A stretch of DNA of 44,077 nucleotides from Candidatus Omnitrophota bacterium (GTDB taxonomy: Bacteria > Omnitrophota > Gorgyraeia > 2-01-FULL-45-10): contig JAPLME010000006.1 in assembly GCA_026387175.1 (NCBI GenBank), forward strand, positions 1 to 44,077. The letters run 5' to 3'. Shown here in pieces: positions 1 through 44,077 of the stretch. Every line of letters begins with the position of its first letter. Position 1 is the stretch's first letter. The notes beneath the pieces are model-generated. The model did no database searches and was not told the origin of the DNA. It saw nothing but the letters and a program-made list of their open reading frames with translations. The position numbers and the translations under genes are program-made.

Positions 1-454
<454 letters not shown>

Positions 455-549
455 TAAAACTAAAGAGAACAATCTTGGCTTATTCCCGCAAATCTTAAAA
501 ATTAATCTAAAATTGCAGGGGTGTACGTCGGTCAAAACTCATTCAATTT

Positions 550-561
550 TGTTAAAGAGCA
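550..561 (-). promoter_or_regulatory. rRNA boxA antitermination element
   Basis: The minus strand reads TGCTCTTTAACA, identical to the boxA of Escherichia coli rRNA leaders, about 95 bases before the 16S 5' end. BoxA in the nascent RNA is bound by NusB/NusE (S10) and commits polymerase to antitermination. Its position downstream of a hairpin at 571-591 reproduces the boxB-boxA order of known rRNA leaders. Confidence 0.85.
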
Positions 562-570
562 GAGACAACA

Positions 571-591
571 AATCCACCCAGAAGGTGGATT
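571..591 (-). promoter_or_regulatory. boxB-like hairpin in rRNA leader
   Basis: AATCCACC and GGTGGATT form a perfect 8-bp stem around a 5-base loop, ten bases before boxA in the RNA. In known rRNA and lambda-type antitermination sites a hairpin (boxB) precedes boxA. Assignment as boxB is by position and shape only. Confidence 0.6.
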
Positions 592-620
592 AAAATAAAA
601 AAGACATCGAGACGATGTCT
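592..620 (-). terminator. Intrinsic-terminator-like hairpin inside the rRNA leader
   Basis: On the minus strand AGACATCG-TCT-CGATGTCT forms a perfect 8-bp stem (620-602), followed at once by TTTTT A TTTT (601-592). It lies downstream of both candidate rRNA promoters and upstream of the boxB-like hairpin and boxA, so polymerase would meet it before the antitermination signals. It could be a leader attenuator or an RNA processing stem. The stem is modest in GC, so termination strength is uncertain. Confidence 0.5.
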
Positions 621-713
621 GTCGCATCCTCCGCTTACTTCATAACCCTAAAATGTCAATGGAAAATATTCAATAACTTCTCCATTTTTGGGTGACCACT
701 TGCGCTGCCAGTA

Positions 714-741
714 AGTATATCATACTTCCTGGCATTTACAA
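714..741 (-). promoter_or_regulatory. Candidate rRNA promoter P2
   Basis: On the minus strand TTGTAA (741-736) is followed after 16 bases by TATACT (719-714). The same stretch forms a hairpin, TGCCAG at one end pairing with CTGGCA at the other with AAGTAT/ATACTT inside, so the -10 hexamer could be single-stranded DNA in a promoter or part of a leader RNA stem made from P1. Weaker -35 than P1, hence lower confidence. Confidence 0.4.
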
Positions 742-770
742 GGTCTTACCCCGCCACTAGGCAGGTCCCC

Positions 771-815
771 AATATATCATAATTCTAAATCTTGTCAACT
801 ATTTTTTTAAAAAAA
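771..815 (-). promoter_or_regulatory. rRNA promoter P1 with A/T-rich UP element
   Basis: On the minus strand a perfect -35 TTGACA (798-793) is followed after 16 bases by TATATT (776-771). Upstream lies a T-tract/A-tract (815-801) like an UP element. The base run right after the -10 is GGGGACC, a GC-rich discriminator of the kind that makes rRNA promoters sensitive to ppGpp (known in Escherichia coli, inferred here). Predicted start near 764, giving a leader of about 310 nucleotides before 16S. The promoter begins only about 13 bases after the stop codon of the upstream TPR gene. Apart from the listed elements I see no gene in 455-827. Confidence 0.8.
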
Positions 816-827
816 GTACACCTGGGA

Positions 828-1460
828 TCAATCCCTGTATTCCTGGTCTATAAATGAAAAATCCGGCTCCATCCTTGGGTCCGAATTGGCCCTCATGAAC
901 TCAATGGCATACTTGGCCTTGGCAGCCGTATGGGTAGTCGGATCTATCTCTATAGCTTTTGAAAAAAGGTTGTATGCGCTCGACCTATTACGTTCATAAA
1001 CATAATAGTATATCCCTGAATTATATATAGCCACTTGGTCCTTGGGAGAGAGCTTCAATATCTCATCCAATATGGCGCGAGCCCTCTCGTATTTCTTCAG
1101 TTCAAAATATATAGCACAGATGTCGTGAAGGCTTTCGATGTAAAATTGCTTAATATCGTCGTTTGCCGCCAAAGGCCTCATATTCTCCCTAAATAGATCG
1201 AACTCTTCGCCCACCTCCTCGAACTTTTGCATAGAGAAATAGACCTTGCCTTTATACATATATGCCATAGGATATTTCGGGTCTATCGATATCGCCTTAT
1301 CCAGATATTTCAGAGCCTTCTTGTAGTCGCCTTCTTTACGACATGCCTCTCCCAGCGACGATAACGTAGATGCATCTTCTTCAGCCGAGACGACTATCGC
1401 GCCTGAGACGAGAATAAATGCCGTAATTAAAACCGTGATTATTTTTTGATTTGTGGGCAT
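828..1460 (-). CDS. Exported TPR-repeat protein
   Basis: A 210-residue protein. I start it at the ATG at 1460 rather than the in-frame start at 1535, because from 1460 the product begins with a good signal peptide: a short lysine-containing head, then a hydrophobic stretch IITVLITAFILVSGAIVV and a VSA-E cleavage-like site. The longer start would also overlap the tyrS reading frame. The mature part holds about four tetratricopeptide repeats, recognisable by pairs such as ALKYLDKAISIDPKYPMAY and AYNLFSKAIEIDP, so it probably acts as a periplasmic or envelope protein-binding scaffold. It starts 10 bases after the tyrS stop and is probably cotranscribed with it. No clear Shine-Dalgarno site is seen. 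The partner is unknown. Confidence 0.85.
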   Translation of the reverse strand: MPTNQKIITVLITAFILVSGAIVVSAEEDASTLSSLGEACRKEGDYKKALKYLDKAISIDPKYPMAYMYKGKVYFSMQKFEEVGEEFDLFRENMRPLAANDDIKQFYIESLHDICAIYFELKKYERARAILDEILKLSPKDQVAIYNSGIYYYVYERNRSSAYNLFSKAIEIDPTTHTAAKAKYAIEFMRANSDPRMEPDFSFIDQEYRD

Positions 1461-1470
1461 AATATTGTGG

Positions 1471-2676
1471 TTACTTAAGCAGGACTCTTGCGAATTTCTT
1501 TCCGACTCGGATTTGGTATTCTTTACCTGATGCAAGAGTAATATTGATGTCGGTCACTTTGGCACCATCTAGCTCGACTGCGCCTTCCTGTATTTTACGC
1601 TTCGCCTCTCCCCTGCTGGCGAGGATCTTAACGCCATCGACCAGGACCGAAATAATAGTCGGTTTATCCCCTATCGAAATATCCTGCAAAGTTATATCCT
1701 GAGGAAAACCCTTATCTTTGAATGCCCTATCAAACTCTAATACCTGCAATGAGGCGGCTTCCGCGCCATGGTATTGGCCGACGATTATCTTTGCCAGATT
1801 TACCTTGGCATCCTTTGGATGGAGCTTGCCGTCTGTCACATCCTTTTTTATCTTAGCTGTATCCTCATCCGTCAAAAGCTCGTAATATTTGTACATGAGC
1901 TCATCCGAAACCGACATCAGCTTACCGAACATATCTTTCGGATTCTCGCTTATCCCGACATAGTTGCCGAGAGATTTGGACATCTTCTGGACGCCGTCTA
2001 GTCCTTCTAGTAGCGGCATCGTTATGACAACCTGAGGCGCCATCATATAAGCGCCCTGGACGTCACGGCCTACAAGAAGGTTGAATTTCTGATCATTCCC
2101 CCCCAGCTCGACATCTGCCTCAAGCGCTACTGAATCGTAACCCTGGAGGAGCGGGTAAAGAAATTCAAGCATCGTGATATTCTTCTGCTGTTTTATGCGG
2201 TTCGAGAAGTCATCGCGCTCAAGCATTCTCTGGACCGAATAACGGGACATCAGTTCGGCAGTTTTGGCAACATCCATCTTGCCGAGCCATTCACTATTAA
2301 ACCTGATCTGTAATTTATTTACGTCAAGAATCCTGGATACTTGATGTTCGTACGTCTTGGCGTTCTGGATCACCTCTTCCTTGGTGAGACGGGGCCTTGT
2401 CTTCGATTGTCCCGAGGGGTCACCTATCATGGCGGTATGGTCACCTATTAGGAATACTACTTTATGCCCAAGATCCTGGAAATGGCGCAGTTTCCTCAAT
2501 AATACAGTATGGCCGAGATGAATATCAGGAGCGGTGGGATCAAATCCCGCTTTTATAACGAGTGGTTTATTGGTTTTAATGGCACGCTCAAGTTTCTTCC
2601 TGAGCTCATCAGACTGGATGATCTCAACGGTGCCGCGCTTAATAAGGCCTAATTGTTTATCTATATCTTTTTCCAT
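1471..2676 (-). CDS. tyrS: Tyrosyl-tRNA synthetase
   Basis: Class I aminoacyl-tRNA synthetase that charges tRNA-Tyr, 401 residues from the ATG at 2676. The class I signatures are intact: HLGH at residues 53-56 within a [11 protein letters not shown] context and KMSKS at 231-235. Residues from about 335 to the end form an S4-type RNA-binding domain ([19 protein letters not shown] region) that contacts the tRNA. The upstream in-frame TTG at 2712 is rejected because it lies inside the -35 element of a strong promoter. That promoter puts the transcription start almost on the ATG, so the message is probably leaderless or nearly so; no Shine-Dalgarno site is visible. The downstream TPR gene follows after 10 bases. 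Confidence 0.97.
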
Positions 2677-2683
2677 AGCCTGT

Positions 2684-2712
2684 ATTTTACAGAGTGAAAA
2701 AGACAATGTCAA
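2684..2712 (-). promoter_or_regulatory. tyrS promoter (near-leaderless)
   Basis: TTGACA (2712-2707), 17-base spacer, TAAAAT (2689-2684) on the minus strand. Only seven bases separate the -10 from the ATG at 2676, so initiation should fall at about 2677-2676, at the start codon itself. The terminator T-run of the giant gene ends at 2721, eight bases before the -35. Confidence 0.8.
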
Positions 2713-2720
2713 CCTATATC

Positions 2721-2788
2721 AAAAAACCGAGCCACCGGAGCGGCAGAGCCGACGCTAGTAAGCTCTGCCGTAAATTCCGGCAGCTCGG
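2721..2788 (-). terminator. Strong intrinsic terminator after the giant gene
   Basis: On the minus strand CCGAGCTGCCGGA (2788-2776) pairs with TCCGGTGGCTCGG (2739-2727) over 13 positions, two of them G-U. After a small internal loop CGGCAGAGC pairs with GCTCTGCCG over nine more. A run of six T (2726-2721) follows directly. It lies 22 bases after the stop codon of the 3129-residue gene and isolates it from tyrS. Confidence 0.88.
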
Positions 2789-2810
2789 GAAAAATCAAAA
2801 ACAAACACTC

Positions 2811-5800
2811 TTACAACGCCGTTAATACCGCGTCCTGCATCTCCTTCCATTCTTCTATCTCTTTAAAGTCTATAGGCTTAATCCTTAACGGGAATAAACC
2901 ATTAAGGATATTATTTACTATGTTCGGATCATTAACAAGGTCGATCGCTCCCGGATTAGAAACAAGCGACTTAATAAGATCCACGAGAAGCCTTTTAGAA
3001 TCCGGCGTCATGTCCTTACCATATCTGCCGTAATTAAGTAGACCTTTGCCTAGCACTATATGCATCACGTTGTCGATTATGCCGCTGTCCGGTATATTTT
3101 CTTCTCCGACGACCGATACTAAATCGGTTAGTTGCGGATATGTATTTTTTACAACCTCTTTAACAACTGCAACCCCTTCCCTCTCAGATGGGGCAAATAT
3201 TATGGCACGGGCGGTATTGTCACCGCGACCTATCCTATCCTGAAGCTCTGACATGGCCTTCGGCAAGACTTGCTTCTTCAAATTCTCCATCCAATCATCT
3301 CCGAATTTATAACTATATGGCACCGTATCCTGACCATAGTCTTTATGAAGTTTTCTCACAGTATCATGATTTACCGCTGTCTGCTTCGGCAGATAAATAT
3401 CGGAACCGGGCATTATAATGATATCCGCGGTACCTTTACTGATATCCGCTATGACCGCCTTCGCAGCCTCAATTTGCGGTTCAATGAGAGCTTTCAACGC
3501 GTCTGCCTTGCCGGATAGATCCCCCAGATAAGCCTCTCTGTCCGGCGACACGGAAGTCACAGGTGCTTCGACCTTGCCCACAATAGGCACGGAGTTGTTA
3601 TTGAAGATAGCGGTCCATAGAGTAAGCTGTGCATCTAACGTCGCTCTGAAGCCCTTTAATTTATCCGATATCATACCCATATTATTCTCTTTAATCGCAT
3701 CTTGTATACCCGGTCCCTCGCTTAACAACTCCTGTATTACCCGCTTTTCGGAATCTACCAACTCATAATTCGCCATAAGATAGGAAAGAACGTTAAAAGC
3801 CTCATCCCATCTGCTCCACGATTTAATAAGATTAGGGGCTCCCACTATATTATCTTTATCGCTTGCATCTATAGCGATAGTATATAATTCGGCGGCAAGC
3901 AGAAGGTCCTCGACAGCCATAAGGAGCGTTTCTTTGGATGGAGGCTTCAGCGATTGCAATATTTTGATCGAATCCATACCATCTGTAGGAATCGCATGTC
4001 CTCCTAGATTTGCCTCTTCCACCAACTGCACTTCGTCTTTAGGGGCACCGGAGAACATCTCTTCCGCGCTCAGGATCTTAACATCACATTTTTCAACGCT
4101 GCGCTTTCTGTCAACAAACCATCGGTCTGGGTCAGTAATAGTGATGGTTTCCATCGGCGGATTTTCATTAATACCTTCTACAACCACAATTACATCTATA
4201 TCTGTAGGCGACCTGCCTGGAGGAGCATAACACCAGCTTCCATATATGTATATTCCTTTGATTAGCGACTTATCTATCTCTTTATCTTTAACCATAAGTT
4301 TTTTGTTCGCTTTGAGATATTCAACAATCATATCTTTTATAATATCCTGGAACCCCTCTTTCAAGCCCCCTAGGACCTTATCATTAAATAACTTTTTGTC
4401 GTTCTCTGATAATTTGGGATAATACCAGTTCCGTTCGGCAAGCATATCCATGATCGCCGTGCGCTCGGTTTCCGACAAAGCGGCAGCAGGCGTAGTTACA
4501 ATGCCTGGAGGGGTAATCATAGCCGATCGCTGCAGCATGGGAGACTCAACAGCGCGAAATTCCTGAACCAGCTCTCTTATTACCCCTTCCGCCTTTGAAT
4601 AATCCACGCCTTCAAGAGCTAAGGATTTAACCATTTGCATTTTTCTTAGCTGTGCGTTTAATTTTGCCTGAAGCGCGACAACGTCTCCAGCGTATTTAGC
4701 CGCATAATAACCGACATAGAATTGATAGGCTGCTTTTTGATTCTCATCCACCATGTCTTTTATTGCATTTTCTAAGCCTGCGTTTTCGCTAATAAGCTTG
4801 GCCCCCTCCACTCTTACAGCTTCAAAATTGCCTGTATCTATGACCTTGCTTTTATAATCGACTTTATCAAAATCAGCAGATGCGGAATGGTATTTTTGTT
4901 CTACGATAATCGTGGGCAGATCCTCCTCTTTTAGAGTCAATGCCTTAATAAGAGCAGTGCAAGCTTCCATATCTATAATCCCTAATTCGTCAGAGACGCT
5001 AAGGTGGGCATCGGCAGAACTGAAGGTATCTGTAATTTTTTTAAGTATGCCTTTCCCTAATAAGTTAGCGGCATGAAGCTTGGTGGCGCGAACGGGAATA
5101 TTCAGATCTTCCAGCCCCCGGTAAAACTTTAGCAATTCTACAAAAGCATCATTTCCGCAGATCTCAAGATGGGAAAGATCGACTGTTGCATTAAGTAATA
5201 AATTTTCTTGTATCTCCGGTACGGTATAACCCTTGCTCTCCAAACGCTTTGAAGCTCCTTCGTATATATATTTTAAAGCCTCGACAAAATTCTTAGCGTC
5301 TAATGGGGATAAAGGCTGATTGCCATCATCAAATTTTTCTTCATCTGACAATTCATAATTTTCGATATTTGCGGCTATCCTGTTTTTACCGATTGCGGCG
5401 AGCTGTTTATTCTTTTCGGCTATCTGGACGACTGCGTCCACAACTTGATCTATGGAGCGGCCTTTCTTTTCTAATGCCTGAGTAGTTTGAGCAGCGCTGA
5501 CATGCAAAAGAAGATAACCTGCTTCGGGATTGAGCGCTTCGAGCACCATTAGTTCCCGAGCGACTGATTCCTTGTCTACTTTTCCCTGCTCTTGTAAGAC
5601 CCTGTGGTGAAGACCAACTTTAACACCAGCATTACGTAATGCTGCGCCAATAATCTCGAGCCTTTCCGGAGAATATTCGGAATTTAGATCAAATCGATTG
5701 GCCAAGAATGAAATTGGAGTGCCGGGCACGATCACTCCTGTATCTGAAACTAACTCTATACGTTCTACTCCTTTTTCCTTAATCAAATTAAGCACGGCGT

Positions 5801-8800
5801 CTTCCAGGGTCCAGCAGGTTCCCTCTGACTTTCTTTCCGGATCGACCTGGAAGAAGATGGATTCCCCTCCGTCCAATTTTCTGCCCCCTATTGCCTCGCG
5901 GAGTTCTTCCGCAAACCATCCGGGATTCTTTTGCCACTTACGTTCAGTTTCGGTTTTGGCTCTAGCATAATCCGCAGCAAGTTTCGGATCGGAACTCTTC
6001 TTTAAATATTCGATCTTGTCAAGATAACCCTTAGCTATTATAGGATCAGTTATCGTGGTTGTCGGCGCCGCTATAGCGGGCGCGGCTGGCGTAACGGCGG
6101 TTATATTTTCCGCTATAACATGGCCTTCGAAGGAACCTCCTACAAGTGCTTCAAGATAATATTTGGTTTCGTTATAATACCCGCCTATCTTGTCAAGGCT
6201 AAATTCATCTTCCCTGATATAGTCACCCACGCCGTCCTTACCGCGCTGAACCAGATTAAATTTGCTGTACCCGAAAGGACCTGCCAGGACTGTCTTCACA
6301 CCTATGTTCCGAGCATATCCTATGGTGTAATCTATAAGAGACTTCTTAATCTTCGCTTTTAAAGGTTCTATGATCGAGTAATCATCGCTTATTTCCATGT
6401 TATCTATAACCAGATAAGGCTTTTCGCTATCTTTAGCCAGAAAGAGCCATGCAAGCGCCATCGTCTTATTAGTGTCTTGGTCTATCACTTCCGCCACCTG
6501 AATGCCCTGGTCTATTAAGTGGTCTATCATGGCTTCGAAATGAGTGCGTGAATTAGTAGCCATACAGCAACCGGTAAAGTCTCCAAGGAATAGATCATGC
6601 GCCGGAGACCTATTCCACATCTTAATAGTGAAGTGCCTGCTCTTCTTGGCACGATCCATCACCTCTTCAGCGTCGGTGATGAGTTTCCTGAGTTCGAGAA
6701 GGGAGCTTCTGAGGTGCCCTATGGCTTCCTGTACCTCGACGTTGTCTTTCAGATTGCGCTCGAAAAACCCGATAGTTTTGGAATCAAGCAGCTTATCGAT
6801 ATTGACGGGATTTTTTTTGGAATCTTTTTCCGAAAATATCCTTATGAGCTCCAGACGTTTATTCCTAATAGGTGCAGTTTCCTTATTGGCAGGCACAAGA
6901 CGTATCTTGGCATTTTTATCATCTGATATCTTAAGCTGAAGATCGTTATCGATAAAATTGCGGAAGCTCTCTTTTTTACCGGATGGCAAGCAGTCGTATA
7001 GCTTTATTATAAGGTGTGCCGTACCCATAATGTAGCTTTCGGGATCTACCTCGAGATTGCGGTCCGAGAATGAGAAGCCCTCTTCGTAGGAATAGTTTAA
7101 CCATTTGTCTGGGTTTATTCCTGATTTTCTAATAGCTTCCCTTACTTTCTCGTTGTGGAGAGCCAGATCCTTGCCTTCCTCATTGTTATCAGTGATATCT
7201 GTAATAAATGTGTTAAATGTATCGTTAAACGTGGCTTTTAGAAGAGATTTGAAGAGCCTCGTCTTATCGAAGCTTCCAGTTTTTCGGTCAAGCTCAATAA
7301 TGAAATCCATGGCCACCTTCAGCCTCCCTATAAAGGGCATATAGAATTGCGCAAACACCTCCGGCTTCACGGATGAAGCATCGATATCAAGAGACTTCGC
7401 GAGATCTTTTATATATCTTTCGGCAAGCGTATTATATGTCCTCGAAAGGGGCGCCTTATTTTTTGCGGAGGCATTTAGTATTGAAATAAACGCATCTGTG
7501 TTCTTTAAGTCTATATACGCCATTGCTATCTCGAGTATCTTCTGGAAAGAGCCGGGGTCTTTCTTATCTGAAGACGAGTAGAGAGCTTCAAGCGCTTTTA
7601 TTGTGTTAGTATCATATAGTTTTACGGCCTCGAAAAACCTGTTGAGCCTGAATGGGTCTTTTACCCCCAAGAGACCCCTCAAGAATGCGAAAGCGTCTTT
7701 GCCCATGATGTCCGCAAGCATTACAACGGTAGCTGTGGATTCTTCCCAGAACTTCGCTTCATCTATCCTGCGGGACTCCTCTAAAGTCTTATTCTTCTCG
7801 GTAAAGAGGGCTTTAAGGTTATCGAATTCTTTGATAAGCGGCGTATTTTTTTCGGTTAATTTTAATAAGTCGAATTGTAACTTTAGATAGATGCTCACAA
7901 GATCATCGCCTGGATATTTATGGAGGGTTTCGGCATGGCTGTTTAAGAAGCCAGTAACCTGATTCGCGTATATAGGACTGATGCATGATACTGCAGCCCG
8001 GCGGCAATCATCAGGATTAGCAGGCGTCAGCATTGATTCGAGTATGCTAAAAATTCTACCCTCTTCCGCAGGATCAAGGTCGGGGCGCACAGCGATGAGG
8101 GATACTGCCGCTGCCATCTGAGAGGCCCACCCATCAGCCTCTCCCAACATAGACTCGAGCTCTCCCAAAGTTATCTTATTTTCTTTATAGATCTCAGGAT
8201 ATATTAGAATGAGAGATTCTGCCACTGTTCGAGAAACATCGGTATTGCGCAGCATGGATTTGAATATATCGAGAATTCTATTCTGGTCTACAGCATCAAG
8301 ATTGGGATATATGGTGCCTATAGATAGCCCTGCTATAAGGTTAGCAGTGAACCTATCGTGCTTCAGCATGTATTCAAATTTTTCGAGAACTCTCTTCTTC
8401 TCCATGGGATCGAGGTTAGGATATATGGCGCTGAGAGATTTTGCCGCTGCCTGTTGAATAACATAATTATTATTTTCCAGCATAGGCTCAAGATTTTCAA
8501 AGACCGTTTGCCGATCATTAGGATCATCAAGGTTGAGATATATAGCGCCAAGGGATATCACTGCCAAATTAACGATCCAGTTATTGCCGTCTTTAAGCAT
8601 GAGTATAATTTTTGATAAAGATATATCTTTGCTTTCTTTCCTTTTGTATAACACAGGATACGCAGCGCCAAGGGATTCCGACACCGCCTGCCTGACAATA
8701 GAAGTGTCGCTCCTAATCATAGATTCGAGTTTCTCAAGAATTCCTTGCTGGTCGTTAGACTCTAGGTCAGGACATATGGCGCCGAGAGATACTCCCGCCG

Positions 8801-11800
8801 CGAGGCGAGCAGCCCAGTTAGTTTCTGCCAGCATAAGCTTAAGCCTTTCAAGAGTCATCTCCCTTTTTCTGTAAAGTTCGGGATATATGGCGCCGAGTGC
8901 TTTTGCGGCAACCTGGCGGATATCGGAATCACTGTCTCTCAACATAAGTTCGAGTTTTTCGAGAGCTATCTTACCTTCCCTATAAAGCATGGGATATATG
9001 GCGCTCAGAGATTCCATCGCCACATTGCGGGCAGCCCAGCTATCAGCGTCTCTAAGCATGGATTCGAGCTTTGAGACACGAAGGATAGTATCTCTTAAAG
9101 CTTGCTTAGTTTCTAAGGTAACTGACGCAGAAACAGGTTCTTTGATCCCGCCCATAATAGATGCACTATTGCCGGGGAAGAGGAGAATCTTATCGCCGAC
9201 AATAACGTTATTTTCATTATAAGTTACGATTGAGACTACGCCTTCGGTGACAGTGACCTCGGTGCGATACGTGCCCGGCGCGTATGCCGTAGTGGTCCTC
9301 GCTGAGGACTCCACAAGAATAGCCCCGCCTCCTATTTTTGCGGTAACAGCTATGCTCTGTCCTTCGAACAGAGTGTGTGTATCGCCGACAATATCGCCTT
9401 TTTCGTTATAAAAAGCGTATGTAACCTTGCCTTCAATAACAGTGACCTCGGTCCGATATATTCCCGGCGGATAGTTTCTGGCAAGGGTTGGCTCATTTTT
9501 CCAAATAAATAACTCATTATTACCGGCAATATAAAAATCCGTTGGCAATGGAATATCAGTATTCAAGTATTTTTCACGAATAGGTATGAATTTCAGCTTT
9601 TTACCAGCCTTTTCGCTCGAACCTTCAATCTTATTGCGCAAACTGCCAAAAACCCCTGTCGGCTTAATTACAACTTCGGCGCCACGCTTAAGCTTCTTCA
9701 AAATGTTGGGGTCTCTTAATAATGTAAACAGATCCTCCACAGCCTCCGGTTGTGGATTGACCAGAAGAATATAGTCTATGGAATTATCCTGTAGTGAATT
9801 GAGTATTTCGGAACTAGCCCTAACAACTGATAGATTATCCAAGGGTTTATTCAGGGGATTGCCTAGTTCATCCAGCGGTAACTTTCCGCGCGCAAACATA
9901 TTTGCATAGTCCTTATATTTTGGAGCCCTGGACTTCGGATCATATATATCTGTAGCAATGATCCCCATATCTCCATTTTTCTTGGCTATAGCAGAGGCTG
10001 TTTTCCCGCTACCACATCCGATCTCCAATAATATTTTAGCTACCTTATTACCGCCTCTTAAATTGCCTTGTGAGATGCCAATAGCCTTTTCTATTTCAGC
10101 ATTATTCGATATACATTTTGGCATGTCTTTAGGCATATTTTCCCGCATATCTTTTTGCATATTTTCAAGATACGTTCTTAACGAAGGCAACGCTGTAGGC
10201 TGTGTAGTGTGTGGAGCTGACAGCGCTGGCGCAGTAGCTACCGGGGTTGTCAGCACAGGCAACTCGTTAATAATGCTGTTGACATCAATTCTTGGTAGGC
10301 CAGCTTCGGAAGAATTGACTACATTAAGCTCTCCATCTATAACCAACCTATTATCACCATTAAATACCACCACCAGGCCTTGATTACTTATATTCATTTC
10401 CAATATCTTAGCTTTCAACGCAATCATTATTCTAAGGTGCCGCTCAAAATCATCGCCTTCAACCTTTATGCCAAGTTCGTTAAGGATGCTTGCTATGGCA
10501 AGCGATGAATTGAACAGCGTTGCGAGACGCGGATCCATAATGTCTTGTTTACCTGATAATAATTTGAAGTAGGGGCTCTTATAGCCTTCATCGTTTTTGA
10601 AATTCGGGATTATCGATATATACGATATGCCTTCTTTTCTGAATATTTCGCAGAGATTGTCGGTGTGAAAGCCGCCTGTAACTAGAATGGAGGCCGTTTG
10701 CGGCGCTCGCCCATCGGCCGCAAACTTAAGATTCTTTACAAATGCGCTGTCACGTTTAAATGAATACTCATAGAACTTCGATATCTCTTCGCGGTAACGA
10801 TCGATATCGTTAATATTTCCATTGAGCGTTGCCGTTATCTTATACTTTGGAGCGTTCGCGTCGATGAAGCGCTCATAATTGGAGAGCCTGAAATCCCCTT
10901 CATTTGCCTCATAGTACCGGTAATCGTCTCTCGTTAAAGATATGTTGAATATATTTTTCATTATCGCGAAGTTCTTGGAAAGCCGGGCAAGGTCTCTCTG
11001 GGTTTCATTCTCGAAAAACGCATCCTTTATCTTTGTCTCTAAAATATCTATCTCGTCCATAACCTTCATCTTATCCATCGCGTCATACAGCGCTATGTAG
11101 ACTATGTACTTCGTAAACTCAGGCAAATCCTGCAGGTTAATGCCGGATTTCTTTGCCCTGTCCATAAGATAAGCGTAGAAATCTTTCTGAGAGATCCTCT
11201 CTGCCTTAAATTCAACCGTCTTTACGACAAGTTCCTCCATGGCGTTTTTTGACAGCTTCTTGTGCAGCATATCGATAAGCTGATCCCGCTCATTATTCGC
11301 CTTATTGAAATCTATTGCGGATTCTTCCTGCTGAGCTTGGTTCAGCAAAAATATGTTGTGGTAGGGTTTAATATCTATCGCTTTAGCTTTAGCCTCACTC
11401 AATAAATAGGCAAGGTATTCTTTAAATCCCAGATTATCCGCTTTATACTGGGAATATTTTGTATCGAATTCCAGGAGTTCTTTTGAATAAATCTTGATCT
11501 TAAGATTTGTCAGTATACAGCTGAGTGATTTTAAAAATACTTCGGCCTCATCCTTGTGTGCGAAGGAATTCCTGTAAACATTGAGATTATCTACGTAGAG
11601 CGCCGGATCTTCTATGCCCCAGAGAGTAACCTTCTCGGGATTATTCACCGCGAAGTATTCAGCGCCATTCACCAGGCCATCCTTCACAAAATAGTCAGAG
11701 GTCTTTTCCCTTACCTCCTTGTCTGCGATAGAGGTAAATACGGATAGATCATAGCCTTTGGCTCCACCCTCCAGGTTAATAGCGCGTATCCCATAATTAT

Positions 11801-12200
11801 CATTGATATACTTGATAATTTCAGCGATCTTTTTCTGGGCATTATAGTTGCAATGCGCGTCCTGAATCTGAATTACGATCGGGGAGGGATGTTCACGCCG
11901 AAAAGCGGACAAGGCGACGGTCCAGGCATCTTTTATCGTGCCAAGAGACTGTGGAAGAGCAAACGTCTTGGGATCCAGTTCCTTAATAATGCTTTGGCTA
12001 ATAAGTTCCGCAGACGCACTATCAGCCCAAGCTCGCCCTACGAAGCCCAAAGGGCGAAGTAGAGCTAAATCATAGAAGAACAAATTGACAAAAAAAGCCG
12101 TCAAGGTGATTAAGCAGGCGATCACCTTAAACGGCTTATTATGGAGCAACGTGCCCATGTAAGTATTAGATCTAGCGTCTATCATATCTAATGCTTTCAT
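2811..12200 (-). CDS. Giant multidomain exported or membrane-anchored protein (3129 residues)
   Basis: One uninterrupted frame. Residues 26-48 are strongly hydrophobic and are followed by AWA-D (57-60), so it is either exported with a long-headed signal peptide or anchored. Domains seen: about 60-600, an unassigned alpha/beta domain with DAHCN (114-118) and TGGFH (508-512); about 700-900, a Rossmann methyltransferase-like domain with EIGCGSGK (726-733); about 907-1017, two copies of a repeat starting PGxYRTEVTV; about 1035-1410, roughly ten HEAT-like repeats; a helical stretch to 1840; 1840-2020, a GNAT-like fold with GDFTGCC (Cys 1878-1879); 2087-2440, a xylose-isomerase-like TIM barrel (motifs LHHRVL, NIENY, DLSHLEICG); 2570-2860, a polymerase-beta-type nucleotidyltransferase with GS (2654-2655) and DID (2667-2669); and an unassigned C-terminal domain 2880-3129. 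Ala/Pro/Thr-rich linkers separate several domains. It has its own promoter and terminator. Function unknown; giant ORFs are typical of Omnitrophota. An internal start at codon 6 or 15 is possible. Confidence 0.85.
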   Translation of the reverse strand: MKALDMIDARSNTYMGTLLHNKPFKVIACLITLTAFFVNLFFYDLALLRPLGFVGRAWADSASAELISQSIIKELDPKTFALPQSLGTIKDAWTVALSAFRREHPSPIVIQIQDAHCNYNAQKKIAEIIKYINDNYGIRAINLEGGAKGYDLSVFTSIADKEVREKTSDYFVKDGLVNGAEYFAVNNPEKVTLWGIEDPALYVDNLNVYRNSFAHKDEAEVFLKSLSCILTNLKIKIYSKELLEFDTKYSQYKADNLGFKEYLAYLLSEAKAKAIDIKPYHNIFLLNQAQQEESAIDFNKANNERDQLIDMLHKKLSKNAMEELVVKTVEFKAERISQKDFYAYLMDRAKKSGINLQDLPEFTKYIVYIALYDAMDKMKVMDEIDILETKIKDAFFENETQRDLARLSKNFAIMKNIFNISLTRDDYRYYEANEGDFRLSNYERFIDANAPKYKITATLNGNINDIDRYREEISKFYEYSFKRDSAFVKNLKFAADGRAPQTASILVTGGFHTDNLCEIFRKEGISYISIIPNFKNDEGYKSPYFKLLSGKQDIMDPRLATLFNSSLAIASILNELGIKVEGDDFERHLRIMIALKAKILEMNISNQGLVVVFNGDNRLVIDGELNVVNSSEAGLPRIDVNSIINELPVLTTPVATAPALSAPHTTQPTALPSLRTYLENMQKDMRENMPKDMPKCISNNAEIEKAIGISQGNLRGGNKVAKILLEIGCGSGKTASAIAKKNGDMGIIATDIYDPKSRAPKYKDYANMFARGKLPLDELGNPLNKPLDNLSVVRASSEILNSLQDNSIDYILLVNPQPEAVEDLFTLLRDPNILKKLKRGAEVVIKPTGVFGSLRNKIEGSSEKAGKKLKFIPIREKYLNTDIPLPTDFYIAGNNELFIWKNEPTLARNYPPGIYRTEVTVIEGKVTYAFYNEKGDIVGDTHTLFEGQSIAVTAKIGGGAILVESSARTTTAYAPGTYRTEVTVTEGVVSIVTYNENNVIVGDKILLFPGNSASIMGGIKEPVSASVTLETKQALRDTILRVSKLESMLRDADSWAARNVAMESLSAIYPMLYREGKIALEKLELMLRDSDSDIRQVAAKALGAIYPELYRKREMTLERLKLMLAETNWAARLAAGVSLGAICPDLESNDQQGILEKLESMIRSDTSIVRQAVSESLGAAYPVLYKRKESKDISLSKIILMLKDGNNWIVNLAVISLGAIYLNLDDPNDRQTVFENLEPMLENNNYVIQQAAAKSLSAIYPNLDPMEKKRVLEKFEYMLKHDRFTANLIAGLSIGTIYPNLDAVDQNRILDIFKSMLRNTDVSRTVAESLILIYPEIYKENKITLGELESMLGEADGWASQMAAAVSLIAVRPDLDPAEEGRIFSILESMLTPANPDDCRRAAVSCISPIYANQVTGFLNSHAETLHKYPGDDLVSIYLKLQFDLLKLTEKNTPLIKEFDNLKALFTEKNKTLEESRRIDEAKFWEESTATVVMLADIMGKDAFAFLRGLLGVKDPFRLNRFFEAVKLYDTNTIKALEALYSSSDKKDPGSFQKILEIAMAYIDLKNTDAFISILNASAKNKAPLSRTYNTLAERYIKDLAKSLDIDASSVKPEVFAQFYMPFIGRLKVAMDFIIELDRKTGSFDKTRLFKSLLKATFNDTFNTFITDITDNNEEGKDLALHNEKVREAIRKSGINPDKWLNYSYEEGFSFSDRNLEVDPESYIMGTAHLIIKLYDCLPSGKKESFRNFIDNDLQLKISDDKNAKIRLVPANKETAPIRNKRLELIRIFSEKDSKKNPVNIDKLLDSKTIGFFERNLKDNVEVQEAIGHLRSSLLELRKLITDAEEVMDRAKKSRHFTIKMWNRSPAHDLFLGDFTGCCMATNSRTHFEAMIDHLIDQGIQVAEVIDQDTNKTMALAWLFLAKDSEKPYLVIDNMEISDDYSIIEPLKAKIKKSLIDYTIGYARNIGVKTVLAGPFGYSKFNLVQRGKDGVGDYIREDEFSLDKIGGYYNETKYYLEALVGGSFEGHVIAENITAVTPAAPAIAAPTTTITDPIIAKGYLDKIEYLKKSSDPKLAADYARAKTETERKWQKNPGWFAEELREAIGGRKLDGGESIFFQVDPERKSEGTCWTLEDAVLNLIKEKGVERIELVSDTGVIVPGTPISFLANRFDLNSEYSPERLEIIGAALRNAGVKVGLHHRVLQEQGKVDKESVARELMVLEALNPEAGYLLLHVSAAQTTQALEKKGRSIDQVVDAVVQIAEKNKQLAAIGKNRIAANIENYELSDEEKFDDGNQPLSPLDAKNFVEALKYIYEGASKRLESKGYTVPEIQENLLLNATVDLSHLEICGNDAFVELLKFYRGLEDLNIPVRATKLHAANLLGKGILKKITDTFSSADAHLSVSDELGIIDMEACTALIKALTLKEEDLPTIIVEQKYHSASADFDKVDYKSKVIDTGNFEAVRVEGAKLISENAGLENAIKDMVDENQKAAYQFYVGYYAAKYAGDVVALQAKLNAQLRKMQMVKSLALEGVDYSKAEGVIRELVQEFRAVESPMLQRSAMITPPGIVTTPAAALSETERTAIMDMLAERNWYYPKLSENDKKLFNDKVLGGLKEGFQDIIKDMIVEYLKANKKLMVKDKEIDKSLIKGIYIYGSWCYAPPGRSPTDIDVIVVVEGINENPPMETITITDPDRWFVDRKRSVEKCDVKILSAEEMFSGAPKDEVQLVEEANLGGHAIPTDGMDSIKILQSLKPPSKETLLMAVEDLLLAAELYTIAIDASDKDNIVGAPNLIKSWSRWDEAFNVLSYLMANYELVDSEKRVIQELLSEGPGIQDAIKENNMGMISDKLKGFRATLDAQLTLWTAIFNNNSVPIVGKVEAPVTSVSPDREAYLGDLSGKADALKALIEPQIEAAKAVIADISKGTADIIIMPGSDIYLPKQTAVNHDTVRKLHKDYGQDTVPYSYKFGDDWMENLKKQVLPKAMSELQDRIGRGDNTARAIIFAPSEREGVAVVKEVVKNTYPQLTDLVSVVGEENIPDSGIIDNVMHIVLGKGLLNYGRYGKDMTPDSKRLLVDLIKSLVSNPGAIDLVNDPNIVNNILNGLFPLRIKPIDFKEIEEWKEMQDAVLTAL

Positions 12201-12250
12201 TTTAAATCAGTAAATTAACTGGTCAAAAAAAATTTGTGTCCCTAAGCGTA

Positions 12251-12279
12251 AGTATACCTGCATAAGTTAAGATATACAA
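12251..12279 (-). promoter_or_regulatory. Promoter of the giant gene
   Basis: TTGTAT (12279-12274), 17-base spacer, TATACT (12256-12251) preceded by GCAGG on the minus strand. Predicted start near 12244 gives a leader of about 44 bases before the ATG at 12200. No Shine-Dalgarno sequence is visible in that leader. A second possible pair, TTGACC and TAAAAT with a 16-base spacer, overlaps the ATG and is less likely. Confidence 0.55.
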
Positions 12280-12313
12280 GACTAGTAAACTTAATTTTTT
12301 ATGACTTAACAGA

Positions 12314-13519
12314 TTACTTCTTGAGAACTTTTCTGAATTCTTTGGTGAGAGCGGGAACTATTTCGAAGATATCGCCGACTATGCCATACGTGGCGACTTT
12401 AAATATCGGCGCATCGGGATCTTTATTGATGGCTACTATCACTTTCGCGGATTGCATTCCTATCAAATGCTGGATCTGGCCGCTTATACCACACGCTATG
12501 TATAATTTAGGACATACGGTCTTCCCTGTCTGGCCAACCTGATGCGAATACGGCATCCAGCCGGCATCTACAGCAGCCCTCGAAGATCCTACCGCGCCGC
12601 CAAGCACTTTGGCGAGCTCCTTGACCATCAAAAAGTTCTCAGGGGAACCCAGCCCGCGTCCGCCTGATACTATTATATCGGCCTCAGCCAGATTGATCGT
12701 ATCCTCTATTTCTTCAACTATGTCTAAGAGCGAAGTCCTCGAAGTTAAGATGTCTCCTGAATATTTCTTCCTGATGACTTCGGCTTTATGGCTTTTGTGT
12801 ATTTCAGCCTCCTTCATTACTTTGTGACGGACAGTGGCCATCTGCGGCCTGTGGTTCGGGGTTATGATGGTGGCCATGATGTTGCCGCCAAACGCTGGGC
12901 GGGTCTGTAAGAGGAGTCTCTCCTTATCGTCTATATCAAGTCCTGTGCAATCTGCCGTAAGGCCAGCGTCTATCTTTATCGCGACCCTCGAGATAAGGCT
13001 TCTGCCTATCACTGTAGCTCCGCAGAGAATTATCTCCGGCTTAAATTCCTCAGCCAGACTGACTATTACTTTAGTATAAGGGTCATCCTGATAATTCTTA
13101 AGCACCGGATCATCGACAATATAGATCTTATCGATGCCTCTGGCGCTAAGCTCTCCTATCTTAGATTCAATATCGTCACCGAGAATAACAGCGCACAGCT
13201 TTACGCCGAGTTTCCTGGCAAGCTTCTTGCCTTCGCCCAACAATTCAAAAGATATCGTCTGTATAACGCCCTTTTTCTGCTCGCAGAAGACCCAGACGTC
13301 TTTATAGCTCTTCAGGTCTTTCGTCGCCGGCGCAGTGTCTTTCTTAAGCTCTATCGCACTGAACTTGCAGGCGGTCACGCACGCGCCGCATAACGTGCAT
13401 TTGGCCATATCGATAACGGCCTTCTTATTGGCCATCGATATCGCGCCAAACGGGCAGGTCCTCACGCAGAGTGTACACCCGGTGCATTTAGGCAATATTA
13501 TCTGGATAGAGGCAGGCAT
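12314..13519 (-). CDS. etfA: Electron-transfer flavoprotein alpha subunit with N-terminal 2x[4Fe-4S] ferredoxin domain
   Basis: 401 residues, longer than a plain EtfA (about 310-330) because residues 1-60 form a two-cluster ferredoxin: Cys 12, 15, 18, 22 and Cys 41, 44, 47, 51. An ETF alpha/beta domain follows, and the C-terminal FAD-binding domain (GGRGLGSPENF, then SRAAVDAGWMPYSHQVGQTG and the GISGQIQHLIGM segment). Ferredoxin-fused EtfA is known from electron-bifurcating complexes such as the caffeyl-CoA reductase CarCDE of Acetobacterium and lactate dehydrogenase/Etf complexes. The order here, acyl-CoA dehydrogenase, etfB, etfA, matches carC-carD-carE. The protein therefore probably passes electrons between EtfB/NADH, the dehydrogenase and ferredoxin in the cytoplasm. 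It begins one base after the etfB stop. Confidence 0.95.
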   Translation of the reverse strand: MPASIQIILPKCTGCTLCVRTCPFGAISMANKKAVIDMAKCTLCGACVTACKFSAIELKKDTAPATKDLKSYKDVWVFCEQKKGVIQTISFELLGEGKKLARKLGVKLCAVILGDDIESKIGELSARGIDKIYIVDDPVLKNYQDDPYTKVIVSLAEEFKPEIILCGATVIGRSLISRVAIKIDAGLTADCTGLDIDDKERLLLQTRPAFGGNIMATIITPNHRPQMATVRHKVMKEAEIHKSHKAEVIRKKYSGDILTSRTSLLDIVEEIEDTINLAEADIIVSGGRGLGSPENFLMVKELAKVLGGAVGSSRAAVDAGWMPYSHQVGQTGKTVCPKLYIACGISGQIQHLIGMQSAKVIVAINKDPDAPIFKVATYGIVGDIFEIVPALTKEFRKVLKK

Positions 13520-13520
13520 C

Positions 13521-14303
13521 TTATATAACTATATCCTTAAGTAACTGGACTAATTCACGAGAGACCTCAACGGCATCACCCTTTATTATCTCCCCGCCTT
13601 TTCTGGGCGGCGGTGAAAATATCTTCACGACCCTGGTCGGAGAACCGTCAAGCCCGAGCGATTTAGCGTCAGCGTCGATATCGTCGGCGGTCCACTTGGT
13701 TATCTTAGCCGACTTCGCCCTCATCATACCTTTTAAAGAAGGCAGGCGCGGCGTATTTATCTCTTTGACTACGGTAAATAACGCGGGAAGCGGCGTTTCG
13801 ACAATGTCGTATCCTTCTTCGGTCATGCGCTCGACCCTTGCCCTATTCTCTTTTATCTCTTCGATCTTTTTTATATAAGTCACCTGAGGTATGTCTAAGT
13901 GAGTGGATATGCCGGGCCCAACCTGCGCGGTATCGCCGTCCGAGGCCTGCTTTCCGCAGAGGATAATATCAAAATTTTCAATCTTTTTTATCGCGCAGGA
14001 GAGAGTGTAGCTCGTCGCCCATGTATCCGAACCGGCGAATTTCCGGTCGCTCACCAGAATGCCTTCATCACAGCCGAGAGAGATCGCTTCTTTTAACGCG
14101 TTCTCGGCCTGCGGGGGACCCATCGTAATGACAGTGACCTTACCGCCAAAACGCTCTTTGAGCCTCACGCCTTCTTCGATAGCATAGACATCGAAAGGAT
14201 TGATGACGCTCTCGACTCCGTCACGGATCAGCGTATTGGTGACAGGATCGATCTTAACGTCTGTGGTGTTGGGAACCTGTTTAATGCAGACGACTATATT
14301 CAC
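13521..14303 (-). CDS. etfB: Electron-transfer flavoprotein beta subunit
   Basis: 260 residues, the usual EtfB length, with the family start MNIVVCIKQVPNTTDV. It begins at a GTG (14303). Residues around 95-115 read VSDRKFAGSDTWATSYTL, which resembles the adenine-nucleotide/FAD site of bifurcating (Bcd-, Car-type) EtfB rather than the AMP-binding site of mitochondrial-type ETF. This is judged by eye and would need an alignment. The gene sits three bases downstream of the acyl-CoA dehydrogenase stop and one base before etfA, so the three are one translational unit. It forms a heterodimer with EtfA. Confidence 0.95.
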   Translation of the reverse strand: MNIVVCIKQVPNTTDVKIDPVTNTLIRDGVESVINPFDVYAIEEGVRLKERFGGKVTVITMGPPQAENALKEAISLGCDEGILVSDRKFAGSDTWATSYTLSCAIKKIENFDIILCGKQASDGDTAQVGPGISTHLDIPQVTYIKKIEEIKENRARVERMTEEGYDIVETPLPALFTVVKEINTPRLPSLKGMMRAKSAKITKWTADDIDADAKSLGLDGSPTRVVKIFSPPPRKGGEIIKGDAVEVSRELVQLLKDIVI

Positions 14304-14306
14304 GTG

Positions 14307-15461
14307 TTATTCCGCCTTGATGCTCTCTTTGATGAGATTTGCGGCGATGACGTTGCGCTGGATCTGATTGGTCCCTTCATAGATCTGAGTGATCTTGGCG
14401 TCTCTCATATATTTTTCGACCGGATAATCTCTCATGAAACCGTATCCGCCGAGGATCTGGACGGCATCCACCGTTACCTTCATTGCCGTGTCGCTGGCGA
14501 ATAATTTGGCCATCGCTGACTCCTTAGCTACAGACTTCGCGCCTGAATCGACCATCCTGGCGGAAGCATAGACAAGGGCCCTGGCGGCCTCTATCTGAGT
14601 GGCCATATCGGCGAGCATATGCTGTATGGCCTGGAAGCTGGATATAGGCTGGTTAAATTGAACCCTCTTGCGGGCATAGCTAAGCGCTTCATCGAAGGCA
14701 CCCTGAGCTATGCCAACCGCCTGAGCGGCAACGCCCGGACGTGAACTGTCGAAGGTCTTCATCGCGACTATGAACCCCATACCTTCGCGCGAGATAATAT
14801 TCTCTTTCGGGACCTTGCAATCGGTAAATATGACTTCCCGGGTGGCGGACGCGCGGATACCAAGCTTCTTCTCCTTTAAGCCGAACTCCATGCCTTTAGT
14901 GCCTTTCTCGACTATGAAAGCGGTCGCACCTCTTGCGCCTTTCGCCTTGTCGGTCATCGCTATCACGGTATAGATCTCGGCCTCACCGGCATTTGTGATC
15001 CACTGCTTGGTGCCGTTCAATATGTAGTAGTCGCCTTCTTTTCTGGCGGTGGTCTTAATGGAGCCTGCGTCCGAGCCGGCTTCGGCCTCTGTGATACAGA
15101 ACGCCGCGATCGTGCCCTTGGCTACCATCGGAAGATATTTCTTCTTCTGTTCGGGACTGCCATAAAGAAGTATAGGGAACGTACCAAGACCGGTGCCCGC
15201 GAATCCAAGCGCGATCGCTCCGCAAGCCTTGGAAAATTCTTCGGCGACTATACACATCTCTGTTATGCCGCCGCCCAGGCCGCCGTATTCCTCAGGAATA
15301 TATACTCCGAAAAGATCGCTGGCGGCTATGATCTTCATGATATCCCAGGCGAACTCTTCGCTCTCATCGTATTTTGCGGCAACAGGCTTTATCTTTTCCC
15401 GGGCTATTTTGCGCGCGAGTTCCTGTATCATCTTCTGCTGTTCATTAAATAAATAGTCCAT
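14307..15461 (-). CDS. Acyl-CoA dehydrogenase family flavoprotein
   Basis: 384 residues from the ATG at 15461, chosen over the upstream in-frame start at 15488 because GGGAG stands six bases before it. Typical features: FAD/substrate segment FCITEAEAGSDAGS (121-134), KxWITNAGEA (152-161), and the catalytic base Glu362 in YEGTNQIQ at the position of short-chain (butyryl-type) enzymes. FAD-dependent oxidation of acyl-CoA to enoyl-CoA, or the reverse, with ETF as electron partner. Located between fabF and etfBA. In anaerobes such Bcd/CarC-type enzymes with ferredoxin-linked ETF work in the reductive direction, so a role as enoyl-thioester reductase is as likely as beta-oxidation. Substrate cannot be told from the sequence. 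Confidence 0.95.
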   Translation of the reverse strand: MDYLFNEQQKMIQELARKIAREKIKPVAAKYDESEEFAWDIMKIIAASDLFGVYIPEEYGGLGGGITEMCIVAEEFSKACGAIALGFAGTGLGTFPILLYGSPEQKKKYLPMVAKGTIAAFCITEAEAGSDAGSIKTTARKEGDYYILNGTKQWITNAGEAEIYTVIAMTDKAKGARGATAFIVEKGTKGMEFGLKEKKLGIRASATREVIFTDCKVPKENIISREGMGFIVAMKTFDSSRPGVAAQAVGIAQGAFDEALSYARKRVQFNQPISSFQAIQHMLADMATQIEAARALVYASARMVDSGAKSVAKESAMAKLFASDTAMKVTVDAVQILGGYGFMRDYPVEKYMRDAKITQIYEGTNQIQRNVIAANLIKESIKAE

Positions 15462-15506
15462 AGCTTCTCCCTTTATATCCTTCGGCACTGCCTATTTCGA
15501 AGGGCT

Positions 15507-16766
15507 TTATGTGAATTTTTTTACAACGAGTGTCGCGTTATGGCCGCCAAAACCGAGGGCGTTGGACAGAGCAACGTTGATCTTGTGGGCGCGGGGCTTA
15601 TTTGGAACATAATCCAGGTCGCATTCAGGATCGGGCGTCTCGTAATTTATTGTAGGCGGTAATATGCTGTGCTTGATCGCAAGCGCGCACGCTATCATCT
15701 CCACCCCGCCTGCCGCGCCCAAAAGATGGCCCATTACGGATTTCGTAGAGCTTACGGCCAATTTTTTAGCATGGGCGCCAAACACCTTCTTTATAGCGAG
15801 CGTCTCTATTCTATCGTTATATACAGTAGATGTGCCATGAGCATTAATATAGTCGACATCTTCAAGTTTTATTCCGGCATCTTTTATCGCATATTGCAGG
15901 CACCTTATACTGCCGTCTCCCGTAGGATCAGGAGCTGTCATATGATAGGCATCACCGCTCATGCCGTAACCGATAATCTCGCAGTATATGTGCGCGTTTC
16001 GTTTAATGGCATGCTCCATTTCTTCCAGCATAATAACACCGGCACCCTCGCCTATTACGAAACCGTCCCTGTTCTTATCGAAAGGCCTCGAAGCTTTCTC
16101 CGGGTTATCATTATATCCCGTGGAAAGCGCCTTAAGGGCGCAGAAACCTCCGAACCCCATATGAGTGATAGCTGCTTCCGACCCGCCGCACATCATTCCA
16201 TCGGCCTCGCCTCTCTGTATTATTCTGAAGGCATCGCCTATTGCATGGTTACCCGTAGCGCATGCGGTGGCGACCGTAGAATTCGGCCCCTTAAGGCCGA
16301 GCGTAATAGAGACCTGGCCTGAAGCCATGTTCACTATCAGCATAGGGATCAAAAATGGGGATATCCTGTCCGGGCCCTTTTCGGGCCCATAGGCAAGGAA
16401 TTGCCTGTGTTCGGTTTCGACAGAATGGAGGCCGCCTATCCCGGAGCCGATCATGACGCCGATCCTAGTAGGGTCTTCCTTGGACATATCGAGCTTGGAG
16501 TCCATCATGGCCAGCTTGGCAGAGATGACCGCGAATTGGACAAAGCGATCCATTCTCTTTACCTCTTTTGGGGATAGGTACTGGGATGGGTTGAAATCTT
16601 TTACTTCGGCTGCTATCTTGCAGGTGAAATGCTTCGGATCAAAGCAGCTTAGACGTCTTACGCCGCTTTTTCCTTCGAGTATGGCCTTCCAGAAGGTCTC
16701 GATGCTGCTGCCGATAGGCGATACAGTACCGAGTCCTGTTATTACGACTCGTTTTGTTTTATGCAT
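15507..16766 (-). CDS. fabF: Beta-ketoacyl-ACP synthase II
   Basis: 419 residues, about the normal size (410-415). Catalytic triad intact: Cys169 in TVATACATG, His310 in INAHGTST and His347 in [12 protein letters not shown]. It condenses malonyl-ACP with acyl-ACP in the elongation cycle of fatty-acid synthesis in the cytoplasm. It lies 13 bases after acpP and belongs to the fabG-acpP-fabF unit; the acyl-CoA dehydrogenase starts 45 bases downstream. fabD, fabH, fabZ and any enoyl reductase gene (fabI/K/V) are not in this window. Confidence 0.97.
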
Positions 16767-16779
16767 CGAATACCGATAT

Positions 16780-17019
16780 CTATTTACCGGCTCTCTCTTC
16801 GATGTACCTCATCGCATCTCCGACAGTGGCGAGCTTCTCGGCCTCTTCATCCGGTATCTCTATTCCGAATTCCTCTTCCAGGGCCATTACGAGCTCTACC
16901 GTATCGAGCGAATCTGCGCCTAGATCATCAACAAACTTCGCATTATCGGTAACTTCTTCTTTCTTAACGCCAAGCTGATCCGCTATTATCTGTTTGACCT
17001 TGTCCTGAGATACGTCCAC
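16780..17019 (-). CDS. acpP: Acyl carrier protein
   Basis: 79 residues, acidic, with the phosphopantetheine attachment Ser37 in [18 protein letters not shown], the strongly conserved ACP motif. It carries growing acyl chains as thioesters for FabG and FabF next door. Start is a GTG at 17019, supported by a very strong Shine-Dalgarno AAGGAGGGTG directly upstream, one of the best ribosome sites in the window, which suits a highly expressed protein. Confidence 0.97.
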
Positions 17020-17051
17020 TTTACACCCTCCTTGTTTTAGCTGCCTGGTTC

Positions 17052-17792
17052 CTACATCACCATTCCGCCGTCAACCTGTATGGCCTGGCCGGTTATATAT
17101 GACGAATCATCACCGGCCAAAAATAATGCGAGATTCGCAACATCCTGGACCGTCCCGAGCTTACCGAGAGGTACGAACTTGAGCATCTCGCTTTTTACTT
17201 CATCTGAAAGCTTCGCGGTCATATCCGTCTGGATAAACCCGGGCGCTATCGCATTAGCCCTCACGTTTCTTGAAGCCAGCTCTTTAGCTACCGACTTCGT
17301 GAACGCTATAAGGCCCCCCTTCGATGCCGCGTAATTCGCCTGACCGGCATTCCCCATTATACCTATTATAGAGGCCATATTAACTATCCTGCCGTCCCTC
17401 TGCTTCATCATTATCTTCGAAACGGCTTTGGTAAAGTTGAATGCGCCCTTCAGGTTAACGGCCAGGACCAGGTCCCAGTCAGCTTCTGACATCCTGACTA
17501 AAAGCCCGTCTCTGGTAATGCCAGCATTGTTAATCAGTATATCGATTTTCTTAAATTTGTCAAGGGTTTTCTGGGTGAATTCATCGGCCTGGACGGCCTT
17601 AGTTACATCGACAACTCCCGTCATGACCTGAACACCGAGCGCCTCTATATCTTTTTGGGTGAGGGCGAGAATTTCCGCATTGACATCGCATATCGCTATG
17701 CTTGAGCCCTCTCTCGCGAATGCCAGGGCGATCTCCCTGCCTATTCCTCTGGCCCCGCCTGTTACCAGGGTAACCTTATCTTTAAACTTCAT
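17052..17792 (-). CDS. fabG: 3-oxoacyl-ACP reductase
   Basis: 246 residues, short-chain dehydrogenase/reductase. The NAD(P) motif TGGARGIG is at 11-18, NNAG at 88-91, and the catalytic Ser141, Tyr154, Lys158 (YAASK) are all present; the C-terminal [14 protein letters not shown] is typical of FabG. It reduces beta-ketoacyl-ACP in elongation. First gene of the fab unit, with its own promoter at 17848-17821 and AAAGG a few bases before the ATG. Confidence 0.96.
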
Positions 17793-17820
17793 ACTATCCT
17801 TTCCGTTGAAACTTTAGCAT

Positions 17821-17848
17821 ATTTTATAGATAAACCGATTTTTGTCAA
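17821..17848 (-). promoter_or_regulatory. fabG operon promoter with overlapping palindrome
   Basis: TTGACA (17848-17843), 16-base spacer, TAAAAT (17826-17821) on the minus strand; predicted start near 17814 and a short leader to the ATG at 17792. A perfect 15-base palindrome AAGAAATTATTTCTT (17847-17861) straddles the -35 and the stop codon of the upstream glycosyltransferase gene, and could be an operator. Confidence 0.75.
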
Positions 17849-17859
17849 GAAATTATTTC

Positions 17860-18633
17860 TTAATTTACTTTCAAAGGCAAAATACGACGCCATTTATCGG
17901 CCAGGATCTTACAATTTTTCTTGAGCAGGCCGTAGTCGTCCCTTACTATTTCTCTATAGCCCTTCATATTTCTGGTCCTGCCGCCATTCCCGACGTGCAT
18001 TGCCTCTACCTTAACAACCACATTCTTGTAACCGGCATCGATGCTCCGCAGCGATATGTCAAGATCATAACAATGCATGTAACCGAAAGCCTCATCCAGG
18101 CCATGCACTTTTTCTACGAACTCTCTTCTCATTACAAAGCACAGCCCGTCTACTACCGCTACCTCCGCCACATCTTCAATCATCGCGGGGCCGAGGTCCT
18201 CTTCGTTCCGCAGATTATGCCTCAGGCTCGCTTCGTTAACGCAACCTGTCTTGAGTATCTCTTTACGGCCGGCGATCCCTGCTATACCTATCTTGGGGTC
18301 CGCCTCCATTACAGCCTTAATCTTACCTAACCAGTCTTTTTCGAAAATAACCACATCATTATGGATTACGGCCATATAAGGATACTTAGCCGCTCTCAGG
18401 CCCTGGTTTATGCCTCTTATCGGGCCAATATTGGTCTCGTTCCTTATATAACGGATATCGGCTTCGCTCTTTATTGAATCAAAATATGCCTTCATATCAG
18501 GCTTCGAGCCATTATCGATTATAACAAGCTCAAACGGAAGAGCCGTGTTCTTTAATATAGAATCCACTGTAAGGCGGGTATAGCCAAGCTGGTTCCATAC
18601 CGCAATTATTATACTAGTTCCTTTATCGTTCAT
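17860..18633 (-). CDS. Family 2 glycosyltransferase
   Basis: 257 residues from the ATG at 18633, the first start that leads straight into the GT-A fold (TSIIIAVWNQLGYTRLTVDSI). GT2 features: the IIDNGS nucleotide-sugar segment, and HNDV in place of the DxD metal motif followed by an FEKDWLGKI segment, a variant common in rhamnosyl- and related transferases. It transfers a sugar from an activated donor, probably to an envelope polysaccharide or protein; donor and acceptor cannot be told. It overlaps the mtaB stop by 11 bases, so translation is probably coupled. Why it follows tRNA/rRNA modification genes is not clear. Confidence 0.9.
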   Translation of the reverse strand: MNDKGTSIIIAVWNQLGYTRLTVDSILKNTALPFELVIIDNGSKPDMKAYFDSIKSEADIRYIRNETNIGPIRGINQGLRAAKYPYMAVIHNDVVIFEKDWLGKIKAVMEADPKIGIAGIAGRKEILKTGCVNEASLRHNLRNEEDLGPAMIEDVAEVAVVDGLCFVMRREFVEKVHGLDEAFGYMHCYDLDISLRSIDAGYKNVVVKVEAMHVGNGGRTRNMKGYREIVRDDYGLLKKNCKILADKWRRILPLKVN

Positions 18634-19951
18634 ATCTACCCATAACCTTCTCTGAATCAAAGCCGATCACCTTCACCGGAACCACGTCTTTCATTATATC
18701 ATCGGGCCCGGCGAATAGCACCTGTATATAATTATCGGAGTAGCCCTTAAGGAGGCCCGTAGACCTGTCCCGTTTGGTCTCTACCAGGATACTCAATTCC
18801 TTGCCAAGGAAGCTTTTTTTGTACATATCCGCTATCTCGAGCGTTACCGTTCTCATGCTATCATATCTCTTTTTTAAAATTGACCTGTCTACCGTATCCG
18901 GCATATCGTATGCGGTAGTGCCTTCCCTTCTGCTGAATGTAAATATATGAGTTCTGGAAGGTGCCACTGCCTTGACAAAATCCATGGTATTTTTAAATCT
19001 TGCGCCAGACTCTCCCGGAAATCCTATTAAAATATCGGTAGTTAAAGCTATCTGCGGCATCCTGGCCCTTACCCTATCGACTATTGTCATGTACTCCATC
19101 GAAGTATAAGGTCTATTCATAAGTTTTAATACATCATCATCGCCTGATTGAAAAGGTATATGCAGATGAGCGCACATTCTCCTGCTCTGGCCCATGAAAT
19201 CTATTAAATCGTCTGCAATATATTTCGGTTCAATCGAGCTCAAGCGTATCCTGAAATCACCGTCTACTTTATCCAGAGACTTCAACACATCTACCAGATT
19301 TGCGGCGCATAGCCCAACTCTTCGCGCTATATGCCCGAAACACATATCTCTGCCCCACGCTCCAAGGCATATCCCGGTAAGGACTATCTCTTTAAAGCCG
19401 TTTTGGACAAGGCCCTTTACTTCCTTAACTATGTCCTTAATGGGCTTTGACTTTAACCGGCCTCTGACAAGCGGCACTTTGCAATAAGAGCACCTGTTCT
19501 CGCATCCATCCTGGATCTTGACATACGCTTTTGAATGGTTTTTAAAATCAGAGATACTAAGTTCTCTTATATCTAGGCCCAGGCCCTGAGCTTTAAGCCC
19601 GCTCACCACCCGGGCGATCCTGTTCTTCTCGGAGTTTTTAAGCACATTCGATACGCCGGGCATGGACGATAAGCCGGATGCGTCTTTCTCCGCAAGACAG
19701 CCCGTAACCACTATCCTGGCATTCGGGTTAGCCTTGTGAAGATGTCCCGTTATGTTCCTTGACTCCCGATCAGCCTGGCCGGTGACAGTGCAGGTGTTTA
19801 CTATAAAGATGTCCGCGGCATCTTCAGGTCCGGATTCTTCGTAACCGGCTTTTACCAGAAGCTCGCGCATCGCCTGCGACTCGTATTGATTGACTTTACA
19901 ACCGAGAGTACGAATATGGAATTTTTTCCTGCTATTCATTCGTGAGTTCAT
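18623..19951 (-). CDS. mtaB: tRNA (t6A37) methylthiotransferase, MtaB family
   Basis: 442 residues. N-terminal methylthiotransferase domain with TLGCKVNQYESQ and cluster cysteines Cys18, Cys54, Cys85; radical-SAM domain with Cys150-x3-Cys154-x2-Cys157 in DGCENRCSYCKVPLVRGR; and a C-terminal TRAM-like domain from about residue 375. TLGCKVNQYES and VRGR separate MtaB from MiaB and RimO. It converts t6A37 to ms2t6A37 in tRNAs reading ANN codons. A 15-residue insert rich in Cys (CFGHIARRVGLCAAN, about 205-219) follows the TGICLGAWGRD motif, which I do not remember in other members. The start overlaps the rsmE end by 20 bases; the ATG at 19939 is an equally possible start. Confidence 0.93.
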   Translation of the reverse strand: MNSRMNSRKKFHIRTLGCKVNQYESQAMRELLVKAGYEESGPEDAADIFIVNTCTVTGQADRESRNITGHLHKANPNARIVVTGCLAEKDASGLSSMPGVSNVLKNSEKNRIARVVSGLKAQGLGLDIRELSISDFKNHSKAYVKIQDGCENRCSYCKVPLVRGRLKSKPIKDIVKEVKGLVQNGFKEIVLTGICLGAWGRDMCFGHIARRVGLCAANLVDVLKSLDKVDGDFRIRLSSIEPKYIADDLIDFMGQSRRMCAHLHIPFQSGDDDVLKLMNRPYTSMEYMTIVDRVRARMPQIALTTDILIGFPGESGARFKNTMDFVKAVAPSRTHIFTFSRREGTTAYDMPDTVDRSILKKRYDSMRTVTLEIADMYKKSFLGKELSILVETKRDRSTGLLKGYSDNYIQVLFAGPDDIMKDVVPVKVIGFDSEKVMGRYER

Positions 19952-20666
19952 AATTCAATATCGCCAGCACAAAAAGTCCCGCCGTGTCGCTCTTCAAGAC
20001 GCGCGATCCCAGGCTGACCAGCTTAAATCCGCTCCTTTTCGCTTCTTTAATCTCATCGGGCGTAAAATCTCCTTCCGGGCCTATCGCTATGATAGCCTTC
20101 CCTCCGGTAAATCCTCTCAGGGCATCCTTTAATTTTATCGCGTCATCATCAAGCGCCGCAATGAGCGCCAGGTCATAAGAGGCTGTCTCCGCGGTAATAT
20201 CTGAAAAATTCTTTATACTATCTATCTCCGGGATGTCGGCTCGGCCGCACTGTTTTGACGCTTCCATGGCTATCTTTCGCCACCTCTCGACCGAAGCTAT
20301 TCTTTTTGGGCCATCCCAGTTCGGGATGGTTCGATCGGTAACCAGAGGTATTATCTTCGACACGCCGAGCTCCGTAGACTTCTCGACTATGTAATCCATC
20401 TTATCTTTTTTTGGGATAGCCTGAACTAGTGTTATACCGGAGGATTCCTTACCATGTAGCGTCTTAGTCTCTACTATCTCTATAGTGGCTGACTTAGTCT
20501 TTATCTCTTTAATGAACCCGATATATTCTTTACCGGTTCCGTCAAAGGTTACAACTCTATCCGACACTTTAAGCCGCATCACATCCAGGATATGATGGGC
20601 TTCTTTGCCACTGATATTGATAATATTCCCTTTTACCGACTCTTTGGGAACGTAGAAACGGCTCAT
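19932..20666 (-). CDS. rsmE: 16S rRNA (uracil-1498-N3)-methyltransferase
   Basis: 244 residues, usual RsmE size. An N-terminal PUA-like domain (SRFYVPKES...HHILDVMRLKVSD) is followed by a SPOUT methyltransferase domain with the knot motifs IAIGPEGDFTPDEI and LGSRVLKSDTAGL that bind S-adenosylmethionine. It methylates U1498 in the decoding region of 16S rRNA. Overlap with mtaB places two RNA-modification genes in one transcript. Confidence 0.95.
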   Translation of the reverse strand: MSRFYVPKESVKGNIINISGKEAHHILDVMRLKVSDRVVTFDGTGKEYIGFIKEIKTKSATIEIVETKTLHGKESSGITLVQAIPKKDKMDYIVEKSTELGVSKIIPLVTDRTIPNWDGPKRIASVERWRKIAMEASKQCGRADIPEIDSIKNFSDITAETASYDLALIAALDDDAIKLKDALRGFTGGKAIIAIGPEGDFTPDEIKEAKRSGFKLVSLGSRVLKSDTAGLFVLAILNYELTNE

Positions 20667-20678
20667 CTCTCGATAACC

Positions 20679-21668
20679 CTATCTGCCTTTCGCAGGGAGA
20701 GCTATTTTGGATAAAGGGGCAGCGGGGGCGGCCGGAGCCTTTGCCTGAGAAGGGGCGGCGGGGGCCTTTGCCTGAGATGAAGTATGGATAGCGACCTCCA
20801 CTACCTTATCTTCACCGGGCTTAACCTTAACATCTTTATTTATCTGTGGCGGCACCGTACCGATCTCTATATCATATGTGCCCTGTTTGATCTCAACCGG
20901 TTTATTCACCTTTGTGCTGACTATTAGCTCATTAGTGCCGGCCTTTTTAACTTTCACAGGCTGACGCGCGTCTTTTATTTCTATCCCCTTCTCATCGACA
21001 GCCTTAACAATGAGCGTTCCGGTCACGATGCCGAGGTCCAGTATTTTTTCTTTGCCCGCCTCTATGACCACTCCGGCTTCCGCGACTTTCGGCAGCAGGC
21101 CGATCTCAATATCGTAAGTACCCGCCAATAATTCCAGAGGTTTGTTCGTTGTTGTGGAAATGATCGCGTTACCGGTCTTTGGATGATATACGTTTATCGG
21201 GTAAGAAGCGGCCTTCTTTTTAGCATTCATGGTTTTAATGTTAAGTATACCTGTCACGCAGCCAAGGTCCTCCACGGTCTCCTGACCTGCCGATACCCTA
21301 ATACCCTTATATATCTTTTGGGGCGCCGTATCCAGCTCCACATCGTAACTGCCGGGAGCCAGCTCCTGCGTCTTATTCAGGACAAACGGCCCTATGTAGA
21401 CAGCGGACCTGGAATCAACCGACCTGAATGCTTTAGCCCTCAAAGGGGCTGATTTGCTCCGGGCATTCAAAACCTGGACATTGAGGCCTCCCATGTCTTT
21501 AGAGAAAACTTTTTTCACCGCGGGCGCCTTTGCGGAAGTTTGCGCTGAGCTATTAGAGGGGGCCGCTTTCGCCGCAGCTTTCCCAAGGAAGGATAATTTT
21601 AAAATAAGTCCGCCTGCTATGAGCACAGCCGCTATCGCCGATCCTATTATTAAATATTTAGCTTTCAT
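20679..21668 (-). CDS. Membrane-anchored protein with three beta repeats
   Basis: 329 residues, not recognised as a named family. Residues 5-29 are a single hydrophobic segment (YLIIGSAIAAVLIAGGLIL), so it is anchored with the rest outside. Three tandem units of about 80 residues follow (about 59-138, 139-217, 218-297), each opening with a G-hydrophobic-V strand (GLNVQVLNA, GILNIKTMNA, GTLIVKAVD) and containing L-x-GTYDIEIG-like strands, suggesting beta-sandwich modules. The tail is Ala/Pro rich with two SQAKAPAAP copies. Its ATG overlaps the stop of the MEMO1-AMMECR1 gene (ATGA), so it is probably produced together with that exported protein. Function unknown. Confidence 0.8.
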   Translation of the reverse strand: MKAKYLIIGSAIAAVLIAGGLILKLSFLGKAAAKAAPSNSSAQTSAKAPAVKKVFSKDMGGLNVQVLNARSKSAPLRAKAFRSVDSRSAVYIGPFVLNKTQELAPGSYDVELDTAPQKIYKGIRVSAGQETVEDLGCVTGILNIKTMNAKKKAASYPINVYHPKTGNAIISTTTNKPLELLAGTYDIEIGLLPKVAEAGVVIEAGKEKILDLGIVTGTLIVKAVDEKGIEIKDARQPVKVKKAGTNELIVSTKVNKPVEIKQGTYDIEIGTVPPQINKDVKVKPGEDKVVEVAIHTSSQAKAPAAPSQAKAPAAPAAPLSKIALPAKGR

Positions 21669-23164
21669 TTATTACGCTCCCCTTTTTCTCCAAATACTTC
21701 CGCGTTAAATATATATATCTCAGTCGCCGGATCTTTCCATACGTCTGGCCCAAGCCCTGCTTTATGCTCGCACAAGCTCGCCATGAACTCTTCTTTATTC
21801 CAGCCTGTCTCTACAGCTACCTGGGGCAGATATACACCGCTTTTGAATCCGCGGCGCACCAGGACGCCGTGGCCGGGTATCTTTATCTCGTCGGTGCTGG
21901 AGATCTTCTTTAAAGGAGAGAGCACGGATATCTCCAGCTCTAGTTTACTTATCTCACCGGGCGATACCACGTGAAAACGCGGATCCCCGGTGGCCGCTTC
22001 TATCGCCATATCAGCTATGGTCTGATAGAGCGGGCCCTGCCCTACCATATTGCCGATGCAGCCTCGCAGCTCACCGTTCTCATGTAAAGTTACAAATGCG
22101 CCTAATGGCTCATTTAAAACAGGATCGTTTTCAGTAAAAATTTTACGTTTTCCGTTATCGACAAAGCTCGTGATCGATTCGCGCGCTATCTCCAATAACC
22201 TTTTCCTCTGAGAATTATTTAACAACATACGCGGCTCCTCTTCTTTCCCTGGCTCCCTGGGGGTTTTATATATCACTGCGCTAACATACCCCACGACTCT
22301 GGATTTATCCCCAAACGTATCCCCGGAATTCGCATATTTTAATATTTTCATTCCATTATACCCGAGATCTTCGGCAGTTAATAGCGCCGCGGTGATCGGC
22401 ATTATACCGCAGGCCTCGCATATGCCGAGCCTATCATTCTTGTATAGCTCGTCGGCCTTCATTGTTTTAAGAAGGCTTATAAGACGGCTATCGATCGAAT
22501 TTGCCTCGGTATACGGATGATAATGCGATAGATCTGTGCTGGCCACTACAAGGCAATCCGTCCGATCCTTCAACACCGCAGCTAATGCATTTGCCAGAAC
22601 CTCGGCATCGGCATAAGCTTGAGTGCCGAATGCTATCGGAACTATCGAAGCATTCTCGAATGCAAGCTGAATGAACGGTATCTGCATCTCAACCGAATTC
22701 TCGCCATCAAATGCCTCAGGATGAAAGTAGATGCGTTTATTCTGCGCCTCGATAGAAGCAGCGAGCTTCGCATCTACGGCAACCTCGCCCAAAGGCGTAC
22801 GAAAACTCCCTCTATCGTATATGGATATTCCATCAAAAGCTTTTCTATGACTGAAGCCCACTATGATAACGGTCTTGATACCCTTACCTTCGGCGAGCTT
22901 ATAGCCATAGGCCGCTACCGGCGCAGAAAACTGATAACCGGCGTGTGGTGAGATTATGGCGAATATCCTGCCTTCAACTCTTTCGGGATTTACCGAGTCA
23001 AGATATACCTTAAGAAGCTTTGTCAACTCCTGCTTAGAGGCAGGATACCAGCTTCCCGCAAGGTCCGCCTCTTTAACATCGGAAGCGTATACCGATGTAA
23101 AAGATAGAGATATAATGATTGTTGCGAGAAACACCATACGAAATAAATTATTGAAGGTCGACAT
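21665..23164 (-). CDS. Exported fusion of MEMO1 (AmmeMemoRadiSam B) and AMMECR1 (AmmeMemoRadiSam A)
   Basis: 499 residues. A signal peptide (MVFLATIIISLSFTSVYA, cleavage near residue 27) is followed by a MEMO1/dioxygenase-like domain at about 30-300, with His74 in SPHAGYQFS, His106 in GFSHR, Asp211 and His214 in STDLSHYH, and Cys252 in ACGIMPI, the positions that bind iron in MEMO1. Residues 313-490 are an AMMECR1 domain with LRGCIG at 366-371. These two proteins usually occur as separate or fused cytoplasmic partners of an uncharacterised radical-SAM enzyme; no such enzyme is in this window. The signal peptide is unexpected. It starts 34 bases after a tRNA-Ala gene. Biochemical role unknown in bacteria. 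Confidence 0.93.
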   Translation of the reverse strand: MSTFNNLFRMVFLATIIISLSFTSVYASDVKEADLAGSWYPASKQELTKLLKVYLDSVNPERVEGRIFAIISPHAGYQFSAPVAAYGYKLAEGKGIKTVIIVGFSHRKAFDGISIYDRGSFRTPLGEVAVDAKLAASIEAQNKRIYFHPEAFDGENSVEMQIPFIQLAFENASIVPIAFGTQAYADAEVLANALAAVLKDRTDCLVVASTDLSHYHPYTEANSIDSRLISLLKTMKADELYKNDRLGICEACGIMPITAALLTAEDLGYNGMKILKYANSGDTFGDKSRVVGYVSAVIYKTPREPGKEEEPRMLLNNSQRKRLLEIARESITSFVDNGKRKIFTENDPVLNEPLGAFVTLHENGELRGCIGNMVGQGPLYQTIADMAIEAATGDPRFHVVSPGEISKLELEISVLSPLKKISSTDEIKIPGHGVLVRRGFKSGVYLPQVAVETGWNKEEFMASLCEHKAGLGPDVWKDPATEIYIFNAEVFGEKGERNK

Positions 23165-23198
23165 AGGCTCAATTTGGCCCGAAGGCCGAACGTTCTAG

Positions 23199-23272
23199 TG
23201 GTGGAGCTGACGGGAATCGAACCCGTGACTCAGCGTTGCGAACGCTGCGTAATCCCTCTTTACTACAGCCCC
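23199..23272 (-). tRNA. tRNA-Ala (anticodon CGC)
   Basis: Cloverleaf folded by hand on the minus strand: acceptor GGGGCTG/CAGCTCC including a G3-U70 wobble, the alanine identity element; D stem GTAA/TTAC; anticodon stem CAGCG/CGCTG with loop TTCGCAA, anticodon CGC for GCG codons; T arm ACGGG-TTCGATT-CCCGT; the 3' CCA is encoded. It lies between cutA and the MEMO1-AMMECR1 gene, 11 bases after the cutA stop, so it is likely cut out of a protein-coding transcript. The small hairpin GGCC-TTCG-GGCC that follows has no T-run. Confidence 0.95.
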
Positions 23273-23283
23273 ATGATTAAAAT

Positions 23284-23604
23284 TTATATTATACTATCCT
23301 TAATCCAGCGCCGGTAATCCTCGCTGAGCGCTATAATCGGTATGGCTATTATTTCCGGAACCTCGTAGCTATGCAGACGCTTCACCTCTTTTTCCACAGC
23401 CTTAAATTTATTGCCGCTTGTCTTAAAGATCGCAAGCGTCTCATTGGCCTTATCTATTCTACCGTTCCACCAGAATTTAGATCCGATCTTACCGATTATG
23501 TTCGCGCATGCGACGAGACGCTTTTTGAGAAGCGAACCAGCCGTTAATTCGGCCTCTTTCTTTGAGCTGAAAGTGACAAGGATAATTACAAAATTATTTT
23601 TCAT
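23284..23604 (-). CDS. cutA: CutA1-type divalent cation tolerance protein
   Basis: 106 residues, normal for CutA1. Family features: the ferredoxin-like core with VTFSSKKEAELTAGSLLKKRLVACANI-type helix and strand (Cys in VACANI), WWNGRID, and the C-terminal YEVPEIIAIPI segment where CutA1 trimers bind metal in other species. Small trimeric cytoplasmic protein, physiological role debated. No Shine-Dalgarno is seen before the ATG. About 70 bases upstream without a gene hold no promoter I trust. It heads the unit with the tRNA and the MEMO1 fusion. Confidence 0.95.
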   Translation of the reverse strand: MKNNFVIILVTFSSKKEAELTAGSLLKKRLVACANIIGKIGSKFWWNGRIDKANETLAIFKTSGNKFKAVEKEVKRLHSYEVPEIIAIPIIALSEDYRRWIKDSII

Positions 23605-23674
23605 TGATTTAATAGAGGGCTTTATCAGATTGTATATGAAGAAGCGAAGACTGTGAGAACTGCATGCATCGCGC

Positions 23675-23953
23675 CTATGTAAGCTCTTTTATCATCCCGC
23701 TTACGGCGTTCTGGATCAATTCCCAATCCTCCTGATTGTGAACAGCGAATTTCTGTTTCCTCTTCCACCCGCCTTCTTCGCGCTTTTGCCAAAGATAGAA
23801 ACAGATCTGCTTTCTGCCGTAGCTTTCGAGAAGAACTACCGCGGACCACCAGCCGAAACGCTTATTTATCGTCTTCTGAGCTAATACTTTTAACGGAGGT
23901 ATTATCGGTACTATCTCATCATCTCTGGGGCTCTTCTTATCCTTTTCTTCCAT
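23675..23953 (-). CDS. Conserved-looking protein of unknown function, 92 residues
   Basis: Not recognised. A charged N-terminal 20 residues (EEKDKKSPRDDE) precedes a compact aromatic-rich region: KRFGWWSAVVLLESYG, KQICFYLWQKR, GGWKRKQKF and a final helix DWELIQNAVSGMIKEL. No membrane segment, no cysteine pair. It is taken as real because of a strong Shine-Dalgarno (GGGGAGGGGGAG just before the ATG), good codon use and a position 16 bases after a winged-helix gene. The WKRKQKF patch could suggest nucleic acid or protein binding, but that is speculation. Confidence 0.75.
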   Translation of the reverse strand: MEEKDKKSPRDDEIVPIIPPLKVLAQKTINKRFGWWSAVVLLESYGRKQICFYLWQKREEGGWKRKQKFAVHNQEDWELIQNAVSGMIKELT

Positions 23954-23969
23954 AGGCTCCCCCTCCCCA

Positions 23970-24170
23970 TTATTTTCTCAGGTAGATCTCGTAATCAGGG
24001 CCTTTCCCTTCCACCACTACGTGGCCTTCTCTGGCAAGCCATCCGATGCTCATCAGCACTCTCTCTCTTTCGGTATCGATTCCCTTAAGTATCTTTGACA
24101 GGGAACTCTTGCCGTGCTGGTCGAGATAATGCCAAATATCTCCGGCGGTAATGCCTATCTCCGTAATCAT
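23970..24170 (-). CDS. Small winged-helix protein (DUF2582-like)
   Basis: 66 residues. The pattern EIGITAGDIWHYLDQHG, a central helix with SLSKILKGI, then SIGWLAREGHVVVEGKG and a final beta strand YEIYLRK, fits the short winged-helix family known as DUF2582. Members are single-domain wings of unknown function, often near small regulators. It has a G-rich ribosome site (GGGGGGTG) upstream. It lies between a zinc-ribbon membrane protein and the 92-residue protein; whether it binds DNA is not shown. Confidence 0.85.
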   Translation of the reverse strand: MITEIGITAGDIWHYLDQHGKSSLSKILKGIDTERERVLMSIGWLAREGHVVVEGKGPDYEIYLRK

Positions 24171-24185
24171 GACACACCCCCCTTA

Positions 24186-24413
24186 TCATTCTCTTTTATT
24201 GTAGCTTCCGCATAACGGGCAAACCGAAATATCATCGTGCTTTGAATCTACATAAGTATTGAAACAGATCGAACATTTCCAGATGTGCTCAACTTCTTTC
24301 GGCAACACACGCTTAGTCTGCCGGTATCCGGATACTATCCATACTATTAATATGATAATAACGGAGAATAGCGCATAAAGGAATATAATATTCGATATAG
24401 TTAATTTTATCAT
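24186..24413 (-). CDS. Small membrane protein with C-terminal zinc ribbon
   Basis: 75 residues. One hydrophobic segment at about 8-30 (IIFLYALFSVIIILIVWIV) is followed by a basic linker and a C-terminal zinc ribbon: Cys-x2-Cys in WKCSICFNTYV and Cys-x2-Cys in SVCPLCGSYN. The ribbon probably faces the cytoplasm, judging from the basic residues after the membrane segment. Similar anchored ribbons occur in many bacteria without known function. The start is at the end of a 47-base gap after the TonB-like gene; the two possible -10 boxes there overlap or abut the ATG, so its promoter is unclear. Confidence 0.8.
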   Translation of the reverse strand: MIKLTISNIIFLYALFSVIIILIVWIVSGYRQTKRVLPKEVEHIWKCSICFNTYVDSKHDDISVCPLCGSYNKRE

Positions 24414-24460
24414 AATTATATTATGCGGTCAAGGGCGCTAACAAAATATGTTTCAGGCGA

Positions 24461-24871
24461 TTATTCAGCAGCGTAATCAGCCTCCAGTTTTTTTCCGGCG
24501 ACAGCGTCATCGATAGCGAACGAAAGCTTCTGATCTGCCTGAGCGGGGTCCCTTCGGCTTTCATATTTAAAGCCCGGCGACTTAGAAGGCATCTCTTCCG
24601 CATACAATGCCTTCCCTGCAAGATCCCGGTACCGCCTCTCGAGCAACCCGCGGCTGGCCGGGGACGCGCGAACTTCCATGCCGGAGCCGGTAAGTATAGG
24701 CCCCAGGAACGCTACCTTTGAAAACCTTACCGATGATCTGGGCATCGGACTCGAAACTATCTTAACCGCAGACAGCCAGAATATGTGCCAGGCCAGAGAT
24801 ATCGCGATCGCGATTATCAATATACGATAGCCTGATAGATCATTCTTCTTTACAATCTTGATAAGATTCAT
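24461..24871 (-). CDS. TonB-like inner-membrane protein without C-terminal TonB domain
   Basis: 136 residues. A single membrane segment at about 17-39 carries Ser25-x3-His29 and Ser40, the spacing of Ser16, His20 and Ser31 in the Escherichia coli TonB anchor that contacts ExbB/ExbD; the Leu27 position is Val36. The remaining 95 residues are charged, without the proline-rich stretch or the C-terminal beta domain of TonB that touches outer-membrane receptors. It overlaps the exbD stop by four bases (ATGA), so it belongs to the motor. It is either a shortened adaptor that contacts another periplasmic protein, such as the TPR protein upstream, or a divergent TonB. Confidence 0.75.
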   Translation of the reverse strand: MNLIKIVKKNDLSGYRILIIAIAISLAWHIFWLSAVKIVSSPMPRSSVRFSKVAFLGPILTGSGMEVRASPASRGLLERRYRDLAGKALYAEEMPSKSPGFKYESRRDPAQADQKLSFAIDDAVAGKKLEADYAAE

Positions 24872-25260
24872 TTACTGGTCGCTATGTTAACCTGTAAAAC
24901 GCCTTCATTTCTGCACATATCCCATATCTCCACGACACGCCCGAGCGATGCGCCGGAATCGGCTTTTATCAGAAGCGGCGTCTTTGATTTTGCCAGAAGC
25001 TTCAGGTTTGAGGCTATCTCATCCTGCGATATCTCTCTTTCGTTAAGATATACCTTATCATCCTTGGTTATCGTTATCACTACGCCCTCCTGCTGGATAA
25101 CCTCGCTGGTTACCGCCTTAGGCAGGCTCACCTTTATACCCGGCTGGAATATGAAACTTGAAGTGAACAGGAAAAATATGAACAGTAGGAAGAAGACATT
25201 CACCAGCGGCGTCAGGTCCACCATTCCCTTCTCTATCTTTACCCTTCTCTTGAATTTCAT
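24868..25260 (-). CDS. exbD: ExbD/TolR-family proton-channel protein
   Basis: 130 residues. A cytoplasmic basic head, one membrane helix and a periplasmic ExbD domain. The essential proton-carrying Asp is present as Asp15 in MVDLTPLVNVFFLLFIFFL. The periplasmic part has GVVITITKDDKVYLNE and LLIKADSGASLGRVVEIWD, both typical. Together with ExbB it uses the proton gradient to drive a TonB- or TolA-like partner. It starts seven bases after exbB and overlaps the TonB-like gene. ExbD and TolR cannot be told apart with certainty; no tolA, tolB or pal is here. Confidence 0.95.
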   Translation of the reverse strand: MKFKRRVKIEKGMVDLTPLVNVFFLLFIFFLFTSSFIFQPGIKVSLPKAVTSEVIQQEGVVITITKDDKVYLNEREISQDEIASNLKLLAKSKTPLLIKADSGASLGRVVEIWDMCRNEGVLQVNIATSK

Positions 25261-25266
25261 ATAGGT

Positions 25267-25899
25267 TTAGACCTCGTAAGTATCTCTTCTCGATGACAGG
25301 AGGTTAACAAGATCTGTAGCACTGGTCTCCATATCATATACGAGATTATCTACCTGGCTGACCAGATAGTTATAAGCGACATATGTGGGGATAGCGACCG
25401 CAAGGCCCGCAAGCGTCGCGAGGAGCGCCTCCCAGATACCTCCGGCGAGATCTCCCGGATTTACGGGGACCATGGCAGAGGCTTTCTGTTGAATGACCTG
25501 AAAAGACTTTATCATACCGGTAACCGTGCCGACAAGCCCCAGGAGAGGAGCGATATGCGCTATCGTCGCGAGCACCGGCAAGTGCTTCTCCATTCTCGGG
25601 ATCTCGAGCCGGGCGGCCTCTTCAACCGCTTCCCTTATTTCCGGTTTCGAGCGGTCATGCTTCAATATGCCGGCCTTGACGATATGCGCGATAGGCCCGG
25701 GTGTGGCATTGCACATCTCTATGGCCTCTATTATCTTGTTGCGCTTCAGGATGTTTATGATACCGTCCATGAATTTACCGGCGTCGATCCTTGCCTTATT
25801 GAGATTATATATCCTCTCTATCACCACGCCGAACGCCAGTATCGACGCGATTATGATGAGATACATCATGGGCCCGCCCTTCTGCACTAACTCCCACAT
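25267..25899 (-). CDS. exbB: ExbB/TolQ-family (MotA/TolQ/ExbB) motor protein
   Basis: 210 residues with three predicted membrane segments: about 10-30 (PMMYLIIIASILAFGVVI), 105-130 (VLATIAHIAPLLGLVGTVTGMIKSF) and 150-185 (LAGGIWEALLATLAGLAVAIPTYVAY). The GLVGTVTGM and EALLATLAGLAVAIP motifs are diagnostic of the MotA/TolQ/ExbB family. It forms the pentameric stator around the ExbD helices. A strong Shine-Dalgarno (GGAGGAG) precedes the ATG. It sits between the large TPR gene and exbD. Confidence 0.96.
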   Translation of the reverse strand: MWELVQKGGPMMYLIIIASILAFGVVIERIYNLNKARIDAGKFMDGIINILKRNKIIEAIEMCNATPGPIAHIVKAGILKHDRSKPEIREAVEEAARLEIPRMEKHLPVLATIAHIAPLLGLVGTVTGMIKSFQVIQQKASAMVPVNPGDLAGGIWEALLATLAGLAVAIPTYVAYNYLVSQVDNLVYDMETSATDLVNLLSSRRDTYEV

Positions 25900-25914
25900 A
25901 ACTCTCCTCCATTT

Positions 25915-28263
25915 CTATTTTTTCGATTCGATAAGCTTGAGGCGTTTCTTGGCAAAATTAGATTCTTCGATATCCATGCCGGCCAGCTTTTCGTAAAGAT
26001 GCGCGGCGTCAACCGGTCTTCCCAATGCCTCGAGTACCTGGGCGCACTTTAACTGCGCCCTGACCGCCCAGAACGTACCGTTTGAATAAAGATGAGGCAC
26101 CTTAAGATATTCTTCGACGCACTTCTGTAAATCCCCTTTATGCTCGTAAGACTCCGCGATCTCATACTGGATCTGCGCGTTGGGCTCGCTATTATCGCCC
26201 GTAAGCGCTTTTCCGTAGTATTCTATCGCCTGATCAAATTCTTTCTTTTCCTTTTTGATCTTAGCGATCTTCCTGTATGCCATGCTCCCTGAATGGGAGC
26301 CGGGAAATTTCTTTGCGATCTCTTCGAGTTTCGCTATCGCCTGATCGGTCTTCCCCTCTTCCGAGAACGCCAGCGCTTCTTGAGTCAGCGCGTCTTCCGT
26401 CATATCACCGGATGGAAAATCTGTCAGGATTGACTCGTAATATTCCCTCGCCTTGTCATACTTGCCTTTTGAGCGGTAATACTCTCCAAACCAGAATCTC
26501 GCGTCGAGCGCCAGTTCAGAGCCGGGATAGTTTTTAACAAAATTCTCAAATGCCGCCAGCGCCTCCGGCTCTTTTCGTAAATTGTAATAGCACCACCCTA
26601 TTTGATAAGCGGCCATCATCCTTAACCTTTTGTCGGAAGCGGCCTTCTCAAGATATGTAAATGCCTTGAGGGCGGAATCATACTTACTCATATTATACAG
26701 AGAATTGGCCAGGTATAGTTCTGCCTGACCGGACAATTCATTCTTGGGGAATTCCCGGATAAATCTCTCGAACTCACCGGAAGCATGTTCATAATCGCCG
26801 AGATTAAAATAGGACGCGGCCAGATGAAATAGAACCTTTTCACGTAAATCCGTGCCGGGAAAGTTCACGAGGATCGCCTGATACGCAAGGATAGCCTGGT
26901 CATATTTGGCGCTTAAGCCTGATATGTTAGCGATCTGGTATTGCGCGTAATCAGCGCTCGAACTATCGGAATATTTGTTAAGGACAATGTCATAGTTCTC
27001 CGCGGCTTTACGGTAATCTTTTTTGTAAAAATAGATATCGCCGATCTTAACCAGCGCGCTTGCGCCAAGATCAATGTCTTTAGTTTCCTTCGCGGCGCGG
27101 AGAAACTCTTTAACGGCCTCATCATCCCTGCCAAGCGTGACATATATCAATCCGAGCCCATAATGCATCCGGCAGACCATAGAGCTCTTCGGGAACTTCG
27201 CCATAACCTCAAGCGAAAGGTCTTCGGCTTCCGCATATTTTTTATCATTATATAAAAGTTTTATTTTGTGATAATACGCTTCCGAAACGATATCGTCTTG
27301 CGGATAATCCGATATGATCTGGTCGCATATCTTCAAGGCTTCGAGTGAGGCGCCGGATCTCTCGTAATTACGGACAAGCCCCAGGAGCGCATAACCTTTC
27401 AGGAGATGGTCATCAGCTGCCTCCAGGCATCTCTTGAAGAAATCGCTCGATGCGGCGAATTCGCCAAGTTCGTAGAGCCCCCTGCCGGCGCCATACATGG
27501 CAAATGGCGCCCATCTCGCGCCCGGAGATATTGACAACGCCCTTTCGAACAAAGCCAACGATTCCTTATATTTACCGAGATGATATTTCGATTCGCCATC
27601 AAGATAATAGGCCTCCGGGGTCTTCTCGGAAACCGGAAAATTCCCGATAAATTTGTCCAGCTCTTCTTCGGCTTTCTCATACCTCGAGGAGAGATATTGG
27701 CATTCGCCCAATCTGAATTGGGCATCCATCGAAACCTTATCCATCGGATACTTAGTAACAACGTCCTCGAAACATTTTATCGCCTCATCGAAAAATCCAA
27801 GTTTGTAGTAGGCCCATCCCTTAGAATATAAGGCATAGCCGAGATATTTAGATGCCGGAAAATCGTCTATGACCTTTTCATAATATTCGAGGGCGCCCTT
27901 AAAATCATTATTAGTCGTGCATATCTCACCGGACCAATATAGCGCCTCATCCTGGAACTCAGCCGCCGCCGGAGAATTCAAGATCGCCTGGAACTCATAC
28001 AATGCCCTCGAGTAATTGTTCTGCTTATAATAGCTTCTGCCTAAAAGGCTATGTGCCTGATATAGATATTGCGTCTGGGGATAATTCTTTATAAAAGACT
28101 CAAGCCTCTCCTGTGACAGGTCGTAAGCGCCGTCATTGAAGATCTTCTTTATATATACAAAATCCGCGCTCTCGCCCGGGCCGTCGGCATATGTTAACAG
28201 CGCTTGCGATAAAAACACCGCGACGATCGTAAGACATCCGATCATGAATTTGCGGCAGGTCAT
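25915..28263 (-). CDS. Large exported TPR-repeat protein linked to ExbB/ExbD
   Basis: 782 residues. Signal peptide ([21 protein letters not shown], cleavage near residue 26) and then tetratricopeptide repeats nearly end to end, about 20 of them at 34-40 residue spacing, with recurrent KYPxSxxxxxAxYxxGxxYYxxGxYxxA patterns. The spacing and the FP(G/K)S turns resemble the periplasmic TPR domains of CpoB/YbgF and BamD. It starts at the uvrA stop (ATGA overlap) and is followed by exbB after 15 bases. In Gram-negative bacteria CpoB belongs to the Tol-Pal operon, so this may be the periplasmic partner of the ExbBD motor, although it is three times longer. The link to uvrA may be only positional. 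Confidence 0.9.
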
Positions 28264-31049
28264 GACAAGGTTTCCTTTAGATATTGTCCCGTATACGAAT
28301 TCTTGTTCCCGGCCACATCCTCCGGCGAACCGTAAGCCACTACCTCTCCTCCCGCGTCGCCGCCTTCGGGCCCCAGGTCTATGATATAATCCGCTGTCTT
28401 TATCACATCCAGGTTATGCTCTATGACCAGCACGGTATTTCCCTGGCCGACTAACGCCTGCAGGACGCTCAGGAGCCTGTTGACATCGGCGAAATGAAGT
28501 CCCGTCGTAGGTTCGTCCAATATATAAAATGTCCTTCCCGTAGATCTCTTAGAAAGCTCCGCTGCGAGCTTTATCCTTTGGGCCTCGCCTCCGGAAAGCG
28601 TCGTAGCTGATTGCCCTATCTTTATATATCCCAGACCGACGTCGTAAAGGGTCTTGAACCTACTTTTTATTGAAGGTATATTTTCAAACAGGTTCAGGGC
28701 ATCCTCTACTGACATTTCGAGGACTTCGGCGATGGAATGGCCCTTATACCTGACATCGAGCGTCTGCTCATTGAAACGTTTTCCCTTGCAGACTTCGCAC
28801 TGCACATAGATATCCGGCAAAAAATGCATCTCTATCTTTTTTATACCATCACCGGCGCATGCCTCGCACCTTCCTCCTTTTACATTGAAACTGAAACGTC
28901 CCGGTTTATAGCCGCGCACCTTTGCCTCGGGAAGCCTGGAGAATATATCCCTCAGCGGGGCGAACGCGCCTGTATAAGTGGCGGGATTTGAACGCGGTGT
29001 GCGTCCTATGGGCGACTGGTCTATAACTATCACTTTGTCTATATGCTGCATGCCGTCTATTTTTTTATGTTCACCCGGCGTCTCTCTGGAACGGTAGAAT
29101 TTCCTTGCCAGCGATTTATAGAGAATGTCGTCCACCAGCGTGCTCTTGCCCGAGCCCGATACGCCGGTAACGCAGACGAAGAGGCCGAGAGGTATCTCGA
29201 CGTCTATATTCTTTAAGTTATGCTCTCTTGCGCCGAATATCTTCAGTTTCTTGGACGTCGGCTTTTTACGTTCCGGCGGGATTGTTATCTTAAGCTCGCC
29301 CCGCAGATACTTTCCCGTGAGAGACTCTTTCGAAGCGAGTACATCTTTCAGGCTGCCGCTGACAATAACTCTGCCGCCGTGCTCTCCTGCGCCGGGGCCC
29401 AGATCTATGATATGGTCGGCAAGGCGTATCGTAGCTTCATCGTGCTCTACCACTATCAGCGTATTACCAAGATCTCTCAGCCTCTTCAGCGTATCCAAAA
29501 GCTTATTATTGTCCTTCTGATGAAGCCCTATGCTCGGCTCATCCAGTATATAAATAACCCCCACGAGCCCCGAGCCTATCTGAGTAGCAAGCCTGATGCG
29601 TTGGGCTTCGCCGCCGGAGAGAGTAAAGCTGCGCCTGTCGAGTGTAAGATAATCGAGGCCAACATTCACCATGAACTGCAAACGCGCTATTATCTCTTTC
29701 AATACCTGATGGGATATCGTCTTTTCCGTCTCTGTCAGATCCATCGTTGAAAGAAAATCCTTCAGATCTTTTATCGACATCGTCGACACTTCAAAGATGT
29801 TCTTGCCCTGGATAGTGACCGCGAGAGACTCCTCCTTAAGCTGCGAACCCTTACATACCGGGCATGGCAGGACCGACATATATTTATTGATCTCGGTCTT
29901 TATGAACTCGCTCTCCGTTTCACGGAAACGCCTCTCGAGGTTCTTTATCACACCTTCGAAAGCGTAATAGCCTCCGCTCTCTTCTCCGTACAGCACGAGC
30001 CTCTTTATATTCTTCGGCAGATCTTTAAAAGGGGTACGGACATCGAACCCGTATTTATTGCCGAGCGACCGCAAGAGGCGCCTGTAATAGATATAGAGCC
30101 CTTTTCCGCCGCGCCGCCAGGCGTCGACCGCGTCGATAACGCTCTTCGTCTTGTCCGGAATGACCAACTCCGGATCTATCTCCATCTTGTTTCCGAGCCC
30201 GACGCAGGCCGGACACGCGCCGTACGGCGAATTGAACGAAAATATCCTGGGAGATATTTCTCCGAGGCTTATCCCGCAATCTACACATGCGTATTGCTCA
30301 TTGAACAGAATATCCTCGGATTTCCCGGCGGTCTCGAAGCTTGCAAGTATTATGCCCTTGCCCATCTCAAGCGCCGTTTCGACAGAATCCGTAAGCCTCT
30401 TCTTTATGCCGGACTTCAATATCAGCCTGTCTACGACGATCTCGATGTTGTGCGTCCTGTTTTTATCAAGCGCTATCGCTTTTTCGAGCTCATGTATATT
30501 GCCGTCAACCCTGACCCTTATAAAACCGTCTTTCTTTATCTTCTGGAAGAGCTCTTTATGCTCACCCTTCCTGCCGCGAATAACAGGAGCCAGTATCAGG
30601 ACGCCGGTCTGGGCAGGCAGCTTCGAGATCTGCTCGACTATCTCCTGGGATGTCTGCCTCTTTATGACTTTTTTACATTTGGGGCAGTGCGGGATGCCTA
30701 TACGCGCAAAGAGGAGCCGCAGATAATCGTATATCTCCGTCTGCGTTCCTACCGTCGACCGCGGATTCGATCCGGCGGTCCTCTGCTCTATGCTTATAGC
30801 GGGAGAGAGGCCCTCGATATACTCAACATCCGGCTTCTGGAGCTGCTCCAGGAACTGTCTGGCGTAGCTTGAGAGGCTTTCCACATACCTGCGCTGCCCT
30901 TCGGCATATATGGTGTCGAAGGCAAGCGACGATTTACCTGAGCCGGAGAGTCCCGTTATCACAACAAGCTTATCTCGCGGGATCTCCAGATCTATGTTCT
31001 TCAGGTTATGCTCTTTTGCTCCCTTTATGATGATCGCGTTTTTTTCCAT
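28260..31049 (-). CDS. uvrA: Excinuclease ABC subunit A
   Basis: 929 residues from the ATG at 31049, the usual UvrA length. Two ABC modules: Walker A GLSGSGKS at 33-40 and GVSGSGKST in the second half; signature [12 protein letters not shown] and [12 protein letters not shown]; and two zinc sites, CVDCG...CPAC and CEAC...CEVC. It recognises bulky DNA lesions with UvrB in nucleotide excision repair. The in-frame start at 31079 is rejected because it would put the ATG upstream of the -10 box of the promoter at 31090-31062. That promoter places transcription about five bases before the ATG, so the leader is minimal, and no Shine-Dalgarno is visible. Regulation by LexA is not evident. Confidence 0.97.
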
Positions 31050-31061
31050 ATATATGATAAT

Positions 31062-31090
31062 ATTATATGCTAAAGACATCTAACTTCCAA
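31062..31090 (-). promoter_or_regulatory. uvrA promoter (near-leaderless)
   Basis: TTGGAA (31090-31085), 17-base spacer, TATAAT (31067-31062) on the minus strand. Twelve bases separate the -10 from the ATG at 31049, so the leader would be about five bases. The -35 lies directly beside the T-run of the upstream terminator (31092-31097). Confidence 0.7.
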
Positions 31091-31091
31091 T

Positions 31092-31139
31092 AAAAAACCT
31101 GCTCGAAGGAAGCGCCCATTATGCGCTCTCTCCGAGCAG
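31092..31139 (-). terminator. Intrinsic terminator after the small lysine-rich gene
   Basis: On the minus strand CTGCTCGGAGAGAGCGC and GCGCTTCCTTCGAGCAG form a stem of 17 positions with one mismatch and three G-U pairs (31139-31099) around a seven-base loop, followed by G and six T (31097-31092). It ends the dapL-to-31164 unit just before the uvrA promoter. Confidence 0.9.
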
Positions 31140-31163
31140 ATTTTATATTACCAACGGCGGGAA

Positions 31164-31409
31164 CTATTTCCTTTTTTTCTTCTTCTTTCCGCCGACCAGC
31201 ATCTTTGCTCTTGAAACATCGCCTTTCTTATCGATGAAATAGAGGTATCCTGACTCCTTCTCTACTGCAGGCTTCGCGACCACCTTGCCGCCGCCGCCCT
31301 TGGATTTTCCTCTAGCCATCTTCGTTTCGACGACATTACCCTTCTTATCGACGTAATAGAGATAGCCCTTTTTACGCTTTATACCTACCTTCGCGACCTT
31401 CTCTGCCAT
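31164..31409 (-). CDS. Small lysine-rich protein with duplicated GYLYY(V/I)DKKG motif
   Basis: 81 residues, very basic. It holds two copies of one unit: KKGYLYYVDKKGNVVETKMARG at about 13-34 and ESGYLYFIDKKGDVSRAKMLVG at about 52-73, each probably two short beta strands. They are joined by a glycine/lysine linker (KSKGGGGKV), and a KKKKKRK tail follows. A strong Shine-Dalgarno (AGGGAGGTG) and a private terminator suggest high expression. The charge suggests a nucleic-acid or ribosome-associated protein. I have a memory of similar GYLYFIDKDGDVSR-like sequences in other bacteria, but no function. Confidence 0.8.
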   Translation of the reverse strand: MAEKVAKVGIKRKKGYLYYVDKKGNVVETKMARGKSKGGGGKVVAKPAVEKESGYLYFIDKKGDVSRAKMLVGGKKKKKRK

Positions 31410-31444
31410 TTATTTCACCTCCCTTCAAAATATAAATTTACTGA

Positions 31445-32167
31445 TTAGACTTGTAGATACTCCCTGTTTATTCTCGACATGCTCCTGAATATGTTCGTCT
31501 TAACGTCCTTACAGCCTTTTTCAGCGCCCTTTATAAAATTCTTCATCATCCGCCGCTTTGAGGTTTCCGCCGCCGGGCACGTTTCAGTGGTAACGGGAAA
31601 ACACATCTCTTTCGCGAATTTCCGGGTCGATGCCTCCTCGACATGGCAGAGCGGCCTTATTATGGTGAGCTTCCCCTTGAACATCTCCTGCCTGGGGTTC
31701 ATCGCCGAGAACTCTCCCTGATATAAAATATTCAGGAGCAGCGTCTCTATAATATCATCCTTGTGATGTCCGAGGGCAATTTTGTTGCATTTAAGTTTTT
31801 TAGCGGCCAGAAAGAGCGCTTTGCGCCTGTTCCACGAGCACCAGAAACATGACGGCCCTCTTTCCTCCTCACGGATCTTTATCTTTTCAAAGACGCATTT
31901 CACTCCGATATTTTTAAAGAACCGCTTTAGCCTTCTTTTATCCGCGGAAACGCAATCATAGTCTGTCTCGACATGCATCGCGATCAGCTCATATGCCACC
32001 GGCGCCCACTTTTTGCGTTCATTCAGCAGATGGACAAGAGCAAGACTGTCTTTACCGCCCGATACGCCGACGAGTATCCTGTCTTTATCCTCTATGAGCT
32101 TATAATCGGCTATCGCCCGGCCGATCCGGGTGGAGATATAATTGCCGGTCTTTGTGAGCGGCCTCAT
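31445..32167 (-). CDS. ttcA: TtcA-family tRNA thiolation enzyme (PP-loop ATPase)
   Basis: 240 residues. P-loop SGGKDS at 36-41, conserved GHHKDD near 133-138, and the cysteines Cys107-x2-Cys110 (SCFWC) plus Cys197 (TETCPA), which in TtcA hold an iron-sulfur cluster. The fold adenylates C32 of some tRNAs and inserts sulfur to make 2-thiocytidine. TtcA is favoured over TtuA or MesJ because of CxxC placement and length, but related PP-loop enzymes of other substrates cannot be excluded. ATGA overlap with nadX shows cotranslation with the NAD genes. Confidence 0.88.
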   Translation of the reverse strand: MRPLTKTGNYISTRIGRAIADYKLIEDKDRILVGVSGGKDSLALVHLLNERKKWAPVAYELIAMHVETDYDCVSADKRRLKRFFKNIGVKCVFEKIKIREEERGPSCFWCSWNRRKALFLAAKKLKCNKIALGHHKDDIIETLLLNILYQGEFSAMNPRQEMFKGKLTIIRPLCHVEEASTRKFAKEMCFPVTTETCPAAETSKRRMMKNFIKGAEKGCKDVKTNIFRSMSRINREYLQV

Positions 32168-32976
32168 GTCCCTATCCGCACGCTTCTTGTTATCCCCTCC
32201 AGCGTCGCTATTGCTGAGTATATCGCAAGCGCACTGGTCTTGGGGTTGGACTCCGACGGCACATTTTCCGTCCTGGTGGTTATACGGCCTGAATCGCCTA
32301 TTATCTCCACCTCATGTGTGTTTCTTATATAATCAGGCGATGTCACTATACGCACCTTAGTACTCGCGGCGCCTATACCGGCAAGGCTCAAAACGGCGGA
32401 GACATTGACGTTGGCCGGAAAACCTTTAACGGCATCTCTGGCGCTTCCCTCGAAAAGAACGGTCTCTTTCGTGATAGCGCGCACATCTATTCCCTTACTG
32501 GTCAAATAGGGCGCGCCTTCCAATCCTTTCGGCGGCTTTCGCGTAGTCAATGTCACGGATGCGATCTTTCCTATTGAAGCTGCCTTAAGGGCATCGATGC
32601 CGCAAACGGCTCCGCTGGGTATATACACTTTTACGCCCTTCTCACCCGCCTTTTTCAGCAGCCCCTCCTGCCCTAACAACCCGCCCACGCTCATGATAAG
32701 GCAATCTCTATTATTTTCCACGCATTTTTCAACTATTTTCGAAGAGGCGAGGGCGCTTGAGGCCTCGATCACCAGGTCCGTTTTCTTAATAAGCTGATCG
32801 AGTTTTAAGGCCCGGACATTTTCCTTCAAAGAACGGTTCAATGCGAGAATTTTATTCTCATCTATGTCACATACCCCCGCCAGCTCTACCGCGTACGCAA
32901 GCCTGGAGCGGCATGCGATGGCAATGCTGGTTCCGATAACACCGCAACCTATTATCCCGACTTTAATCTTCTTCAT
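32164..32976 (-). CDS. nadX: L-aspartate dehydrogenase
   Basis: 270 residues from the ATG at 32976 (MKKIKVGIIGCGVIG). The ATG nine bases upstream is possible; the TTG at 32994 is not favoured. Rossmann motif GIIGCGVIGTSIA, then VYIPSGAVCGIDALKAASIG and the C-terminal RNTHEVEIIGDSGRI, which are characteristic of NadX. It oxidises aspartate to iminoaspartate with NAD(P), replacing the FAD oxidase NadB. NadA, the next enzyme, lies directly upstream and ends 14 bases before this start, so the two can pass on the unstable iminoaspartate. Confidence 0.94.
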   Translation of the reverse strand: MKKIKVGIIGCGVIGTSIAIACRSRLAYAVELAGVCDIDENKILALNRSLKENVRALKLDQLIKKTDLVIEASSALASSKIVEKCVENNRDCLIMSVGGLLGQEGLLKKAGEKGVKVYIPSGAVCGIDALKAASIGKIASVTLTTRKPPKGLEGAPYLTSKGIDVRAITKETVLFEGSARDAVKGFPANVNVSAVLSLAGIGAASTKVRIVTSPDYIRNTHEVEIIGDSGRITTRTENVPSESNPKTSALAIYSAIATLEGITRSVRIGT

Positions 32977-32990
32977 GTAAGCCATTGGTA

Positions 32991-33968
32991 TCAATAACCC
33001 GATATAGCGGCCGCGCTCTTCTCTCCGGTAACAGCCAACATCCTGTCGAGAGCCTTCTTAGCCTTTGTCCTGATATCATCCGCCACTTTTATCTCATAGA
33101 CCATCTTCTCGAGGCTGTGGGCCACCCACCCCAGCGTTATCAGCTTCATATTCGCGCAAACGAGGTGCGGAGTCGGAAGATAAAATCTCTTATCGGGATT
33201 CTCTTTCTGTAATTTGTACAACATACCGGATTCCGTCGCTATGATGAATTCTTTCAACGGCGACTTCTTTACGTAAGTGAACATTCCGCCCGTAGAACAT
33301 ATGTGGTCGGCCAGTGTCAATACTTCAGGATTACATTCGGGATGGGCTATAACCTCGGCAAGCGGATGAAGGGCTTTTGCCTTTACGACATCCTCCTCCT
33401 GGACCCTGATATGCGTCGGACAGAAACCTTCCCACAATATTATATTCTTTTCCGGAACCTGGGATTGGACGTATCTGCCCAGATTCTTATCGGGAACGAA
33501 TATCACATCTTTCTCCTTAAGGGATCTTACGACCTCTATGGCATTCGACGATGTGCACGCTATATCGCTCTCGGCTTTCACTTCAGCGCTCGAGTTTACA
33601 TAGCATGTCACCGCGGCTCCCGGATATTGGGCCTTCTTGGCCTTAAGTTTCTCCGGGGTTATCATATCGGCCAGCGGACATCCGGCTTCCATTACGGGCA
33701 GCAGCACTTTCTTATCGGGGTTCAGTATCGAGGCTGACTCCGCCATAAACTGAACTCCGCAAAATACTATAACGTCGGCGTCTGTCCTGACTGCGGCCTG
33801 GGAGAGCGCCAGCGAATCTCCGGATATGTCGGCTATCTCCTGTATCTCGTCGCGCTGATAGTTATGGACGATGATGACGGCGTTGCGGCTCTTTTTAAGC
33901 TTCTCTATCTTCTTCTTCAGGGCTTCGTTGTATTTTATATCGCCCTTATCCTGTTTTTGGGTATTCAC
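32991..33968 (-). CDS. nadA: Quinolinate synthase
   Basis: 325 residues, GTG start at 33968 with AGGTG upstream. The three predicted [4Fe-4S] ligands are Cys97 (EAGCPLAD), Cys183 (GFCPTH) and Cys271 (LVCANM), with the 86-88 residue spacing of the family. Other family motifs: [25 protein letters not shown] and HPECNPEVL. It condenses iminoaspartate with dihydroxyacetone phosphate to quinolinate in de novo NAD synthesis. It pairs with nadX; nadC is not in this window. The oxygen-sensitive cluster and the ferredoxin-ETF genes fit an anaerobic way of life. Confidence 0.96.
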
Positions 33969-33972
33969 TGGG

Positions 33973-34818
33973 TCACACCTTTATGATTGTATTATCTATA
34001 AGCCTTGTCTTACCCACAAATGCGGCAAGCGCTACAAGGACTTCGCCGGATATACTGGACAGATCCTTAAGGTCTTTAGCATCAACTATCGATATATAAT
34101 CTACTTTAACCAGAGGTTTCCGCGCTATAAGCTCCTTCATCGCTTTGATCACATTCGCAGGATCCCTCTCGCCGGCTTTTACAAGCGACAACGCCTTTTC
34201 TAAAGATTGATTCAATACTAGCGCCTGGCGCCTCTCATCCTCGGACAGATACACGTTGCGCGAGCTCATGGCGAGGCCGTCCGTCTCACGGATTATCGGC
34301 ACCGATTTTATCTCAATGTCCATATTAAGGTCACGAACCATCTTTTTTATAACCGCCGCCTGCTGGGCATCCTTCTGTCCGAAGTATGCCACATCGGGCT
34401 TTACTATATTAAACAGCTTCGCAACCACGGTAGTAACGCCTTTAAAATGTCCCGGGCGTGAGGCTCCGCAAAGCGAGTCTGTCAGGCTTTCGACGTTAAC
34501 ATACGTAGCGTATCCTTCCGGATACATATCCTTCACGGAAGGATAAAATATCACATCGACGCCCGCGTCCCCGGCCATAGCTTCATCGCGCTTAATGTCG
34601 CGCGGATATTTCTCATAATCTTCTTTCGGCCCGAACTGCAGCGGGTTTACAAATATGCTCATAATGACCACGTCGGTATGCTTCCTGGCCGCCTTCACAA
34701 GGCTCACATGCCCTTCGTGAAGATAACCCATCGTCGGGACGAAGCCTATCGTCTTGCCTTCCTTTTTCAACATCTTTACGAGAGTGGTCATCCTTGAAAT
34801 GCCGTCGACTAATTTCAT
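33973..34818 (-). CDS. panC: Pantothenate synthetase
   Basis: 281 residues, family size. [14 protein letters not shown] holds the HxGH nucleotidyl motif, [20 protein letters not shown] and [12 protein letters not shown] bind pantoate and ATP, and AMSSRNVYL is the KMSKS-like loop. It joins pantoate and beta-alanine to form pantothenate, the coenzyme A precursor also needed for ACP. It lies four bases before nadA and ten after folK. panB and panD are elsewhere. Confidence 0.97.
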
Positions 34819-34828
34819 CCGAATACCT

Positions 34829-35233
34829 TTACGCTCTGTTCAGTTCGCGCAAGCCCTTCAGCACGAATTCTCTCTCATTTATCCTGGGATGCGGAATAAC
34901 CAGATCGCCGTCGTCTATTATCTCCTCACCGTAATACAGGATATCCAGGTCTATCGTCCTCGGGCCGTTCTTAACCGCTCTTTTGCGCCCGAGAGCTTCT
35001 TCTATTCCGTTCAATTTTTTCAAAAGCGCTTTCGGCGTAAGCGCGGTCTCTATCTCCAGAACACCGTTCAGGAATTTACCCTGCGGAACTCCGCCCATAG
35101 GATCGGTCTCATAGATCGAAGACGCGCGCTTCAAATGTATACCGGGGCTTCTTTCTATACTCCGGATCGCCCTGTCTATATACCGGCGCCTGTCTCCCAG
35201 ATTAGAGCCGATACCTATATAACAGATCGTCAT
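34829..35233 (-). CDS. folK: 6-hydroxymethyl-7,8-dihydropterin pyrophosphokinase
   Basis: 134 residues, slightly shorter than the 155-160 of Escherichia coli HPPK, mainly in the loop regions. Signatures are present: YIGIGSNLGDRRRYIDRAI at the N-terminus, and the ATP/Mg site RTIDLDILYYG with IPHPR after it. It transfers pyrophosphate to the pterin in folate synthesis; folP follows it in many genomes but is not here. It starts 12 bases after the dapL stop. Confidence 0.95.
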   Translation of the reverse strand: MTICYIGIGSNLGDRRRYIDRAIRSIERSPGIHLKRASSIYETDPMGGVPQGKFLNGVLEIETALTPKALLKKLNGIEEALGRKRAVKNGPRTIDLDILYYGEEIIDDGDLVIPHPRINEREFVLKGLRELNRA

Positions 35234-35245
35234 ATTACACAGATT

Positions 35246-36412
35246 CTATATTAATCTTTTTCTGATGCGCTCTATCGCTTCTTTAATACGCTTCTTATCT
35301 ACGGTGATCGCCATCCTTATATAGCCTTCGCCGTTCCTACCGAAACCATTTCCCGGCGTCACCACGATGTCGCATTTGTCCAGAAGCTCTTTCGCGAACG
35401 ACGCGGAAGTGTGTCTGGGCGGGACCTTGAACCACACATAGAATGTCGCCTTCGGCTTCTCTATGTTCCAACCGAGCGACCGCAAGCCTCCCACTAAGGT
35501 ATCCTGCCTCTCCTCATAGATCTTCAGCGCGGATTTAATGTACCTGTCATAATTTTCAAGAGCGGCGCGGGCGGCCCATTGTATCGCGAAAAATACTCCG
35601 GAATCTATATTGGATTTTACTTTTGCAAGGCCCGAGATAAGTTCAGGATTGCCGCAGGCATAGCCGATCCTCCAGCCGGTCATATTGAATGTCTTAGAGA
35701 GCGAATGAAATTCTATGGCCACATCCTTCGCGCCTTCGGCTTCAAATATGCTCGGAGCCTTATAGCCGTCGTATCCCATCTCGGAATACGCCGCGTCGTG
35801 GCAAACTATTATATTATGCTTTTTCGCGAAGTCGATGACATGCTCGAAGAAACGCTTATCACATACCGCGCCGGTCGGATTATTGGGATAGTTGATAAAG
35901 ATCATGCGCGTTTTATGCAGGATATTATGGTTGATGGCCTTCAGGTCGGGCAAAAAATGGTTCTTCTCCTCAAGAGGCATAAGCTCAATTTCCCCGCCCG
36001 CAAACCATGTCCCCGACTTATAAGGCGGATAGCAGGGATCCGGGACCAGCACGACATCTCCCGGGTTCACGAACGCAAGAGGAATGTGCGCGATGCCTTC
36101 CTTCGACCCGATGAGCGGCAATATCTCGTTATCGGGATCGAGATCGATGCCGTAACGCTTCTTGAGCCACTTGGAGCAGGTCTGCCTGAATTCAGAAAGT
36201 CCAGCGTCGAGAGGATAGCGATGGTTCTTAGGATCGCGCATCGCCTTATTCATGGCATCGATAATGAAGTTCGGCGTGGGCATATCGGGGTCGCCGATGC
36301 CCAGGTCGATTATATCCCTGCCCTCCTCGCGCGCCTTCTTCTTCGCCCTGTCTATCTCGACGAAGAGATACGGCGGCAGCTTCTTCAACCTCTCGGATCT
36401 TTCTATTCGCAT
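35246..36412 (-). CDS. dapL: LL-diaminopimelate aminotransferase
   Basis: 388 residues, fold-type I aminotransferase. Starts with LGIGDPDMPTPNFI (35-50), the NPTG motif at 178-181, and the PLP lysine Lys240 in SLSKTFNMTGWRIG. The start pattern and length fit the DapL2-type LL-DAP aminotransferases rather than general aspartate aminotransferases. It converts tetrahydrodipicolinate directly to LL-DAP, bypassing the succinyl/acetyl branches. dapF, dapA, dapB and lysA stand just upstream and no dapD, dapE or dapC is seen, which supports the call. AGGGAG sits eight bases before the ATG. Confidence 0.93.
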   Translation of the reverse strand: MRIERSERLKKLPPYLFVEIDRAKKKAREEGRDIIDLGIGDPDMPTPNFIIDAMNKAMRDPKNHRYPLDAGLSEFRQTCSKWLKKRYGIDLDPDNEILPLIGSKEGIAHIPLAFVNPGDVVLVPDPCYPPYKSGTWFAGGEIELMPLEEKNHFLPDLKAINHNILHKTRMIFINYPNNPTGAVCDKRFFEHVIDFAKKHNIIVCHDAAYSEMGYDGYKAPSIFEAEGAKDVAIEFHSLSKTFNMTGWRIGYACGNPELISGLAKVKSNIDSGVFFAIQWAARAALENYDRYIKSALKIYEERQDTLVGGLRSLGWNIEKPKATFYVWFKVPPRHTSASFAKELLDKCDIVVTPGNGFGRNGEGYIRMAITVDKKRIKEAIERIRKRLI

Positions 36413-36425
36413 GTCAATCTCCCTA

Positions 36426-36493
36426 ACTGAAATATTCTTCGAATCTAGTTTTGACCTGAACCGAAGTTATGGTTCGCACTGAAAATATTCTTC
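36426..36493 (-). repeat. Direct repeats in the dapL leader
   Basis: On the plus strand ACTGAAATATTCTTCG (36426-36441) and ACTGAAAATATTCTTC (36478-36493) are near-identical, 52 bases apart, with a related AGCGAAAATATTTTTT at 36499. Between them GAACC/GGTTC can pair as a small hairpin. They could bind a regulator of dapL or be remnants of a repeat element; no clear -35/-10 pair is seen. Confidence 0.5.
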
Positions 36494-36530
36494 TCTACAG
36501 CGAAAATATTTTTTGGATCTTTGTTGCTCA

Positions 36531-36690
36531 CGAATTTTTTAGGGGTCCTGCCGCTCTTTCGCCTTTTTTCCTATGCGAGGCTGTGTCCCGTACCCTTGCG
36601 CGTAACACTAGTCGATCGTGACAAGCCCCACTACGTACCGCCTCTTATTCGAAAAAAGGCTGGAAAGAGCGTCACCCCTAAAAAATTCCT
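36531..36690. repeat. Inverted repeat 1 in the dapB-dapL gap
   Basis: The arms are 36531-36570 and 36651-36690. The complement of the right arm matches the left at GAATTTTTTAGGGGT, CGCTCTTTC and GCCTTTTTTC, with two small gaps. About 80 bases lie between. RNA from either strand would fold into a long hairpin. No gene is accepted here: the minus-strand frame from 36970 to 36608 runs through both repeats and has no homology I recognise. Confidence 0.8.
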
Positions 36691-36733
36691 GCTCCTTCTC
36701 ACCCACCAGGATATTTTCATCTATGCTCCCATA

Positions 36734-37022
36734 AAGATTTTTCGGCTCAGTCGGTAGTAGCACCTTCGGGCGATGCTTTCGATGCCACTCAGTAATACCT
36801 CGCGGGGCAGTGCTAAGCAGGGCGTCGAAAGTCGCGAGCGGGCATGGATTTTTGGCCCTTATATTCTTATACGCCAAAAAGAGCGAGCGACCTTTCCGAG
36901 CAAAATTTCCACGCCGGGGAAATTTTGCGTCCCTGCGAAGCACTGCCCCGCGAGGGATAAACTGCGACAAGCGGAAGCAAGTGCCCGAAGGCTCTAGACT
37001 TGCGCTTGAGCCGAAAAATCTT
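36734..37022. repeat. Inverted repeat 2 (about 90-bp arms) ending on the dapB stop codon
   Basis: The outer 16 bases are perfect: AAGATTTTTCGGCTCA at 36734-36749 against its complement at 37007-37022. Inside come CCTTCGGGC and a second perfect 16-base pair CTCGCGGGGCAGTGCT (36799-36814 with 36939-36954), then GCAGGG/CCCTGC. In the central part GCAAAATTTCC (36900-36910) pairs with GGAAATTTTGC (36918-36928). The right end overlaps the first two bases of the dapB stop codon (37021-37023). It looks like a miniature inverted-repeat element or a structured RNA; no terminal duplication of the target site is obvious. Confidence 0.85.
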
Positions 37023-37695
37023 AAAGAGCGAGGACGTCTTTCATAGTATAGAGTCCAGCCGGCTTTCCCACGATAAACTTCGCGGCCTTGAGAGCTCCCC
37101 TCACGAATATGTCCCGCGACTTGGCGCTATGCGTTATCTCGATCAGGTCCAGATCGCTATCGAATGTAATAGTGTGTTCTCCAACGATCTCATCCTCGCG
37201 GACGGACTCAATCGGAATGTCAATATTACCCTTCTCCGCCTTCACTATGCGAGCCATCTCTTTCGCGGTCCCGCTCGGAGAATCTTTCTTATGGATATGG
37301 TGCGCCTCGACTATCTCGATATTATATTCGGAGCCGAGTACCCTGGCGGCGTCCGCTATCATCTTGAATAATAGATTCACGCCAACTGACATGTTCGGGG
37401 AAAAGACCACCGGTATCTTCTTTGCGGCTTCCTTAACCCGATCTGCTTGAGCATGGGAAAGCCCTGTAGTGCCTATCACTATCGCCTTGCCCAGTTTTTC
37501 ACAGAGTTCCAGATTTACTACCGTCGCCTCCGGCGTCGTGAACTCTATCAGGCAGTCACAGGACTCTACCGGTCCCTGCGGCTCGTCTCCCGCGTCAAAA
37601 CCTCCGGACAACTCGAGCTGGGCGTCATCCTTCAAAAGCTCGATTATCTTTGAGCCCATCTTTCCTTTTGAACCGCTTACGCATATTTTGATCAT
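37021..37695 (-). CDS. dapB: 4-hydroxy-tetrahydrodipicolinate reductase
   Basis: 224 residues, short for the family (about 240-270). N-terminal Rossmann motif SGSKGKMG, EFTTPEAT, GTTGLS, and the catalytic EAHHIHKKDSPSGTA with its His and Lys residues. The C-terminal KPAGLYTMKDVLAL is the normal end of the protein, so the inverted repeat downstream has not shortened it. NAD(P)H reduction of the DapA product gives tetrahydrodipicolinate, the substrate of DapL. It starts 15 bases after dapA. Confidence 0.96.
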   Translation of the reverse strand: MIKICVSGSKGKMGSKIIELLKDDAQLELSGGFDAGDEPQGPVESCDCLIEFTTPEATVVNLELCEKLGKAIVIGTTGLSHAQADRVKEAAKKIPVVFSPNMSVGVNLLFKMIADAARVLGSEYNIEIVEAHHIHKKDSPSGTAKEMARIVKAEKGNIDIPIESVREDEIVGEHTITFDSDLDLIEITHSAKSRDIFVRGALKAAKFIVGKPAGLYTMKDVLAL

Positions 37696-37709
37696 GCTTT
37701 ACTCCAATA

Positions 37710-38582
37710 TTAGATCAGCTTATATTCCTTCAGCGTCTTGACTAACTTCTCCCTGTTTTCCATAACCATCTCGCACATCGGAAGCCTTAAAGTGCCCTCG
37801 CACATCTTCATCAGGGCCATCGCAGTCTTCACCGGTATCGGGTTGGTCTCTATAAACATCGCCTTCACGAGATTGAGCAGCCTGTAGTGAATCTTCTCAG
37901 CATTCCTGACGTCGCCTTTCTCGAAGGCAGCGCAGAGGTCCGCCACATCACGCGGAACTATGTTCGCGACCACCGAAATAACTCCGACGCCGCCTATTGC
38001 CATAACCGGCAGAGTGAGGGCGTCATCACCTGATATCAGCAGAAAATCCTTCGGGCATAGATTCCTGATCCTCGCCATCTGTTCAAGGCTTCCGCTTGCC
38101 TCTTTCACTCCGATAATATTTTTGATCTCGGCAAGCTTCACGAACGTCTCGGGCTCTATATTGACGCCCGTGCGGGAGGCGATATTATAAAGTATTATGG
38201 GAATATCAACGTTCTCTGCTATCTTCTTAAAATGCAGGTACAAGCCCTTCTGCGTAGGCCTGTTGTAATACGGGCTTACTTGCAGTGAGGCCTGAGCTCC
38301 CACGCTCTTCGCATGCCTGGTGAGCGCTATCGCCTCGTCGGTAGAATTTGAGCCGGTCCCGGCGATCACCGGGATGCGCCCCTTGGCATACTTTACCGTG
38401 AGCTCTATGACCCTATCATGTTCCTCATAGGAGAGCGTCGCGGATTCGCCTGTGGTGCCGCAAGGCACGAGCGCGGATGTGCCGTTCTTTATATGAAATT
38501 CGACCAGATTTTCGAGCGCCTTCTCATCGACTTTACCTTGTCTGAACGGCGTAACTAATGCCACCATCGAACCTTTAAACAT
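37710..38582 (-). CDS. dapA: 4-hydroxy-tetrahydrodipicolinate synthase
   Basis: 290 residues, TIM-barrel aldolase. Schiff-base Lys160 in IIGVKEASG, Tyr132 in ILYNIASRTG, and the pyruvate-binding CGTTGESATL at 41-50 are intact. It condenses pyruvate with aspartate semialdehyde, the first step of lysine/DAP synthesis; sensitivity to lysine cannot be told. The start overlaps the dapF stop by eight bases. Confidence 0.97.
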   Translation of the reverse strand: MFKGSMVALVTPFRQGKVDEKALENLVEFHIKNGTSALVPCGTTGESATLSYEEHDRVIELTVKYAKGRIPVIAGTGSNSTDEAIALTRHAKSVGAQASLQVSPYYNRPTQKGLYLHFKKIAENVDIPIILYNIASRTGVNIEPETFVKLAEIKNIIGVKEASGSLEQMARIRNLCPKDFLLISGDDALTLPVMAIGGVGVISVVANIVPRDVADLCAAFEKGDVRNAEKIHYRLLNLVKAMFIETNPIPVKTAMALMKMCEGTLRLPMCEMVMENREKLVKTLKEYKLI

Positions 38583-39384
38583 TATTTATCACTCCTTCGT
38601 AAACGAGTTTCGCTTTTCCTTCAAGATAGATATTTTTGAAATTGCTTCCCACCTTATTAAAATATACTTTGAGCTTCTCCCCGCCGCGCGTATGGACGGT
38701 AACGGGCGAAGCCATGCCTTCGCGTTCAGCCGAGATGAGGGCGCTGGCGACCGAGCCGGTGCCGCAGGCAAGCGTCTCATCCTCCACTCCGCGCTCATAC
38801 GTCCTCACTTTTATACTGTTCTTGCCGTTGACCTGCACAAAATCGGCATTGGTGCCTTCCGGCGCGAACTCACCGTGATTGCGTAAATGCGAACCGATAT
38901 TCTTGACGTCCACCTTATCGAGATCTTCAACGAAGTGGACCACATGAGGTACTCCGGTATTGACAAAATTGAGTTTATACGGGCACTTATGTATCATCAG
39001 GCAGAGGTTCCATCGTATATCTTTCGGCTCCGTCAGCATCACTTTAACCAATTCGCCTTTTACGCTCGCCTTTAATGCCCCGGCCAACGTTTCTATAGTC
39101 ATCTCTCTCTTAGCTATCTTCTTCTCTGCGGCGTAAAGCGCGATGCATCTGGAACCGTTACCGCACATATGGGCCTGACTGCCGTCGGGATTAAATATTC
39201 GCATCCTGAAATCGCACTTTTTCGAGCTTTCGACAACGAGCAGCCCGTCGGCGCCTATCGAATACTTGCGATCGCACACCTTCTTGGCTAAGGCCGGCAG
39301 GTCCTTAAGCGAAACCTCGCGGCTATCGACTATGATAAAGTCGTTTCCCGTAGCTACCGCTTTAGTGAATTTCAGAGTGCCCAT
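38575..39384 (-). CDS. dapF: Diaminopimelate epimerase
   Basis: 269 residues. The two catalytic cysteines are Cys74 in HMCGNGSRC and Cys207 in LACGTGSVASA, each in the conserved family motif; FTKAVATGNDFIIVD opens the protein. It interconverts LL-DAP and meso-DAP, so it links DapL to both peptidoglycan and LysA. It starts at the base next to the lysA stop codon and overlaps dapA, indicating translational coupling. Confidence 0.97.
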   Translation of the reverse strand: MGTLKFTKAVATGNDFIIVDSREVSLKDLPALAKKVCDRKYSIGADGLLVVESSKKCDFRMRIFNPDGSQAHMCGNGSRCIALYAAEKKIAKREMTIETLAGALKASVKGELVKVMLTEPKDIRWNLCLMIHKCPYKLNFVNTGVPHVVHFVEDLDKVDVKNIGSHLRNHGEFAPEGTNADFVQVNGKNSIKVRTYERGVEDETLACGTGSVASALISAEREGMASPVTVHTRGGEKLKVYFNKVGSNFKNIYLEGKAKLVYEGVINNV

Positions 39385-40641
39385 CTATTTCAATGCTTTC
39401 GGTATGGTCTCGCCTTTGACGAGATCCTTATATGTCTCATGCCTGCGCACTACATAAAAATCTTTATCTATAACCATCACCTCAGCGGGCCGCGGCCTCG
39501 CATTATAATTACTGGACATAGTGAACCCGTATGCCCCGGCGCCCATGACGGCCAGAAGATCGCCCTTGGAGACTTGCGGGAGGAACCTCTCCTTCCCGAG
39601 GAAGTCGCCGGACTCGCATATCGGACCGACGATGTCCACTTTCTCGCAAGTCTCGGAACTATTCTCGGCCACTTTCACCGGCACTATCTTGTGGTACGCC
39701 TCATAGAGGCTCGGCCGTATAAGGTCGCTCATGCCGCTATCGACTATCACGAACTTCTTTCTCGGAGTCCTCTTCGTATATATAACGCGCGTCACAAGGA
39801 CACCGCTATTGCCGGAAATGAATCTTCCCGGCTCAAGTATTATCTTAAGTCCGGAGGCCATGAGCAACGGCATCACTTTCTTCGCAAAGCTCTTGGCCGT
39901 CTGAGGGTTTTCTATCGAGTACATGATCCCCAGCCCTCCGCCGATATTGAAATATTCCACTTCTATCCTGCGGGCCTTCAGAAACTCCAATATCTTCTTT
40001 ATCGCATCCTCAAAAGGGCCCGCGTCCAATATCTGCGATCCCACATGCACATGCACCCCGTTTAAATTGAGGTTAGGATATTTCCACCTCATATTGAATA
40101 TCTTATGCACCGTATCGAAATCGAGGCCGAACTTCGTACCGCCCTTACCGGTCGCGACGTAATGATGTGTCTTCGGGATGACGTCCGGGTTTATCCTTAG
40201 AGCTACATTGACCTTCTTGCCGAGCTTATGGGCTATGCGCTGGATCTCATCAAGCTCATCCTCCGATTCCACATTGAAGAAGAGTATCCCGAACTTTATC
40301 GCGTCCCTGATCTCATCCGGCTTTTTGCCGACGCCCGCATAGACGACCTTTTTCGGATCGACCCCGGCCAGGCGCGCCCTGTAAAGCTCTCCGCCCGACA
40401 CGATATCGAGGCCGGCGCCGCTCTTCACAAGCGCCCTGACCACCGCAAGGTTGGAGTTGGACTTCATCGAGAAAGAGATGAGGGGATTTATAGGCTTAAA
40501 CGCCGTCTTCAGTTTCTTATAATGGTCTATCAGCGTCTTGTAACTATAGAGATAGAACGGCGTATCGACCTTCGAAGCTATGTCGGCCACCTTAATATCT
40601 TCGCAATAAAACTCATTGTCCTTGAAACTGAATTCATGCAT
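39385..40641 (-). CDS. lysA: Diaminopimelate decarboxylase
   Basis: 418 residues, PLP-dependent fold-type III enzyme. The PLP lysine is Lys60 in SFSMKSNSN; HVHVGSQI, the glycine-rich NIGGGLGI, EPGRF and CESGDFLG are all present. It removes CO2 from meso-DAP to give lysine. It is joined end to end with dapF; argH lies 11 bases upstream, so arginine and lysine genes share one transcript. Confidence 0.97.
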   Translation of the reverse strand: MHEFSFKDNEFYCEDIKVADIASKVDTPFYLYSYKTLIDHYKKLKTAFKPINPLISFSMKSNSNLAVVRALVKSGAGLDIVSGGELYRARLAGVDPKKVVYAGVGKKPDEIRDAIKFGILFFNVESEDELDEIQRIAHKLGKKVNVALRINPDVIPKTHHYVATGKGGTKFGLDFDTVHKIFNMRWKYPNLNLNGVHVHVGSQILDAGPFEDAIKKILEFLKARRIEVEYFNIGGGLGIMYSIENPQTAKSFAKKVMPLLMASGLKIILEPGRFISGNSGVLVTRVIYTKRTPRKKFVIVDSGMSDLIRPSLYEAYHKIVPVKVAENSSETCEKVDIVGPICESGDFLGKERFLPQVSKGDLLAVMGAGAYGFTMSSNYNARPRPAEVMVIDKDFYVVRRHETYKDLVKGETIPKALK

Positions 40642-40652
40642 TGTCCGGCTCT

Positions 40653-41978
40653 CTACTTTCTTTTTATGGATCTCTTCGCCTCTACCGAAACTTTCGGGTT
40701 AAACAGCTTCAAGATCTCTTCCCTTTCGAATTTTCCCGAGAATTTACCGAGCTCCGTCTGGCTCATGCTCTTTATCTCGATATTGTTATCAATGGAATAT
40801 TTTATCAGCTTGCCGACGATCGTATGAGCCGCCTTGAAAGGCACAAGCTTATCCACGAGATAATAGACGAGATCCGTCGCGTATAGCGACTCGTCCTCGA
40901 GATGTCCCTCGATCTTTGCCTTGTTAAATTTCAGCGTTGTGATAATCCCCGTCAATATCTCCAGCTCGGTCAGCGCTGTCTCTATAGAGCTAAAGAGCGG
41001 CTCCTTATCGCACTGCATGTCCCTGTTATAGGCGAGCGGCAAGCCTTTCATCACGGTAAGTACCGCCATCAGGTTCCCGTAGAGCTGACCTGTCCGGCCC
41101 CTTATCAGCTCCAGTGAGTCGGCATTCTTCTTCTGTGGCATGAGCGAACTGCCGGTGCAGAAAGCTTCGTCGATCTCTATAAAGTCGAACTCCTTCGTCG
41201 ACCATATAATGAAGTCTTCGGAGAGGCGCGATAGATGCATCCCCAGGATCGCCAGCGCGCTCAATATCTCTATCACGAAGTCCCTGTCGCTGACCGCATC
41301 AAGCGAATTAGCCGCAGCTTCTATCTTAAAGCCGGGCATGGCCACATTATAAAAGCCGGAGGCCACGGGCGTGCCCGCCAGCGCCCCGGCGCCCATCGTA
41401 AGTTTTATATTATTTGAAATGGAGGCAAGCCTTGCGCCGTCCCTGTTTAACATCCGTACGTGGGCGTTCAGATAATCCTTAGCGTAGACCGGTTGAGCGT
41501 GCTGCATATGCGTGAAGCCCGGCAGTACCAGATCTTTATTTTTGAGCGCAAAGGTATTTATCGCCGCTTCAAGCCGGACGATCTGAGCGACCAGTTTGGC
41601 CAGTTCCGTCTTACAGTATACCTTGACGGCAAAGACTACCTGATCGTTTCTGGATCTTGCCGTATGAAGTTTGAGGGCAAGGTCCCCCGTAGCACCCAGA
41701 AGCTTATTCTGAATATCCGTATGTATATCTTCGCACTGATCGTCGTATTTGAACGTTCCTTTAATAACAGCCGCGTAAATGCGCTTAAGCGCTTTCGTAA
41801 GCTTGCCGGCCTCCCGGGACGTTAAATACTTCGCCTTCTTCAATATCTGAACATGCACGATGGAACCGAAGATATCGTATTTCGCCAGTTTATGATCGTA
41901 CTGTATAGACCGCGAGAATTCCTCTACCAGAGGATCGGTCTTTTTCGCGAACCTTCCGCCCCATAACTTCTTAGCCAT
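40653..41978 (-). CDS. argH: Argininosuccinate lyase
   Basis: 441 residues, fumarase/aspartase superfamily. Signature GSSLMPQKKNAD (near residue 280), and N-terminal KLWGGRF together with HTARSRNDQV near 105 identify ArgH. It splits argininosuccinate to arginine and fumarate. AGAGG stands close before the ATG. It lies 16 bases after argG. Confidence 0.97.
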   Translation of the reverse strand: MAKKLWGGRFAKKTDPLVEEFSRSIQYDHKLAKYDIFGSIVHVQILKKAKYLTSREAGKLTKALKRIYAAVIKGTFKYDDQCEDIHTDIQNKLLGATGDLALKLHTARSRNDQVVFAVKVYCKTELAKLVAQIVRLEAAINTFALKNKDLVLPGFTHMQHAQPVYAKDYLNAHVRMLNRDGARLASISNNIKLTMGAGALAGTPVASGFYNVAMPGFKIEAAANSLDAVSDRDFVIEILSALAILGMHLSRLSEDFIIWSTKEFDFIEIDEAFCTGSSLMPQKKNADSLELIRGRTGQLYGNLMAVLTVMKGLPLAYNRDMQCDKEPLFSSIETALTELEILTGIITTLKFNKAKIEGHLEDESLYATDLVYYLVDKLVPFKAAHTIVGKLIKYSIDNNIEIKSMSQTELGKFSGKFEREEILKLFNPKVSVEAKRSIKRK

Positions 41979-41994
41979 ATATACCTCTTTTTAA

Positions 41995-43185
41995 TTATAT
42001 CTTGCCTTTATAGAGGCCCTTGTACGGCAGGCCCCATAGATCCAGAAATCCTTTTGCGAGAGATTGATCGAAGAGATCGCCCTCCTCATAAGTCGCAAGG
42101 GATTTCTTATACATAGAGTCAGGGCTCTTTCTACCCGCTATCGAGCATCTCCCCTTGTGAAGCTTCAACCGGACCGTACCGTTGACTTTATCCTGTGTCT
42201 CGTCTACAAATTTATCGAGCGCTTCCTTAAGCGGAGTATACCACAACCCGTAATAGGCGAGCTCCGCGTACTTCAGCGCTATCTGGGCCTTGAAGTGAGC
42301 GAGCTCTCTGTCGAGCACCAGGCTCTCGAGCGCCCTGTGAGCGGTAAGAAGCGTCCATCCCGCCGGAGCCTCATATATCTCCCTGGACTTTATACCGATG
42401 AGCCTGTTCTCTATCATATCGCTTCTTCCCACCCCATGCTCACCCGCTATCTTGGAGAGTTTAAGGATGAGATCCACGCCCTTCATCGCCTTACCGTTAA
42501 GTTTCACCGGTATGCCTTTCTTGAATTCTATCTCTACGTAAGCAGGCTTGGACGGTGAAGCGTCCGCGCTCTTAGTGAGCTGATATATATCTTCGTCGGG
42601 TTCATAATAAGGATCCTCCAGCTTCCCGCTCTCAATCGATATCCCCCAGAGATTTACATCGATCGAGTAAGGCTTCTTCTTGCTGGCATCGATCGGTATA
42701 TTATTCTCTCTCGCGTATTCGATCTCTTCCGTTCTCGTCTTGAGCTCCCATTCTCTTACCGGGGCCATTATCTTCAAGCCGGGATCCAGAGAACGTATAG
42801 TTACTTCAAACCTCACCTGGTCGTTGCCTTTTCCGGTGCATCCGTGCGCGAGAGTACCGGCATGCTCTTTATGAGCGAGCTTCACCATCCCCTTAGCTAT
42901 AAGCGGTCTAGATAGCGCCGTCGCAAGAAGATATCCGGATTCATAGACGGCATCGGCCTTTAGCGCCTTAAAGACAAAGTCCTTCACGAACTCATCCTTG
43001 AGGTCATCGACGATGACTTTTACCGCGCCTGTCTTCAGTGCCCTCTTCTTATAAGAAGCAAAATCGGACCCCTGCCCGACGTCCGCCATATAGGCGATTA
43101 CGTCATAGCCTCTATTCGTCAGCCATTTTATGATCACAGACGTATCTAACCCGCCGGAATACGCAAGAACAACTTTCTCTCTCAT
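41995..43185 (-). CDS. argG: Argininosuccinate synthase
   Basis: 396 residues, the common type 1 length. ATP P-loop YSGGLDTS at 9-16, GCTGKGNDQVRFE, and NLWGISIESG are family signatures. It joins citrulline and aspartate using ATP. GGGAG precedes the ATG. Sits between argF and argH, so the last three steps of arginine synthesis are here in order of reaction. Confidence 0.97.
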   Translation of the reverse strand: MREKVVLAYSGGLDTSVIIKWLTNRGYDVIAYMADVGQGSDFASYKKRALKTGAVKVIVDDLKDEFVKDFVFKALKADAVYESGYLLATALSRPLIAKGMVKLAHKEHAGTLAHGCTGKGNDQVRFEVTIRSLDPGLKIMAPVREWELKTRTEEIEYARENNIPIDASKKKPYSIDVNLWGISIESGKLEDPYYEPDEDIYQLTKSADASPSKPAYVEIEFKKGIPVKLNGKAMKGVDLILKLSKIAGEHGVGRSDMIENRLIGIKSREIYEAPAGWTLLTAHRALESLVLDRELAHFKAQIALKYAELAYYGLWYTPLKEALDKFVDETQDKVNGTVRLKLHKGRCSIAGRKSPDSMYKKSLATYEEGDLFDQSLAKGFLDLWGLPYKGLYKGKI

Positions 43186-43200
43186 CTTAAATTCTCCCGA

Positions 43201-44077
43201 TCACTTTAAAAGTTTTAACAGTATCGCTTTCTGCACATGCATCCTGTTCTCTGCCTGGTCATAGACTATAGAGTGTCTGGAATCCATGACGGAATCGGAT
43301 ATCTCCTGTCCGCGGTGAGCCGGAAGACAATGCATAACGGCATGCGTCTTCTTCGCCAGCTTCACAAGTTTATCGTTCAGCTGGAAACGCTTAAATTCCC
43401 TTATTCTCTTAGCCGCCTCTTTCTCCTGGCCCATACTCACCCAGACGTCCGTATAAAGAACATCCGCGTCCCTTGCCGCTCTCTTAGGATCGTTGGAGAT
43501 ATCCAGATTCGCCCCGGACTTCGCGGCAAACGCTCTTGCTATGCTTATCACTTCCTTATCGGGAGCATAATGTTTGGGCGTCGCGACCTTCATGTCGATG
43601 CCGAGCTTCGAGGCAAGGCACATCAGCGAATTCAACACATTATTACCATCGCCGATGTAGCTTATCGTGATGCGCTCCAGCGTCCCGAACTTCTCTTCTA
43701 TGGTGAATATATCACCCAGCGCCTGGCACGGATGCGCCATATCGCTCAATCCGTTGATGATAGGGATCGACGCATATCGCGCGAGCTCCTCTATGACCTC
43801 ATGCTTGTAGGTCCGGGCAACTATCCCGTTCAGGTATCGCGATAACACGCATGCCACATCCTTTACCGATTCCCTGCCGCCCATCCCTATCTCGCTTGAG
43901 CCCAGATATATAGAATGGCCCCCCATCTGGAACATGCCTATCTCAAAAGAGACACGAGTCCTGTTCGACGGTTTCTGGAAAATAAGGCCTATCGACTTAC
44001 CCTTAAGCGCGTCCTGATATCTGGAGGGGTTGGCCTTTATATCTTCGGCTAAATTGATTATTTCAAAGATCTCCTGA
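43201..44077 (-). CDS. argF: Ornithine carbamoyltransferase, N-terminal end cut by window edge
   Basis: About 292 residues are visible; the frame stays open to base 44077, and the start codon (perhaps a dozen residues further) is outside. The carbamoyl-phosphate site KPSNRTRVSFE lies at about 43960, well beyond the first internal ATG, so the real start must be upstream. Further motifs: NGLSDMAHPCQALGD, and near the C-terminus HCLPAHRGQEI. It carbamoylates ornithine to citrulline. First visible gene of the arg-lys unit; its promoter is not in the window. Confidence 0.96.
   Translation of the reverse strand, partial: QEIFEIINLAEDIKANPSRYQDALKGKSIGLIFQKPSNRTRVSFEIGMFQMGGHSIYLGSSEIGMGGRESVKDVACVLSRYLNGIVARTYKHEVIEELARYASIPIINGLSDMAHPCQALGDIFTIEEKFGTLERITISYIGDGNNVLNSLMCLASKLGIDMKVATPKHYAPDKEVISIARAFAAKSGANLDISNDPKRAARDADVLYTDVWVSMGQEKEAAKRIREFKRFQLNDKLVKLAKKTHAVMHCLPAHRGQEISDSVMDSRHSIVYDQAENRMHVQKAILLKLLK

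What the first reader, a model, noticed from the sequence alone, without database searches (positions are those of the whole stretch)
2811..12200. Single-gene 3129-residue protein joining seven or more unrelated domains
The frame is open throughout, with its own promoter and a strong terminator, so it is a unit rather than a misassembled run of genes. The order (signal/anchor, unassigned domain, methyltransferase, repeat pair, HEAT array, GNAT-like, TIM barrel, nucleotidyltransferase, unassigned C-terminus) is unlike any architecture I know. Exporting predicted SAM-, acyl-CoA- and NTP-dependent domains is odd, because those cofactors are cytoplasmic; either the N-terminus only anchors it with the body inside, or it is delivered into another cell.
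Basis: partly seen in the sequence, partly recalled or inferred. Interest (0 to 1): 0.8.

Follow-up and report, generated by a model that had tools for sequence, protein, structure and literature searches.

The report
Exported giant protein with swappable cargo
The 3129-residue protein is one of about two dozen large, apparently exported proteins in this Omnitrophota bacterium that keep matching start and end pieces but swap their middles completely between close relatives, and whose middles often look like working enzymes of the cell interior, which suggests a modular cargo-export system not described in the papers searched.

Summary
The reading frame is real, single and uninterrupted (minus strand, 2811-12200). 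The 'unlike any architecture' impression has an explanation. The protein has a signal peptide and a conserved ~480-residue head (TIKI/erythromycin-esterase/ChaN superfamily by motif; AlphaFold2 pLDDT 90.5). It ends in a conserved ~240-residue tail with a C-terminal signature. An exchangeable cargo lies between head and tail.

At the orthologous locus (ETF genes upstream, tyrS downstream, 80-95% identical) other genomes, including the same genus, carry the same head with unrelated cargo of other lengths; one is head plus tail with almost no cargo. The window's TIM-like and nucleotidyltransferase-like modules have zero and one match respectively elsewhere in 197 genomes of the class.

A C-terminal profile trained on other genomes retrieves, in this genome, 11 proteins as its top hits, all with a signal peptide. 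They belong to a class of ~22 proteins (7.9% of the genome) with matched N/C ends (p=5e-5), cysteine depletion typical of exported proteins (p=3e-7), and cargo resembling phosphofructokinase, phosphoglucomutase, UDP-glucose pyrophosphorylase, PPDK, malic enzyme, MalQ and SecA.

Best reading: a cargo-exporting megaprotein that works like MARTX toxins (constant ends, swappable effectors) without being one. Export is well supported. Delivery into another cell is inferred and uncertain.

The parts
2811..12200 (-). single open reading frame, 3129 codons, signal peptide - head - cargo - tail
   Evidence: likely true start at 12185 (residue 6)
12024..12185 (-). Sec-type signal peptide, residues 6-59 (K-rich start, hydrophobic core, ...GRAWA|DS)
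   Evidence: sequence; same feature in family members
10521..11966 (-). head domain (residues 79-560), TIKI/EreA/ChaN superfamily; D114-x-H116, E144, R483, GGFH512 invariant in 72/72 homologues
10161..10283 (-). Pro/Ala/Thr-rich linker, residues 640-680, end of the conserved part
9486..10058 (-). cargo: SAM-methyltransferase-like module (residues 715-905), motif LLEIGCGSG intact
   Evidence: Pfam Methyltransf_4 E=1.3e-4, below cut-off
9111..9485 (-). cargo: pair of ~55-residue beta repeats (GTYRTEVTV...), shared with G001:C4 and own 8961-aa ORF
7761..9083 (-). cargo: HEAT-repeat array (residues 1040-1480)
   Evidence: Pfam HEAT_2 2.3e-10, HEAT 4.7e-9; alphaRep PDB hits
6681..7760 (-). cargo: unassigned region (residues 1481-1840)
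   Evidence: no family or PDB match
6024..6113 (-). Pro/Ala/Thr-rich linker, residues 2030-2059
4581..6023 (-). cargo: orphan module (residues 2060-2540), TIM-barrel-like by eye only; no other match in 197 genomes of the class
3591..4523 (-). cargo: nucleotidyltransferase-like module (GSWCY..TDID, residues 2560-2870); one homologue, at another position in another family protein
2814..3533 (-). tail domain (residues 2890-3129), alpha/beta, conserved at the extreme C-terminus of head proteins
2814..2909 (-). C-terminal signature (last 32 residues, ...LRIKPIDFKEIEEWKEMQDAVLTAL)
2726..2788 (-). strong terminator palindrome; contains element core GCTTACTAGCGTCGG
12164..12192 (-). 29-bp DNA block with inverted repeat ATTAGAT/ATCTAAT around the likely start codon, kept in five other genomes
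1471..2712 (-). downstream flank: tyrosyl-tRNA synthetase, marks the orthologous locus
12314..13519 (-). upstream flank: ETF alpha/ferredoxin gene, marks the orthologous locus

Best explanation
The protein is a modular exported cargo carrier. Its signal peptide sends it through the Sec translocon. A TIKI-superfamily head (probably a hydrolase or protease) and a C-terminal tail form the constant carrier, and the ~2300 residues between them are exchangeable cargo joined by flexible linkers. The terminal ~30 residues act as a second, C-terminal sorting signal shared by a class of about two dozen large exported proteins in this genome. The cargo enzymes keep catalytic motifs and use ATP, SAM or sugar phosphates, so they most likely work in a nucleotide-containing space outside the producer, such as a host or prey cell or a vacuole. 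Replacement of cargo at a fixed locus is how the repertoire diversifies. Shown here: constant ends, unrelated cargo at the same locus, class-wide C-terminal signature, matched N/C ends, cysteine depletion, catalytic motifs in several cargo enzymes of the class. Inferred: sorting role of the tail, hydrolase activity of the head, place of action.
For: Orthologous locus: ETF genes upstream and/or tyrS downstream (80-95% identical) flank the same head (49-65%) in G001, G002, G003, G021 and G025. Cargo is unrelated and open frames run 1017 to >4400 aa; the 1017-aa form is head plus tail with almost no cargo. Tail: found by HMM in 40-odd complete head proteins, always ending at the C-terminus. A C-terminal profile trained on other genomes ranks 11 signal-peptide proteins first among 1352 ORFs; 0 expected. 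The terminal pattern occurs in 20/47 signal-peptide proteins >=700 aa versus 2/45 without one (p=1.5e-5) and 4/258 small ones (p). Sub-families share both ends but not the middle, permutation p=5e-5. Cys 0.58% versus 1.19% in cytosolic proteins, p=3e-7, equal to other exported proteins. Cargo Pfam hits: PFK, PGM/PMM, UDPGP, PPDK, malic enzyme, starch synthase, MalQ, SecA, HATPase, CheR, ABC1 kinase and others. Catalytic motifs present in PGM, SecA, UDPGP, radical SAM and PFK. TIKI motif D/E-x-H, Glu 28 residues on, Arg, His invariant in 72 heads.
Against: No secretion machinery for the C-terminal signature was identified; the one probe (SprA, type IX) was uninformative because its controls also failed. 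No translocation domain is known in the cargo. Foldseek found no confident structure match for head or tail; EreA-family entries appear among the top head hits but at E 0.16-0.9. The C-terminal pattern was not significant in other genomes' loci when compared with large proteins lacking a signal peptide (8/21 vs 2/9), only versus small signal-peptide proteins (p=1.6e-5). Signal peptides were called by a simple rule, not by SignalP. No expression data.
Confidence: 0.62

Rival explanations
1. A surface-displayed structural or adhesive giant: cargo modules are former enzymes recruited as bulk, spacers or decoys, as proposed for other Omnitrophota giant proteins.
For: Published giants of the phylum are read as surface coats or adhesins (PMC10066038). 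Rapid cargo turnover fits a surface under attack. HEAT arrays and beta repeats suit binding.
Against: Catalytic motifs are kept in PGM (TASHN, DxDxDR, EES, RSSGTEP), PFK (GGDD, IDND, MGR), SecA (RTGGGKT, DEAD), UDPGP and radical SAM. No adhesion domains in the window protein; no RTX or LPXTG motifs in the class.
Confidence: 0.17
2. Targeting to an internal membrane compartment, or anchoring with the body in the cytoplasm: the N-terminal segment and tail address the enzymes to an organelle-like space that supplies ATP and SAM.
For: Cargo classes need cytoplasmic cofactors. PVC-group bacteria can have internal compartments (general knowledge).
Against: AxA cleavage sites and positive-inside starts of ordinary Sec type. 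Cysteine depletion equal to exported proteins and unlike cytosolic ones. No internal transmembrane segments in most members.
Confidence: 0.14
3. A more specific version of the best explanation: a true toxin/effector array delivered into a host or prey cell, with the TIKI head as translocating or processing protease.
For: TIKI domains occur in MARTX and related effectors (PMC6254334). Constant ends with swappable middles at one locus. Host-dependent traits in the phylum (PMC10066038).
Against: No translocation or autoprocessing domain was found. No ATP/ADP translocase hit in close relatives, though the control also failed. The head also exists alone as ~500-560-aa proteins in many families.
Confidence: 0.3
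4. Assembly or frameshift artefact fusing several genes.
For: Metagenome-type genomes; cargo differs between relatives.
Against: The head occurs in 143 of 285 genomes of the phylum and the plan recurs in many independent assemblies; conserved ends at both sides of one frame.
Confidence: 0.01

Closest known systems
MARTX toxins (Vibrio and others)
   Same: One giant secreted polypeptide; constant ends with a central array of effector domains that varies between strains; a TIKI-superfamily domain occurs among MARTX effectors (PMC6254334, PMC5555677, PMC6315884).
   Different: No RTX repeats and no cysteine-protease domain found; Sec signal peptide instead of type I secretion; TIKI domain at the N-terminus; cargo elsewhere in the class resembles metabolic enzymes.
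TIKI / erythromycin esterase / ChaN superfamily
   Same: D/E-x-H, Glu 28 residues later, conserved Arg, second His after a later strand.
   Different: First acidic residue is Asp rather than Glu; a large helical insertion; fused to cargo and tail.
Giant ORFs of Omnitrophota (Velamenicoccus and others)
   Same: Same phylum, very long, probably exported proteins (PMC10066038).
   Different: Those are described as coat or adhesion proteins from ORFs >20 kb, poorly conserved; no head/tail carrier with swappable enzyme cargo is described in the passages read.
Chlamydia export of housekeeping glycogen enzymes (e.g. phosphoglucomutase CT295, type III secretion)
   Same: PVC-group bacteria exporting sugar-phosphate enzymes into a space outside the cell (PMC9251005).
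   Different: Chlamydia exports single small enzymes by type III secretion; here enzymes are cargo inside giant Sec-signal proteins.

Membership tests
TIKI/EreA/ChaN superfamily (head domain) | 2His/2Glu(Asp) catalytic set with conserved Arg on a parallel beta core | tested here: met
   D114, H116, E144, R483, H512 invariant in 72/72 heads; H->E spacing 28 as in Bcr135 and RRSP. R->H spacing varies in the family and is not used.
TIKI/EreA/ChaN superfamily (head domain) | significant profile or structure match | tested here: inconclusive
   ChaN Pfam model E 0.0055-0.065 in a few members; Foldseek EreA-type hits E 0.16-0.9
TIKI/EreA/ChaN superfamily (head domain) | hydrolase activity | not testable with these tools
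   needs purified protein
MARTX toxin | glycine-rich RTX-type repeats | tested here: not met
   0 GGxGxD motifs in the window protein and class
MARTX toxin | internal cysteine protease (Peptidase_C80) | tested here: not met
   no Pfam match up to E=1 in the window protein
MARTX toxin | constant ends, strain-variable central cargo at one locus | tested here: met
Type IX secretion substrates | genome encodes SprA-type translocon | tested here: inconclusive
   no hit, but control genomes also silent
Gram-positive sortase substrates | C-terminal LPxTG motif | tested here: not met

The most novel reading that the evidence does not exclude
Omnitrophota possess a bipartite export route, an N-terminal Sec signal followed by a [TK]LAP-type motif or TIKI head plus a C-terminal ~30-residue signature, dedicated to shipping catalytically active cytosol-type enzymes as cargo of megaproteins, with cargo replaced at fixed loci; in effect an exported metabolism.
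Probability: 0.35. Interest if true: 0.92.

Novelty: new variant of a known kind. Interest (0 to 1): 0.78.

Why it matters
Giant proteins of Omnitrophota are known but unexplained. This work gives one large group of them a grammar: two constant ends, a swappable middle, and a C-terminal signature that can be searched for. It makes testable the question of what these often host-dependent, ultra-small bacteria send outside their cells, and whether they export ordinary metabolic enzymes as Chlamydia does for glycogen. The head and tail also provide a marker to find such cargo across the phylum.

Tried and rejected
Same domain order elsewhere: none found; the cargo modules tested are private or nearly private to this genome. 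Modules as recent copies of the genome's own housekeeping genes: rejected, cytosolic paralogues are only 23-28% identical. PDB and Foldseek identification of head, tail, GNAT- and TIM-like regions: no confident match. Arg-to-His spacing of 29 as evidence for TIKI: rejected, the linker length varies in the family (alignment; a different residue at that spacing). ATP/ADP translocase and SprA searches: uninformative, controls failed. Start-codon hairpin: conserved, but folding z-scores only -1.2 to -1.7. G015's 8095-aa neighbour excluded because 16 kb of that stretch is masked. GC and GC3 along the ORF show no clear foreign segment.

Full report
1. What is there. The ORF is on the minus strand, 12200->2811, 3129 codons, uninterrupted, in a 99.87% complete 1.82-Mb genome of 12 contigs. 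Named relatives of the head are all Candidatus Omnitrophota. The terminator is a strong palindrome. The promoter scan is at chance level, and its best -10 near the gene start overlaps the first ATG; a conserved DNA block points to residue 6 as the start.

2. The head. Residues ~79-560 match four places in this genome and 43 of 57 relatives, and 143 of 285 genomes sampled across the phylum. In some families the head occurs alone as ~500-560-residue open frames, perhaps the older form. AlphaFold2 gives an alpha/beta domain with a large helical insertion, pLDDT 90.5. D114-x-H116, E144, R483 and GGFH512 are invariant in 72 of 72 aligned heads. H116 to E144 is 28 residues, as between His-85/Glu-113 of Bcr135 and His-3902/Glu-3930 of RRSP. 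With weak ChaN matches and weak EreA-type Foldseek hits, I place the head in the TIKI superfamily by motif. Enzyme activity is not shown.

3. The tail. The last ~240 residues recur at the extreme C-terminus of 40-odd head proteins. AlphaFold2: alpha/beta, pLDDT 85.5; no confident PDB match.

4. The cargo. Between head and tail almost nothing matches any relative. The TIM-like module has no other match in 197 class genomes. The nucleotidyltransferase-like module has one, at another position of another family protein. At the orthologous locus, ETF genes upstream and tyrS downstream are 80-95% identical (tyrS in G002 80.7%, ETF/acyl-CoA genes in G001 89-95%). The head is still 49-65% identical, but the cargo is unrelated and open frames run 1017, 1788, 3129, >=3570, 4393 and >=4419 aa. 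The 1017-residue version is head plus tail with almost no cargo. Constant carrier and replaceable cargo is therefore observed directly.

5. A class. A profile of the last 32 residues, trained only on head proteins of other genomes, was scored on 1352 ORFs of this genome. The top 11 all carry a signal peptide and include proteins with quite different N-termini; none is expected from internal windows. Signal-peptide proteins >=700 aa carry the terminal pattern in 20 of 47 cases, versus 2 of 45 large proteins without a signal peptide and 4 of 258 small ones (Fisher p 1.5e-5 and 7e-15). Many have a [TK]LAP motif after the signal peptide. Sub-families share both ends while middles differ: 7 of 12 N-similar pairs are also C-similar, 0.66 expected, p=5e-5. 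In other genomes' loci the pattern is enriched against small signal-peptide proteins (p=1.6e-5) but not significantly against the few large proteins without a signal peptide.

6. What the class carries. Pfam finds phosphofructokinase, phosphoglucomutase, UDP-glucose pyrophosphorylase, PPDK, malic enzyme, starch synthase, 4-alpha-glucanotransferase, SecA-like ATPase, glucoamylase, radical SAM, HD, HATPase, CheR, macro and ARMT1 domains, and in relatives ABC1 kinase, M48 peptidase, PPDK, GGDEF and a cyclic-nucleotide-binding domain. Motifs are intact in the PGM, SecA, UDPGP, radical-SAM and PFK modules. Separate cytosolic paralogues exist at 23-28% identity. Cysteine content is 0.58% against 1.19% for cytosolic proteins (p=3e-7) and equals other exported proteins, so the bodies look adapted to life outside the cytoplasm. 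The 22 proteins use 7.9% of the genome.

7. Reading. The simplest account is an exported carrier with exchangeable enzyme cargo and a C-terminal sorting signal. It works like MARTX toxins in having constant ends and a swappable centre but fails their defining features (no RTX repeats, no C80 protease). Export of metabolic enzymes by a PVC bacterium has a precedent in Chlamydia (PMC9251005). Where the cargo acts is inferred: ATP-, SAM- and sugar-phosphate-dependent enzymes need a supply, so another cell or a vacuole is likelier than open water, but no delivery device was found.

8. Limits. Signal peptides were called by a simple hydrophobicity rule. Structure prediction was limited to head and tail. 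No literature found describes this family, but bioRxiv and most subscription papers were not searchable.

Noticed in passing
window 2749-2763 (-); L045:5534, L046:1476 and 14475, L048:13066, L059:2059, L067:6121: A palindromic element (core GCTTACTAGCGTCGG) sits in the terminator just after this gene, but in more than ten relatives lies inside the gene, encoding the peptide after the signal-peptide cleavage site (AWA..PSELTSVGSDRA); L046 has it at both ends. Resembles in-frame palindromic elements of Rickettsia.
   Followed up: partly
window 12164-12192 (-): 29-bp DNA block with inverted repeat ATTAGAT/ATCTAAT around the likely start codon, conserved in five other genomes even at synonymous sites.
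   Followed up: partly
own genome C12:113013-174579 (L038-L041): Cluster of class genes: 11305, 3737, 707, 1290 and 3323 aa in a row; a 195-aa module is 80% identical between the 11305- and 3737-aa proteins.
   Followed up: partly
own genome C10:52751-118339: 21862-aa open frame, on a contig with a 72-kb masked stretch; its end also fits the terminal pattern loosely.
   Followed up: no
L079:541-7806 and L149:34-4572: Head ORF and the next in-frame ORF are separated by one stop codon (TAA, TAG); in L079 the second ORF carries the tail. Decay, sequencing error or readthrough not resolved.
   Followed up: no
G233, G238, G239, G259: Some genomes of the phylum give 60-78 first-look candidates for the head, suggesting very large expansions.
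   Followed up: no
own genome C11:2-26884: 8961-aa frame with tandem repeats near its start, cut by the contig end; near its C-terminus it carries the same GTYRTEVTV repeat as the window protein.
   Followed up: no
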